Origin: Lachnospiraceae bacterium
GTDB taxonomy: Bacteria; Bacillota; Clostridia; Lachnospirales; Lachnospiraceae
Direction of reading: 5' to 3'
DNA length: 64,000 nucleotides
Assembly (NCBI GenBank): GCA_029012365.1
Contig: JAQXLY010000038.1
Span: 1-64,000 of the forward strand
Program-made: the position numbers and the translations under genes
Part shown: one piece after another, positions 1 through 64,000 of the stretch
Layout: every line of letters starts with the position of its first letter
Numbering within the stretch: the first letter of the stretch is position 1
Notes under the pieces: model-generated
What the model saw: only the letters and a program-made list of their open reading frames with translations
Database searches by the model: none
What the model was told of the DNA's origin: nothing

Positions 1-135
1 CAGACCAGAGATTTGCCTCCACCTTCCTTCAGATTCGCAGTCACCCACGACACCCTTGGTTTTGGCTGTGTCCTTCCCACTACTAGGGCGAACTAGGGAC
101 TTGCACCCTTTAGCGACGTGCGCCGCAAGGCGCAC
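1..135 (-). mobile_element. 5' end of a group II intron (group IIC-like), truncated by the window edge
   Basis: Minus strand from 135 reads GTGCGCCTTGCGGCGCACGTCGCTAAAGGGTGCAAGTCCC...CAAGGGTGTCGTGGGTGACTGCGAATCTGAAGGAAGGTGGAGGCAAATCTCTGGTCTG. The GUGCG 5' end and the GGGUGCAAGUCCC, CAAGGGUGUC and GAAUCUGAAGGAAG...GGCAAA..CU.GGUCUG blocks resemble domain I of bacterial group II introns as I remember them (for example O. iheyensis IIC). The RT ORF is outside the window. Confidence 0.8.
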
Positions 136-137
136 TT

Positions 138-170
138 AAAAAAGAGAGAATAGATTTCTCTATCCTCTCT
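138..170 (-). terminator. rho-independent terminator of the rubrerythrin gene
   Basis: Minus strand AGAGAGGATAGA-GAAA-TCTATTCTCTCT-TTTTT: 12-bp stem (one G.U), tetraloop, U-tract. Confidence 0.85.
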
Positions 171-202
171 GTAAAAATCCTATAAAATCAAGGGATTTCG
201 GC

Positions 203-745
203 TTAGCCAAAGTATCTCTTTAACAGACCCTCAAATGCTTTGCCGTGTCTTGCCTCATCACGAGCCATCTCATGAACGGTGTCATGGATAGCGTCAAGAT
301 TTGCAGCCTTTGCGCGCTTTGCAAGGTCTGTCTTACCTGCGGTAGCACCGTTTTCAGCGTCAACACGAAGCTCCAGATTCTTCTTGGTGCTGTCGGTCAC
401 TACTTCACCGAGAAGCTCAGCAAACTTAGCCGCATGCTCTGCCTCCTCGTAAGCAGCCTTCTCATAATACATACCGATTTCCGGATAACCCTCTCTGTGA
501 GCTACGCGGGCCATAGCAAGGTACATACCTACTTCGCAGCATTCTCCTTCAAAGTTTGCACGAAGATCCTTTAAAATGTCCTCGCTGACACCCTTTGCAA
601 CACCTACCACATGCTCTGCAGCCCATGTCTTCTCTCCTGCCTGCAGGGTGAACTTTTCAGCCGGTGCCTTACAAACCGGGCAGCTCTCCGGAGCGGAATC
701 ACCTTCATGAACATAACCACATACCTGACATACATATTTTGCCAT
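203..745 (-). CDS. rbr: reverse rubrerythrin (N-terminal rubredoxin-like domain, then diiron domain)
   Basis: [32 protein letters not shown] rubredoxin-like CxxC pairs, then a ferritin-like domain with E(A)EH and EARH motifs. Start moved from ORF start 781 to the ATG of MAKYVC. Confidence 0.93.
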
Positions 746-841
746 ACTTTCTTCGCCGTGCCGCGTACTCGTCTTACGCACGGCATCCTCCTTTTCTCAA
801 ATATAATTTTGTTTTCGGCTAAGCCGTTTGTTTCTTAAAAC

Positions 842-890
842 CAGTAATCGTTACTGATATCATTTTAACAGAGAGATTTTAAAATGTCAA
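842..890 (-). promoter_or_regulatory. rbr promoter with Fur/PerR-type operator
   Basis: Minus strand TTGACA (885-890), 17-nt spacer, TAAAAT (862-867), then ATATCAGTAACGATTACTG (842-860), a 7-1-7 inverted repeat. Confidence 0.75.
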
Positions 891-1298
891 GCTCTTTTTT
901 GCATTCATACAATCCGGACAGCATCCGTAAAAATAAGTAACATGTCCTTCAATGCTTCCCTTGAAATTTGCCCCGGCAATTACATTGATATGATCTATTT
1001 CCGCCATCTCCAAATCGGATACTCTTCCGCATTCCCCGCATAAAAAGTGATAATGCGGCCTCGTACACCCGTCATACCGCTCGCTTGAGCCGCCGCAGGA
1101 AATACGAAGTATCTCCCCCGCATCCGCCAGCATATTCAGATTGCGGTACACTGTTCCAAGACTGATATTCGGTATCTTCTCTCTCACATTTTCATATACC
1201 GTGTCGGCAGTCGGATGAGATACCGTACTGTGCAGATACTCAAGAATAGCGTCTCTTTGCTTACTATACTTCACTGTATCATACCCCATTTCCGTCAA
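879..1298 (-). CDS. perR: Fur-family transcriptional regulator, PerR-like
   Basis: 139 aa winged helix (HPTADTVYENVREKIPNISLGTVYRNLNML) with HYHFLCGECGRV and CCPDC metal-binding motifs. Confidence 0.88.
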   Translation of the reverse strand: MTEMGYDTVKYSKQRDAILEYLHSTVSHPTADTVYENVREKIPNISLGTVYRNLNMLADAGEILRISCGGSSERYDGCTRPHYHFLCGECGRVSDLEMAEIDHINVIAGANFKGSIEGHVTYFYGCCPDCMNAKKSLTF

Positions 1299-1301
1299 AA
1301 T

Positions 1302-1350
1302 CAGTAAAAGTTACTAATATTAGTATACTCCTGTATATAAGATATGTCAA
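1302..1350 (-). promoter_or_regulatory. fur/perR promoter with autoregulatory operator
   Basis: Minus strand TTGACA (1345-1350), 17-nt spacer, TATACT (1322-1327), then ATATTAGTAACTTTTACTG (1302-1320), close match to the rbr operator. Confidence 0.75.
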
Positions 1351-1418
1351 GCCGTAAAATTTAAAGGCATCCTACGGCTGTCATCACCGCAAAATGCCTT
1401 TTCGTACTGTTCATCTTT

Positions 1419-3116
1419 TTATTCCGACGTCTTTCCTTTTTTTCCTCCGGACCTTTTATGCTGCACACTGCGCTTTTCGCCGGATTTACTCTTATCGTGT
1501 CCGCTTCTTTTTCCTATGCTTTTTCCTTCGGTTTTTCCGCCGCCGTTTGCACGCTCCACCAAAACGCTCCGTCCCCTGATTTTAACGTTATGCATTGCCT
1601 GAAGTACTTCTTCTGCGTATTCTCCCGGCACTTCCACAAAGGTATAATTATCATACATCTGAATCGAACCTACCAGCTGCCCCGGCATTCCGCTTTCTCC
1701 TGCAATCGCACCTACAATATCCCCCGGACGTATCTTATCTCTCTTGCCTACATTCACAAACAAACGGGCTCTGGCAGACCTGCCTTCCCCTTCGCTCATG
1801 TCCAGCCCTTCATCTATGGCCGTATCCGTGGCAAATTCTCCCATGGAAAGCTTCAGTAACGCCGCCGCCATCTCTAATGATGTACAGTCCGTCTCATCAA
1901 TATGCTTTTCAATCAGCTCTGTCATACTATGAAGCTCACCGCCCGCTATCAGCTCATCCACTCTGTTCATGAGCTTTTCCGCACGAATTTCATTAATATC
2001 GTTCACAGACGGCACAGGGCGCAGATGAATCTTTGTCTTACAGTAGCGCATAATGTCTTTCAGCTTATAAATCTCCCTGCCGACAACCAGCGTATGAGAG
2101 GTTCCGACCCGTCCGGCCCTTCCGGTTCTGCCGATGCGGTGTACATAATACTCGTCATCCTGCGGAACATCATAGTTAAATACCGCCTCCACATCATCCA
2201 CATCGATTCCTCTTGCAGCCACATCGGTAGCCACAAGCAAATCAATCTTTCCGCTTCGGAACGCTTCCATCACACGGTCACGCTGCTGCTGCTTTAAATC
2301 ACCGTGCAGCCCGTCCGCAAAATAACCGCGAAGCTGTAAATCCGCAACTAGTTCATCTACCATCCTTTTGGTATTACAGAATACCAAAGCACGCTTCGGA
2401 TCGTACATATCCAAAAGCCTTGCCAGTACCTCCGGCTTGTTTTTCTGCCGTACCTCATAATAATACTGCTCAATCTTCGGCACCGTCAGTTCTTTCTTTA
2501 CCACACGGACAATTTCCGCATCCTTCTGATAGGTTTCTGCCAAATCAAGAATCGGCTGCGGCATGGTTGCAGAAAACAATAAGGTCTGGCGCTCTTCCGG
2601 AAGCTCCTTTAAAATCGTCTCGATATCTTCCCTGAAGCCCATATTTAACATCTCATCCGCTTCGTCCAGTGTAATCATCCTTACGGTTCCCATTTTCAGC
2701 GTATGACGACGCATATGATCCATGACACGCCCCGGCGTACCGATAATCACCTGCACACCACCCTTTAAGGAACGAATCTGTTTATTCATATCCTGTCCGC
2801 CGTAAATCGGCAGCACCTTTACTCCGTGCATGAACTTCGCCAGCTTACGTATCTCCTCCGCCACCTGTATCGCCAGTTCTCTGGTCGGACAGAGCACCAG
2901 TGCCTGCAGACTCCTGTCCTTTGAATCCACCCGCTGCAAGAGAGGAATACCGAATGCTGCTGTCTTTCCGGTACCGGTCTGTGCCTGTCCTATCATATCT
3001 TTTCCCTCTAACACTACCGGAATTGCCGCAGCCTGAATCGGCGTCATTTCCTCAAATCCCATCTCTGCCACTGCACGTAAAATCGGTGCATTTAAATTTG
3101 TTTCGTCAAATCTCAT
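1419..3116 (-). CDS. DEAD-box ATP-dependent RNA helicase with C-terminal DbpA-type RNA-binding domain
   Basis: AQTGTGKTAAFGIP, PTRELAIQ, DEADEML, SATMP, HRIGRTGRAGR; C-terminal ARLFVNVGKRDKIRPGDIVGAIAGE. Start set to MRFDETNLN at 3116. Confidence 0.95.
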   Translation of the reverse strand: MRFDETNLNAPILRAVAEMGFEEMTPIQAAAIPVVLEGKDMIGQAQTGTGKTAAFGIPLLQRVDSKDRSLQALVLCPTRELAIQVAEEIRKLAKFMHGVKVLPIYGGQDMNKQIRSLKGGVQVIIGTPGRVMDHMRRHTLKMGTVRMITLDEADEMLNMGFREDIETILKELPEERQTLLFSATMPQPILDLAETYQKDAEIVRVVKKELTVPKIEQYYYEVRQKNKPEVLARLLDMYDPKRALVFCNTKRMVDELVADLQLRGYFADGLHGDLKQQQRDRVMEAFRSGKIDLLVATDVAARGIDVDDVEAVFNYDVPQDDEYYVHRIGRTGRAGRVGTSHTLVVGREIYKLKDIMRYCKTKIHLRPVPSVNDINEIRAEKLMNRVDELIAGGELHSMTELIEKHIDETDCTSLEMAAALLKLSMGEFATDTAIDEGLDMSEGEGRSARARLFVNVGKRDKIRPGDIVGAIAGESGMPGQLVGSIQMYDNYTFVEVPGEYAEEVLQAMHNVKIRGRSVLVERANGGGKTEGKSIGKRSGHDKSKSGEKRSVQHKRSGGKKGKTSE

Positions 3117-3192
3117 ACTGTTATTATAATCCTGCTCTCTCTGTTTTTCATCGTCTCTTCGCCGATTCCCGCTCCGGCACAAAGACTTTGTC

Positions 3193-3221
3193 AGTATAAC
3201 ATACAATTTCCCAAAAAGCAA
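3193..3221 (-). promoter_or_regulatory. sigma-A promoter of the DEAD-box helicase gene
   Basis: Minus strand TTGCTT (3216-3221), 17-nt spacer, TATACT (3193-3198); leaves a 5' leader of roughly 70 nt. Confidence 0.6.
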
Positions 3222-3255
3222 TAATAAAGAGGGGGCACATCCTCCCGGAACTTTT

Positions 3256-4626
3256 TTATTTTGCAAACGTATTATAAAGACCGATGAAAAAAATCCCAAT
3301 CAGTATCAGCGGAAGCACAAAGGTCATGTATCCTCTCATCCAGCCTGCGACCTTTAAGCCCCTTCCTTCGTTTGCCTCCGCTGTAAACTTCTTCCAGCCC
3401 CATCCGTATCTGCACGTACAAAAAATAACAAAAATCAGCGAACCGAGCGGTAACAGCAGATTACTTACAATAAAATCCTCCAAATCCATAATATTGCTTC
3501 CTTTTCCCATCGGCTCCACATTCTTCCAGACATTAAAGCCGAGTACGCACGGAACGGACAACGCAAACAGAAGAATTCCGTTTAAAATACATGCCTTCTT
3601 TCTTCCTATGCCAAACAAATCAATGGTACACGATACCAGATTTTCAAACACAGCCAGTACCGTGGATAAAGCCGCAAAGGACATGAAGATAAAAAACAGA
3701 CTTCCCCACACCCTTCCCATCGGAAGATTGTTAAAAATATTCGGTAACGTAATAAATATCAGGCTTTTCCCGCTATCCACCTGCACGCCGTATGCCATGC
3801 ATGCAGGAAAAATAATCAGTCCCGATGCAAAAGCGACAAACGTATCTAACACCGCCACACGGACCGACTCCCCCATCAAAGCACGCTCTTTGCCGATATA
3901 GCTTCCGAAAATCGCCATACTGCCGATACCGATACTAAGGGTAAAAAACGCCTGATTCATGGCACCCACTACAATATTGCCGATGCCCACTTCCTTCATC
4001 CGGCCGGTATCCGGCAACAGATAAAAGCGAAGTCCCTCCGCACTGCCGTCTAATGTCACACTGTTCACGGCAAGTATCACCATAATTCCGAGAAGAGCTA
4101 ACATCATCCACTTTGTAATACGCTCCAGTCCGTTTTTCAGTCCAATGGAACACACCAGTACGGCAAGACCGATTACAATTCCGACAAACAGCAGAAGTAT
4201 CCCCGGCTTTGTCAGCATTCCCTCATACGCGGTCTTAATTCCGGATGCATCAAGTCCCTCAAAGCTGCCCGAAGCAATATCTGTAAAGTATTGCAGCAGC
4301 CACCCCGCCACACTGGTATAAAACATCAGCAGCAAATAATTGCCGAGCATGGAAATATATCCATGAATATGCCATTTACTGTTCTCCGGCTCCAGCTCCT
4401 GATAAAACCTGACCGGACTCTTCCGTCCGGCACGTCCGATGGCAAATTCCATCGTCATAATCGGAACACCTAATATAATCAGAAAAAAGATATAAATCAG
4501 GACAAACGCTCCTCCGCCGTACTGTCCCACCATATACGGAAACTTCCACACATTTCCGATTCCTATGGCGCATCCGGCACTTAACAAAATAAAACCAAGA
4601 CGACTTCCTAACCGCTCTCTTTGCAT
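3256..4626 (-). CDS. sodium-dependent neurotransmitter:sodium symporter (NSS/SNF family) transporter
   Basis: RLGSRLGFILLSAGCAIGIGNVWKFPYMVGQYGGGAFVLIY is the NSS TM1 signature; multiple hydrophobic helices. Confidence 0.93.
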   Translation of the reverse strand: MQRERLGSRLGFILLSAGCAIGIGNVWKFPYMVGQYGGGAFVLIYIFFLIILGVPIMTMEFAIGRAGRKSPVRFYQELEPENSKWHIHGYISMLGNYLLLMFYTSVAGWLLQYFTDIASGSFEGLDASGIKTAYEGMLTKPGILLLFVGIVIGLAVLVCSIGLKNGLERITKWMMLALLGIMVILAVNSVTLDGSAEGLRFYLLPDTGRMKEVGIGNIVVGAMNQAFFTLSIGIGSMAIFGSYIGKERALMGESVRVAVLDTFVAFASGLIIFPACMAYGVQVDSGKSLIFITLPNIFNNLPMGRVWGSLFFIFMSFAALSTVLAVFENLVSCTIDLFGIGRKKACILNGILLFALSVPCVLGFNVWKNVEPMGKGSNIMDLEDFIVSNLLLPLGSLIFVIFCTCRYGWGWKKFTAEANEGRGLKVAGWMRGYMTFVLPLILIGIFFIGLYNTFAK

Positions 4627-4667
4627 TGAACCTTCTCTCACTCTCTCTTAAAAAAACCTAAAGGCTC

Positions 4668-5891
4668 TCAAGCCAAAAAGCGGCATGCCGAATATGCAAA
4701 CAAGGCACTCCCCACAGGCAATGCGGCTTCATCAAAGCGTACCGACGGATGATGCAGTGGGTAACAATACCCCTGTTCCGCCGCTCCTGCCGCCAGAGCC
4801 ACCATAACGGACGGCACTTTTTCACTGATATAAGAAAAATCCTCCGAACCGGCCGTCTTTTCTCCCCGGCCTTGTGCCTTTCCTCCGGTGAGCTCCTGCG
4901 TTGAAAAAGCCTTTTCATCTCCAAGAAGCTCCTTCGCATACCCTAACACATCCTTCGAAACCGAAGCGTCATTTTGTAGTGCAGGACATCCGCAAGGGAA
5001 CTCCACCTCTGCCTCTGCCAGAAAGACTGCCGCAGTCTGCTTTGCAATCTCCTGCAGGCGTTTCTTTAAATATTCCCTTGTCTCCTCGGAATAGGAACGC
5101 ATCGTACCTTTTAGCTCTACCTGATCCGGTATTGCATTGGCTGCCTCGCCGCCTTTGATGCTTCCTACGGTCAGGGTTGCCCGTTCTCCCATGGAAAGCT
5201 CTCTGGTCTGCACACCCTGTATGGCAAGTATCATATGCGCGGCAACATTTACCGGGTCAACACCAAGATTCGGCGAGGAGCCGTGGCATCCTTTCCCCTT
5301 GATACGAATTGTAAAATAATCCGCTGCCGGAGCACTCACCCCCGGAGAGGACACAATCGCCGTTCCCGTGGAAAACATCGTACCCGTCATTACATGAATC
5401 ATCATGGCCGCCGATACCGGAGGATTTTGAAGCACTCCGGCTTCTATCATATCTTTAGAACCCGAAAGCAGCTCCTCTGCCGGCTGAAACATAAGACGTA
5501 CCGTGCCGGACAGCGTCTGCTCCCGTTCTTTTAAAAGCTTTGCTGCTCCAAGAAGCATTGCCGTATGCATATCATGTCCGCAGGCATGCATGTTACCGTT
5601 CGATGCCACAAAAGCTTCTCCGCTTTCTTCCGAAATCGGCAGTCCGTCCATATCGGCCCGGAGCAAAAATACAGTATCGCTGTTCTTTTTACCAAGCTCC
5701 GCAACAAGTCCTGACTTTCCGCACGGCTTTGCCGTAATCCCCATAGCCGCAAGCTCGCCCTTTACATAGGCAAGAGTTCCCGGCAAATCAAAGCCGGTCT
5801 CCGCATGTGAATGCAGATAACGCCGCCATGCTATCAGCTGCTCTTTCTCTTGTTCCGCCGCCTGTAATATTTCCTGCTTTACTCTATCCAT
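4668..5891 (-). CDS. M20-family amidohydrolase/metallopeptidase
   Basis: LHSHAETGFDLPGTLAYV, ADMDGLPI, MHACGHDMHTAMLLGAAKLL, PAEE, GSEDFSYI motifs. Confidence 0.93.
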   Translation of the reverse strand: MDRVKQEILQAAEQEKEQLIAWRRYLHSHAETGFDLPGTLAYVKGELAAMGITAKPCGKSGLVAELGKKNSDTVFLLRADMDGLPISEESGEAFVASNGNMHACGHDMHTAMLLGAAKLLKEREQTLSGTVRLMFQPAEELLSGSKDMIEAGVLQNPPVSAAMMIHVMTGTMFSTGTAIVSSPGVSAPAADYFTIRIKGKGCHGSSPNLGVDPVNVAAHMILAIQGVQTRELSMGERATLTVGSIKGGEAANAIPDQVELKGTMRSYSEETREYLKKRLQEIAKQTAAVFLAEAEVEFPCGCPALQNDASVSKDVLGYAKELLGDEKAFSTQELTGGKAQGRGEKTAGSEDFSYISEKVPSVMVALAAGAAEQGYCYPLHHPSVRFDEAALPVGSALFAYSACRFLA

Positions 5892-6000
5892 ATTTTTCTA
5901 CCTCCGTCCGGACAATATTCTATTCTCATTATAAGTGTTCCCTGTTTTTTCTGCAATAGTCCGGCACGGCAATTTCTGTTTTTTCCGGGCAAGCCCTTAG

Positions 6001-6041
6001 AAAAAAAGAAAGGGGCTGATACATACTAATGCAACAGCCCC
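6001..6041 (-). terminator. rho-independent terminator of the ABC/CPBP operon
   Basis: GGGGCTG (6012-6018) / CAGCCCC (6035-6041) inverted repeat with an A-rich tract (T-rich on minus) at 6001-6010. Confidence 0.75.
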
Positions 6042-6049
6042 CTGCTTTC

Positions 6050-7273
6050 TTATGCGTTTAACATTATCTTTTCATTATTAAAAACTTTTACTACTGCCGC
6101 CACTATAATTAATGTACATACTATATTTCCGAGTACACTGCAGCCAAACTGCATAAGGCTCAGCTCATTTGTTACAATTCCCTGAATCGAAAGAGCTGTT
6201 CCGTATACCGGAATTGCATAAGTTGCCTGGGAAGGAGCACTTCCGCCGGCACTGAACATAGTCGTAATGCCGAGTACAAGCACAATCATATACAACGGCA
6301 TGACATATGCATTTGCCTCCTTCGCATTTTTAGCAAAAACAGAAACGAGACAAAGCGCAGCTACATAAAGAAGAATCAGACTTACCATAACCGCCAGCAG
6401 CTCCACCATCTGTAACGGTGATAAGGAAATGTTCATCGGAAGTCCTGCTTCCTCTTCCATTCCGCCCATCATCATCGGCATTGCGAATATCATCGATACT
6501 GCATATACAATGGAGGATAAGGAAGAAAGTACGGAAAGGCCGAACAGCTTGCCGAACACAATCGAGCTTCTCTTTACCGGACTAAGTAACATACTTGCCA
6601 TCGTACCGCGTTCCTTTTCGCCGGCAATGGCATCTACACAAAGTCCCATTGCACTTGCAAATAATAAAAACGTAATCAGGTACGGAAGCATCATTGCAAG
6701 GAATTCCCCGTTTGCTTTGTCTTCATTTACAATCAGCTCTTCCTTTGTATCAAATACCGTAAGTAAATCCAGATTGCCGAAGCGGCTCTGTAACAGAGAA
6801 GTCTGGAGCGGTGCCAGAATCATATTGTTAAAGTTACCTCTTGCTGCCGAGGAATAGTTCTGGGTAGAATTATAAAAAACAGTAACCGAAGGAATCGGGT
6901 CTCCTGCATTGGTATATGCTCCGGCCTTTGCAAGAAACTCTTTGTCAAATATTACGAAAAGGTCCACACCGCCTGCCAGAATTTCATCCTTAATTCCGGC
7001 AAGCTTCTCTGCCGAAGCATCAGCGTTCAAGTAGGTGATTTCTGCTGTATCCGCATATCCATTCTGTCCGGCTAATGTAGCAAAGCCATCCGGCGCATTT
7101 TGTACATAAACAGTAGAAACATGCTCTTCTACATCTGATACCATTCCCTTTACCAGCATTCCCATCAGTCCGTAAATACCGAACATTAACACCGCCGGCA
7201 GAATAAACAGGGAAAAAATCATCTTTTTATCGCTGAACACACGAAATATTTCTTTTTTAAATATATCCTTCAT
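6050..7273 (-). CDS. ABC transporter permease (NatB-like, ABC-2 type)
   Basis: 407 aa with N-terminal TM, large extracytoplasmic domain, C-terminal TM cluster (ANAYVMPLYMIVLVLG); GEKERGTMASMLLSPVKRS motif. Confidence 0.88.
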   Translation of the reverse strand: MKDIFKKEIFRVFSDKKMIFSLFILPAVLMFGIYGLMGMLVKGMVSDVEEHVSTVYVQNAPDGFATLAGQNGYADTAEITYLNADASAEKLAGIKDEILAGGVDLFVIFDKEFLAKAGAYTNAGDPIPSVTVFYNSTQNYSSAARGNFNNMILAPLQTSLLQSRFGNLDLLTVFDTKEELIVNEDKANGEFLAMMLPYLITFLLFASAMGLCVDAIAGEKERGTMASMLLSPVKRSSIVFGKLFGLSVLSSLSSIVYAVSMIFAMPMMMGGMEEEAGLPMNISLSPLQMVELLAVMVSLILLYVAALCLVSVFAKNAKEANAYVMPLYMIVLVLGITTMFSAGGSAPSQATYAIPVYGTALSIQGIVTNELSLMQFGCSVLGNIVCTLIIVAAVVKVFNNEKIMLNA

Positions 7274-8050
7274 TTATTTCTCCTCCTTATGATGCGCCTT
7301 GTAAAGGTTAAAAAATGCGTCCTCCAAATCCTTCGCTCCCGTATGTGCCAAAAGCTCATCCAGTGTTCCTTCCTCAACCTTTTTACCATCAATTATTATA
7401 CCGACGCGGTCGCAAAGCTTTTCAGCCTCCGACATAATATGCGTGGAAATAATTACGAGCTTTCCCTCGTCGCGAAGCTTTAAAAGCAAATCCGTAACAT
7501 TACGTGCCGTAATAATATCCAGCCCGTTGGTCGGCTCATCAAAGATAACAACCTTAGGATCATGTACGAGACTGACCGCGATTGCAGCCTTCTGCTTCAT
7601 ACCTGTAGACAGTTCCTCGATTTTCTTGTTCTCAAAATCGGTAATATCAAAGTATTCAAACAGTTCCTTGCGGCGCTTTTCTATGGTTGCATCATCCAGA
7701 CCGTGTAACCTTCCGAAAAATCCGAACAGATATTTCGGTGTAAAATGAGGATCCAGCTTGATTTCATTCGTCAGAAAGCCGATGCACTCACGCACCTTCT
7801 CCGATTCCTTTACGGTATCAAATCCGCAGACACTGACCGACCCTTCTGTCGGCTTTAATAATGTAGCCACGCACCGGAGAGTGGTCGTCTTTCCGGCACC
7901 GTTCGGTCCCAGAAGACCGTATATTTCACCCGGTTTTGCTACCAGTGAAATGTTGTCTGCTGCTCGCTTTACGGTTTCTTTTGTTTTCAGCTCAGCCATT
8001 TTCTTTTTATTGAGCTTATACACTTTGGTCAGATTTTTAATTTCTATCAT
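7274..8050 (-). CDS. ABC transporter ATP-binding protein (NatA-like)
   Basis: GLLGPNGAGKTTTLRCVATLLKPTEG Walker A, LSTGMKQK signature, VVIFDEPTNGLD Walker B. Start MIEIKNLTKVYK. Confidence 0.93.
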   Translation of the reverse strand: MIEIKNLTKVYKLNKKKMAELKTKETVKRAADNISLVAKPGEIYGLLGPNGAGKTTTLRCVATLLKPTEGSVSVCGFDTVKESEKVRECIGFLTNEIKLDPHFTPKYLFGFFGRLHGLDDATIEKRRKELFEYFDITDFENKKIEELSTGMKQKAAIAVSLVHDPKVVIFDEPTNGLDIITARNVTDLLLKLRDEGKLVIISTHIMSEAEKLCDRVGIIIDGKKVEEGTLDELLAHTGAKDLEDAFFNLYKAHHKEEK

Positions 8051-8075
8051 CTTTATACTCCTTTCATTTGACCTT

Positions 8076-9026
8076 TTATAATCCAAGTTCTTCTAATGAA
8101 ATCCCTTGCATTTCCAAATAATACGGCATATTTACCGCAAGGATGACAAAACCGGCAAGGAAGAGAATACCCGCAATTATGCATACCGCTAAAACGTGTT
8201 TTCCCTTTATCTTCTCCCCCTTTGGCTTAAGCAGTGCTGTTCCCGCAAGCATCAGCGGCGGTGCCACCACTCCTATCATCAGATATGACGCGAGACTGAT
8301 CAGCCCGAATCTCCAGTCGTTCGCAAGCATCGCGGATGCATCCGATGCCCCCTCCGAAGCAACAGCTGTACTTGTCGCAGACATGGTAGCAAAGCTGATT
8401 AATACCGGAAACAGATTGTTCACCGCATGAAATATTGCCGGAATAACAATATTCTTTGTCTTTAGCATAACCCATGTAAGAGCCGCTCCGAGCACTGCTG
8501 TTGTAAGGAATCTGAACGGATCCATATGGAACACTCCGAAAATAATACCCATGCACAATACGGTAATCCATTCTCTCTTTACTCCGCGAAAGGTATGTAA
8601 AATAAATCCGCGGTGTACGGCTTCTTCGCAAATTGCAGGCATAACGGAAACAATAATAATACTGAGCCACACTTCTCCGTCTGTCATTACATCACTCAGT
8701 CCGCTCGAAACAGCCTGCACCTCCTCCGGGAAAACCACCATCATAAGGAGCGTGGCAATCATTGTACATAGAAAGCTACCCATCCAGAACAGCAATACAC
8801 CGAAGATTTCACGAAGCTTAGGTACCTTTATCGGAAATACCTCTTTTAAGTTCTGCTTAAAAATAAGTGCCGCGGCAATCGCCATTACAAGCAGAAGAAG
8901 CTCTGTAATCCCAACTCCGATTAACCCCAGATACATCTGAACCGGAATACCGACAATCAGAAAAATTACCATCATCACTACAAATGTAACAACTCCGTGC
9001 CACGGCTTCAACTTTTTTTGTTCCAT
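8076..9026 (-). CDS. CPBP-family intramembrane metalloprotease (Abi/CAAX protease family)
   Basis: Polytopic membrane protein with CEEAVHRGFI (EExxxR), FHMDPFRF and HAVNNL motifs. Start MEQKKLKPWHG. Confidence 0.9.
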   Translation of the reverse strand: MEQKKLKPWHGVVTFVVMMVIFLIVGIPVQMYLGLIGVGITELLLLVMAIAAALIFKQNLKEVFPIKVPKLREIFGVLLFWMGSFLCTMIATLLMMVVFPEEVQAVSSGLSDVMTDGEVWLSIIIVSVMPAICEEAVHRGFILHTFRGVKREWITVLCMGIIFGVFHMDPFRFLTTAVLGAALTWVMLKTKNIVIPAIFHAVNNLFPVLISFATMSATSTAVASEGASDASAMLANDWRFGLISLASYLMIGVVAPPLMLAGTALLKPKGEKIKGKHVLAVCIIAGILFLAGFVILAVNMPYYLEMQGISLEELGL

Positions 9027-9075
9027 ACCTTCCTCCTTTTCTTTCAAAACCGATTTACTCTCCTTCTCCCTCCGT

Positions 9076-9131
9076 ACATATACTGTATATGTCTATATAC
9101 ACAGTATATGCACACTCCTGTCTTTTGTCAA
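9076..9131 (-). promoter_or_regulatory. sigma-A promoter overlapped by palindromic operators (CPBP/NatAB operon)
   Basis: Minus strand TTGACA (9126-9131), 17 nt, TATACT (9103-9108); 17-bp perfect palindrome ACATATACTGTATATGT at 9076-9092 and second imperfect copy ATATAC-ACA-GTATAT at 9095-9109 over the -10. Confidence 0.75.
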
Positions 9132-9170
9132 GTACTTTTTTCATATTCTTTTAAGCAAGCAGATATATAG

Positions 9171-9230
9171 ATTTACAAAAGGACCGGTATCGAATCACAA
9201 ACGTTGATTCAATCCGGTCCTTTTGTAAAT
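9171..9230. terminator. long perfect hairpin terminator, probably bidirectional
   Basis: ATTTACAAAAGGACCGG (9171-9187) pairs perfectly with CCGGTCCTTTTGTAAAT (9214-9230). Confidence 0.85.
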
Positions 9231-9266
9231 TATGATAATTCCTCACAGTCACTGCATTCTATAAAA

Positions 9267-9485
9267 CTATTCCAGATACTCTCTCAGATTTTTCGACAAA
9301 GGTTCGATTGCCTCTCTGCAATCCTTGCAAAGATTCAGCTCGCCCAGTACATAATCATCAAACGGCTTGCAGCGCTTCATTTCTCCGCACAAATAGCACT
9401 CCGTCTTTTTACAGCCTGCAAAACCGACCGCCGTAACAGCCATAATACCTGCAAGCGCAACGATTCTAAATACTTTCTTTCTCAT
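9267..9485 (-). CDS. small lipoprotein with Cys-rich putative zinc-binding C-terminal region
   Basis: Signal peptide plus lipobox (VGFAGC) then ECYLCGEMKRC...LCKDC; own consensus promoter and terminator. Confidence 0.75.
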   Translation of the reverse strand: MRKKVFRIVALAGIMAVTAVGFAGCKKTECYLCGEMKRCKPFDDYVLGELNLCKDCREAIEPLSKNLREYLE

Positions 9486-9532
9486 TGGCAACTCCTCTTT
9501 TTCTTTTCGACCGGGTTACGGTTTATATCCTC

Positions 9533-9561
9533 ATTATAAAATGCAGGCTTTAAATTGTCAA
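9533..9561 (-). promoter_or_regulatory. consensus sigma-A promoter of the small Cys-rich lipoprotein
   Basis: Minus strand TTGACA (9556-9561), 17 nt, TATAAT (9533-9538); -35 overlaps the clpB stop codon. Confidence 0.8.
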
Positions 9562-12143
9562 GATGCTTTGGCGTACAAACCGTCTGCGCCCTTATCGATT
9601 ATTATCGTACTTCCCGGTGCCGCTTCATCACTGAGAATCAGTCTTGCGCTCAAGGTTTCCACATACTTTTGAAGATACCGCTTTAACGGTCGTGCACCGT
9701 AAACCGGGTCATATGCCTCTTCAATAATATATTCCCTTGCCTCCGGCGTCAGTGCTATGGAGAGCTCCTTATCCGCCAGACGCTTGTTTAAATCCGCAAT
9801 CAGAAGCTCAATAATACCTCCGATGTTGTCCTTTGTAAGCGGCTTAAAGAAAATTGTTTCATCCAGACGATTCAAAAATTCCGGACGGAAATGGGCACGC
9901 AGCTCCGTGTTCACTGCCGCTCTCGCCGATTCGCTGATTTCTCCGTCGGCATCAATACCGTCTAAAAGATATTGGGAACCGATATTGGAGGTCATAATCA
10001 GAATCGTATTCTTAAAATCGACGGTTCTGCCCTGTGAGTCCGTGATACGTCCGTCATCAAGCACCTGAAGCAGCACATTGAACACATCCGGATGTGCCTT
10101 TTCGATTTCATCAAACAGCACCACGGAATACGGCTTTCTGCGTACTGCCTCCGTAAGCTGTCCGCCCTCCTCATAGCCTACATATCCCGGAGGCGCTCCT
10201 ATCAGACGGGATACCGAATATTTCTCCATATATTCGCTCATATCAATACGAACCATGTTTGCTTCATTATCAAACAAAGAGGCTGCCAGTGCCTTTGCAA
10301 GCTCTGTCTTGCCTACACCCGTCGGTCCGAGGAACAAGAAAGAGCCAATCGGCTTCGTCGGGTCCTTGATACCTGCCTTTGCCCGGAGAATCGCATCCGC
10401 CACCTTTCTCACACCCTCATCCTGTCCGATGACTCTGCGGTGCAGCTCCTCATCCAGATGAAGCGTCTTATTCCTTTCGCTCTCCGTCAGCTTTGCGACC
10501 GGAATACCCGTCCAGCGCGATACAATTTTGGCAATCTCCTCATCACTGACATTTTCATGCACAAGAGTATGACCCTCCTTTGCAACCGCTTCCTCCTCGG
10601 CCGCAAGCATTTTCTGAAGCTCCGGCAGCCTTCCGTATTTCAGCTCCGCTGCCTTGTTCAAATCATATTCTCTCTCCGCTTTTTGTATTTCGCCGTTCAG
10701 AGCTTCCAACTGCTCTCTCAGCTTTTGAACTCTCTCTACCGACGCTTTCTCATTGTCCCATTTTGCCTTCGACTGTGCAAAGCTCTCCCTCTCCTCGGCA
10801 AGCTCCTTCTGCAATACCTCCAGCCGTTCTCTGCTGATACGGTCATCCTCTTTCTTTAAGGCAGCCTCCTCAATCTCCAGCTGCATAATATGCCGCTTCA
10901 CATCATCAAGCTCCATAGGCAGGGAATTCAGCTCTGTTTTAATCAGTGCACATGCCTCATCGACCAGGTCGATTGCCTTATCCGGCAAAAAGCGGTCCGA
11001 AATATAACGGTTCGAGAGGGTTGCCGCAGAAACCAGTGCTCCATCGGTAATCCGCACTCCGTGGAATACCTCGTAGCGCTCCTTCAAGCCACGAAGAATC
11101 GAAATGGTATCCTCCACTGTCGGTTCATCCACAGATACCGGCTGGAATCTACGTTCCAATGCCGCATCCTTTTCAATATACATACGATATTCGTTTAATG
11201 TAGTTGCTCCGATACAATGAAGCTCTCCTCTTGCCAGCATAGGCTTTAGCATATTTCCCGCATCCATTGCTCCGTCCGTCTTTCCGGCACCTACAATGGT
11301 ATGCAGCTCATCGATAAAGAGGATAATCTTTCCGTCACTCTTTTTCACTTCCTCCAGCACAGCCTTTAAACGTTCCTCAAACTCACCCCGATACTTCGCA
11401 CCTGCTACGAGTGCCCCCATATCCAGTGCAAACAAAATTTTATCCTTTAGGCTTTCCGGTACATCTCCCCGCACAATACGCTGTGCAAGTCCCTCTACTA
11501 CCGCTGTTTTACCGACACCCGGCTCACCGATTAATACCGGATTATTTTTCGTCTTTCTGGAAAGTATGCGGATAACATTTCGTATCTCCGTATCTCTGCC
11601 GATTACCGGATCAAGCTTCTGGTTTCTGGCACGCTCCACTAAGTCGTAGCCGTACTTTTCCAGAGTATCATAGGTTGCCTCCGGATTATCCGTCATCACC
11701 TGCTGATTGCCACGCACTGTAGCAAGTGCCTGTAAGAAGCGTTCTCTTGTAATTCCGAAGGTATGGAACAGCTCTTTAACCTCCCTTGACGGATACTTTA
11801 ACAGAGACAGGAATAAATGCTCTACCGAAACGTAAGCATCTCCCATAGCCTTTGCTTCATCCTCCGCGTAAATGAGTACCTTATTCAGCTCATTTCCTAC
11901 ATATATCTGAGCTGCACCGCTCACCTTTGTCCGCTTATTTAATAATCCCTCAACCTGTGCCGTAAATACCTCCGGCACCATCTCCATTTTCGTAAGAAGC
12001 TTCGGAATCAATCCCTCGTCATCCTTCATTAATGCATACAAAAGATGCTCCTCGGCAAGTTCCTGATGCCCGTAATCATAAGCAATCTTCTCACAATCCT
12101 GTACCGCCTGCATTGACTTTTGTGTAAACTTATTAATATTCAT
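9558..12143 (-). CDS. clpB: ATP-dependent chaperone ClpB
   Basis: 861 aa; [18 protein letters not shown] and [15 protein letters not shown] Walker A motifs, coiled-coil middle domain, [36 protein letters not shown]. Confidence 0.98.
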
Positions 12144-12203
12144 AGTGCATCTCTCCCTTCCGTTACCTATGAACTCACAACTTTTTCTATTTGTTCTATA
12201 TAG

Positions 12204-12232
12204 ACTATAACACTGTTCTTCTTAAAATGCAA
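12204..12232 (-). promoter_or_regulatory. clpB promoter
   Basis: Minus strand TTGCAT (12227-12232), 17 nt, TATAGT (12204-12209). No CIRCE or CtsR box seen by eye. Confidence 0.55.
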
Positions 12233-12311
12233 GTACTTTTTGATTATTATATTATTAGCTAATGTATCCCGCGAAATTCTTCATGTTCCTGTTTGTTTTC
12301 AAAAACTTGCA

Positions 12312-12353
12312 TTCAATAGGGGCTGACGTCAACAAACGTCAGCCCCTATTGAA
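12312..12353. terminator. rho-independent terminator after the response regulator gene
   Basis: TTCAATAGGGGCTGACG (12312-12328) / CGTCAGCCCCTATTGAA (12337-12353), 17-bp perfect stem with 8-nt loop. Confidence 0.85.
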
Positions 12354-12402
12354 AGACCCTCACAAAGTTTAACAACCCCTCAAAAACTTTGCTTATCTAA
12401 TT

Positions 12403-13131
12403 TTACACATACTCGGAATAGCTTATTCCTGTGTATTTTTTAAAGCATCTTCCGAAATAGTTCGGATCCGGAATCCCCACTTCATTCGCCGTTTCAAACA
12501 TTTTGTAGCTGCTTTTTTTAAGCTCAATCGCACGTTCCATCCGGCATTTCATTAAATACTCCAAAAAGCTCATGCCCATCTCACGTTTGAATTTGCGGCT
12601 CAAATAACATGCATTAAATCCGAATTGTTGTGCAACGGATGTTAAATTAATCGTTGAATCCTTATAATTTTCTCTCAGATATATTGCAATTTGCTGTACC
12701 TCATAAGAGTTAATGCCTTCCTCTTCCGCTTCGACAATTTCAGACTCCGTCTTCCTCTTATCAATTTTCTCAACAACCTTTTTGAGAATTTTTTCGACAT
12801 CCTTTCTCACAATAGGCTTCAGCATATATTCCACCACAGGAAGACTTACACACTGTCTGGCATACTCAAAATCATCAAATCCGGTAAGAACTATAACCAT
12901 CAAATCAGGATATCTGGTTGTTGCTACTCTTGTGAATTCTATCCCGTTCATAAACGGCATACAAATATCCACAAAGACTATGTCAGGATTGACATCATCA
13001 ATAACGTTAATCGCTTCAATACCACTCGCAGCCACACCTACAACCTCAAGTCCCAAAGCTTCCCAGGCAATGGTTTCCTGCAAACGCTTTCGTACTGCTA
13101 TTTCATCGTCAATGATCATTACTCTGTACAT
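12403..13131 (-). CDS. two-component response regulator, AraC-type (YesN-like)
   Basis: MYRVMIIDDEIAVRKRL receiver domain, C-terminal AraC HTH (YLSRKFKREMGMSFLEYLMKCRMERAIELK). Confidence 0.92.
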   Translation of the reverse strand: MYRVMIIDDEIAVRKRLQETIAWEALGLEVVGVAASGIEAINVIDDVNPDIVFVDICMPFMNGIEFTRVATTRYPDLMVIVLTGFDDFEYARQCVSLPVVEYMLKPIVRKDVEKILKKVVEKIDKRKTESEIVEAEEEGINSYEVQQIAIYLRENYKDSTINLTSVAQQFGFNACYLSRKFKREMGMSFLEYLMKCRMERAIELKKSSYKMFETANEVGIPDPNYFGRCFKKYTGISYSEYV

Positions 13132-14899
13132 TCTTTATCTCACCCTCGTATCTTGTTTTCCAAATTTCCATCGGGAAAATCAGCTCAATCTCTGTGTACT
13201 CACCTTTTTCACTACGTATATTAACCACATCGTCGCGTTTACAATAATATCTCATCCGATTTATTGTTCCTGCAAGACCAAATCCGTCAGTGTCATGGTT
13301 TCTGTTCGTTCTCTCGATTGCCTGAAACCTTTCTATTTGCGCACTATCCATTCCGATACCTGCATCATATACCAATATATGTAATCCATCTTCCTGCATT
13401 TTTGCAGTTATTCTAATAATACATTTTTCACCCTTTGGTTTTATTCCGTGATAAATGCAATTCTCCACCAAAGGCTGTAAAATCAGCTTAGGTACCATAA
13501 AATTCTGCGCTTCCTCATCAATATTGTATTCATCCGTAAACATATCCTCATATCTTGCTTTTTGCAGAAAAAGATAGTCCTGAGTAATTCTTATTTCATT
13601 CTCAAGCGGAATCTCTTTATTCCCTTTGCTCAAAAAGATACGATAAAAGCTTCCAAGCGTTTCCAGCGCTTCCTGTGTTCTTTCTGCCTGCTCCTGCATC
13701 GCAAGATAGCTGATTGTCTCTAATGTATTATACAAAAAATGTGGCTTAATCTGTTCATACAGTACCTTCATTTCCGATGCACGAATGTTCTCTTCCTCCT
13801 GAAGAAGACGGGAAAACAGTTCGTTCATATAATCAATCATACTGTTATAGCTTGCAGCCAGTCGCCCGATTTCATCATCAGGCATTTCTTCCTCTATTCG
13901 CCGTAGCCAGCCTTCCGACTTTGTTCTCTCAATTGCATCATTCAAAGTCAAAATAGGCATGGTAATATTCTTTCTTACAAAAAGATTATAAATAATTATA
14001 GTAAAATACAACGCGCAAAAGGTCAAAAGCATCGCAAACACTATTTCAATCGGCATAGGTTTTGCATGAGTACGTGCATAACACATAACCACCAGAGAAT
14101 CTGTCGATTGCTTCGCAGTAAACACGCCCATCTTCCCGTTTACGAATTTGTTTTTGGAAATCATTTCTTTACTTACACAGCTTTCATTAAAAAAGTCTGC
14201 TACAGCTTCATCGCCGCACAAAAATGTGCCGGTATCGTCAGTGATACACATCCCGCTTACTTCCTGGAGTGAAAGCACCTCATCAAAACAACTGTTGGAA
14301 ATATTCATAAATAACACTCCCAACAGTTTCTGCGTATAGATATCGTAGATTGCACGGGCAAATGTAAGGGACGGTACTCCATCCGTTTTCATAATAATGC
14401 CGTTCCCGTCAATGGAAAGCACCCTTGCACCCCTTGCATCCATAATACGTTCCCATTCATCTGCTTCCGTATTAATGAAATATGCGCTCTTGCCCGTATT
14501 TGCATATGCTCCGTCCAGTCTGAATACATAGACCGAATCAATATAGTTTACTTTTCCGTGTAAATTCAAAGTTTCATACATTCCCATACGGGCATCATAA
14601 GAATTATTCGGATTAGCCGCTTCGCTGCTAAGAAAGCTGACAACCTTTTCATTTACCATAATCAGCCTGGAAATGTAGTTATAATGTTGAATCGTAGCAT
14701 TAATATTGGAAACCACATTATTCACGGCAGTTTCCGAAGCTCTGGCTCTGTAATCCGTATTAATTCTATGCAAAATGACAGCAAATGCCACTATAAAAAC
14801 AATACTAAAAGAACCAAGCAGAAAGACAAAGAACTTCACCGTCTTCTGCTTGAGTGATTTCGATTGATTCATGCTACTTAATTGCTTCCACAGACCCAT
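13109..14899 (-). CDS. two-component sensor histidine kinase (YesM-like, HisKA_7TM/LytS-type His kinase)
   Basis: TM-flanked sensor domain, HAMP-like region, QIKPHFLYNTLETI H-box, LQPLVENCIYHGIKP N-box. Confidence 0.93.
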   Translation of the reverse strand: MGLWKQLSSMNQSKSLKQKTVKFFVFLLGSFSIVFIVAFAVILHRINTDYRARASETAVNNVVSNINATIQHYNYISRLIMVNEKVVSFLSSEAANPNNSYDARMGMYETLNLHGKVNYIDSVYVFRLDGAYANTGKSAYFINTEADEWERIMDARGARVLSIDGNGIIMKTDGVPSLTFARAIYDIYTQKLLGVLFMNISNSCFDEVLSLQEVSGMCITDDTGTFLCGDEAVADFFNESCVSKEMISKNKFVNGKMGVFTAKQSTDSLVVMCYARTHAKPMPIEIVFAMLLTFCALYFTIIIYNLFVRKNITMPILTLNDAIERTKSEGWLRRIEEEMPDDEIGRLAASYNSMIDYMNELFSRLLQEEENIRASEMKVLYEQIKPHFLYNTLETISYLAMQEQAERTQEALETLGSFYRIFLSKGNKEIPLENEIRITQDYLFLQKARYEDMFTDEYNIDEEAQNFMVPKLILQPLVENCIYHGIKPKGEKCIIRITAKMQEDGLHILVYDAGIGMDSAQIERFQAIERTNRNHDTDGFGLAGTINRMRYYCKRDDVVNIRSEKGEYTEIELIFPMEIWKTRYEGEIKNVQSNDH

Positions 14900-14948
14900 A
14901 CTCTTTCCTCAGCCAACCGGTATAATGCAGACATATTTTAAATACAAG

Positions 14949-15812
14949 TTAACCCTTAATAGCTCCTGCAATAAAGCTGTCCTGAATTTTCTTACTGAAG
15001 AATATATAGAAAATCAGTAACGGGAACGTAGCCATAACCAATGCTGCACCTACCGGTCCCCAGTTTGTTAAGTGTTGACCTGTAAGATCCTTAATACCTA
15101 CCGGTAGTGTTTTATGTGAACCACCATTCACAAAAATAGTTGCAAACATTAACTCATTCCAGCACTGCAGCAGAGTATATATTGATACCGTAGCAACTGC
15201 CGGCTTCATCAGCGGTACAATAATCTGGAAGAAAATCCGGAAGGTACCACAGCCGTCAATACATGCTGCTTCATCCAGCTCAATCGGAATTCCTTCCATA
15301 AAGCCGGTACAAATCAACACTGCCATTGCAAGCGAGAAAGCCGCATAAGGAACAATTAAGGCTATATACGTATCAACCAAATGAAGCTTCGAAATAATGA
15401 TAAATACCGGTACAATGGATGCATGAATCGGAATTGTAAGTCCAAGCATCAGGAAGCTGTTCATTGTCTTTCTGCCCTTCCAGATAAATCTCGTAAGAGC
15501 AAACGTAGCCATAAGAGCAGCGAGCATAACAATTACAATCGTTGCAACCGCAACTAATGTACTGTTAAAATAATAAAGGAAAACATTTCCTGTTTTCAAG
15601 GCCTTCGCATAGTTTGACCACAACCATTCATTTGGAAGTCCTGCTACATTTCCGCCATATATTTCTGCATTGCTCTTTAATGAAAAAGTAAACATCCAAT
15701 ATATAGGAAACAAATTAACAAGTGCCCAAATACCCAATATCACATACAAAATTGTCTCTTTTACGGTTTTCCTTGCCTTGAGTGAGGATATTGATACTTC
15801 TTTCTTTGCCAT
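14949..15812 (-). CDS. carbohydrate ABC transporter permease (MalG-like)
   Basis: MalG-type EAA motif region (ELDEAACIDGCGTFRIFFQIIVPLMKPA). Confidence 0.93.
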   Translation of the reverse strand: MAKKEVSISSLKARKTVKETILYVILGIWALVNLFPIYWMFTFSLKSNAEIYGGNVAGLPNEWLWSNYAKALKTGNVFLYYFNSTLVAVATIVIVMLAALMATFALTRFIWKGRKTMNSFLMLGLTIPIHASIVPVFIIISKLHLVDTYIALIVPYAAFSLAMAVLICTGFMEGIPIELDEAACIDGCGTFRIFFQIIVPLMKPAVATVSIYTLLQCWNELMFATIFVNGGSHKTLPVGIKDLTGQHLTNWGPVGAALVMATFPLLIFYIFFSKKIQDSFIAGAIKG

Positions 15813-15814
15813 GT

Positions 15815-16723
15815 TCATCCCCTCTTTCTTTTCTTACTTACCGTCTCTCTGTCTCTAAATATTGCATTGATTAGTATTGCAGCTGCGAAACAAAGAATAA
15901 TTAACAGCAGAGCAATTGCACTACCCATACCATATCTGCCACCATCAAAGCCCTGATTAATCAAAAGAATCGTCGGTACTACGGCAGGATTATTACCCGG
16001 CTCTCCGCCCATCAATACATAAATAAGATCGAACGATTTAAAAGAACCCGTAACAGCAAAAATTGTACTGATTCTGAGAATCGGCTTTATATAAGGCAGA
16101 ACAATATATCTGTTTACCTTAGCTTCACTTGCACCGTCTATCATTGCAGCCTCGCGGTATTCTGTAGGAACACTTTTTACTCCGGCATACAGTAAAAGCA
16201 TGTGATATCCGACAAACTGCCATACGGTAGGTATAAATGCCGCAATTAATGCAGTTTTCGGATCACCGAGCCATATCCTTGTCCAGCTTTCTAATCCCAG
16301 AGCTCTTAAAGCTGTATTCAGAATACCATATTCAGGATTGTAAATCTTTAACCAAAGCTGACCGATTACTATGGTTGAAATCAATACCGGCATAAAGAAT
16401 ATCGATAAGAAGCCTCTTTCTCCCTTTCGGCCTTTTCCCAAAACCAATGCGAAGAACAACGAAATCGGAAGCTGAATAAATACAGATAATACCGCTAATA
16501 AACAGCAATTCCCCAAAGCCTTCCAAAAGCGAAGACGTTCACTTGTAAACAACTCTTTATAATTGTCTAAGCCAACAAAAGTCTTCGCTCCGAATCCTTT
16601 AAAGTTGAAAAAGCTGTAATAAGCAGACATAAAAATCGGTGCCACCAGAATTCCCACAAACAGTATTAATGCCGGTGCCATAAAAAGAGCAATTTTCCAT
16701 TTACTGCTATATATTTTCTTCAT
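15815..16723 (-). CDS. carbohydrate ABC transporter permease (MalF-like)
   Basis: EYREAAMIDGASEAKVNRYIVLPYIKPILRIS EAA motif; polytopic. Confidence 0.93.
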   Translation of the reverse strand: MKKIYSSKWKIALFMAPALILFVGILVAPIFMSAYYSFFNFKGFGAKTFVGLDNYKELFTSERLRFWKALGNCCLLAVLSVFIQLPISLFFALVLGKGRKGERGFLSIFFMPVLISTIVIGQLWLKIYNPEYGILNTALRALGLESWTRIWLGDPKTALIAAFIPTVWQFVGYHMLLLYAGVKSVPTEYREAAMIDGASEAKVNRYIVLPYIKPILRISTIFAVTGSFKSFDLIYVLMGGEPGNNPAVVPTILLINQGFDGGRYGMGSAIALLLIILCFAAAILINAIFRDRETVSKKRKRG

Positions 16724-16738
16724 ACTTCACTTCCTTTT

Positions 16739-16780
16739 AAAAAGCGGTCCTCACAGGAAAATCCATATGAGAACCGCTTA
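16739..16780 (-). terminator. intercistronic hairpin between solute-binding protein and permease genes
   Basis: Minus strand AAGCGGTTCTCATA...TGTGAGGACCGCTTTTT. Confidence 0.65.
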
Positions 16781-16800
16781 TAGTCATGTTATGGTTTGAA

Positions 16801-18045
16801 TTACTTAATGTCCTTTACCAAACCGTCTACAAACTCCTGACCATTAATCTGGGAAGAATAAATCTTACTTACATAGTCAAGGTAAATCTGTGCGGTCTCA
16901 GCAGACATAGCAGTGTCACCGAATAACACGTACTGGCTTGCATTTGCACAAATCTCAGATACGGACTGGGTCAGCGGGTTAATGCTGGAGGTATCATAGT
17001 CCGGTGTCCAAGCCGGAAGACCGCAACCATCAAGGTAACCGTAACGGCAGATACCCTTAGCAAGCTCGAAAGCTGCCTTTGCAGCTACTTCTGCGTTCTT
17101 AGAACCTGCTGCTACTGCAAGAGTATCGGACGGTCCACCGATAAGCTCGCCTAACTGAGACTTGGAAGAATCAATTACCGGGAACTCAGAAACCTTAACA
17201 AAATCTAATCCTGCATTGCTGAAGTCTGCACAGTTCCAGGTTCCGTTCATGTAGAATGCATATTTTCCAGCCATGAAGTTAGCCTTAACTTCATCATTGG
17301 TAAGTGCAATTCCGTTCGGGTCGAAGTACTTCTTGTTAATCATTTCCTGGAAAATACCAACTGCCTTTGCAACATCTGCGTTGTTCCACGAATCGGTGCC
17401 TGCGAAAATCTTGTTAAGAGCGGTAGCACCTGCAGTCTTCTCAATGATGGACTCAAGGTACTCGGTTACACACCAGGTCTCCTTACCGGAGCAGCCAAAC
17501 GGAATGATTCCCTTTGCAACAAGCTTATCGCAGCAATCAATAAGTTCATCGTATGTAGCCGGAACTTCGGTGTAACCAACTTCCTTAAGAAGGTTCATGT
17601 TAGCAAACATACCGACAATGTTCATGGTCATCGGAACACCGTAGTACTTACCGTCGTACTTAACGTTACCCATCATAACCTCAGGGAGCTCGTTCTTGTA
17701 GGTTGCGTAAACATCATCTACACAGTATACACGACCCTCGGATACGAAGTCACCAAGGAATGCACAGGACCAGGTAAAGAAAATGTCCGGCATCTCGTTT
17801 GCGGAAACTGCTGCCTTAATCTTTGTCTTGTAAGCCTGATTTTCTGTTGCTTCCCATTTGAAGTTGATTTCCGGGTGAGCCTTCTCGAAATCTGCAATGG
17901 ATGCCTCATAGGAATGACGGTTAGAGTCACTCTCTGTAGCGATACACCACATGGTAAGATCTGTCTTACCTTCATCCTTCTTGCCGCAGGCAACTAAGGA
18001 CAGAGCCATAGCTCCTACTAATAATGTTGATAATAACTTTTTCAT
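16801..18045 (-). CDS. extracellular solute-binding lipoprotein, sugar ABC transporter
   Basis: MKKLLSTLLVGAMALSLVACGKKDEG lipobox; family 1 SBP features. Start reassigned from 18117. Confidence 0.93.
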   Translation of the reverse strand: MKKLLSTLLVGAMALSLVACGKKDEGKTDLTMWCIATESDSNRHSYEASIADFEKAHPEINFKWEATENQAYKTKIKAAVSANEMPDIFFTWSCAFLGDFVSEGRVYCVDDVYATYKNELPEVMMGNVKYDGKYYGVPMTMNIVGMFANMNLLKEVGYTEVPATYDELIDCCDKLVAKGIIPFGCSGKETWCVTEYLESIIEKTAGATALNKIFAGTDSWNNADVAKAVGIFQEMINKKYFDPNGIALTNDEVKANFMAGKYAFYMNGTWNCADFSNAGLDFVKVSEFPVIDSSKSQLGELIGGPSDTLAVAAGSKNAEVAAKAAFELAKGICRYGYLDGCGLPAWTPDYDTSSINPLTQSVSEICANASQYVLFGDTAMSAETAQIYLDYVSKIYSSQINGQEFVDGLVKDIK

Positions 18046-18095
18046 TTTATCCTCCTCTGATAAAATATATTTATGATTACGGGCAGAACCCGTTA

Positions 18096-18683
18096 TCACC
18101 GTTTTAACATAAGCCACGGATACTCTATATGGAGCTCATCTTCGTCTAACGAATAGTAAAACACTGTATCTTCCAATGCCTCGCCATACATAAGCTTTAC
18201 CGTACCGGCTTCCTCATCAACGGCATAATACCCTGTAAGGGCACCGTCTTCCATGAAAGTACCTTTATCCGAAAATTCAAAGGTCCAGCCTTTCTCCTCA
18301 CATTTCCACAAGCCGACTATCGTATCTCCCGGAATCTGTGGCTGTCTGGTGTATGTACTCTGTATGTACACGTACATTCCTTCTCCGTCGAACTGATAAC
18401 GAAGTTTTTTTGTCTCTTCCTTATCATCCGTCAGTGAAATAAACTGCTCGTCGCTTGAATACTGATATTTCTCTCCCTCGAATTTCGCACTGCCGTCCGT
18501 TTTAAACTCAGCTACTGTTTCTTTCGTGTCATGAACATACGCCCATTTGCCGAGTAACTTCTTTTCGTAATCATTCTGCTGTATATCCGATTTTTTGCAA
18601 CCTGCAGCACATACAGCCAAAGTCAGGGAAATAAGCACAAAACATACTATACTTTTTATCTTAACATTGTCTATTTTATTCAT
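18096..18683 (-). CDS. lipoprotein of unknown function (repeated GKW-type lipocalin-like modules)
   Basis: Lipobox LAVCAAGCKKS; LLGKWAYVHDTKETVAEFKTDGSAKFEG and VGLWKCEEKGWTFEFSDKGTFMEDG repeats. Confidence 0.7.
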   Translation of the reverse strand: MNKIDNVKIKSIVCFVLISLTLAVCAAGCKKSDIQQNDYEKKLLGKWAYVHDTKETVAEFKTDGSAKFEGEKYQYSSDEQFISLTDDKEETKKLRYQFDGEGMYVYIQSTYTRQPQIPGDTIVGLWKCEEKGWTFEFSDKGTFMEDGALTGYYAVDEEAGTVKLMYGEALEDTVFYYSLDEDELHIEYPWLMLKR

Positions 18684-18794
18684 TTTTCCACCTGCCTATA
18701 TCTAATTATACCGCAACTTTCACAAAAATGAAAGCATTTTTTTTACTTTTTTAAGCACATATTATACTATTCTTTCTTCATTCGTACAGAAGTC

Positions 18795-20777
18795 CTATTC
18801 AATTACTATCATACCGTGGCCTTCCAGCTTAGGAATTTCGACAAAAACATACGTGTCCTTGTATTCAAAAGCAAGCTCCTCCATTGTCGGTGCCAGATAT
18901 ACTCTTTGCGGAACCCTCTCACAGCGGATTTGCAGCCGAAGGTCTGTCAGCGGAAGCTTTGTATCAACCACAGTCATTCTTCGGCTTTTCTTTTCCGCGA
19001 TATAATGAAGTATATGGACAATTGTTTTGTCATGCTGTTTCCTATACGTAACCTCCGCGCTGGACGGCAAGTTCGTGCGAAGCAACGGGGCATCCAGTAA
19101 CAGATTAATACACTTTTCGACAATATCGCGGTTTATTCTGGCACCCAATTCGATGTATTCCGAGAACACCTGGTTTGCAATGTATATAACATTTCCGTTT
19201 CTTACAATTGACGCATTGCCGGTGAGACACTCAAACGGAAAATGTTTGTGCGAGCAGAAACGGTCGTAAGTGCGATTGAAATAAGGTCTGCCTTCCTTTG
19301 CCAGTATTTCCGCACCCTGTCTTTCTTTTACACAAACACTTTCCTGATACATTGCATACTCCAAAGCAGGCAAGTCTCCCCGGAAGGAATCTTCCGGGAC
19401 AATATAGGAAGGATTATAAGGATTCGGTCCTATATACTCCACACCCAGTTCCTTAATCATAAAGTCCGAATAATCCGGATCAAGCCCTGAGCGATAGCTT
19501 GCAATGAGCTTTCCTCCCCGTTCCAGATAAGCAGATATTTTCTTAGCCATTTCGGAGTCGATTCGAGCATTGTCCGGTAAAATAATCAGCTTATACTTAT
19601 GTAAATCATCCAGACAATCAATAAAATCGAATTGATGGTGCAGCTCCAACATCATCCTCATAGCACCTTCGTCTGAAGTAAACTCTGCATGTACAGGTTC
19701 GTTTGTCATCATAATTCCGATGTCTGCCCGTTTCTCTGTGGAGACACACCACGGCTCCCTTTCCTCGATTTGCGCGTACACTTTGCCGATTCTTTCATAA
19801 ACAGCCTTATCAAGTACCCCTCTCGGATGCATCTGGTCACCGATACATATTTTACTTCCGTTCATAATCATCCTGAAGCACTCATATTCCAGAGCCTCCA
19901 GATTACGCAGGCTTCCGAAATCTCCCCACGCATTATGGAATTTACCGTTCATTCCGATAATCTCAGCTTTTTTTCTGTTATGGTAGTTCACATATAACGG
20001 AAAATGATTGTACCCCCAGGTTTCCGAAGGCAATGATTCTATCTCTATATGAGTCAGATACTTCAACCGTTCATTTATACTGATTTCCAGGTCATATCCG
20101 TTATCCGGTGCCAAATCACCGTTAAAGAAAACTAATGCGTCCGGACACTTTCCCTTCACATAGGAATATAGTCTTTTCATAAAACGAGTCACTACAATCA
20201 GGTCATGTTTCCTGACGTCTTCCGGCTCCTGCGGAGAAAGCCCCAACAACTTCATACTTTTTTGGCAATCCTTACAAACACAGCCATGCTGCGATATGAT
20301 ATCGAACCAAAAACCGTCCACAGGATACAATGAAATAATTTCATCCACCTGCTTAAAAATGAACTCCAGATAGTCTTCTTTATTTAAACATAGATTTCGC
20401 CAACTGTATTCCTCCTTGCAAAAAGGGGCTTTGCCGCCCAGAACACCGTCGGAGTTTACCTCTAACCAGTTAAGATTTTCTGCAGCTGCTTCCTCCCAGC
20501 CTATCGGAAAATAAATAGGAGCTTTCATTCCTTCTGCATGAAGTGCTGCTATCATTTCTCCTAAAAGATCTCTTTTAAGCCCCGGATGAACTCTGCCAAC
20601 CTTCGTAGGATAGTAGCACATTCCGTGATGACATTTCGCAAAAATATTAACAGACTGAACGCCGGCTTTTTTTAATGTAGCCGTAAACTCCACCGGATTA
20701 AAATCTGCCCCCACCTCCGGAATGGCAGGGGATGTATGAAAATCTAGATGTATTTGTCTGTAGGCTAATTCTTCCAT
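18795..20777 (-). CDS. glycoside hydrolase, probable alpha-L-fucosidase (GH151-like, beta-galactosidase trimerisation-type domain)
   Basis: RQIHLDFHTSPAIPEVGADFNPVEFTATLKKAGVQSVNIFAKCHHGMCYYPTKVGRVHPGL N-terminal barrel signature; fucI is immediately upstream in the transcript. Confidence 0.65.
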   Translation of the reverse strand: MEELAYRQIHLDFHTSPAIPEVGADFNPVEFTATLKKAGVQSVNIFAKCHHGMCYYPTKVGRVHPGLKRDLLGEMIAALHAEGMKAPIYFPIGWEEAAAENLNWLEVNSDGVLGGKAPFCKEEYSWRNLCLNKEDYLEFIFKQVDEIISLYPVDGFWFDIISQHGCVCKDCQKSMKLLGLSPQEPEDVRKHDLIVVTRFMKRLYSYVKGKCPDALVFFNGDLAPDNGYDLEISINERLKYLTHIEIESLPSETWGYNHFPLYVNYHNRKKAEIIGMNGKFHNAWGDFGSLRNLEALEYECFRMIMNGSKICIGDQMHPRGVLDKAVYERIGKVYAQIEEREPWCVSTEKRADIGIMMTNEPVHAEFTSDEGAMRMMLELHHQFDFIDCLDDLHKYKLIILPDNARIDSEMAKKISAYLERGGKLIASYRSGLDPDYSDFMIKELGVEYIGPNPYNPSYIVPEDSFRGDLPALEYAMYQESVCVKERQGAEILAKEGRPYFNRTYDRFCSHKHFPFECLTGNASIVRNGNVIYIANQVFSEYIELGARINRDIVEKCINLLLDAPLLRTNLPSSAEVTYRKQHDKTIVHILHYIAEKKSRRMTVVDTKLPLTDLRLQIRCERVPQRVYLAPTMEELAFEYKDTYVFVEIPKLEGHGMIVIE

Positions 20778-20817
20778 GCATAGCTTCTCCTTTGCTGTAG
20801 TGATTCACATCGTCGTA

Positions 20818-22617
20818 CTATTTGTACATAGGCCCGTATGCCGCACATGCACGATAATCAGCAGCTTCTTTATCCATTCCAAAGGCATCCCAGGCTTTCG
20901 GTCTGAAAATATCTTCTGCCGGTACGTTATGCATACAGACCGGAATTCTCAAGATAGAACAAAGCGTGATTAAATCCGCACCGATATGTCCGTAGGAAAT
21001 CGCGCCATGGTTTGCACCCCAATTATTCATTACGTCATAGGCCGTCTTAAACGGAGAACCTTCTCTGCCGTCACACCTCGGTGCAAACCAGGTACAAGGC
21101 CATGTATAGTCCGTTCTCTTCCACAGGGTATGAGATACCTCTGCAGGAAGCTCTACCGTCCAGCCTTCTGCAATTTGCAGAACCGGTCCCAATCCCTTAA
21201 TTAAGTTCAGACGAATCATTGTGGCCGGCATCTGCGCCTTTGTCTCAAATCTGGAAGAATAACCGCCGCCGCGGAAGTACCCCTTGTCAGCCGGATTCCA
21301 TGTAGTATTTTCCATAATGGCATCCTGGTCCTCCTGCGTCACTTCGTACCAAGGCTTCATAACCGCAGCTCCGTTGGCATCCTTTGCCCCTCCGTTGGCA
21401 TCCAGACAGCATGCGCCGGAATTAATCAGATGAATTACTCCATCCGCCTGTTTGGCTATTCCGTCAATTTCATAACCGGTTACCCGTTTAATGGAGTCGC
21501 CGCTCCAGTAAGTCCTGACATCGGCAAACATTTGCGCCCTGTTCGTTAACAACTTCATAAACAACATGCTGACACCATTGAGAACATCATTTTCCGTAGC
21601 AAGAATATAAGGCTCTCTTGCACCGTTCCAATCGAAGGAAGAATTCAATATAGCCTCCGCGAAATCTCCGTTCGGATAGAAATCCGTCCACTGACGTTGT
21701 CCCTGAAAACCGGCAGCAATTGCATTGTGACCTAACATTTCTTCTTCAAAGCCGGCCGGCAACGTTTGATTTCCGTTCATCAGATCTTTGATAATGACAG
21801 CCATCTTTACAGCAAATTCAAACTGTTCTTCCTTCACCGCATCATCATCCCTGATAAAATCAGGATTTTTATCAAAACCAATCTTACATTTTTCTTTTGC
21901 CCATTTCAGTGCTTTCCGAAATTCCTCTTCATTATATATGCCCTTGGACATACGACGAACAATTTCAACTTCATCTACGGATTCCACTCTTAATCCCAAA
22001 TAAGACTCCAGAAAATCAGAATCGACAATAGAGCCACCGATTCCCATGCAAATGGAACCGATTTGCAGGTAGGATTTCCCCCTCATCGTGGCAGCAGCAA
22101 CCGCAGCACGAGCGAATCTTAATAATTTTTCCCGAACATCCTCATCAATCGTGCCGTCGTCCGCATCTACGACATTATGGCCATAGATACCAAAAGCCGG
22201 CAATCCTTTTTGTGCATGTGTTGCAAGCACGCTCGCCAAATACACAGCTCCCGGTCTTTCTGTTGCATTTAATCCCCAGACGCCCTTTATGGTAGAAGGA
22301 TCCATATCCATTGTTTCAGACCCGTAACACCAGCACGGGGTTACAGTTAAAGTGATCGCAACGTTTTCCCGCCGAAACTTTTCTTCGCAGGCTGCCGCTT
22401 CCGCAACGCGCCCGATTGTAGTATCGGCAATAACAACCTTTACCGGCTGTCCGTTGGAATACTTTAGGTTTTTTTCAAATAATTCTTTTGCCGTCCGCGC
22501 CATGTCCATTGTCTGCTTTTCCAGAGACTCGCGAACCTTCAAAGGGCCTCTTCTTCCGTCAATCGTCGGACGAATTCCAATCACCGGGTAACCACCGATC
22601 AATCTGTTTTCAACCAT
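20818..22617 (-). CDS. fucI: L-fucose isomerase
   Basis: 599 aa; [71 protein letters not shown]. Confidence 0.95.
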
Positions 22618-22638
22618 TATTTTTCCTCCGTTTCTTAA

Positions 22639-23673
22639 TTATTTATCTTCATTTTTCACCGCATTCAAATCAGAGCCGATTACCTCCCAAAGCTCCTCAT
22701 TTACCTCAATCTCGGACCCGCTTTGCCACTCGTCGTAAAGCGCTCTGAATGCTTCTTCCTGACGAAGCGAAATCAATTCTTCTTTCTTTGCAATCGTTGC
22801 ATCTTCATCATATTCGGATGCACAGTAAAAAATGTAATAACCGTTTTCCGCCCGAAGCTGCATTGCCTCTCCCGCAGCCAGAGAATACACCGCACCGAAT
22901 TCTTCCGGAAGCTCCCCCTCACCTGTCATGATATCCAGATACTCCCTGTCGTCCGTATTGGCATAAGCAAGCGAATAAAAGTCGGCAGTTGTCTGCGCTT
23001 CCTTATATAAAGAATCAAACCGGTCCAGAGTTGCAATCAGCTCCTGTACCGTCAGAGCCGTCCGGTTTCCGGACTCATCCTCATGATAGTTCTTTAACAT
23101 CAGACTCTGAAAATGCTTTTGTGCGGCCTCTTCATCGGAAATGTCCGTATCCACATTCAATGTCACACTGTCATAAACCTTCTGTGCCAGGGCTGTATCC
23201 GAATATACCCGTTCCACATCCTTACGTGCGATTCCGTATAAAGCAAGTGTACCGTACTCCGCCTTTCCCATATATTCCTCCGTCCGTTCCGCCACCCGCT
23301 TTTTTTCCTCGCTGTCCAGTTCAATCCCCATCTTCTTTGCCTGTGCGCATACTGTCTTTACATAAATCACCTGCTCTAAAGTCCGGTTTTTTACCCATTC
23401 TCCCAGCGTTGTACCGTCTTCTTTTAAAATGTAACTCCAGATTTCATCACCATAAGCGCTTTCATATTCCTGCTTTGCGGACTGCAAATACAGCATTATC
23501 TCCCTGTAACCTACGCCTACGCCGTCAATCGTAACCACAGTCTTATCCATATACTCCGTCCGGTCGGCACCCGCCGTCGGTGTCCCCGGTTTCCCCGTCT
23601 TTTCATTGCAGCCTGTCACAATCCCCGATAAAAGGCATAATACAAAACAGGCCGCTATCCATTTTCTTTTCAT
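22639..23673 (-). CDS. foldase/peptidyl-prolyl isomerase-like lipoprotein (PrsA/SurA-N-like)
   Basis: Lipobox LLSGIVTGC; SurA/PrsA-like helical N-terminal region; in a pth-mfd-prsA-like arrangement. Confidence 0.7.
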   Translation of the reverse strand: MKRKWIAACFVLCLLSGIVTGCNEKTGKPGTPTAGADRTEYMDKTVVTIDGVGVGYREIMLYLQSAKQEYESAYGDEIWSYILKEDGTTLGEWVKNRTLEQVIYVKTVCAQAKKMGIELDSEEKKRVAERTEEYMGKAEYGTLALYGIARKDVERVYSDTALAQKVYDSVTLNVDTDISDEEAAQKHFQSLMLKNYHEDESGNRTALTVQELIATLDRFDSLYKEAQTTADFYSLAYANTDDREYLDIMTGEGELPEEFGAVYSLAAGEAMQLRAENGYYIFYCASEYDEDATIAKKEELISLRQEEAFRALYDEWQSGSEIEVNEELWEVIGSDLNAVKNEDK

Positions 23674-23709
23674 TCCGTACTCCTTCCTTTTCTCCGGCAT
23701 ACCAAAGCA

Positions 23710-26700
23710 CTAAACCAGTTCCTCCTTCATCGCCTTAAGCAGCTCCCTTAACTCTTTCAGGACGCTCTTCACATCCGGTCGTCCGCTACTTTTCCCGCGA
23801 AGCACCGCCGGCTCATAAATAAACTCCGGATTCCCCTCCATCGAAAACCTCAGTCTGCCGTCATACTGCTCCAACAGTGCCGGAATACGCTGCGGAATCA
23901 GCCTTGCCTTCGGATAAAGCAAAAGCTTTACCACAGCTCCGTGCCAGGTAAGCTGGGTTACATATACCTCATGTGCAAAGGATTTCAGTAATGCAATCTC
24001 CAGTAACCGGCTTACACTCTGCGGAATGTCTCCGAATCTGTCGATTAATTCATCCTGAAGCTCGTAAAGCTCCTCCTCCGACCGGATAAGCGCAATTCGT
24101 TTATACATATCCAGCTTCTGCACCTCATTCCGTATATATGTTTCCGGAATATAAGCATCCGCCTCCAAATCTACCGAAGTATCAAATTCCTCCTCAGGAG
24201 ACACATCCCCTTTGATTTCTTTTACCGCTTCATTTAAAAGCTTACAATATAAATCGTATCCTACCGCCTCCATATGACCGCTCTGTTCTGCCCCGAGCAG
24301 ATTCCCGGCTCCCCGGATTTCAAGGTCACGCATGGCAATCTTAAAGCCCGAACCCAGCTCCGTAAACTCTTTAATTGCCGCAAGTCTCTTTTCGGCAATC
24401 TCCTTTAACATTTTATCGCGCTTATACATCAAAAATGCATACGCCGTTCGATTTGTGCGTCCCACACGTCCGCGGAGCTGGTAGAGCTGGGACAGTCCCA
24501 GACGGTCCGCATCGGCAATAATCATTGTATTTACATTGGAAATATCCAGTCCGGTTTCAATAATTGTGGTAGAAACCAGAACATCAATTTCCCCGTTAAT
24601 AAACTCATACATTATCTTTTCCAGCGCACGCTCGGTCATCTGACCGTGGGCATATGCCACATTTGCCTCAGGCAGCATTTTCTGCAGCCCGGCTGCCACC
24701 TCATCAATTCCGTGTACACGGTTATATACGTAATATACCTGTCCGCCTCTGGCAAGCTCACGGCAGATTGCCTCCCGTACCATCTCGTCATTCTGTTCCA
24801 GTACAAAGGTCTGAATCGGCAGACGATCCACCGGAGGTTCCTCCAAAATACTCATATCCCGGATGCCGATCAGGCTCATATGAAGTGTCCGCGGAATCGG
24901 CGTTGCCGTCAGGGTCAGTACATCCACATCCCCTTTCAGCTGTTTGATTTTTTCCTTATGTGCCACACCGAAGCGCTGTTCCTCATCAACAATGAGCAGG
25001 CCGAGGTTTTTCGGCTGAATATCCTTTGACAATACTCTGTGTGTTCCGATTACAATATCAACTGAACCCTTTTTCAATCCCTCGATGACCGCCTTTTGCT
25101 GTGCGGGTGTCCGAAATCTGGACAGCAGCTCAATCCGCACCGGGTAATTCATCATACGCTGGGTAAATGTATTGTAATGCTGCTGCGCCAGAATCGTTGT
25201 AGGCACGAGCACCACTACCTGTTTTCCGTTGGACACTGCCTTAAACGCCGCACGGAGTGCCACCTCTGTCTTTCCGTACCCTACATCTCCGCAAAGCAGG
25301 CGGTCCATAATACGGGTACTCTCCATATCCCTTTTAATTTCTTCGATAGCACGAAGCTGGTCATCGGTCTCTTCAAACGGAAACAAATCCTCCATTTCCT
25401 TCTGCCAGACCGTATCCTCCTCGCAGGCAAAGCCCTTCTTGGAGCTGCGAAGCGCATACAGCTCCACCAGCTCCTTTGCAAGATCCCGTACCGCTCCCCG
25501 CACGCGGGTCTTTGTATTCTTCCATTCCACGGAATTCAGCTTATTAAGCTTCGGCTTTTTTGCCGCATCCGCCGACGCATATTTCTGAATCACATCAAGC
25601 CCGGTGGCAGGAACATAAAGATTTCCTCCGTCCCCGTATTCGATTTTAATATAATCCTTCGTGACCTTTTCCACTTCAATCTTTTCAATACCGCGATAAA
25701 TTCCGAGTCCGTGATTTTCATGAACCACATAATCACCGAAGGTCAGGTCGTTCAGGCTCCCGATATGCTGACCGTCATAGGTCTTGCGCTTTTTCTTCTT
25801 ATGCTCCGTACCGAAAATATCACTTTCGGAAATCACCGCCCATTTAATCATCGGATACTCAAAGCCGCGATGAACGCTGCCGCTGCCGACTAAAATTTCT
25901 CCCGGCTGTACCACACGGTCCGAATCATCACAATAAAAGGCAGTCAGCTCCCTTTCTCTCAAATCACCCGCAAGACGCTCCGCACGTACACCGGAAGCAC
26001 ATAAAAGCACTACCCGGTACCCGCTCTTTTTCCATGCCTGCAAATCCTTTACCAATAGCTCAAAATTATTGTTATATCCCGCAACGGAACGCACAGTCAG
26101 GTCAAAACGTGCCGTAGCCGCAAGATAAGGCAGCTTTTGTTCGAGCATGGACATCAGCACCGTATTCTTCCGCCCAAGATTTGCAAGCAGCGCCTTGTAA
26201 TCGAATATAACATCTGCCTGTCCCGGCAGAATATACCCTTTCTCCAGACGTCCGGTCATACTCTGTGAGAACTCCTCAGCCACAGCATCTCCCTTTTCGG
26301 CAAGCCGTGCCGGTTCATCCAGAAAGATAATGGTATCATCACCGAAATAGTCAAAGAACGACACCGTATTGTCATAAAAGTAGCGGATACAATTATCTGC
26401 TCCCGCAAGTCCTCCGAGACAGTCAATCCTCTCACAAAGCTCCTCTGTCTCCCGCCGCAGTCTGGCTGCCTCCTCGGTTTTCATTTTCTTCCGGAGCACT
26501 TCAATGTTTTTCGCCGTCTCACTCCGTATTCTTTCAAGTCCGTCTGCCTTTTGCCCCTCTTCTAAAATCAGCTCGGTTGCCGGGTAAATGCAGATTCGTT
26601 CCACCTGATCTATGGAACGTTGGTTCGTTACATCAAAATAGCGGATGGAATCTACTTCATCTCCGAAAAATTCAATACGAAACGGCGCATCCTCCGTCAA

Positions 26701-27246
26701 TACAAACACATCCAGAATGCCGCCGCGCACCGCAAATTCTCCCGGATGCTCCACCTGTCCCTGTCTCTCATAGCCAAGGCTTACCAGCTGTTTTGTTAAA
26801 CCGGTTAAGTCCGCCACATCCTCCCTTGCCAGAAAAATGCAGTGTTCCTTCACGTAACTTAACGGAAGCACATGGTCGATGCCGCCGTCAATCGTAGTTA
26901 CAATCGTAACCGGCTGTTCCTCCAAAAGCTTCCGTATTACCCGCATCCGCTCTCTTATCAAACCGTTGCCGTGGATATCCGCACTGAAAAAAATAACGTC
27001 CTTTGCAGGATAATACAATGTCTCCGAATCATATAAGCGGCAATCCTCGCATATTTCTTTTGCTTTTAGTTCGTTGTACGTCACAATCAGACGCACACGG
27101 TAGTTTTCTCCCAGCGTATGCACAAAATGGCATTTCTGGGAATCAATACAGCCGGTTACGGCAACCGGTGTCTTCTTCCTCAGCAATGCCTCTGCACATT
27201 CTTCATATTCTCTTAATGCCTTTAACGGCTCGGTGTAAGTAAGCAT
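23710..27246 (-). CDS. mfd: transcription-repair coupling factor Mfd
   Basis: [79 protein letters not shown]-terminal TRCF domain. Confidence 0.98.
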
Positions 27247-27254
27247 ACTCCTCC

Positions 27255-27818
27255 TCACAGGCAATTACACCTGTTCATGGCTGTTTCGATTCCTTCTTTC
27301 ATAATGATACTACATGCTTTTGCGGCATTTCCTACCGCTTCCCGCATAAGCGGAAGCTCCTCCGCCTGAAATCTTCCAAGCACATAGTCCGCCAAATCCC
27401 ATCCGGCCGGCTTTTCTCCTATGCCGATACGGATACGGGCAAACTCTTCCGTACCGAGTCTCGCAATAATACTCTTCATGCCGTTATGCCCGCCCGCACT
27501 TCCTTTTTTCCGCACGCGAAGCTTTCCCACCGGCAAAGAAATATCATCATAGATTACTATAATATGCCCCGGATCTAATTTATAGTAGTCCATCGCTTCC
27601 TTAATACAATCTCCGCTCAGATTCATAAAGGTGAGCGGCTGTACAAGTAAGACCTTCTCACCTTCAATCACACCTTTCCCGCAAAGCCCTTTATGTTTCT
27701 TTGTATCCAGCGTAATCCGGTAATCATCGCAAAGTCTCGTAATCGTATCATACCCGATATTATGTCTGGTGCCGGCATAATCCCTTGTGGGATTTCCCAG
27801 TCCTGCAATCAAATACAT
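27255..27818 (-). CDS. pth: peptidyl-tRNA hydrolase
   Basis: MYLIAGLGNPTRDYAGTRHNIGYDTI, PLTFMNLSG, KGSAGGHNGMKSI. Confidence 0.97.
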   Translation of the reverse strand: MYLIAGLGNPTRDYAGTRHNIGYDTITRLCDDYRITLDTKKHKGLCGKGVIEGEKVLLVQPLTFMNLSGDCIKEAMDYYKLDPGHIIVIYDDISLPVGKLRVRKKGSAGGHNGMKSIIARLGTEEFARIRIGIGEKPAGWDLADYVLGRFQAEELPLMREAVGNAAKACSIIMKEGIETAMNRCNCL

Positions 27819-27848
27819 CGTTCTCCGTCCTTTTTACAAAATAGTCCT

Positions 27849-29336
27849 TTAATTATAGATACTGTGGTATACTCTTCCGTTTTCAAGCTCAAGCTGATGG
27901 TAGTATAACAGCTCCCGTACCGTTACAATCTGATATCCGTCCTCAATCAGCCGCGGCAGCAGAACCTCTACGGCATTAACCGTAGTTTCGTAAATGTCAT
28001 GCATCAGCACAATTCTTCCGTTTGCAACCTCGGCCAATACCTGCTCTACAATTTTATCCGTATCACGCAGCTTCCAGTCCTGACTGTCCAGATTCCATGA
28101 GATAAGCGGTGCGTTTGTATACTTTCTTACCTTATCATCCACATTGCCGTATGGAGGGCGGATAAAGGTCGGGTACTCTCCCGTCAGCGCAAAGATATTT
28201 TCCCGTGCCTTTGTTACCTCTTCGATTATCTCCTCCGCAGAAAGAGTAGGAAGATTCTGATGCGAATAGGTATGGCTGCCCAGTTCATTTCCGGACTCAT
28301 AAATCAGCTTTACCGTTTTCTGATTAGACTCCGTGAAAAACGAACGGTCGCCCAGCACAAAAAAGGTCGCCCTGGCTCCGTTCTCCTCCAAAATCTTTAG
28401 CAATCGTGGAGTTTGTATATAATGTGGTCCGTCATCAAATGTAAATGCAATCATTGGCTTTGACGGGTCCAGCTCGCGAATGCCGTCCGCAGGCACATTC
28501 CCGTTTACAGTAACCGTCATATAAGTATGAAGCTCTATATACGGAATCGTAATCGATTGCCGCAAACCGTCACTCTCATAAAAAAATTTTGCTCCGTCGG
28601 CAGTCAGAAGATACTCCGGAAATTCCTCGCGTGTTCCGCTAAGCTCCCCGGTCTCCTGTCCCTCCGAATCCGTCAGCTCCTCCGCCCGGACATCCGTCTC
28701 ATTTACAAGACCGGCGGCATACCGGTATGCGGCATCTGTAAAGAGCGTATCCGCTTCTATTTCTTCGCCTTTCTTCTTATTATAAATCCATTGTACCTGT
28801 GACAGCTCACTCACACCGTCGATTTCTATATTAATATGGAACAAAACCGACAAAAGCTCTCCCGCTTCTCCGTCCTCGTAATCAATTACGAGCTTACGCT
28901 CTGTGCCTTCTGTCGCAGAAGCCGTTTTCAGTTTCTCTGCCAGCAGTTCCTCCGCCGCTGCCTTTACCGCTTCCCTGTATGCTGCTATGTCATAGGAGGG
29001 ATAACGCAGTCCGTATGCAACTCCCTGCTCGTATGCCAAAATCTCCTCCGACTGTCCCGAATGTATATAATCTTCCGTAAACTCTGCCTGCGGTATTGGC
29101 GTAGCAACAGGTGTCTTTGTATCTTCCTTGTCATTTCCCGCTCCCGGCGTAGTCGTGTCCGGTTGCCTCTGCGGTTTTCCGGCTGCGTCCACGCTGTCCG
29201 CATCCTCATATGGCTTAAGCTTCGACAAGCCTGCCGCATACTTAATAATAAGAAATGACGACACAAGCATCAGCACACACCATGAACAAAAGAGCACCTT
29301 CTTTAGTGCTGATACCCTTCTTTTGTTACGTTTCAT
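27849..29336 (-). CDS. polysaccharide deacetylase (NodB domain) with N-terminal PdaC/RsiV-like region
   Basis: IAFTFDDGPHYIQTPRLLKILEE, GNELGSHTYSHQNL, FIRPPYGNVDDKV, WNLDSQDW; N-terminal TM anchor. Confidence 0.92.
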   Translation of the reverse strand: MKRNKRRVSALKKVLFCSWCVLMLVSSFLIIKYAAGLSKLKPYEDADSVDAAGKPQRQPDTTTPGAGNDKEDTKTPVATPIPQAEFTEDYIHSGQSEEILAYEQGVAYGLRYPSYDIAAYREAVKAAAEELLAEKLKTASATEGTERKLVIDYEDGEAGELLSVLFHINIEIDGVSELSQVQWIYNKKKGEEIEADTLFTDAAYRYAAGLVNETDVRAEELTDSEGQETGELSGTREEFPEYLLTADGAKFFYESDGLRQSITIPYIELHTYMTVTVNGNVPADGIRELDPSKPMIAFTFDDGPHYIQTPRLLKILEENGARATFFVLGDRSFFTESNQKTVKLIYESGNELGSHTYSHQNLPTLSAEEIIEEVTKARENIFALTGEYPTFIRPPYGNVDDKVRKYTNAPLISWNLDSQDWKLRDTDKIVEQVLAEVANGRIVLMHDIYETTVNAVEVLLPRLIEDGYQIVTVRELLYYHQLELENGRVYHSIYN

Positions 29337-29491
29337 AATAACTCCTTTCTCTGCAATCCACACCCCGCTGTCACTCTTAGATTACTCCAAATCACGTTAA
29401 GTTTCAAGCCCCATTTCTGCAAACCGGGTAGAATTTTTTACCAATTTCGCCTCGAATCCGGCAGGACAGAGCTTTCCCTAAAACAGCGAAA

Positions 29492-29534
29492 GCCGCGTGG
29501 CTGCACCTCCTTACAAGAGGTCATGTCACGCGGC
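29492..29534 (-). terminator. inverted repeat downstream of glgD, possible terminator
   Basis: GCCGCGTG (29492-29499) / CACGCGGC (29527-29534) with internal ACCTC/GAGGT pairing; no strong U-tract. Confidence 0.45.
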
Positions 29535-29558
29535 ACTTCATCCGTTACTATTTCCTTA

Positions 29559-30683
29559 TCAACCTAAAGGAAAGCGGTCATTCTTTTCCACTACAATCTT
29601 AATTTTTCCATCCTCTCCCACATGTCTGGAATTCGGACGAATCGTATCACGGCTTTCCACAATGCAGTTTTCAAGATAAGTATTATCACCGATATGAACG
29701 TCGTTTAAAATAACACAATTCTTAATTGTACAATTATTTCCCACGTAAATCTTCTTAAACAATACGGAATTTTCCACTACACCGTTTATAATACAACCGC
29801 TGGACACCAGACTGTTTTTCACGACAGCTCCCGGATTATACTTTGCCGGAGGCAAATCATCGATTTTGGAGTAAACATCCGGATATTCCTTATAGAAATA
29901 GTTACGAATATCTTTGTTCAGGAAGTCCATATTTGTACGGTAGTAAGACTCTACGGATGCAATGTTGCTCCAATAAGTATCCATTTGATAGGAATAGATA
30001 TTCTTGACATCCTTATAACGAATCAGAATATCCTTCACAAAATCAAATCGTTCTTCGGCAGCCGCCTGCTCCATAAGCTCAATCAGCTGACGGCGACGAA
30101 TCACATAAATACCGGTAGAAACAAGATTTCCGGTAGGTGAAAGCGGCTTCTCCTGAAAATCCGTAATCCTTCCGTCTTCCGATATTTCTACAATACCGAA
30201 ACGAGCCAGCTCGTCAGAATTGCTGATTTCTTTCGTCACTACCGTAATATCCGCCTTTTTCTCAATGTGATATTCAAGAACCTTATTGTAGTCCAGCTTA
30301 TATACACAGTCACCCGACGCAATTACAACATACGGTTCATGACAGTTTCTTAAAAAGACAAGATTCTGTGCAATCGCATCCGCAGTTCCGCGATACCAAA
30401 ACCCGTTGTCATTTGTAATAGTAGGCGGAAATACAAACAGTCCACCCTGCTTTCTGCCGAAATCCCACCATTTCGAGGAACTGAGATGTTCATTCAGCGA
30501 ACGGGAGTTATACTGTGTCAATACCGCTACCTTCTGCACATGAGAATTCGACATATTGCTGAGTGCAAAGTCAATCGCACGATAGCTGCCCGCAACCGGC
30601 ATTGCCGCGATTGCACGCTTATTCGATAGCTCATGCATTCTGCTTGAGTTGCCTCCTGCCAGAATAATACCTAATGCTCTCAT
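29559..30683 (-). CDS. glgD: glucose-1-phosphate adenylyltransferase subunit GlgD
   Basis: [47 protein letters not shown]; paired with glgC; C-terminal left-handed beta-helix. Confidence 0.95.
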
Positions 30684-31954
30684 ACACGGTCACCTGCCTT
30701 AATAATATTTTCCCCACTTGCCAGAACGCCTCTCGGATAATCATCTAAGGTAGTTCCGCCGAAAATAGCTGTGTTCTTTCCGATACGGACTCTGTCCGGA
30801 ATAATGGAATTTTCTCCAATGGTTACCATACCGTTGGTATAAATATCCGGTTTCCATGAATTCGGAACCTCATCAAACACACCCAGCTCACAGTTAATGC
30901 CAATGAAACAGTTTTCCGCAATAATTGCTTTATTTACCGTTGTGTTTTCTCCAATCACGGTTCCCTTCATTATAATAGAATCACGTACAACGCTGTTCTC
31001 ACCGATAATAACACCCGGTCCGATAACGGAATTATATACCTTGCCGTATATTTCCGCACCCTCGCCTATAATTGCACGTTCAATCACACTTTTTTCGGAA
31101 ATGTATTGCGGCGGAATCACGTCGGACTTTGTGTAAATCTTCCAGAACTCCTCGTAAAGGTTAAACTCCGGAATCAAATCAATCAATTCCATATTAGATT
31201 CCCAGTAGGACTGAAGTGTTCCTACATCCTTCCAGTACCCGTTGTACTCGTATGCATAAATTCTGTCTCCGCGGTTGTGACAATAAGGAATTACGTGCTT
31301 TCCGAAATCACAGCCCTCTCTGTCCGACAGCGTAATCAGTGCTTCCTTCAGCACCTTCCATGTAAAAATGTAAATACCCATAGATGCCAGATTACTGCGC
31401 GGCTGCGGTGGCTTCTCCTCAAACTCCGTAATACGCTTATCCGCATCCGTAATCGCAACGCCGAAACGGCTTGCCTCCTCAAGCGGAACCGGTATGGTTG
31501 CCAGCGTAATATCAGCCTTCTTCTGTTTGTGGAAATCAAGCATGGATTCATAATCCATCTTATAAATATGATCACCGCCGAGAATCAGCACATATTCCGG
31601 ATTATAATATTCCATGTACTTTAGATTCTGGTATATGGCATTTGCCGTACCCGTATACCATTCACTGTTATTCCCCTTCTCATAGGGAGGGAGAATGGAA
31701 ACACCGCCGACGTTACGGTCCAAATCCCACGGAATACCGATTCCGATATGTGTGTTCAGGCGAAGCGGCTGATACTGGGTCAGAACACCAACCGTATCCA
31801 CGCCCGAATTAATACAGTTACTGAGCGGGAAATCGATGATACGATATTTTCCGCCAAAGGCAACTGCCGGCTTCGCAATGGATGATGTCAGCACGCCCAG
31901 GCGCGAACCTTGTCCGCCTGCCAGCAACATCGCAATCATTTCTTTTTTAATCAC
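30680..31954 (-). CDS. glgC: glucose-1-phosphate adenylyltransferase GlgC
   Basis: [46 protein letters not shown] start at 31954 preferred (AAGGGGTG upstream). Confidence 0.96.
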
Positions 31955-32200
31955 GTTAATCACCCCTTGAGTTTTATAGTAGTAACTTCTATTTCTACGC
32001 ATTCGCGCATACATTTAAGGTATCTTTATTATAACATATTTTCTTCCGAAAGTACATGGTTTTTTTCTACAAATTACAACAAAATCGCAATTTTTTTTAC
32101 AGTTTTGCAAGCTGACTTTTTTTTCCTCTCTTTTCTTTCCATTTCTTTCTCTCTCCATATTTTTCCTGTTATTTTATTAAACATTCCGTCATCTCTTTGC

Positions 32201-32228
32201 TTGCACATAATTTAAAATATGATATACT
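32201..32228 (+). promoter_or_regulatory. murC promoter
   Basis: TTGCAC (32201-32206), 16 nt, TATACT (32223-32228). Confidence 0.6.
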
Positions 32229-32275
32229 ATTAATAATCTTACTAATTTTCAGGCAATATGAAAGGAGTTTTATCC

Positions 32276-33682
32276 ATGTTTCAGATTAAGCTTTCCGACC
32301 CGGTTTCGGTTCACTTTATCGGCATTGGCGGCATCAGCATGAGTGCACTTGCGGAGCTTTTACACAGACAGGGGTTTCGTGTCAGCGGTTCTGATTTGAA
32401 GTCCACCTCTATTACGTCTCATCTTGAGGAGCTTGGGATTACCATATTTTACACACAGCAGGCCTCAAATATTCCTGCAGACTGTTCCGTAGTCATTTAC
32501 ACCGCCGCCGTACACGCCGACAATCCGGAGCTTTCACGGGCTGTCGAGCTTGGACTTCCTGTTCTGGAACGAAAGGATCTGCTTGGTCAGATTATGACAC
32601 AGTATCTTCACGTGGCCGGAATTGCCGGCTCTCACGGCAAAACAACTACCACCTCTATGCTTTCTCTTATGCTTTTGGAGGGAGGACTCGACCCGACCGT
32701 TTTAGTCGGAGGAGTCTTAGACGGCATCGGCGGCAATCTCCGCATGGGTTCTTCCGATTATCTGGTAGCCGAAGCCTGTGAATACTGCAACAGTTTCTTA
32801 AGCTTTCATCCGACCGACGCAATTATATTAAATATAGAAGCGGAACACCTTGATTTTTTCCGTGACCTTGAGGATATTCGCCACTCCTTCCGCAAATACG
32901 CACAAATTCTGCCCGCATCCGGCACACTGGTAATAAACGGTGACATAGAACGGCTTTCCGAGCTGACCGAAATGCTTCAGGCAAATGTAGTCACCTACGG
33001 TCTGTGCGATACTCCGGAACAATGTACGGACTACGATTACGCGGCATCGGATATTTCCTTTGACGCAAACGGATTCGGCAGCTACGACCTTTACCGAAAC
33101 GGCAGCTTGCTTGGCAGAATCATGTTACATGTTATTGGTACCCACAATATTTCCAACTCCGTTGCGGCGGCAGCTCTCGCCCTGTCCTACGGTGTCTCTT
33201 TTGAGGCGGTTTCCTCCGCATTGCGGAAATACACCGGTACAAAGCGCCGTTTTGAATACAAGGGACTGGTAAACGGTATCCGTGTTTACGACGATTATGC
33301 CCATCACCCATCCGAGATAGCGGCAACCTTGCAGGCCGCACGTGCCTGTGTTTCCGGACAGCAGAAGCTCTGGTGCCTGTTCCAGCCTCACACCTTTTCC
33401 CGTACCAAAGCCTTTTTGCATGAATTTGCGGAAGCACTTTCTCACGCAGATTCCGTTGTTCTGGCAGACATTTACAGTGCCTCCAGAGAAAAAGATCCGG
33501 GAGACATTTCTTCTGCCGATATTGCGGTTCTTCTAAAAGAAAAAGGTAAAGATGTTTACCATTTTCACAGTTTTGAGGAAATCGAAAAATATTTATTGGC
33601 AAATTGCCGACAGGGAGATTTGTTGATAACTATGGGGGCGGGTGACATTGTTAACGTAGCCGAATCCTTGATTTCAATCTAG
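32276..33682 (+). CDS. murC: UDP-N-acetylmuramate--L-alanine ligase
   Basis: VHFIGIGGISMSALAELLHRQGFRVSGSD, AGSHGKTTTTSML, VYDDYAHHPSEIAATLQAAR, LFQPHTFSRTK. Confidence 0.97.
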   Translation: MFQIKLSDPVSVHFIGIGGISMSALAELLHRQGFRVSGSDLKSTSITSHLEELGITIFYTQQASNIPADCSVVIYTAAVHADNPELSRAVELGLPVLERKDLLGQIMTQYLHVAGIAGSHGKTTTTSMLSLMLLEGGLDPTVLVGGVLDGIGGNLRMGSSDYLVAEACEYCNSFLSFHPTDAIILNIEAEHLDFFRDLEDIRHSFRKYAQILPASGTLVINGDIERLSELTEMLQANVVTYGLCDTPEQCTDYDYAASDISFDANGFGSYDLYRNGSLLGRIMLHVIGTHNISNSVAAAALALSYGVSFEAVSSALRKYTGTKRRFEYKGLVNGIRVYDDYAHHPSEIAATLQAARACVSGQQKLWCLFQPHTFSRTKAFLHEFAEALSHADSVVLADIYSASREKDPGDISSADIAVLLKEKGKDVYHFHSFEEIEKYLLANCRQGDLLITMGAGDIVNVAESLISI

Positions 33683-33873
33683 TTATCCACATTATCCACA
33701 ACCTTATCAACATTTTTTGTTTGAAAAGGTTGTGGATTTCTTTTTTCAAAAAACATTTTTCTACAAAAATAGACCTACAAAAGTAGAACGTGGTTTTTTA
33801 AGACTTCCCCGCTTTTTTTTCTTTTTTTTCACAATCGCAGATATTTTTTTCCACATTATCCACACTATCCACA
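33683..33873 (+). promoter_or_regulatory. cluster of DnaA boxes upstream of dnaD
   Basis: TTATCCACA at 33683-33691, 33692-33700 and 33856-33864; one-mismatch copies TTATCAACA 33704-33712, TTTTCCACA 33847-33855, CTATCCACA 33865-33873; A/T-rich stretch between. Confidence 0.7.
33694..33745 (+). terminator. murC rho-independent terminator
   Basis: ATCCACAACCTT (33694-33705) / AAGGTTGTGGAT (33726-33737) followed by TTCTTTTTT. Confidence 0.75.
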
Positions 33874-33900
33874 AGCAATTCCCTTTCATCCACGCCCAAA

Positions 33901-33928
33901 TTGCAATTTCCTAAAAATATGCTATACT
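33901..33928 (+). promoter_or_regulatory. dnaD promoter
   Basis: TTGCAA (33901-33906), 16 nt, TATACT (33923-33928). Confidence 0.65.
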
Positions 33929-33976
33929 CAGGGTAACGATTTTGCCCGGACACGGGTAGCTTGAGGAGGAATCCCT

Positions 33977-35083
33977 ATGGACGGAATCTCAGTATATTCC
34001 GAAGACACAAGAACCACTCTGGTTCCAAATGAATTCATTGATTATTATATGCCTCGTGCCAACGGCACCTTTGTTAAGGTTTATCTTTACCTGCTTCGCT
34101 GCCTGTCAGCTCCCGAAGCCGGTTTTGGTATCAGCGTCATTGCCGATGCCTTAGAGGAAACCGAAAAGGATATTCTGCGTGCGCTTCGCTACTGGGAGCG
34201 TGAAAAAGTGCTTTCCCTGACCTGGGGAGAAGCAGATGAAATCCGCGGAATTAAATTAAACCGCTTATCCAGACCGGATACTGTTACCGGTTCCGCAGAT
34301 GTTTCCGCGCGTTGTGCGGTACAGACTGCCGGGCAAGCCTTCGTATCCGACACGGATAAAGCTGCATCCCTTTCTGAAAAAAAGAATACTCCGGCAAAGA
34401 TTCCGGAATATTCCCCGGCGCAGCTGGAAGCCTTTGCCGATTGTCAGGATACCAAATGGCTGCTTCATGCAGCGGAAGGATATCTGGAACGTATGTTAAA
34501 ACCGACGGATGTACAGCTCCTGTTCTTTTTACACGACGAGCTTCATTTTTCCAATGAACTGATTCTTCATCTTTATGAATATTGCGTGTCCCGTGGCAAA
34601 AAGGCACCTTCCTATATTCTGAAGGTAGCGCTTTCATGGCATGAGGACGGAATCGATACGGCAGAGAAGGCGGAGGAGCGCTCTTTACAGTTTGACTCCT
34701 GTTTTACCGCGGTCAACCGGGCATTTGCATTAAATCGGGCTCCAGGCATTTCCGAGCGCCGCTTTCTAAATCGCTGGAGTTCCTTCGGCTTTTCCTCAGA
34801 TATAATCGAGGAAGCCTGCAGCCGTGCTCTTCTTTCCACCTCTCATCCGGATTTTAAATATGCGGACAAGATTCTGGAACGCTGGCATCAAAATAATGTA
34901 CATACCATGTCCGACGTAAAAAAGCTGGATGAGGCACATAACGCACGTATCCCGCAGGGACAAGCCGTCGGTGTAAGACGTGCGGACAACAACCGGTTCA
35001 ACTCGTTTCCGCAGAGAGATTACTCCGGCAATGACCTTACGGATCTCGAAAATGCGCTGTTAGCCAGACCGGCTTCCCGTTAG
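33977..35083 (+). CDS. DnaD-domain replication initiation protein
   Basis: N-terminal wHTH-like region (FVKVYLYLLRCLSAPEAGFGISVIADAL...RALRYWEREKVL) and C-terminal DnaD-like helical repeats (YADKILERWHQNNVHTMSDV). Confidence 0.88.
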   Translation: MDGISVYSEDTRTTLVPNEFIDYYMPRANGTFVKVYLYLLRCLSAPEAGFGISVIADALEETEKDILRALRYWEREKVLSLTWGEADEIRGIKLNRLSRPDTVTGSADVSARCAVQTAGQAFVSDTDKAASLSEKKNTPAKIPEYSPAQLEAFADCQDTKWLLHAAEGYLERMLKPTDVQLLFFLHDELHFSNELILHLYEYCVSRGKKAPSYILKVALSWHEDGIDTAEKAEERSLQFDSCFTAVNRAFALNRAPGISERRFLNRWSSFGFSSDIIEEACSRALLSTSHPDFKYADKILERWHQNNVHTMSDVKKLDEAHNARIPQGQAVGVRRADNNRFNSFPQRDYSGNDLTDLENALLARPASR

Positions 35084-35098
35084 AGAAGGAGATTACCC

Positions 35099-36097
35099 AT
35101 GCACCAGGAAGAACAATATTATAATCGTCTGCTTCGCAGCTACGAGGAAACCAGAGTCCGTCACCTGCATGAGCAGAAGCTAAAGCGTGAGGAAATATAC
35201 GCAAAGCTCCCGGTTCTGGCCGAACTTGACCGTAAGCTTGCCTCGGATTCCGTTTCGGCTGCCCGTGCCGCCTTAGACGGAGATACCGCGGCACTTGAGC
35301 AGCTTTCCGAAAATAATAGGAAGATTTCCTCGCAAAAGACACAGATACTGCAATCGGCAGGATACCCCGCTGATTGTCTGGAGCTTACGTATACCTGTCC
35401 CGATTGTAAGGACACCGGATTTATCGGACAGGAAAAATGCCACTGCTTTAAGCAGGCGCTTACTCTTGCACTTTCCGAAAATTCCACTCTGAGTCATCTT
35501 CTGGAAAAGGAAAACTTCGACACATTTTCCTTTTCCTATTATGATGATTTGACAGCCGATACCCAGTTACAAATTACCCCCCGTGCAAACATCCGCAAAA
35601 TCGTTGCCGATGCCAGACAATTTGTGAACGAATTTGACACGGTCTGCCGCAGCCTGTTGATTTACGGAAATACCGGTGTCGGAAAAACATTTCTCACAAA
35701 CTGCATTGCAAAGGCTCTGATGGACACTGCCCACCATGTTGTTTATATGACCTCTCATGCACTGTTTGAAGCGTTCGAGGCGCACCGCTTTGAACATGCG
35801 GAGCAGCCTGAGAGTTCCATTCTTTACCACTATATTTTTCACTGTGATTTATTAATTATTGATGATTTGGGAACCGAGCTTTCCAATACCTTTACCAATT
35901 CCATGCTGTACACCTGTATTAACGAACGGCAGCTTCACAGAAAGTCTACCGTTATTTCCACAAACCTCTCTTTAGAACAGCTTCGCGATCGTTACAGCGA
36001 ACGCATTTTTTCCCGTATAACAGGGAACTATACTTTATGGAAGCTTATCGGAAAGGATATCCGGGTGCTGAAGCGCATGGAAGAAGTGCGTCGCTGA
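35099..36097 (+). CDS. helicase loader, DnaC/DnaI-like AAA+ ATPase
   Basis: Zinc-finger-like CPDCKDTGFIGQEKCHC, GNTGVGKTFLTNCIAKAL Walker A, LLIIDDLGTE Walker B. Confidence 0.92.
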   Translation: MHQEEQYYNRLLRSYEETRVRHLHEQKLKREEIYAKLPVLAELDRKLASDSVSAARAALDGDTAALEQLSENNRKISSQKTQILQSAGYPADCLELTYTCPDCKDTGFIGQEKCHCFKQALTLALSENSTLSHLLEKENFDTFSFSYYDDLTADTQLQITPRANIRKIVADARQFVNEFDTVCRSLLIYGNTGVGKTFLTNCIAKALMDTAHHVVYMTSHALFEAFEAHRFEHAEQPESSILYHYIFHCDLLIIDDLGTELSNTFTNSMLYTCINERQLHRKSTVISTNLSLEQLRDRYSERIFSRITGNYTLWKLIGKDIRVLKRMEEVRR

Positions 36098-36132
36098 CCC
36101 CCTGATGCACCTCAATTATTTTTTTCCATTCC

Positions 36133-36161
36133 TTGACAAAGCACTCTTGTCATAGTATGAT
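36133..36161 (+). promoter_or_regulatory. prs promoter
   Basis: TTGACA (36133-36138), 17 nt, TATGAT (36156-36161). The ORF-track TTG start at 36133 lies in this -35 box. Confidence 0.7.
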
Positions 36162-36207
36162 ATTTAACGCAAAAACACTATTTCACACAAAATCGGAGGA
36201 AAAGATT

Positions 36208-37383
36208 ATGCCACTTCAAGAAGATTATGTTGCAACCGTGCCGGTAGGCAAACTGGGGATTATTGCCTTAGAGAGCTGCCGTGAGCTGGGGCAGAAAATC
36301 AATAACTACCTTGTAGAATGGAGAACAGCACGCATTCATGAGGTGCATACTCCTACGGTTTTATTCGACGGTTATCAGAGAGAGTCATATCTGGTTGATT
36401 CTAAATGTCCCCGTTTCGGTTCCGGTGAAGCAAAGGGGATTATCAAGCAGTCCGTCCGCGGTGACGACCTGTATATTCTTGTTGATGTGTGTAACTATAA
36501 TTTAACTTATACTGTTCGCGGTGAAATCAGCCATATGTCCCCGGATGATCATTTTCAGGATTTGAAGCGTGTGATTGCCGCTGCCGGCGGAAAAGCGCAC
36601 CGTATCACGGTGATTATGCCGTATCTGTACGAAAGCCGTCAGGATAAGAGAAGCTCCAGAGAGTCCTTAGACTGTGCCGTTGCTTTGCAGGAGCTTGTAA
36701 ACCTCGGAGTAGAGAGTATTATTACCTTTGACGCGCACAATCCGAGCGTGCAGAATGCTATCCCGTTAAAAACCTTCGAGACAGTACCGCCTACATACCA
36801 GTTTGTTAAGGCGCTGCTTCGTACCACTCCGGATTTGATTGCAGATCCGGCTCACCTTATGGTCATCAGCCCCGATGAAGGCGGTATGGGACGCGCGGTT
36901 TATTTTGCGAATTCCCTTGGGGTAGATGTCGGCATGTTTTATAAACGTCGCGACTATTCTACCATTGTTGACGGCCGCAACCCGATTGTTGCACACGAAT
37001 TCTTAGGTGCCGATGTAGAGGGAAAGGATGTTGTTATTATCGATGACATGATTTCCTCCGGTGACAGCATGATTCATACAGCAAGGGAATTAAAGGAACG
37101 TAAGGCAAATCGTATCTTTATCTGTGCTACCTTCGGTCTGTTTACAAACGGACTGGCAAAATTTGATGAAGCATATGAGGCAGGGTGGATTACAAAGGTG
37201 ATTACCACCAACCTGATTTACCAGCCGGACGAGCTGTTTGCCAGACCGTACTATGAAAATGCCGACATGAGCAAGTATATCGCTCTTTTGATTGATGCAT
37301 TAAACCACGACGGTTCCATCAGCGAATATTTGAATCCGTCCGCACGCATTCAGCAGCTTTTGAAAAAGCACGAAAAGCGTTAA
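36208..37383 (+). CDS. prs: ribose-phosphate pyrophosphokinase (divergent long form)
   Basis: MPLQEDYVATVPVGKLGIIAL...; KDVVIIDDMISSGDSMIHTARELKERKANRIFICATFGLFTNG PRPP-binding loop. Start set to ATG at 36208. Confidence 0.88.
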   Translation: MPLQEDYVATVPVGKLGIIALESCRELGQKINNYLVEWRTARIHEVHTPTVLFDGYQRESYLVDSKCPRFGSGEAKGIIKQSVRGDDLYILVDVCNYNLTYTVRGEISHMSPDDHFQDLKRVIAAAGGKAHRITVIMPYLYESRQDKRSSRESLDCAVALQELVNLGVESIITFDAHNPSVQNAIPLKTFETVPPTYQFVKALLRTTPDLIADPAHLMVISPDEGGMGRAVYFANSLGVDVGMFYKRRDYSTIVDGRNPIVAHEFLGADVEGKDVVIIDDMISSGDSMIHTARELKERKANRIFICATFGLFTNGLAKFDEAYEAGWITKVITTNLIYQPDELFARPYYENADMSKYIALLIDALNHDGSISEYLNPSARIQQLLKKHEKR

Positions 37384-37389
37384 ATTTTA

Positions 37390-37425
37390 TAAGAGGGCTG
37401 ATACAAAACCGTAACAGCCCTCTTA
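37390..37425. terminator. bidirectional terminator between convergent prs and PBP genes
   Basis: TAAGAGGGCTG (37390-37400) / CAGCCCTCTTA (37415-37425). Confidence 0.85.
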
Positions 37426-39708
37426 TTCATAAAAATCATTATAGTCCCGGGAGGTTGTCCCCCGGTTTTCCCACCGTTCATCATACTCAATCCAGCCGGT
37501 AGGCGGCGTTGGTTCGGGAGTCGGCAATGCTGTCGGTTCCGGAGTAGCTTCGGGAACCGGCGACGGTGTCAGTCCCGAAGGAAGCTCCTGTAACAGCGGT
37601 TCGGATTCCGCTGCTGTTTCGTTCTGCGGCTCGTTTTCTACAGGATTCCATGCCGACACATCTTCCTTCTCTTTTAGCGCATCATCTATAATTTCCACCG
37701 GACGCTCATCCTCATACAGTGCGAAGTCCCTTTTCTCCAGACCTTCATGCAGCTGTTCCATAAAGGACTTCCAGATATACCCCGGATACGTGTTTCCCGC
37801 AAGATTGTCGAGCGGCTTCGGTATATCATAGCCCACCCAGACTGCCGTTGTATAATAAGGTGTATATCCGACAAACCATCCGTCTTTAATATCGTTTGTC
37901 GTTCCGGTTTTCCCTGCGGATACCGAGTTCTTAAGCTGCAGCTTCACACCGGTTCCGCTCGTCATGACTCCCTGCAGAATATCAGTCATCATCCGGGCCG
38001 CATTTTCCTTGTAAATCCGAATGCTCTCCTGTTCTTCTCCAACAATCTCTTCGCCATCGGCCGTTGTTATTTTCACAATACAGGTAGGATTCCGGTAAAT
38101 ACCGTCATTCGCAAGCGTACAATATGCCCCCGCCATCTCCAGCGTACAGACTCCGTAGGTAAGCCCTCCGAGCGATGCTGCCGGAACATAATCCGATGCC
38201 ACAATATTACGGAACTGCATCTTTGTCACATAGGAAAGGCCAACCTCCGGTGTAAGCTCCTCAAACAGTTTCCACGCCACGGTATTCTTTGATACCTCCA
38301 CAGCTCGCCTCAGGGTAATATTACCGGAATATACTCCGTTTGCATTTCTGGGGCCGCCCGGAAAGCGCTCATCCAGCACGATAGTATCCGGAAAGTAGCC
38401 CCGTTCCAGCATCGGTGTATACACCACCAGCGGCTTAATCGAACTCCCCGGCTGTCTGAAGCTCTGGTAAGCACGGTTCAGGGAATACCCGTACTCAACC
38501 TCACCCCGGCCTCCGACAATCGCTACCACACGTCCGGTTTCATTTTCCACACAGGTTGCCGCACCCTGCAATGTATAGATGCCCTCCTCTGTTTTTTCCT
38601 CAAATTCTCCAAGCTGATTTTGTACCGTTTCGAGCAAAAGTGCCTGCTTTTCCAAATCAATCGAGGTATACACACGATATCCGCCGTTATACAGCTGTTT
38701 TTGCCAATAGGCATAGCTCTCTGTGTAATACTCCAGGTAAACATCCTTTGCCTCATCATCCTCAAAAGAATAACAGAACGGGAAGCCGTTTTGCTCCATC
38801 AGTGCCCTCGTAGCGCAAAAAATAGCAAATGTTTCCACGTAGTCGTTGTGAGGCTCCTCCTGCGGGCAAAGCACAATTTCTTCCCTGCATGCCGACAAAT
38901 ACCGTTCCCTGTCCAATTTTCCGTCGTTGTACATCTGCTCCATAATCGAATTACGTCTTTCAAGAGTATCCTCAAAATGGCGGTACGGATCGTACAGCGA
39001 AGGATTATTCGGTATCGCACATAAAAACATCAGCTCCGACAAAGACAGCTCCGCTACTCCTCTGGAAAAATAGCCGTGTGCCGCTGCCTGTATTCCGTAA
39101 TATCCGTTGGCAAAATAAATATTATTGAGATAGAACTCTAAAATTTCCTTTTTCTCATACCTCTTTTCCAGTTCACCTGCGAGAAAAATCTCAGTTATTT
39201 TTCTTTCATAGGTCTGTTCATTCGACAGGTAAATATTTCTTGCAAGCTGCTGCGTAATGGTACTGCCTCCCTGATAAATCACTCCCTTATGCTTTAACAG
39301 ACTATATACCGCACGGAGGTTTGCCATATAATCCACGCCCTCATGGGAAAAGAACTTTTTATCCTCCGTTACAATCATTGCGGTAACCACATCCTCCGGA
39401 ATATTACTATACTCCAGATAATACACTTCCTTTCCCGACTGCAATGTCTTTATCCTCGTTCCGTCCTTTGCATAAATGATGCTTGTCTGGGAACGTTTAA
39501 AATCCTCACGCGAAGCCTCCCTCATAATTTTCTTTGCCCTACTGTAATAGGAAAGAACCGTTTTTCCGTATTTTGCATAAAAATAAAGCCCCGCCGTAGA
39601 CACCGACAAAAAAAGGAATAATAGTAAAAAGCCCATTATCGTGAGTATAAGCCTTTTTCTTTTCCGTTTTTTCCTGTTCGGTTCCCGTACCGCAAGCTTC
39701 TTTTCCAT
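37423..39708 (-). CDS. class A penicillin-binding protein (transglycosylase/transpeptidase)
   Basis: TEDKKFFSHEGVDYMANLRA, QGGSTITQQLARNIYLS, RQPGSSIKPLVVYTP, SAGKTGTTNDIKDGWFVGYTP; proline-rich C-terminal tail. Confidence 0.96.
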   Translation of the reverse strand: MEKKLAVREPNRKKRKRKRLILTIMGFLLLFLFLSVSTAGLYFYAKYGKTVLSYYSRAKKIMREASREDFKRSQTSIIYAKDGTRIKTLQSGKEVYYLEYSNIPEDVVTAMIVTEDKKFFSHEGVDYMANLRAVYSLLKHKGVIYQGGSTITQQLARNIYLSNEQTYERKITEIFLAGELEKRYEKKEILEFYLNNIYFANGYYGIQAAAHGYFSRGVAELSLSELMFLCAIPNNPSLYDPYRHFEDTLERRNSIMEQMYNDGKLDRERYLSACREEIVLCPQEEPHNDYVETFAIFCATRALMEQNGFPFCYSFEDDEAKDVYLEYYTESYAYWQKQLYNGGYRVYTSIDLEKQALLLETVQNQLGEFEEKTEEGIYTLQGAATCVENETGRVVAIVGGRGEVEYGYSLNRAYQSFRQPGSSIKPLVVYTPMLERGYFPDTIVLDERFPGGPRNANGVYSGNITLRRAVEVSKNTVAWKLFEELTPEVGLSYVTKMQFRNIVASDYVPAASLGGLTYGVCTLEMAGAYCTLANDGIYRNPTCIVKITTADGEEIVGEEQESIRIYKENAARMMTDILQGVMTSGTGVKLQLKNSVSAGKTGTTNDIKDGWFVGYTPYYTTAVWVGYDIPKPLDNLAGNTYPGYIWKSFMEQLHEGLEKRDFALYEDERPVEIIDDALKEKEDVSAWNPVENEPQNETAAESEPLLQELPSGLTPSPVPEATPEPTALPTPEPTPPTGWIEYDERWENRGTTSRDYNDFYE

Positions 39709-39750
39709 ATCCGTACCTCTTCCTCACGCCTATTCGCCTTTGAGATACCC

Positions 39751-41673
39751 TTACTCTCCCGTCTGACTATGTACCGTCATATCTTTGTGATTCCGGATAA
39801 ACTCCACAAATGCCTGCTCCGGAATCGGCTTCGAGAAATAGTAGCCCTGTATATAACTGATTCCCAGCGCTTCCATTATTTCAAACTGCTCCTTTGTTTC
39901 AATCCCCTCTGCCACAATCTTAAGCTGCATTCCGTGAATCATATGCATTGCCGCGTCCATCACATATTTTGCTTTTCCGTTCTCAAAGTAGGAGCGAATC
40001 ATTGTACGGTCAAATTTCACAATATCAACCGGCATATCTACAATATAATTTAAGTTGGACTGTCCGGTTCCGAAATCATCCAGAGAAAAGCTTACCCCGT
40101 AGTCAATCAGCTTATGCATATTTGCCATAACTGCCTTTTTCGCACCGAGGGTTGCGGTTTCCGTAATCTCAAGATTAATAAAATCAGGACGAACCCCGTA
40201 TTTTTTCATAATTGCAATATAGTTGTCCGCCAACGGCTCATAGGCACACTGGATTGCCGATAAATTTACCTCAATATACCGTATCCCATATTGCTGCGGA
40301 TTTGTTTTACTGATAAACTGGCATACCTTTTCAAAAATAATCTCTCCGAGTCTTAGCATCATACCGTTCTTTTCCGCAACCCAGACAAAATCATAAGGCG
40401 GCACTACATTTCCATCCCCGTCCGTAATACGCACCAGTGCCTCGGCGGAAGTAAACCTCTTCTCCTCAGTGGAATAAATAGGCTGGTAATACACCGTAAT
40501 CCAGTTTTTATCTATCGCACTGAAAATCACCTGTTCCATCTCTCTGGTATGATACATTTCCTGTACCATCTTCTCATCAATCCGTAAAAAGCCGTTATCG
40601 GTTAACTCCTTACTGTTTTGGCGTACATGCTTAATCAGATAAGAAATATCCGTTACATCCTTAATCAGCCCGGAATCCGGAAGGTAAATCCAAAACGGAC
40701 GCATAAACATGGATTCATCCCGTCCCCAGCCTCTTTCAAAACGTTTTTTCAGAATATCAAGCCCCTGCTCTGCATCCTCTTTTTTCTCATACAAAAGTAC
40801 AACCTCGTCCCCGGAACTCTTAAATGCCATAGTACCCGGCACGCCGGAAATATACTGAATCATTTCCATCTCTGCCGCCGTTTCCGACTCCGATGAATTC
40901 TCCTTATAAAAGGAATACTCTAATACCATTACTAATACGGAAAAGTGCTTCTCCCTGTCGGAAAGCTGCTTCATATACTGACTCAGTGCCGCCTGATTAA
41001 AGAAACCCGTACGCTTGTCCAGATTCATCTCCGGATTCTCAAGCTTTATATAAAGCACCATAATACCGATGGCACTGGCATATCCCACAATCAGCAGCTC
41101 ATTATTAAAGAACTGTATTACCGCCGCTCCTATCCATATTGTCATCCAGAACATCATTGCCTTTCTTCTGTCTTCCCGGATAACCGACTTTTTATGCATA
41201 AGGAGAAATAAGTTAATTATCAGATAGATTATCGCCGAAATATATGCTGTAAGGACGCTTGCCCCGTAAGTGTAGACCTCCCTTGCCGTCACATCACAGT
41301 AAAAATAAATCGGCAGAAAATAAATAAGCGGAATAGTAATTAGTGAAATAATAACATTACAACGGGTTATCTTTGTATAGGTAACCCTGTCTGAATAGAT
41401 ATCCGTGCATATATAATACACTGTACAAAGCGCAAGGCAGACCAGTGATGCCAGATATGTTTTGCATATAGCTTTTACAAACAAAACAGGAAACACATCC
41501 ATATTGCATATCACAAAAATGGAAAGCGCATCCATCGAAACCGAAAACAGTGCTACTGCAAGCGTATTAAAAAAAGCAGTACCTGCATTCAGCTGAAGTC
41601 TCTTCTGCTGACCGTAAAACCAGAAAAAAACCAATAATAATACTATGCCGCAGCACTGTACCTGTATATTCAT
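39751..41673 (-). CDS. membrane-anchored c-di-GMP phosphodiesterase: MASE-like TM region, degenerate GGDEF, intact EAL domain
   Basis: Multiple N-terminal TM helices; KSSGDEVVLLYE degenerate GGDEF; EALVRI, NLSAIQ, LEITET, LDDFGTGQSNL, VKFDRTMI, VAEGIET, QGYYFSKP EAL motifs. Confidence 0.9.
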   Translation of the reverse strand: MNIQVQCCGIVLLLVFFWFYGQQKRLQLNAGTAFFNTLAVALFSVSMDALSIFVICNMDVFPVLFVKAICKTYLASLVCLALCTVYYICTDIYSDRVTYTKITRCNVIISLITIPLIYFLPIYFYCDVTAREVYTYGASVLTAYISAIIYLIINLFLLMHKKSVIREDRRKAMMFWMTIWIGAAVIQFFNNELLIVGYASAIGIMVLYIKLENPEMNLDKRTGFFNQAALSQYMKQLSDREKHFSVLVMVLEYSFYKENSSESETAAEMEMIQYISGVPGTMAFKSSGDEVVLLYEKKEDAEQGLDILKKRFERGWGRDESMFMRPFWIYLPDSGLIKDVTDISYLIKHVRQNSKELTDNGFLRIDEKMVQEMYHTREMEQVIFSAIDKNWITVYYQPIYSTEEKRFTSAEALVRITDGDGNVVPPYDFVWVAEKNGMMLRLGEIIFEKVCQFISKTNPQQYGIRYIEVNLSAIQCAYEPLADNYIAIMKKYGVRPDFINLEITETATLGAKKAVMANMHKLIDYGVSFSLDDFGTGQSNLNYIVDMPVDIVKFDRTMIRSYFENGKAKYVMDAAMHMIHGMQLKIVAEGIETKEQFEIMEALGISYIQGYYFSKPIPEQAFVEFIRNHKDMTVHSQTGE

Positions 41674-41863
41674 CCGTAGCCTGTCCTCCTTGTCGTTTGA
41701 ATATATATATATTATATCACCTTTCTCTGATATTGACAAGGAAATCAACGATTTCACACCAAAAGGCTGAACGTGACCCGTAAACGAGTAAAATCAAGTC
41801 TTGACAAATCCTGTAAGAAAGGGTACATTTATTATAATTACATATCTAGCAAGGAGGATTCTC

Positions 41864-42841
41864 ATGGCAACGCAAAATACGCCTTTAGTAACTCATATTT
41901 TCACAGCAGACCCGTCTGCGCACGTTTTTGAGGGAAAGCTCTACATTTACCCGTCTCATGACGTGGCTCTGGATTGCCCGGATGATGATAACGGTGATCA
42001 GTATCAAATGGAAGACTATCATGTTCTTTCCATGGATTCTCCGGATGCACCTTGCGTAGACAACGGTATGGTTCTTCATGAGAACGAAGTACCGTGGGTC
42101 AGCCACCAGATGTGGGCACCGGATGCCGCATATAAGAACGGCAAATATTACTTATTCTTCCCGGCAAAGGACAAAGACGGTATCTTTCGTATCGGCGTTG
42201 CTACCAGTGATTCTCCGGCAGGAAAATTCACTCCGGAGCCGAACTATATTGAAGGCAGCAAAACCATTGACCCTGCTGTCCTTATAGATGACGACGGAAA
42301 AGCCTATATGTATGTAGGCGGACTCTGGGGAGGCCAGTTGGAGAAGTGGCAGACAGGTGAATATGTGGAAAATCCGCAGGAGCTTCCTGACAATGCACCT
42401 GCTCTCGGACCGTTAGTTGCGGAGATGACAGATGACCTGCTCGGCTTTAAGGCTCCTTTACAGGAATTCAAAATTTTAGACGAGAACGGCAATCCGCTTC
42501 TTGCAGGTGACCATGACAGAAGATTCTTCGAAGCTTCGTGGATTCACAAGCATAACGACACCTATTATTTTTCCTACTCCACCGGTGATACGCACTACCT
42601 TTGCTATGCTACCGGAAAGAGTCCGATGGGTCCGTTTACCTACCGCGGACGTATTTTAGAGCCGGTAAAAGGCTGGACTACCCACCACTCCATTGTTAAG
42701 TGGGGCGAGAAGTGGTATTTGTTCTACCATGATGCTTCTCTGTCCGGTGTCAACCATCAGCGCTGTGTAAAATACACGGAAATTCATTACAATGAGGACG
42801 GCACAATTCAAACCATTGTACCTTACGCAGACGAAAAATAA
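41864..42841 (+). CDS. glycoside hydrolase family 43 protein (arabinofuranosidase/xylosidase-like), no signal peptide
   Basis: TADPSAHVFEGKLYIYPSHD, WAPDAAYKNGKYYLFFPA, IDPAVLIDDDGKAYMYVGG, FFEASWIHKHNDTYYFSYS; AAGGAGG RBS just upstream. Confidence 0.9.
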   Translation: MATQNTPLVTHIFTADPSAHVFEGKLYIYPSHDVALDCPDDDNGDQYQMEDYHVLSMDSPDAPCVDNGMVLHENEVPWVSHQMWAPDAAYKNGKYYLFFPAKDKDGIFRIGVATSDSPAGKFTPEPNYIEGSKTIDPAVLIDDDGKAYMYVGGLWGGQLEKWQTGEYVENPQELPDNAPALGPLVAEMTDDLLGFKAPLQEFKILDENGNPLLAGDHDRRFFEASWIHKHNDTYYFSYSTGDTHYLCYATGKSPMGPFTYRGRILEPVKGWTTHHSIVKWGEKWYLFYHDASLSGVNHQRCVKYTEIHYNEDGTIQTIVPYADEK

Positions 42842-42858
42842 CACACCTATATCATAAC

Positions 42859-42892
42859 GGAGCCGGTTTCCACTCTATCGGAAACCGGCTCC
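42859..42892. terminator. bidirectional terminator between GH43 and CYTH genes
   Basis: GGAGCCGGTTTCC (42859-42871) / GGAAACCGGCTCC (42880-42892), 13-bp perfect stem. Confidence 0.85.
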
Positions 42893-42922
42893 GAGTTTTA
42901 ATGCAGAAAAATGGTTCTGTCT

Positions 42923-43453
42923 TCAGGCCGTTTCATGTATAATCCCCGCTTTTTTCAGCTCCGACGGTGCTTCTGCCCAAAACGCCAGCCGATTATTCTT
43001 AAATCGGTCATCAAAGGTCACATCGGTATCAAACCATTCCGGCAACACAAAGCTCTCCGCCGCCTTCTCATCCGGAAATTCTACCTCCGCAAACACAAGC
43101 CCTGCAAGCTCCCCCGCAAACATGTCCAGCTCGATTGTGTACACTCCGTACGGAATCAAATACCTTCGTTTTGTAATGACACGTCCGTCTGCCTTGGAAA
43201 GAAGCCTTTCATAGCTCTCTTTCGTAAGAGGCATCTCTTCTTCGATGCATACCTGTGCCGTTTTATCCTTCTTCTTTTCAAGTCCCAGCTTAGATTTGTA
43301 ACAGAGGATATATGTTGCTTCGCCATCCTTCACAGACTTTCTCACCCGCACCACCGGATGAGTACAAAGATATCCCTGCTCTATTTCCTTATACTCGTAA
43401 CATTCCAAATGCTCCGGAACGGAGCATACCGTAAACTTACGTTCAATCTCCAT
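42923..43453 (-). CDS. CYTH-domain (triphosphate tunnel metalloenzyme-like) protein
   Basis: MEIERKFTV ExExK signature at the N-terminus; RYLIPYGVYTIELDMFAGELAGLVFAEVEF. Confidence 0.88.
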   Translation of the reverse strand: MEIERKFTVCSVPEHLECYEYKEIEQGYLCTHPVVRVRKSVKDGEATYILCYKSKLGLEKKKDKTAQVCIEEEMPLTKESYERLLSKADGRVITKRRYLIPYGVYTIELDMFAGELAGLVFAEVEFPDEKAAESFVLPEWFDTDVTFDDRFKNNRLAFWAEAPSELKKAGIIHETA

Positions 43454-43454
43454 C

Positions 43455-43781
43455 CTAGTTCTCTCCCCGCAGAATTGCTCTGGTAACAAGTATCGTAATT
43501 CCGATTCCGAGTGCAAAAGCGGCACCCACAATGGAACGGCTCCAATACTTACTTTTCCTTATTCTTGCCGCGACCTCCCCGTACTGAAGCTCCCGCTCCG
43601 GCTTCGGCTCCTTCGCGGAATGAAATTCCTCACGATTTAGGAAAGCATATTCCCTGTAAACCCGGCGGCATTCCCTGCATTCCTTAAGGTGGGCTCTGAT
43701 ATCCCTCCTTGTTTCTTCACTTACAACACCCTCCTGAAAAAGAACAATCAAATCCTGCACTACATTACAGCTTAAACTCAT
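43455..43781 (-). CDS. anti-sigma factor with zinc-finger (zf-HC2) domain and one TM helix
   Basis: HLKECRECRRVYREY; TM helix SIVGAAFALGIGITILVTRAI; overlaps the sigma gene by 17 nt. Confidence 0.85.
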   Translation of the reverse strand: MSLSCNVVQDLIVLFQEGVVSEETRRDIRAHLKECRECRRVYREYAFLNREEFHSAKEPKPERELQYGEVAARIRKSKYWSRSIVGAAFALGIGITILVTRAILRGEN

Positions 43782-44277
43782 GTTGCAACCTCTCCTTCAA
43801 CATATTTTTAGCCCGGAAGTACAGCACCTTTGCCGAACTTTCCGAAATTCCCATGGTTTCTGCCACCTGCTTAAAAGACATCTCCGCGTACATACGAAGC
43901 GCTACCACCTCCAGATTCTTTTGCGGAAGCTCCTTCAGTACCTCACGCAGCTTTTCCGTCACTTCCTTTCGCAGCAGCAAATCTTCTGCGGAGTTTTGAT
44001 ACTCCTGCTCCATATAATAATCTACCACTTCTTCCAGCTGAATGACATCTCTTGACTGCCGTTCCTTTTTCAGATGTCCGAAATAGGTATATTTTGCAAT
44101 GGCTGCAAGCCAGGTAAACATACTACTGTTTCCTTTATATTTTTCAAAGGATACAAACGCCCGGTAAAAGGTCTCCTGCGTCAGCTCCTCCGAAAGCTGT
44201 GCATCTCCGCAAAGCTTATACAAAAAGCCGTATATCTTTGCCTGATACTGCACATAGATCTCTTCAAAATCTTTCAA
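43765..44277 (-). CDS. ECF-type RNA polymerase sigma factor
   Basis: ELTQETFYRAFVSFEKYKG region 2 and LPQKNLEVVALRMYAEMSFKQVAETMGISESSAKVLYFRAKNMLKE region 4. Confidence 0.93.
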   Translation of the reverse strand: MKDFEEIYVQYQAKIYGFLYKLCGDAQLSEELTQETFYRAFVSFEKYKGNSSMFTWLAAIAKYTYFGHLKKERQSRDVIQLEEVVDYYMEQEYQNSAEDLLLRKEVTEKLREVLKELPQKNLEVVALRMYAEMSFKQVAETMGISESSAKVLYFRAKNMLKERLQHEFKL

Positions 44278-44531
44278 CGAAACAATTCCCCCTGTCTGTT
44301 TTCATAAATAGAAGCCCGCCCTTTTTCTAACTATATCATACTTTCTCCGATTTGAACACCCGTAAAATGTCTGCGCGCAACGGCTGTGAACGGCATTTTC
44401 AAAAAACTCAAAAAAATTTCATTTTTTTGTAACCTTTTTCCTCGTTTTGCCACTAACTTAACGAATGGTCTTACAAGACCTCACGGCGCGGTCTGCGGAA
44501 CCGCAGTCAAATGATTTTTTTGGAGGATGTT

Positions 44532-45485
44532 ATGTTTCATATAATCGGAACCGGTATGTATGTACCGGAGCGTATCGTCACCAATGACGAACTTGCAACA
44601 ATGGTAGACACCAATGACGAATGGATCAGACAGCGTGTCGGTATTGCCGAACGCAGAATCAGTACCGGTGAGTGGACCTCAGAAATGGCTTACAAAGCGG
44701 CACTTCAGGCACTTGAGAACGCAAATTGTAAGCCTGAGGATTTAGACTATATATTAACCGCCAGCGTAAGTGCGGAATGTGTTTCTCCGTCCACTGCCTG
44801 CATGGTACAAAAGCTTTTAGGTGCCACCTGTCCGGCACTCGAAGTAAATGCTGCCTGCTCCGCCTTTCTTTTCCTTCTGGAGACCGCAGCTGGTCTGTTT
44901 GCCCGCGGGAAAGCGAAAAAGATTTTAGTTGTAGGTGCGGAACGCTTAAGCGGCATACTGGACTGGAGCGACCGTAGTACCTGTATTATATTCGGTGACG
45001 GTGCCGGGGCTGCCGTCCTTAGCAATGACAAAGACGGTTATCTCGATTCCGTTGTAACCGTCCACGGTGGTGATGATGTCATTAAGATTCCTCACTTTAC
45101 CGGATGCTCTCCGTTCTTCACCAAAGAGAACGATTCCCCGTATATCCATATGCAGGGACAGGAAACCTTTAAATATGCGGTAAACGCCATTTGCAGCGAT
45201 ATCAATACCCTGCTCGAAAGGAACAGCCTGGCACTGGATGATATCCGTTATATCGTACCGCATCAGGCAAATAAGCGAATCATTGATTTTGCCGCAAAGC
45301 GTTTAAAAACTTCGGAAGATAAATTCTATTTAAACATCGAGCATTACGGCAATACTTCCAGTGCAAGCATTCCGATTGCGCTGGATGAATTAAACCGTGC
45401 CGGAAAATTACAAAGCGGGGATTATATCATTCTTACCGCATTCGGCGGCGGACTTGCAAATGCCGCCTGCCTGATCCGCTGGTAA
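44532..45485 (+). CDS. fabH: 3-oxoacyl-ACP synthase III
   Basis: MFHIIGTGMYVPERIVTNDELATMVDTNDEWIRQRVGIAERRI; ACSAFLFLLE active-site Cys; IVPHQANKRII. Confidence 0.96.
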   Translation: MFHIIGTGMYVPERIVTNDELATMVDTNDEWIRQRVGIAERRISTGEWTSEMAYKAALQALENANCKPEDLDYILTASVSAECVSPSTACMVQKLLGATCPALEVNAACSAFLFLLETAAGLFARGKAKKILVVGAERLSGILDWSDRSTCIIFGDGAGAAVLSNDKDGYLDSVVTVHGGDDVIKIPHFTGCSPFFTKENDSPYIHMQGQETFKYAVNAICSDINTLLERNSLALDDIRYIVPHQANKRIIDFAAKRLKTSEDKFYLNIEHYGNTSSASIPIALDELNRAGKLQSGDYIILTAFGGGLANAACLIRW

Positions 45486-45580
45486 AACAGACGGCGAATC
45501 GTACTGTTTCTCACGAAACAACGCCCGGACATTCATGGGCTTGTTCATAAAAACAATTTATTAAAAAGGAGAATAACACT

Positions 45581-45808
45581 ATGTTAGACAAGATCAAAGA
45601 AATTTTAGCAACCAGCCTCTCTATTGATGCAGATTCCATTACCGAAGCAAGCAGCTTCTCCGATGACCTCGGTATCGATTCCCTTGATATCGTTGAATTA
45701 CTTATGAACGTAGAAGAAGAGTTCGGTGTTTCCATCGAGCCGGATCCGTCCATTGCTACCGTAGGTGACCTCATCGCAAAGATTGAGGAGCTTAAGAACA
45801 ACGACTAA
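45581..45808 (+). CDS. acpP: acyl carrier protein
   Basis: DDLGIDSLDIVELLMNVEEEFGVSI phosphopantetheine site. Confidence 0.97.
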   Translation: MLDKIKEILATSLSIDADSITEASSFSDDLGIDSLDIVELLMNVEEEFGVSIEPDPSIATVGDLIAKIEELKNND

Positions 45809-45818
45809 GAGGTGCTTT

Positions 45819-46769
45819 ATGATTCAATCGAAACTCTGTGATTTATTAGGAATTACTTACCCTGTATTTCAGGGTGGTATGGCGTGGATTGCAGACGGCA
45901 AGCTTGCCGCTGCGGTTTCCAATGCCGGCGGACTCGGAATTATTTCCGCAATGAATGCTGATGCAGATTACCTCAGAGAGCAGATTAAAACCGCCCGTGA
46001 ACTGACCGACAAGCCGTTTGGTGTGAACATCATGTTAATGAGTCCTCATGTAGCGGAAGTCGCAAAGGTCGTTGCGGAAGAAAAGGTTCCTGTTGTTACC
46101 ACCGGTGCCGGCAGTCCTGCCGCTTATATGGAAGCCTGGCGTGCCGCAGATATTAAGGTAATTCCGGTCATTGCTTCCGTTGCCATGGCAAAGAAGATGG
46201 AGCAGTGCGGTGCAACCGCGGTCATTGCTGAAGGTCAGGAATCCGGCGGACACATCGGCGAATTAACTACGATGGCTTTAGTTCCGCAGGTATGTGATGC
46301 AGTTTCCATTCCGGTACTCGCTGCCGGTGGTATTGCCGACGGCCGCGGAATGGCTGCCTCCTTCTGTCTCGGTGCCTGCGGCGTACAGCTTGGCACACGG
46401 TTCCTCGTGGCTAAGGAATGCTCCGTTCACCAGAACTACAAGGATATGGTCTTAAAAGCAAATGACACGTCCACCATCACCACAGGCAGACGCTTCGGCG
46501 GGAATACCTGCCGTTGCATCAAAAATCCGTTCAGCCGCGGCTTCATCAAGCAGGAATACGCTCCGGACGCAACCGCCGAGAGCATTGCAGAGCTTGGTGT
46601 AGGGGGGCTGCGTAAAGCTGCCGTGGACGGTGATACAAAGGATGGCTGCTTCTTAGCCGGTCAGATTTCCGGTATGGTAAATAAAGAACAGACCGCCGCC
46701 GAAATTGTTACAGAGCTCGTTACAGAATGCGAAGCTCTTTTGAAAGGAGCAAACGCATGGGTAAAATAG
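45819..46769 (+). CDS. fabK: enoyl-ACP reductase II (FabK, NAD(P)H-dependent flavoprotein)
   Basis: LLGITYPVFQGGMAWIADGKLAAAVSNAGGLGIISA, AEGQESGGHIGE; start at MIQSKL. Confidence 0.93.
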   Translation: MIQSKLCDLLGITYPVFQGGMAWIADGKLAAAVSNAGGLGIISAMNADADYLREQIKTARELTDKPFGVNIMLMSPHVAEVAKVVAEEKVPVVTTGAGSPAAYMEAWRAADIKVIPVIASVAMAKKMEQCGATAVIAEGQESGGHIGELTTMALVPQVCDAVSIPVLAAGGIADGRGMAASFCLGACGVQLGTRFLVAKECSVHQNYKDMVLKANDTSTITTGRRFGGNTCRCIKNPFSRGFIKQEYAPDATAESIAELGVGGLRKAAVDGDTKDGCFLAGQISGMVNKEQTAAEIVTELVTECEALLKGANAWVK

Positions 46770-47671
46770 CATTTTTGTTTTCCGGTCAGGGTGCACAGCA
46801 CCCTGGCATGGGAAAAGACTTATATGAGAATAACAAGGAAGTAGCTGCTCTCTTTGATGAAGCCGAACATCTTCGTCCGGGTACACTGGCACAGATGTTT
46901 GAAGGAGACGAGGCTACCCTCCGTGACACCGCAAACACCCAGCCGTGTCTTTACCTTGCTGATTTTGCTGCCGCACTCGCAGCAAAGAACGCAGGAATCG
47001 TTCCTGACATGGTTGCCGGCTTTTCTCTGGGTGAAATTCCTGCCCTTGCTTTCGCAGGTGCTTATTCGCCGGTCACCGGTTTCCGGATTGCCTGTGCAAG
47101 AGGCCGGCACATGGCAGCTGCCGCAGCAAAAGCACCGGCAGGTATGGCAGCCGTTGTCAAGCTGCCGAATGAAACCGTAGAAGAGCTTGCTTCCCATTAC
47201 AGTGCGGTTTATCCGGTAAATTACAACTGTACGGGACAGTTAGTTGTAGCAGGAAGCACCGAGGAGCTTCCGAATTTCTATGAAGAAGTCAAGGCAGCCG
47301 GCGGAAGAGCCCTCCCGTTAAAGGTAGGCGGCGGATTCCATTCCCCGTTTATGACTCCCGCTGTGGCTGAATTTGAAAAGGAGCTGGCTGCATTTGAGAT
47401 TCAGACGCCGTCTCTCCCGATTTATGCAAACCTGACCGCAGCGCCTTACGGAACGAATGTAAAGGAAACCATGTGCGCGCAGGTCAATCATCCGGTTCTT
47501 TGGGAACGTATCATTCTTTCCATGGCAGAACAGGGTGTCACAACATTCATCGAAACCGGCGTCGGAAACACCCTGCAAAAGCTTGCGGAGAAAATTGTTC
47601 CGACTGCAAAGAGCTATGCGGTAGAAACCGGTGAACAGTTAGAGAAAGTCCTGGCTGCACTTTCCGAGTAA
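46757..47671 (+). CDS. fabD: malonyl-CoA:ACP transacylase
   Basis: IAFLFSGQGAQHPGMGKDLYE; GFSLGEIPAL active-site Ser. Confidence 0.95.
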   Translation: MGKIAFLFSGQGAQHPGMGKDLYENNKEVAALFDEAEHLRPGTLAQMFEGDEATLRDTANTQPCLYLADFAAALAAKNAGIVPDMVAGFSLGEIPALAFAGAYSPVTGFRIACARGRHMAAAAAKAPAGMAAVVKLPNETVEELASHYSAVYPVNYNCTGQLVVAGSTEELPNFYEEVKAAGGRALPLKVGGGFHSPFMTPAVAEFEKELAAFEIQTPSLPIYANLTAAPYGTNVKETMCAQVNHPVLWERIILSMAEQGVTTFIETGVGNTLQKLAEKIVPTAKSYAVETGEQLEKVLAALSE

Positions 47672-47686
47672 GTAAAGGAGGATACC

Positions 47687-48439
47687 ATGTCAAACAATGA
47701 ACCTATGTTAAAAAATAAAGTTGCCGTCGTTACCGGCGGCTCCCGCGGCATCGGTCGTGCCATTTGCGAAGCATTCTGCAAAAACGGTGCCGATGTGGCT
47801 TTTCTTGATGCAGGAAGTGTTGAAACAGCAGAAGAAACTGCTGCTTACCTTAGCACCTTTGGTACAAAGGTAAAGGCTTATATGTGCGACATTTCCGATT
47901 TTGCAAAGACAAGCGAAGTATTTAAGGAAATCCTTGCCGAGTTCGGCACCGTAGATATCCTTGTAAATAATGCAGGAATCACCCGGGACAAACTGCTTCT
48001 CAGTATGAAGCCTGAGGAATTTACGTCCGTTATTGATATTAATCTGGTAGGTGCTTACAATACCGTAAAGCAGGTATACCCGGTTATGATAAAGAAACGC
48101 TCCGGCAAAATCGTCAACATCAGCTCCGTTTCCGGCATTATGGGAAATGCAGGACAGACAAATTACTCTGCTTCCAAGGCCGGCATAATCGGTTTTACCA
48201 AATCCATTGCCAAGGAAGTGGCATCTCGCGGTATCTGCTGTAATGCGGTCGCACCGGGCTTTGTAAGCACAAGCATGACCACCGCATTTGCAGAAAACGA
48301 AGCACTGGTTTCTTCCATTCCGATGCATCGTTTTGCAAAGCCGGAGGAAATCGCAGACTTAGTTTTGTTCCTGTCCAGTGACAAGGCAGACTATATTACC
48401 GGCGAAGTCATCCGTATCGACGGCGGACTCGCAATGTAG
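47687..48439 (+). CDS. fabG: 3-oxoacyl-ACP reductase
   Basis: AVVTGGSRGIGRAICEAF, VNNAGITRDKLLLSM, YSASKAGIIGFTKSIAKE, GEVIRIDGGLAM. Confidence 0.96.
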   Translation: MSNNEPMLKNKVAVVTGGSRGIGRAICEAFCKNGADVAFLDAGSVETAEETAAYLSTFGTKVKAYMCDISDFAKTSEVFKEILAEFGTVDILVNNAGITRDKLLLSMKPEEFTSVIDINLVGAYNTVKQVYPVMIKKRSGKIVNISSVSGIMGNAGQTNYSASKAGIIGFTKSIAKEVASRGICCNAVAPGFVSTSMTTAFAENEALVSSIPMHRFAKPEEIADLVLFLSSDKADYITGEVIRIDGGLAM

Positions 48440-48449
48440 GAGGAAAATT

Positions 48450-49676
48450 ATGAGAAGAGTTGTTGTAACCGGCATGGGCGCAGTGACCCCGATCGGTAAT
48501 TCCGTTCCTGAATATTGGAACAGTTTAGTAAACGGCGTAAACGGCATTGCACCGATTACCCACTTTGACACCTCAGATTCCAAATGTAAATTAGCGGCAG
48601 AGGTAAAGAGCTTTGACCCGTCTGCCGTACTCGACAAGGGTACGGTTCGCAAGACCGACCTCTATACCCAGTATGCTCTTGTTTCCGCCGAAGAAGCAAT
48701 GCAGGACTCCGCTATTGCGGGTACGGTAGACGAAACCGAGCTTGGTGTATACTTCGGCTCCGGTGTGGGAGGTATCGATACTACCTTAGAGAACCACGCA
48801 GGACTTCTTTCCGGCGGACCGAGAAAGGTTTCCCCTCAGTTTGTTCCGAAGATGATTATAAACATTGCCGCAGGACAGATTGCAATACGTTTTAACGCAC
48901 ACGGCAATGCGATGTCCATGTCTACCGCCTGTGCCACCGGTACTACCGCCATCGGCGAAGCTTACCGCGCAATTAAGGACGGCTATCTTACCGCAGCTAT
49001 CTGCGGCGGTTCCGAGGCTTCCATTAATTCGCTCTGTGTAGCAGGCTTTGTAAACTGTATGGCACTTTCGCAGGCTACCGACCCGAACGAGGCTTCCCTC
49101 CCGTTTGATTCCCGTCGTGCAGGCTTTGTCATCGGTGAAGGAGCAGGCGCCCTGATTTTAGAGGAGTATGAACACGCTGTTGCCAGAGGTGCAAAGATAT
49201 ACGCGGAAATCTGCGGATACGGCGCTACCTGTGATGCACATCATGTGACCGCTCCGGACCCGGAAGCAACCTATACCGCAAAAGCAATCGAAAAGGCACT
49301 TGCCGGTGTAGATTACAGTGCGGATTCCCTTTACATCAACGCACACGGTACCGGTACTTCCTTAAACGACACCACCGAAACCAAGGCCTTCAAGCTGGCT
49401 TTCGGGGAGAAAGCAAAGGATGTCAAAATCAGCTCCACCAAGTCCATGACCGGACATATGTTGGGTGCCGCAGGTGCCGCAGAGGCGATTGCCTGTGTTA
49501 AGGCATTGGAGACCGGCATTCTTCCGCCAACCATTAACCTGATTTCTCCCGACCCGGTTTGCGACTTAGACTATGTTCCGTGTAAAGCACAGAATGTACA
49601 GGTAGCTACCGCTATCTCTACTTCTCTCGGCTTCGGAGGCCATAATGCCTGTATCGCATTCCGTCTCGTAAAATAA
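48450..49676 (+). CDS. fabF: 3-oxoacyl-ACP synthase II
   Basis: MRRVVVTGMGAVTPIGNSV; STACATGTTAIGEAYR; NAHGTGTSLNDTTETKA; SSTKSMTGHMLGAAGAAEAI. Confidence 0.96.
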   Translation: MRRVVVTGMGAVTPIGNSVPEYWNSLVNGVNGIAPITHFDTSDSKCKLAAEVKSFDPSAVLDKGTVRKTDLYTQYALVSAEEAMQDSAIAGTVDETELGVYFGSGVGGIDTTLENHAGLLSGGPRKVSPQFVPKMIINIAAGQIAIRFNAHGNAMSMSTACATGTTAIGEAYRAIKDGYLTAAICGGSEASINSLCVAGFVNCMALSQATDPNEASLPFDSRRAGFVIGEGAGALILEEYEHAVARGAKIYAEICGYGATCDAHHVTAPDPEATYTAKAIEKALAGVDYSADSLYINAHGTGTSLNDTTETKAFKLAFGEKAKDVKISSTKSMTGHMLGAAGAAEAIACVKALETGILPPTINLISPDPVCDLDYVPCKAQNVQVATAISTSLGFGGHNACIAFRLVK

Positions 49677-49688
49677 ATGAGGTGAACC

Positions 49689-50123
49689 ATGAATAAAGAA
49701 GAGATAATGAACATCCTTCCTCACCGTGACCACATGCTTTTAATCGATGAGGCAGAGGTAAGAGACGGTGTTGCCTACGGTAAGAAAAAAATTACCGGTG
49801 AGGAATTTTTCTTAAAGGGACATTTTCCGGGCAATCCTATCGTTCCCGGTGTCATTCAGTGCGAAATCCTTGCACAGTCTGCCTGTGTCCTTTTAGCCGA
49901 TCAGGCACAGGGCGGAAACATTACCACCCTTTTTACCGGTCTTGAGAAGGTTCGTTTCAAAAATCCGGTAAAACCGGGAGATGTATTTGAAACCGAATGC
50001 TCTATTATAAAAAGCAAAGGTCCTTTCTACTGGGCAAAGGGTACCGGCAAGGTAAACGGCAAGCTTTGCGTCAGCGCGGAGTTCTCTTTTGCCATTTTTC
50101 CGGTCAAGGAGGAAACAGTATGA
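49689..50123 (+). CDS. fabZ: 3-hydroxyacyl-ACP dehydratase
   Basis: [37 protein letters not shown]. Confidence 0.95.
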
Positions 50124-50935
50124 TTTTTGATAAATGGATTGCGGCATTTACTTCCGAGAAGCTCACCTGTAATGCCTGCAAGAAAGAATTTTCGGTAAAA
50201 GAACTTCGTAAATCGAATTATATCTGTCCGGAATGCGGAAAATATTTCCGCATTGCCGGCAGAGAGCGCATTAACCAGATTGTAGATAAGAAAAGCTTTG
50301 AAGAATTTGCTACCGGACTTTCCAGTGTTGACTTTCTTGATTTTCCGGGCTATGCCGATAAATTACAAAAGGCGAAAGACAATACCGGCGAGGATGATGC
50401 AGTTGTCTGCGGACACGCAACCATCGGCGGGTATCCTTGTGCGATTTTTGTTATGGACTCCCGCTTTATGATGGCAAGCATGGGTTCTGTAGTCGGTGAA
50501 AAAATCACCCGTACCTTCGAATACGCTACCGAGCATAAGCTCCCTGTCATCGGCTTCACTGCATCCGGCGGTGCAAGAATGCAGGAGGGAATTATTTCCT
50601 TAATGCAGATGGCAAAGTGCAGCGCAGCCGTTAAGAAGCACTCCTCCGAAGGCAATCTCTATGTGACGGTACTGACTGACCCTACTACCGGCGGTGTTAC
50701 CGCTTCCTTCGCAATGCAGGGGGATATTATACTTGCCGAGCCAAAGGCTCTTGTAGGCTTTGCCGGTCGCCGTGTTGTTGAGCAGACCACCAAGTCTCAG
50801 CTCCCTGATAATTTCCAGAGTGCAGAGTTTATTTTAGAGCATGGTTTTGCGGATGCCATTGTTCCCCGTGAGGAACTCACCGACACCCTGACCACTATCT
50901 TAAAGCTTCACAGAAAGGAGCAGGCAGCAGGATGA
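50120..50935 (+). CDS. accD: acetyl-CoA carboxylase carboxyltransferase subunit beta
   Basis: CNACKKEF...[10 protein letters not shown] zinc finger; [22 protein letters not shown]; start overlaps the fabZ stop (ATGA). Confidence 0.95.
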
Positions 50936-51756
50936 GTATGACACCTTATGAAAAACTGAAGACGGCGCGCCAGAACGGCAGACCGACCGGCGTTGCTTAT
51001 GTGAATGAACTTTTCACCGACCGTATCGAGCTCCACGGTGACCGTCGTTTCAGTGACGACGCCGCTATCGTTTCCGGTATCGGAAGTCTCGACGGTATTC
51101 CGGTTACTTATATCGCTATTGAAAAGGGAACAGATTTAGATTCACGTATGAAGACCAATTTCGGCTGTCCGAAACCGGAGGGCTACCGTAAGGCTCTTCG
51201 TCTGATGAAGCAGGCAGAGAAGTTCCACCGCCCGGTGATATGCTTTGTTGATACCTTAGGTGCATTCTGCGGTGCCGACGGTGAGGAAAGAGGACAGGGG
51301 GAAGCCATTGCAGAAAATATCATGGAAATGCTTGGACTAAAGACTCCTACGATTTCCATCGTAATCGGTGAAGGCGGCAGCGGCGGTGCTTTGGCGCTTT
51401 GTTCCGCAGACCGTGTTTACATGATGGAAAATTCCGTTTATTCCGTTATTTCTCCCGAAGGCTGCGCAAGTATACTTTGGAAGGATGCTTCAAGAGCGGA
51501 GGATGCTGCCCAGTGTCTGCGTATTACCGCAGATGACATGAAGAATTTCGGAGTTGCCGAAACCGTTATCCCTGAAAACTTTGAACAGTTTTCAGAAACC
51601 TGCAACGAGATAAAACAGCATTTAGTTGCCGACTTAAAAGAGCTTATGAAAAAAAATACCGACCTGCTGTTGGAGGATCGTTATCATCGGTTCCGCAAAT
51701 TCGGCATTTATGAGGAGAACGGAGGAACCCATGGAACCACTTTATACCCGATTTAG
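50932..51756 (+). CDS. accA: acetyl-CoA carboxylase carboxyltransferase subunit alpha
   Basis: TFAR-type N-terminus, [48 protein letters not shown]. Confidence 0.95.
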
Positions 51757-53389
51757 TACCTCCGCCTTCGACGGGAACGGTGAATTGACCGATTTTACAA
51801 TAAATGCGCCGGAAAACTTTAACTTTGCATACGACGTAATGGATGAAATTGCTGCAAAGGAGCCGGGAAAACGAGCCTTAGAATGGTGCGATGTAAGCGG
51901 AAACAAGCGAACCTTTTCCTTCTCGGAGCTTGCAAAGCTTTCCGTACAGGCTGCCGGTTATCTTCTTTCCATGGGAATCAAAAAGGGAGATCGTGTGCTT
52001 CTTACCATGAAGCGTCATTATGAATACTGGTATCTGCTGCCTGCTCTCATGCGCATCGGTGCCATTACGATTCCGGCAACTCATATGTTAAAGGAAAAGG
52101 ACATCATCTACCGTGTACAATGTGCGGATGCGGTTGCTGTCATTACTGCGGAAGACAGGGAGCTTACCGATGCCATTCTTGCCGCAAAGCCGTCCTGCCC
52201 TACATTACAAAAATTGTTTACGGTTCGTGAAGACCGGGAAGGCTTCCTGCGTCTGGACGAAGGACTTCGTACCATGCCGGAAACCATGGAGCGTATTCCG
52301 ACTCTGGCAAAGGAACCTTTCTTAATGTACTTTACCTCCGGCACTACTTCTTATCCGAAGGCGGTACTGCATGACGGCTATTACCCGCTTGCCCACATAC
52401 CTACGGCAAGGTATTGGCAGAACTGTCAGAATGACGGTCTGCATCTTACGGTTGCGGACACCGGCTGGGCAAAGGCTTCCTGGGGCAAAATTTTCGGCCA
52501 GTGGCTTTGCGGTTCCGCCGTTATGGTGTATGAATATGAACATTTCAACGCTGCCGACATGTTAAATGTAATTGCCCACTACGGTGTAACAACCTTTTGT
52601 GCACCGCCTACAATTTACCGCCTTATGGTGAAGAACGGCATTCCGGCAGATGCCTTTTCAAAGGTGCGCTATGCCACCACAGCAGGCGAGGCATTAAATC
52701 CTGAAATTACAAAACGCTTTGAGGAAATTACCGGCCTTCTGGTACGTGAGGGGTTCGGTCAGACCGAAACTACTCTGGTCCTCGGAAATCTTGTAAATTC
52801 ACCTGCGAAAATAGGCTCTATCGGAAAGGCAAATCCTTTGTATGATGTGCGCCTGATTGATGAAGAAGGTATTGAAGTAGGTGCGGACTGCCGTGGCGAA
52901 ATCGTAATTATTCCTAAGGAAAACCAGCATGGACTGTGCATCGGATACTTAAATGCCGAGGAAACCAGCAGACGTGTATGGAAAAACGGTGTTTTCCATA
53001 CCGGAGACATTGCAACAAAGGACGCAGACGGCTTCTTCTGGTACATCGGACGCTCCGATGATATCATAAAATCCAGCGGTTACCGTATCGGACCGTTTGA
53101 AATTGAAGATGTATTGATTAAACATCCGGCAGTGGCAGAATGCGCCGTAACCGGTGTTCCGGACGAAGAACGCGGTTTTGTTGTAAAAGCCACCATTGTA
53201 TTGATGCCGGGCTTCGAACCTTCGGATGATTTAAAGAAAACCCTGCAAACCTATGTAAAAGAACAGACCGCGCCATACAAATACCCGCGTATTGTCGAGT
53301 TTGTACCGGAGCTTCCGAAAACCTTCAGCGGAAAAATCCAGCGTGCGAAGCTTCGTGAACAGGATGCGGTAAAACAACTATTTCATTAG
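51731..53389 (+). CDS. AMP-dependent acyl-CoA synthetase (acetyl-/medium-chain acyl-CoA ligase type)
   Basis: FTSGTTSYPKAVLH P-loop, EGFGQTETTLVLGN, GRSDDIIKSSGYRIGPFEIED, PKTFSGKIQRAKLRE; start overlaps accA by 26 nt, GGAGGAAC RBS. Confidence 0.93.
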   Translation: MEPLYTRFSTSAFDGNGELTDFTINAPENFNFAYDVMDEIAAKEPGKRALEWCDVSGNKRTFSFSELAKLSVQAAGYLLSMGIKKGDRVLLTMKRHYEYWYLLPALMRIGAITIPATHMLKEKDIIYRVQCADAVAVITAEDRELTDAILAAKPSCPTLQKLFTVREDREGFLRLDEGLRTMPETMERIPTLAKEPFLMYFTSGTTSYPKAVLHDGYYPLAHIPTARYWQNCQNDGLHLTVADTGWAKASWGKIFGQWLCGSAVMVYEYEHFNAADMLNVIAHYGVTTFCAPPTIYRLMVKNGIPADAFSKVRYATTAGEALNPEITKRFEEITGLLVREGFGQTETTLVLGNLVNSPAKIGSIGKANPLYDVRLIDEEGIEVGADCRGEIVIIPKENQHGLCIGYLNAEETSRRVWKNGVFHTGDIATKDADGFFWYIGRSDDIIKSSGYRIGPFEIEDVLIKHPAVAECAVTGVPDEERGFVVKATIVLMPGFEPSDDLKKTLQTYVKEQTAPYKYPRIVEFVPELPKTFSGKIQRAKLREQDAVKQLFH

Positions 53390-53409
53390 TCACTTTTCTC
53401 TTGCATACA

Positions 53410-53449
53410 CCCCTCCGAACTACTATAATAGATTCGGAGGGGCTTTTTG
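53410..53449 (+). terminator. terminator of the fab/acc operon
   Basis: CCCCTCCGAA (53410-53419) / TTCGGAGGGG (53433-53442) followed by CTTTTTG. Confidence 0.9.
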
Positions 53450-53483
53450 TAATGTACTTTTATCACCGGAAAGGAGACTATGA

Positions 53484-54179
53484 ATGGAGTTCCACGGTCT
53501 GAATAAATTAACTTTACTTGATTTTCCGAAGCATTTAGCCTGCACCGTGTTTACCGGACGCTGCAATCTGCGCTGCCCGTTCTGCCATAATGCAGATTTG
53601 GTTCTTTGCCCGGATTCGCAGCCTCTTATCACCGAAGACACTGTGTTCTCCTTTTTGGAGCGCCGTGCGGGAACGCTGGAAGGGATTTGTATTACCGGCG
53701 GCGAGCCGACCTTACAAAGCGACCTGCTCCCTTTTTTAAAGCGTTGTAAAGACCTTGGATACCTTACAAAGCTCGATACCAACGGCACCCGTCCGGATGT
53801 ACTGAAGGCTGCTCTTGATGCAAATCTGTTAGATTATATTGCCATGGATATCAAAAACAGCCCTGCACGTTATGCCGAGACTGCCGGTCTGCCTTCCGTC
53901 CGTTTTTCTGCCTTTGAAGAAAGTGTCCTGCTTATAAGAAACAGCGGTCTGCCTTATGAATTCCGTACCACTGTTGTAAAGGAGCTTCATACAAAGGAAG
54001 ACCTGTCAGCTGTCGGAGAATGGCTGAAAGGTGCGAAATGCTATGCACTACAGGCATTTAAGGATTCCGGAAGCCTTATAAGACCCGGCTTGTCCGGCTA
54101 TACGGCAGAAGAACTGTCTGCTTTTAAGGACATGCTTTCACCTTATTTTGAAACTGTGTTATTACGAGGCATTGCGTAG
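53484..54179 (+). CDS. anaerobic ribonucleoside-triphosphate reductase activating protein-like radical SAM protein
   Basis: FTGRCNLRCPFCHNADLV (CxxxCxxC) and ICITGGEPTLQSDL motifs; NrdG2-like length and N-terminus. No nrdD nearby. Confidence 0.88.
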   Translation: MEFHGLNKLTLLDFPKHLACTVFTGRCNLRCPFCHNADLVLCPDSQPLITEDTVFSFLERRAGTLEGICITGGEPTLQSDLLPFLKRCKDLGYLTKLDTNGTRPDVLKAALDANLLDYIAMDIKNSPARYAETAGLPSVRFSAFEESVLLIRNSGLPYEFRTTVVKELHTKEDLSAVGEWLKGAKCYALQAFKDSGSLIRPGLSGYTAEELSAFKDMLSPYFETVLLRGIA

Positions 54180-54243
54180 TCTTTCAAATACGCCTCACCT
54201 CTTTATACCGTTTGCTTACCTTATTATCACGGAGAATATATTT

Positions 54244-54792
54244 ATGAATTTCCAATACGAAACCGAACGTTTGCAGCTCCTTGTCTGCAACGAAGAATAC
54301 AGCAATGCATTACTGGCGTTTATGACAGAAAATAAAGATTTTTTTGCGCCCTATGAGCCACTCCGCCAGCCCGGATTTTACACCGAGGAGTTTCAGGCGC
54401 GGGTTCTTCGGGCAGAATTTCTTGCAACCCTTCGCAGCACCTATCTGCGCTATTACCTCTTTTTAAAGGAAGATACGGAACACATCATCGGCACCGTAAG
54501 CTTTTCGGGTATATCCCGCACCGATGGAAGCTGCCGTGTCGGCTACAAGCTGGACAGACTTCATACCGGCAGAGGCTATGCCACCGAAGCACTGCGTTGT
54601 CTCCTCCCTGAGCTTGGTAAAAGCCTTCAAATCCACAGGGTGGAAGCAGATATTTTACTTGAAAACGCTCCCTCCCTGCGGCTTATCGAGCGACTGGGCT
54701 TTGCCTATGAGGGTGTCGCCCGCAGCTCCCATGAAATCGGCGGCATTTGGCGGGACCATTTGCGGTACTCTTACATTTTTGCGCACCAGTAG
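54244..54792 (+). CDS. GNAT-family N-acetyltransferase (RimJ/RimL-like)
   Basis: YETERLQLLVCNEEYS; VGYKLDRLHTGRGYATEALRCLLPELGKSLQIHRVEADILLENAPSLRLIERLGFAYEGVAR. Confidence 0.92.
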   Translation: MNFQYETERLQLLVCNEEYSNALLAFMTENKDFFAPYEPLRQPGFYTEEFQARVLRAEFLATLRSTYLRYYLFLKEDTEHIIGTVSFSGISRTDGSCRVGYKLDRLHTGRGYATEALRCLLPELGKSLQIHRVEADILLENAPSLRLIERLGFAYEGVARSSHEIGGIWRDHLRYSYIFAHQ

Positions 54793-55766
54793 CCAAACAT
54801 CCCCTTTCCCGAAACCGCAGTCTGCGTCGCAGGAAAAAATTCCGTGAAGCCGAACAGGCATGCCAGACGTACCTCTGCGTTATGATATCTGCCGGGAACC
54901 AAAAGAATATACTCTTCCTTCTCCCGTCCCCTTCGCCTTCCTAAAAGCAAATGACGGTATCTGTAATACCCATGCAGTAAAAAGCTGTTTTCCGCAAACC
55001 GGCGCCTTTCTCCGGGAAGAAGCGAAAGCTCCTCCGGCAGAACACGTACCGAGTACAATACACATTCTTTGCGACACGGGTTATAGGAAGGTCTTGATAC
55101 TAACAGCTCCTCCAGACAGGCAATCCTGTTTTGCTCCGCCTTCTTTCGCAACGGCACCGCATCTTCCGTCTTCTGAGGCTTCTGCACTGTAACATCAGTC
55201 TCTCCGCCTGCCGCCTTTGTGATCTCTTCCACCAGCTTTTTTGCCGATGTAATATACTCCCGCTCCCTGTAAGCCTCCCGTTTCTGCATAGAAAAAGCCT
55301 GTTGTATCTGCTGCCTTGTTATCTCCGCTCCGTCAAAGCGCGCGCAAAGATACTTGTCCGCTTCCGCCCCGCCAAACCATTCCGATTGTTCTTTTACCGC
55401 CTGCTCCGGAAGCATAAGGACACCGCCTCCGTTTCCTGCTTCCGCACACAAATGACAGCATCTTGTCCGAACCTCACTTCTGCATCCGGAAATCGTCTCC
55501 CAGTAAAATGATGCCTCAGAAAGAATATCCCTCCGGTCAAAATAATAGATATGCCAGTTCTTCTTTTTTTCATCCTCACCAAACAGCTCCAGCGTTACCA
55601 CAGGCATCTCTTCTTCACCGTATCTGCGCAGAATCCCCGTACTTCGCACCCTGACACCGTTTCGATAGGAAAACAAATATGCAATCTTTCTCTGATACAC
55701 GCCGTGCCCTCCCTTCCGGACAAATTCTGTAGCAGAAATAAGTGTTTCCCTATATTTTATGAACAA
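54771..55766 (-). CDS. protein of unknown function (331 aa), possibly a Lachnospiraceae-restricted DUF
   Basis: Long ORF with plausible composition; N-terminal KIAYLFSYRNGVRVRSTGILRRYGEEEMPVVTLELFG; overlaps the GNAT gene tail-to-tail by 22 nt. Confidence 0.7.
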   Translation of the reverse strand: MFIKYRETLISATEFVRKGGHGVYQRKIAYLFSYRNGVRVRSTGILRRYGEEEMPVVTLELFGEDEKKKNWHIYYFDRRDILSEASFYWETISGCRSEVRTRCCHLCAEAGNGGGVLMLPEQAVKEQSEWFGGAEADKYLCARFDGAEITRQQIQQAFSMQKREAYREREYITSAKKLVEEITKAAGGETDVTVQKPQKTEDAVPLRKKAEQNRIACLEELLVSRPSYNPCRKECVLYSVRVLPEELSLLPGERRRFAENSFLLHGYYRYRHLLLGRRRGREKEEYILLVPGRYHNAEVRLACLFGFTEFFPATQTAVSGKGMFGYWCAKM

Positions 55767-55793
55767 GCCCTCCTGTTTAGAACCGTTTTGATT

Positions 55794-57665
55794 TTACTGA
55801 CTCTGACGCTCTATCTGCTCCGCCAGCTCATTCAGATAAAGCCAGCGATTCATTTTTTCCTCCAATGCAACTTCCGCCTCTTCCTTTGAGGCAACTAATT
55901 CCTGTAGCTTCCCGTAGTCCGTGGAGGCTTTTATAATTTCATTCTCCAGTCCCTCTATTTTCTCTTCAAGGGCAGCTATATCCCCTTCTATCATCTCGTA
56001 CTCCCGCTGCTCCTTATAGGAGAATTTCAGTCTCTGCTCACGGTTTTTCCATGTTGCACGGCTGTCTGTACGGTCCGGGCAATCATCCGCACCGGAGCTT
56101 CTCGCCGTCTTCCTTCCTGCCGCTCCCTCTGTTTCGCGGGAAAGTCCGCCTGACAGTCCCGTTATTTCCGGTCTTCCCTCTTTTTCACATACCGCACGAT
56201 AATCCGAATAATTTCCTTCGTATCTCCTGATTACACCGTCCCCTTCAAAAGAAAAAATGCGGTTTGCGATTTTATCAAGGAAATACCGGTCATGGGATAC
56301 TGCGATTACAATCCCGTTGTATCCCTTTAAATACTCTTCGAGAATGGAAAGAGTACGTATATCCAAATCATTGGTAGGCTCGTCCAGAATCAATACATTC
56401 GGTGCCTCCATAAGCACATGCAGCAGCGCAAGCCTGCGTTTCTCTCCACCGGAAAGCTTTCCTATCAGGGTATACTGCATTGCATCCGTGAATAAAAATT
56501 TCTCACACATCTGAGAGGCACTGACCGTTCCCTCCGCCGTTTCAATGTACTCCGCAACACCACGTACCGAATCAATTACCCGGATATCCGGATTCAGCGG
56601 TTCGTTTTCCTGCATAAAATACCCTGTCTTAACCGTTGTACCGAATTCCACGGTTCCCTCATCCGGTGCGAGCTTCCCTGTAATCAATTTGAGCAGCGTA
56701 CTTTTCCCGCATCCGTTAGGACCGATGATTCCGATACGATCCGTAGACAGGAAAATGTAACTGAAATCCTTTACCGGTACCTTATCTCCGAAAGCTTTGC
56801 TGATGTTTTTAACCTCAACGGTCTTTTTTCCGAGTCTTGATGAAAGTGCATTTATTTCTACCTCTGCATCTTCTGCAATTTTCTCCCGGTTTTTCAAAGC
56901 TTCAAACCGCTCAATATGTGCCTTCTGCTTTGTCGAACGAGCCCTTGCACCACGCATCATCCACGCCAGATCCTGACGGTACAGGCTTTTTGCTTTCCGC
57001 TCCTCTGCCTGGCCTATTGCCTCTCTCTCTGCCTTCAGCAGCAGAAATCCGGTATAATTCTCCTTATAAGAATAAAGCTTTCCCTTGTCCAGCTCCACAA
57101 TACGGTTCGTTACGGCATCCAGAAAATAACGGTCGTGCGTAATCATCACCAGTGCCTTTCCGTTTTTCTTTAAGTAATCCTCCAGCCACTCCGTCATTTC
57201 CGAGTCCAGATGGTTCGTCGGCTCATCAAGTAACAGTACATCCGTCGGCATCAGCAGAGTACGTACCAGTGCTGCCCGCTTTCTTTGCCCGCCGGACAGT
57301 AGGGAAGGCTTTACATCAGTTTCCGGAATACCGAGTTTTCTAAGCATTGCAGCCGCCTCTCCCGCTATGTCCCGATATTCTTCGGGATGCACCAGTCCGT
57401 CCACCACATTTTCCAGTAAGGTTTTCTCATCAGAAAATAAAGGAGTCTGCGGCAGATAAGATATCCGCACCTCCTTTCCTTTTACTATCGAGCCTGCATC
57501 TGCTTCCTCGACTCCGGCAAGCAGCTTCAAAAATGTGGATTTTCCCGTACCGTTAATGCCTATTATGCCGATACGGTCTCCTTCATTGATTCCGAGAGAC
57601 ACATCATCAAATAACATTCGTTCCGTATAACTCTTTGAAACATGTTCTATAGTAATTAAATTCAT
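55794..57665 (-). CDS. ABC-F family ATPase (Uup-like)
   Basis: Two ABC domains (GINGTGKSTFLKLLAG; GPNGCGKSTLLKLITG), LSGGQRKRAALVRTLL, DLAWMMRGARARSTKQKAHIERFEAL, C-terminal coiled coil; no TM. Confidence 0.94.
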   Translation of the reverse strand: MNLITIEHVSKSYTERMLFDDVSLGINEGDRIGIIGINGTGKSTFLKLLAGVEEADAGSIVKGKEVRISYLPQTPLFSDEKTLLENVVDGLVHPEEYRDIAGEAAAMLRKLGIPETDVKPSLLSGGQRKRAALVRTLLMPTDVLLLDEPTNHLDSEMTEWLEDYLKKNGKALVMITHDRYFLDAVTNRIVELDKGKLYSYKENYTGFLLLKAEREAIGQAEERKAKSLYRQDLAWMMRGARARSTKQKAHIERFEALKNREKIAEDAEVEINALSSRLGKKTVEVKNISKAFGDKVPVKDFSYIFLSTDRIGIIGPNGCGKSTLLKLITGKLAPDEGTVEFGTTVKTGYFMQENEPLNPDIRVIDSVRGVAEYIETAEGTVSASQMCEKFLFTDAMQYTLIGKLSGGEKRRLALLHVLMEAPNVLILDEPTNDLDIRTLSILEEYLKGYNGIVIAVSHDRYFLDKIANRIFSFEGDGVIRRYEGNYSDYRAVCEKEGRPEITGLSGGLSRETEGAAGRKTARSSGADDCPDRTDSRATWKNREQRLKFSYKEQREYEMIEGDIAALEEKIEGLENEIIKASTDYGKLQELVASKEEAEVALEEKMNRWLYLNELAEQIERQSQ

Positions 57666-57735
57666 ATTTCCTCCATTATTACACTCATAGGGATTTTATA
57701 GGAATTTGTACTTTATATGACGCAGGTTCCTATTT

Positions 57736-57807
57736 GACAAGGAAAAAGCCGGCTATCAGTCCGGTCACTTACGTACCGCACTTTCAAGCCGGCCTTTCCC
57801 CCTTGCC
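57736..57807 (-). promoter_or_regulatory. putative transcription attenuator in the ABC-F 5' leader
   Basis: Minus strand GGCAAGGGGGAAAGGCCGGCT...AGCCGGCTTTTTCCTTGTC: long hairpin with a U-run, lying between the promoter and the ABC-F start codon. Confidence 0.6.
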
Positions 57808-57868
57808 TTGCACGTTCCCCAACGCTTCTTCCTCTAATCAATATCTTCTCCTATATTGACTGTTTTTT

Positions 57869-57897
57869 AGTATAATACAATAAGAAAAAAATGTCAA
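57869..57897 (-). promoter_or_regulatory. promoter of the ABC-F gene
   Basis: Minus strand TTGACA (57892-57897), 17 nt, TATACT (57869-57874); leaves a leader of roughly 195 nt. Confidence 0.8.
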
Positions 57898-58000
57898 TAC
57901 CCGGCCACTTTTATAAGCACTTTTTGTTACTTTTGCACAATTTTAAAAAGCCTGTAAAACGATATCTCCCACGCAGGACTCCGTTTTGCCACTGCCTGTT

Positions 58001-59275
58001 TTAAGAAAAGAATGCAGTCACAAGCCTTGTAAGCCCCGATATATCTTCCCTGCCCGCAAGTTCCCTTGCAGAATGCATTGCAAGGAGCGGAACACCGATA
58101 TCGATTCCACGCATAGGAAGCCAGGAAGATATAATCGGTCCCAGTGTGCTGCCACCCGCTAAATCCGCATGGTTTGCGACCTTCTGATACAACACATCGT
58201 TTTCCTCACAAAGTACCTGCAGCATTGCAACCGTTTCCGTATCAAATACATAGCGCTGGCTGCTGTTAATCTTTAAAGCAACACCCTTATTAAGAGTAGC
58301 TCTGTTTACCGGGTCGTACACATCCTGCCGGTTCGGATGCAGTGCATGCGCCGCATCAACCGACAGAAGAATACTCTTTACCAGAGCCTCCTGCAGCTTC
58401 GCGTTCTCTGCGCCGAACGCGGCATAGATACGCTCCAGAATCGCTGATGTCAGTGCGCTGTCCGCACCCTGCTTGGAACGGCTCCCGATTTCCTCATGAT
58501 CATAAAGTACAATCATATCAATACCTGCGGTCTTATGCTCCCCTGCACAGATTGCCTGTAGCAGTGCGTAGCATGAAATCTGGTTATCCAGGCGCGGTGC
58601 CGAAATAAATTCGCTCTCTTCTCCGATAAAGCATGCAGGTTCATGGCAGTATACAGTCAAATCATAATCCAGAATTTTTTCCGCCTCTACCTTCAATTCC
58701 TTCGCAAGAAGCTCCTTTACATAGGCCTCTTTTGAATCCTCCTCCCTTAAAAGCCCCAGAAGCGGAAGTAAATCCCTCTGCGGCTTGCACTCTACGCCTT
58801 TATTAACCTCCCGGTTCATATGAATCGCAAGATTCGGAATTGTAAGAAGCGGACGCTTAAAATCTATTGTTTTCAAACAAGGAGAATATGCGTTCTCTCC
58901 TCTTAAAGCTACCCTGCCCGCCATAGACAGAGGCCGGTCATACCATGTATTCAGAATGGCTCCTCCGTAAACCTCTATATCCAAGCGCTTGTATTCTCCC
59001 GACATCAGCTCTGCCTTTGGCTTCACCCGCAGGCACGGAGCATCCGTATGAGCTGCCGCAATATGCAACACATCTCCCGGTACAAAATCCTTACCTATCG
59101 TATATGCTACCAGTCCCGTACCGAAAATACGGATAAAATAACGTCCTCCGCGCTCCGGTGCAAACGGCTCCTCCAGCTTCTGTTCCACAAATCCGGCTTC
59201 CTCTAAGCAATTTGTACTAAGCTCTACCGCATGATACGGAGTCACGGCCCCGTTCAAGTATTCCAACAATTCCAT
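58001..59275 (-). CDS. M18-family aminopeptidase
   Basis: HIAAAHTDAPCLRVKP, LDIEVYGGAILNTWYDRPLSMAGRV, YDHEEIGSRSKQGADS, DAAHALHPN, LGPIISSWLPMRGIDIGVPLLAMHSARE. Confidence 0.95.
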   Translation of the reverse strand: MELLEYLNGAVTPYHAVELSTNCLEEAGFVEQKLEEPFAPERGGRYFIRIFGTGLVAYTIGKDFVPGDVLHIAAAHTDAPCLRVKPKAELMSGEYKRLDIEVYGGAILNTWYDRPLSMAGRVALRGENAYSPCLKTIDFKRPLLTIPNLAIHMNREVNKGVECKPQRDLLPLLGLLREEDSKEAYVKELLAKELKVEAEKILDYDLTVYCHEPACFIGEESEFISAPRLDNQISCYALLQAICAGEHKTAGIDMIVLYDHEEIGSRSKQGADSALTSAILERIYAAFGAENAKLQEALVKSILLSVDAAHALHPNRQDVYDPVNRATLNKGVALKINSSQRYVFDTETVAMLQVLCEENDVLYQKVANHADLAGGSTLGPIISSWLPMRGIDIGVPLLAMHSARELAGREDISGLTRLVTAFFS

Positions 59276-59320
59276 AATACACTCCTGTCTTCTTTACTTC
59301 TCTTCATCCTATAATGAAAC

Positions 59321-59349
59321 AGGGCACCGCACATGCATGCGGCAGCCCT
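59321..59349 (-). terminator. hairpin downstream of the chemoreceptor gene
   Basis: AGGGCACCGCA (59321-59331) / TGCGGCAGCCCT (59338-59349); TGTTTC follows on minus. Confidence 0.5.
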
Positions 59350-59372
59350 CTCTGCTTACTCTTTGGTTTATA

Positions 59373-61403
59373 TTATTTATCCGTCTCTTCAGATACGGCT
59401 TCTTCGTCCTCAGACCCGGCTCCGTTCTCCGTCACTTCCTCAGCAGACCCTTCCTCTGCCGGTTCATCCTTCGCAACATCCCCGTTCATTTTTTCCGCAT
59501 TCAGGGAGAACAATGCAATATCATTCTCCAGCTCCTGCTTCAAAACAGCAAGCTCCTGTGTCTGTTTGGTACATTCGTCCACAATAGTTCCTACTTCATA
59601 CATCGACGCGGATGTTTCCTCGGCACTGGCCGCATTTTCTTCCGCAATGGCAGCCAGACCTTCCACAATATTTACGACACCTTCACGCAACTCGGACAAC
59701 GCCTTTGTCTGTTTGGAAATCTCCTTAATCGCTTTCATAACGGAAGAAACTTCCGCATTCAGTTCAGTAAATACCTTTAACGTTTCATCCAGCTTATCGT
59801 TCTGTACATTGATACTGTCGGACACTCCGTTCATTGTCTTAACACTGGTATCGGAATTTGAAATCAACGTTTCCACAATTTCACGGATTTCCTCCGCAGA
59901 AGTGCGGGACTGCTCCGCAAGCTGTCTGATTTCATCCGCAACTACCGCAAAGCCCATACCGGCCTCTCCCGCTCTCGCCGCCTCAATCGAAGCATTCAGT
60001 GAAAGAAGATTCGTCTGACTCGCAATAGCCGTAATCATATCGGTTGCCTTCTGAATCTGCTGTGCCGATACATTTGTCTCGTTTGTCTGTCTCTTAATCT
60101 CATTAATCGCATCATCCGCTTCCTTACTGATAATCAGAAGCTCCTGCAACGTCTTGTCCGCATCAATACTGTACTCATCCATCTTCTTTGCGCTGACACT
60201 GAGATGTTCCACCTCGGAAACAGTCATCTCGATTGCTTCCCCTATCTGAGCCACCTGCGTATTTGCCTGCATTGTCTCCGTTGCCTGTGAGGTAGCTCCC
60301 TTTGCGATTTCCTCTACCGCAAGATTTACACTGTTCACTGTCTCCGCGATCTTACTCATGGACTCATTCATAAGGTCCGAGAAATCAGCAACCTCCTTCG
60401 TGGAAGCCTTAATGCTGCCGATGATGCAGCTTAACTTCTCAACCAGCTGCTTTACTCCCCTTGCAATATCGCCGATTTCATCCTTCCTCTTCATACTATC
60501 CTCGGAAACCTTTACCGCAAGATTACCGTTGGACACCTCGGTCAGACTGCCAACCGACCTGTTCACCGCTGTCGTGATATGCCTTACTTCATAGAAGCAA
60601 AGTGCGGCAAACAAAATTGCCAAAATAAGACCTACCGTAATCAATACAGCCAGAGCGCCATTCATACTTGCATTAACTCCGGTTCTGTCTACACCGCAAA
60701 ACATGGCACCGACAATCTCACCCGTACTTTCCTGCATCAACGGATAATAATATGTCGCATACGGTTTTCCTGAAAATGTTGTATCGGAATCATAATAATA
60801 ATTCCCTTTATAGACATATTTTAATACAATGTTTTCATAGTTATCCGCATCTATCTTTGTACCTGAATATGGATTACCGTTTTCATCCTTAAATGTGGTC
60901 ATTACGCAGGTATCTCCGTAAAATACCATAATGTCCGCACCGACCTTTTCGCTCATATCGTCCAGATACTCATACATCGGCTCCATATCGGTGGTTCCTT
61001 TATAAAAAACACCGTCCGTATAAGAATAATCACCACGGGCATAAACCGTAAATGCCTCCACAGCGGAAACGGTAAGACCCTCCATCTCTGACTGCAGCAG
61101 CCGGTGTGTAAGCTTCCTCGCGCTTGACTGCGATGAAAGCAAATAGAAAAGGCTGATAAGCAGAATCGGTACCGTTGCAATCAGCAAAATACGAACGATT
61201 AAGGTAAACCGGTTTTTATTTTCCCTCGCCTTTTTCCTTTCCGCCCTCTTTTCCGCTCTCGCGGCTTCTCTTGCTTCTTCCTCCTCCACATCACTGAAGT
61301 CCATATCAAACATATCAGAATTATCTTCAATATCAGTTTCCGCAACTTCGATATCTTCAGCCTGTTCCTCAGCACTCTCAAAAAAATCGTCTGTCGTATT
61401 CAT
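59373..61403 (-). CDS. methyl-accepting chemotaxis protein, Cache-type sensor, HAMP, MCP signal domain
   Basis: TM1 [22 protein letters not shown], single Cache-like extracytoplasmic domain, TM2, [44 protein letters not shown] hairpin tip. Confidence 0.95.
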
Positions 61404-61698
61404 CACCGTTCTCCTTTCCGGACGTATGTCCTTCTGAATCCTCCCGACATATTTCCCGTCGCGGCGTTTGTTATAGTATAACATATTTTCTCAAAAAAGT
61501 CTAGCAAATTCCCTCCGTTTTCTCCAAACGGACACACCTCTCCCTTAATTATACCTACAACTCCCCACTGTACCTCCGCTGTCCTTCCCGAATGTAAAAA
61601 ATTTCCTTTTCAATGCAGCCAATTTATGGTATACTATCCACAATGGCAAAATGAAAAGATTCATTTTTGTAAATTAACCCTTACAGAAGGAGGTTATT

Positions 61699-63018
61699 AT
61701 GAAGCATCTGAAATACCGCATTGTTTCTGCCGTTTCCGGTTGTGTCTGTTTCTTTTTCGTGACACTTTCCGGCGGTTTTCTGGCAAATGCGGATACACAT
61801 ACCGATACCCCCGTTTCCATGAATAAAAATAATGATATCATACAGCCGTCCGTTGACCCCGTTTCAGCCGATATTCCGGAAAATACAGCTTCCGGAGAAG
61901 AGCTCAGGGATTTATCCCGTCAGGGCTCCGATGCCGAGCCTGATTTCACCATAACCCCTGTGCCTACACCGAGTCTTGCTCCGACACCGAGTCCGGCTCC
62001 GACACCGAGCCCGACTCCGACGCCGAGTCCGACCCCTACACCGAGCCCGACACCGACGCCGAGTCCGACCCCTACACCGACCCCTACACCGAGCCCGACT
62101 CCCGAACCTTTTGTTTTTTCAAAGGCAATCGCAAATGTATCCGATTTTGTCAATATCCGCGAAGGTGCATCCACTGACACACCTGTTCTCGGAAAGCTTT
62201 TTAAAAATGGCATAGCTGAGGTTCTGGATACAGAAGGAGACTGGACGCATATTTCTTCCGGCAATGTTACCGGATATATTTTCAGTGAATATTTATACCT
62301 CGGTGAAAATGCCGTTGCATACGCGGACAAAATCACCGCTTACAATGCGAAAGTAACCGCAGAATCCATGAATGTGCGTTCCGGACCGGGTACGGAATAT
62401 GATAAGCTCGGCACCGCTACCCACGGAAATACTTACCCGGCAATCCTTTCTCTTTCCAACAAGAACTGGATTGCGGTTCAGTATACCGCAGACACGGTTG
62501 CCTATCTGTACGCCGAATATGTAACATTGACCTGTAATCAAAAGGAAGCCATGACTCTGGCTGAGATTGCCGCTGCCGAGCGTGCGGCAAGGATTGAGAA
62601 GGCTCATGTAAAGAGTATTCCGATTACGTACCGCGACCCGGTAACCATTACGGAAGAAGATTTAGAAGTCTTTGCACTGGTAGTTGCGACCGAAGCCTTC
62701 TGGGAACCATACGAAGGCAAGCTGGCCGTTGCAAACGTAATTCTTAACCGCCTTCTCGGCGGCCGTTACGGCGATACAATTTATGACGTTGTCACCGCCC
62801 CGAAACAGTTTTCGGGATACAACAACATAGACAAATTCCGCTCCTATGACCTTACTGACTGCTATAAAGCCTGCAGGGAGGCTCTTTCCGGAAAAAACAA
62901 TATCGGTGATTTTCTGTTCTTCCACGCAGACTACTATGTAAACACCCATGATGAATGGCCGCTGTTTACCTCATGGTATCAGATTGCCGGTCACGTTTTC
63001 TTTAAACGTTTCTGGTAA
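61699..63018 (+). CDS. SH3b-domain cell-wall hydrolase (SleB-like Hydrolase_2 domain) with Pro/Thr/Ser linker
   Basis: Signal peptide, (PTPS)n linker, two SH3b modules ([48 protein letters not shown]), C-terminal [45 protein letters not shown]. Confidence 0.93.
61966..62107 (+). repeat. in-frame tandem repeat encoding a PTPSP(T/A) linker
   Basis: Iterated CCGACACCGAGTCCGGCT/CCGACCCCTACACCGAGC units inside the SH3b-SleB gene. Confidence 0.85.
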
Positions 63019-63023
63019 ACAGC

Positions 63024-63563
63024 CTACATCAATCCCCCAAGGATTGTGCTTACCGCTACCCCCGCTGCCGTTGCCACAAGTGCACCGGTCAGGGTGTAGC
63101 GGGTTTTTTTTACACCTGCCGCCATAAAATAGACCGACATAGTATAAAACACCGTTTCCGTGGAGGAACAAATCAGCGAAGTCACTTTTCCGAGATACGA
63201 ATCCGGCCCATACTCTTTAAAAATGTCCAGCACAAGACCGGTTGCCGCCGAAGATGAAAACAGTTTTACAACTACAAGAGGAACAAGCTCCGCCGGAAAC
63301 ATAAGCATTTTCGCAACCGGTGCAAGCAGCCCGGCAAGCAGCTCCAGAAACCCCGATGCCCTTAACATCCCCACACCTGTCATCAGTCCGATTAACGTAG
63401 GAAGAATTCCGATTATTACATTAAACCCATCCTTTGCCCCCTCGACAAATTCTCCGTAAATATCGGTTTTCGTAAATAAACCGTAGCTTACCAGATAAAA
63501 CAGCAAAAGAGGAATACAAAAATCCGAAAGAAAAATAAGAAGCTGCATCCGACTTACATCCAC
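63024..63563 (-). CDS. spmB: spore maturation protein B (nucleoside-recognition/Gate domain)
   Basis: FVEGAKDGFNVIIGILPTLIGLMTGVGMLRASGFLELL; FSSSAATGLVLDIFKEYGPDSYLGKVTSLICSSTETVFYTMSVYFMAAGVKKTRY. Confidence 0.92.
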   Translation of the reverse strand: MDVSRMQLLIFLSDFCIPLLLFYLVSYGLFTKTDIYGEFVEGAKDGFNVIIGILPTLIGLMTGVGMLRASGFLELLAGLLAPVAKMLMFPAELVPLVVVKLFSSSAATGLVLDIFKEYGPDSYLGKVTSLICSSTETVFYTMSVYFMAAGVKKTRYTLTGALVATAAGVAVSTILGGLM

Positions 63564-63619
63564 CCGCAGAAGTTATTACACTTTATGTAACAGTTCTCCT
63601 TTGTATGTCGTCTTAAAAT

Positions 63620-64000
63620 TTATTTTGTTCTTTTTTCCGTAAGCTTTATGAATATCACTGCCGCAAGTGTACTTACGAGAGTTGCAAGAATCGCAGGACC
63701 GACGATTTCCGCCGGATTCACCGCACCGTACTGACTCCGGTAGGCAATAATATTAACCGGTATCAGCTGTAGGGAAGAAATATTGATAATCAGAAATGTA
63801 CACATGGAACGGGAGGCCACCTCTTTTTTTCCGCCCTGTGCGAGATTCAGCCTTTGCAGCTCCTCCATGGCTTTTAATCCGAACGGCGTAGCTGCCCACC
63901 CAAGCCCCAGCAGATTAGCAAGCATATTCGAAGCAATATAATCATTTGCTTTGGAATCGTCCGGCACCTCCGGGAACAGGAAACGAAGCACCGGACGCAT
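63620..64000 (-). CDS. spmA: spore maturation protein A (3' part only; 5' end beyond window)
   Basis: ASNMLANLLGLGWAATPFGLKAMEELQ, STFLIINISSLQLIPVNIIAYRSQYGAVNPAEIVGPAIL-type motifs; adjacent to spmB; ORF runs off the window end. Confidence 0.9.
   Translation of the reverse strand: MRPVLRFLFPEVPDDSKANDYIASNMLANLLGLGWAATPFGLKAMEELQRLNLAQGGKKEVASRSMCTFLIINISSLQLIPVNIIAYRSQYGAVNPAEIVGPAILATLVSTLAAVIFIKLTEKRTK

Follow-up and report, generated by a model that had tools for sequence, protein, structure and literature searches.

The 294-bp gap that separates murC from a dnaD-like replication initiation gene in this Lachnospiraceae bacterium is quite probably a DnaA-dependent looped regulatory element of the dnaD-dnaI (helicase loading) operon. 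This reading is based on sequence comparison, and it is strengthened by two helical-phase relations, one between two arrays of DnaA boxes and the other between the nearer array and the dnaD promoter. The gap lies in a 64 kb window, the whole stretch of DNA analysed, in which murC, the gap, the dnaD-like gene, a dnaI/dnaC-like gene and a PRPP synthetase gene follow one another on the + strand. Matches to TIGR01082, to the DnaD/DnaB_2 domain and to DnaC/DnaI-like ATPases confirmed the flanking genes as the original prediction had named them. The features of the locus, in window coordinates, are the following:

32258-33682, + strand: murC (UDP-N-acetylmuramate--L-alanine ligase), upstream neighbour; ORF with NCBIfam match TIGR01082 (470.5 bits)
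33621-33629, − strand: inverted DnaA box TTATCAACA within the 3' end of murC; array 1 follows 62 bp downstream
33683-33712, + strand: array 1, TTATCCACA-TTATCCACA-acc-TTATCAACA, with a 9-bp pitch and then a 3-bp gap; its first base directly follows the murC stop codon
33694-33737, + strand: intrinsic terminator of murC, with a 12-bp stem ATCCACAACCTT/AAGGTTGTGGAT and, behind it, a T-rich tail (fold −22.1 kcal/mol, z −5.8)
33713-33846, no strand: A/T-rich spacer, proposed DNA loop; arrays 1 and 2 are here 164 bp apart, start to start
33759-33788, no strand: TTCTACAAAAATAGACCTACAAAAGTAGAA, a dyad in the spacer whose putative function is suggested by its resemblance to BlaI/MecI operators (CTAC-N4-GTAG)
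33847-33873, + strand: array 2, TTTTCCACA-TTATCCACA-CTATCCACA, promoter-proximal, with a 9-bp pitch
33901-33928, + strand: predicted dnaD promoter from a consensus scan, −35 TTGCAA, 16-bp spacer and extended −10 TGcTATACT
33963-33969: ribosome binding site gaggagg of the dnaD-like gene
33977-35083, + strand: dnaD-like replication initiation gene (DnaB_2/DnaD domain; Pfam PF07261, TIGR01446), first in the operon
35099-36097, + strand: dnaI/dnaC-like helicase-loader ATPase gene (NF005304, 369 bits; Bac_DnaA and IstB AAA+ domains), second in the operon
36133-37383, + strand: PRPP synthetase gene (prs-like; NF005299, 585 bits), next and co-directional, a putative member of the operon

DnaA boxes of the murC-dnaD gap and their conservation

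Exact TTATCCACA boxes were located at 33683-33691, 33692-33700 and 33856-33864, all on the + strand, and every box within the gap has this same orientation. These three are the only exact copies in the 64 kb window, for which 0.59 were expected (the original prediction had calculated about 0.5), and three or more were reached by 1 of 100 shuffles. One-mismatch boxes abut or adjoin the exact ones, TTATCAACA at 33704-33712, TTTTCCACA at 33847-33855 and CTATCCACA at 33865-33873. The box scan thus bore out both the three exact boxes with their one-mismatch copies and the abutting direct repeats that had been placed at 33683-33700 and 33847-33873, the former extending in fact to 33712. The tandem 18-mer, searched with at most one mismatch, gave only three matches in the 2.89 Mb assembly, all of them at murC-dnaD. 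The exact consensus TTATCCACA points to DnaA as the protein that would bind the arrays.

A dnaD relative was present in 248 of 248 genomes of the family, and the sequence upstream was read for 255 dnaD genes. From these, a sample of 222 gaps was taken in which murC was adjacent and the gap measured at least 100 bp, the own genus being counted once. These gaps contained 536 exact boxes, whereas dinucleotide shuffles gave 1.7, and 347 abutting pairs, whereas the shuffles gave none. Allowing up to one mismatch, 945 boxes were on the + strand and 127 on the − strand. The original prediction depended on the boxes being conserved upstream of orthologous dnaD genes, and an abutting pair was found in 182 of the 222 gaps. 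The 40 remaining gaps without such a pair, together with one clade with a single array, indicate that the loop is not universal. In most relatives the murC stop and the start of array 1 are no more than a few bases apart, and the layout is also alike. Boxes that lie upstream of a promoter and are conserved with its gene are what characterizes a DnaA-regulated promoter, and at murC-dnaD both were found, in a lineage-specific manner. When the dnaD upstream regions of 30 genomes from other orders of the class were inspected, none had abutting boxes and dnaD was not seen beside murC. Within its own order, the distribution of the element over the other families is patchy. As a consequence, on the sample examined the element belongs to one order, Lachnospirales, the named relatives being Lachnospiraceae. 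The pattern of two boxes, 46-76 bp and TGnTATAAT gave no match in 293 genomes of the class, but since it fits only 41 of 231 known loci, this absence carries little weight.

Array 1 has a second use, which the original prediction had not mentioned. It forms the 5' arm of the murC terminator, whose stem is built on its second and third boxes, and a matching 3' arm with a T-rich tail was present in 124 of the 187 relatives having a box there. This role can account for part of the conservation of array 1, and the second box being inside the stem could even suggest that array 1 is nothing else than a terminator and its box-like sequence incidental. However, the first box is outside the stem, array 1 is in helical phase with array 2 (see below) and silent sites of the inverted murC box are under constraint as well, all of which makes this explanation very improbable. 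The inverted box, which that prediction had likewise not mentioned, is shared by 173 of 221 relatives within the final 110 nt of murC, and 140 of them have it exactly at −62 relative to array 1. Its codons, TTG-ATA-ACT, were used in 152 of 212 Leu-Ile-Thr ('LIT') triplets, while the codon background of murC is 10%, 17.5% and 22%, respectively. Such a distance from the background indicates that the inverted box is constrained as DNA. As regards the spacer, the TTCTACAAAAATAGACCTACAAAAGTAGAA dyad is kept with few changes in all 10 genomes of the genus and not across the family, where one further locus matches. Elsewhere in the same genome there are a few sites like it. The BlaI/MecI-like dyad is not needed for the element.

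Abutting DnaA boxes were also observed at other places. A second conserved locus is about 230-470 bp upstream of hpf, which encodes the ribosome hibernation factor, where 21 of 30 genomes of the family have such boxes, in most cases accompanied by one more box or pair some 53 bp farther upstream. In the genome of the window itself exact boxes are at −424 and −371; the loci concerned are G000:C61:20522-21046 (L425), L101 and L415-L444. DnaA may control ribosome hibernation in this family as well. In several complete relatives (L102, L103, L091 and L092) abutting boxes are flanked by an NlpC/P60-SH3 protein gene and a DUF1858-like/MecA-like gene pair, these names having been given by eye from the L102 and L092 translations.

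Position of the locus with respect to the origin of replication

A cluster of DnaA boxes, a property that the locus shares with oriC, and A/T-rich DNA upstream of replication genes could both be taken as signs of a second or dormant origin of replication, and an origin-like element had been the alternative in the original prediction. However, the GC skew is negative or about zero almost throughout the window and does not change sign at 33.7 kb. The DnaA C-terminal domain was not found in the own assembly (67 contigs, the window being contig 38; 92% complete). The proposed check of locating dnaA and computing the cumulative skew was run in relatives and, in four of them, the minimum fell at dnaA (3,496,266, 1,631,687, 1,169,730 and 1,059,864, measured on stretches of 400, 400, 260 and 140 kb) and not at murC-dnaD, which is located within one arm at distances of 126, 195, 87 and 46 kb from dnaA. 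In addition, the boxes beside dnaA in relatives are mixed in orientation and spacing, unlike the murC-dnaD arrays. The absence of a skew flip and the minimum at dnaA led us to reject oriC at this site, and a further origin here is hardly credible.

The locus is nevertheless origin-proximal. In 12 of 12 relatives in which both genes could be placed on one contig, dnaD is about 46-390 kb from dnaA, with genome sizes partly rounded, and points toward dnaA/oriC. In the window, the segment 32014-37383 with murC-dnaD-dnaI-prs opposes the prevailing direction of genes and replication, and the GC skew is locally weaker. One relative (L075, G161, about 721.4-723 kb) carries very many exact boxes flanking the C-terminal part of dnaA, far above the other members examined.

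Helical phase between the arrays and with the dnaD promoter

For measuring the spacing between arrays a fixed rule was used, in which consecutive runs of at least two + strand boxes at 9-bp pitch were taken as arrays and distances were read from start to start. In the discovery set (48 loci) the Rayleigh statistic peaked at 11.2 bp, with R=0.64 and a phase of 9.1 bp. The prediction was recorded before 140 further loci were fetched, and the 64 non-duplicate new loci, which constituted the test set, gave R(11.2)=0.64 with a phase of 9.3 bp, against 9.1 bp in discovery (Rayleigh p~4e-12). Counting each distance once, R was 0.55 (p~3e-5). Spacings accumulate near 88, 99, 110, 121, 131, 143, 155.5, 166.5, 176.5 and 188 bp and the valleys are nearly empty. 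Bootstrapping of 118 loci yielded a period of 11.3 bp (95% 11.15-11.4). Gain or loss of 9-bp boxes was rejected as the cause of this comb, since R(9) is low and the comb is unchanged when only two-box arrays are considered (R=0.67).

Shared descent was dealt with by a tree built from MurC C-termini. In 43 species pairs on separate branches whose spacings differ by at least 6 bp, the mean cosine was 0.44 versus 0.03 under the null (P=5e-5), and it was 0.55 for differences of at least 12 bp. It was 0.48 when 9- and 18-bp differences were removed (P<=5e-5) and 0.46 with two-box arrays only (P=0.00035). Restriction of the spacing between two sites to whole helical turns is the mark of a DNA-looping element, and this restriction was found here. 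For LacR loops in living Escherichia coli, repeats of 11.08 or 11.60 bp per turn were fitted, longer than in relaxed DNA because of negative supercoiling (PMC1762422). The period of 11.15-11.4 bp falls inside this range. With the phylogenetic comb, a helical repeat of about 11.3 bp can be read off natural sequences alone.

The second relation concerns the promoter. The −10 box TATACT is at 33923-33928, preceded by TG, and TTGCAA begins at 33901. From the end of array 2 there are 27 bp to the −35 box, as the original prediction had it, and 49 bp to the −10 box. TGn stands ahead of the −10 box in 115 of 118 relatives, a figure to be read with the fact that the consensus scan used to call promoters gives credit for TG at this position; the −35 box is weak. 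The distance from the end of array 2 to the −10 box is 49-50, 57-60, 66-71 or 78-80 bp in most loci. This gave R=0.84 at 10.4-10.5 bp, the sharpest signal of the whole analysis, with a bootstrap period of 10.3 bp (10.1-10.5). The comb persists with two-box arrays only, and the MurC-tree pairs gave 0.61 versus −0.05 expected. As negative control, the distance from array 2 to the dnaD start codon showed no period (R=0.05). Many loci with fewer boxes that retain array 2 follow the same steps to the −10 box, and a short-gap clade has a single array at 52-54 bp from it. Since this clade keeps the array adjacent to the promoter, the promoter-proximal array would be the core of the element and array 1 an added, looped partner. 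The promoter comb becomes blurred (best period 9.0) if loci lacking two clear runs are pooled with the others, because the short-gap clade differs in its offset, which is 52-54 bp.

These data bear directly on the other half of the original prediction, a DnaA titration or inactivation site that would soak up DnaA soon after the origin fires, control of dnaD being incidental. Many strong boxes at one place, outside oriC and origin-proximal, are what defines titration clusters such as the DBCs or datA; the locus has them, close to dnaA and oriC-pointing in all 12 relatives, and deletion of six Bacillus subtilis clusters outside oriC causes early initiation (PMC13220808). However, if the arrays only soaked up DnaA, their phase relative to the dnaD −10 box would not have to be fixed, whereas R=0.84 was obtained, and the short-gap clade gives up array 2 and retains an array beside the promoter. 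Titration is possible as a by-product; alone it does not account for the promoter phasing, and we regard it as an unlikely main function. The evidence supports the view that the two phase relations are explained well only by a nucleoprotein complex acting on the dnaD promoter. The regulatory role that had been predicted is in this way favoured by the conservation and by both the array-array and the array-promoter phases.

Proposed mechanism and comparison with known systems

In the mechanism that we propose, DnaA would bind the two same-strand, abutting box arrays. On array 2, placed 49-80 bp upstream of the −10 box and on a fixed helix face, it would touch RNA polymerase in a class-I-like manner, from a position at about −61, −71, −82 or −92 of an extended −10 promoter with a weak −35. 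DnaA-DnaA contacts would join array 1 to array 2 through a small DNA loop of about 8-17 turns, as the spacing comb suggests, and this loop would work only with both arrays on the same helix face. The same phase could also arise if DnaA formed a continuous filament, or if some other protein linked the two arrays.

The sign of the regulation has to be weighed separately. In looped repression, DnaA on both arrays would keep the dnaD promoter shut until a shortage of DnaA or the passage of the fork freed it. Repressors are the classic example of looping proteins, and DnaA represses ywlC, vpr and other genes of B. subtilis (PMC4447404). Nevertheless, both arrays end before the −35 box, clear of the core promoter, array 2 is positioned at the one-turn steps that are typical of upstream activators, and an extended −10 is combined with a weak −35 in this promoter. 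Repression is consequently the less favoured option, and a rather doubtful one. Activation would be likelier, because array 2 would contact RNA polymerase from a class-I-like place. The likely role of an activating loop would be to match primosome supply to active DnaA. DnaD could possibly feed back on its own promoter, since DnaD of B. subtilis counteracts the cooperativity of DnaA; in works cited in PMC4447404 and PMC7561715 it is reported to reduce this cooperativity and to be recruited to DnaA-bound regions.

Several known systems share part of this arrangement. DnaA of B. subtilis is a direct activator of sda and a repressor of several genes (PMC4447404; PMC8203912). The sda promoter also has a DnaA-box array upstream, and distant boxes are needed for its full activation (PMC4447404); however, its target is different, and in the open-licence literature we did not find described for it either a two-array, same-strand layout at 9-bp pitch or a helical phase. 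The oriC-proximal DBCs of B. subtilis (Okumura et al., 2012, as cited in PMC13220808 and PMC5295017) are likewise box clusters outside oriC, and DnaD and DnaB are reported at DnaA-bound regions, according to the title of Smits et al. (2011). In contrast, the role proposed for the DBCs is titration, and the listed sets of directly regulated genes do not include dnaD. The datA and DARS sites of E. coli are DnaA-box clusters outside oriC too, although datA needs IHF and acts on the nucleotide state of DnaA (PMC5295017), with no phase tie to a helicase-loader promoter. Looped operators of AraC and LacI tolerate whole-turn spacings in the same way, with an in vivo repeat of 11.1-11.6 bp for LacR (PMC1762422), but in our case the loop would be made by the replication initiator, and the evidence comes from evolution, not from engineered constructs. 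Finally, the bipartite oriC of Clostridioides difficile and B. subtilis combines two DnaA-box clusters with A/T-rich DNA and a proposed loop (PMC7561715), yet it is located at dnaA, whereas the murC-dnaD element is elsewhere and off the skew minimum.

DnaA is known as a transcription factor, and in the open-licence literature we found no described case of control of the DnaD-DnaI loader through phased, looped arrays. The Lachnospiraceae are a major gut family whose control of initiation appears, in that same literature, little studied. As a tentative picture for the Lachnospirales, held with much less confidence than the regulatory element itself, DnaA might switch on its own helicase-loading operon via a small, supercoiling-sensitive loop between the two arrays of abutting boxes. 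The fork would meet the origin-proximal arrays head-on, so that each round of initiation would reset the loop, and DnaD would feed back by loosening DnaA cooperativity.
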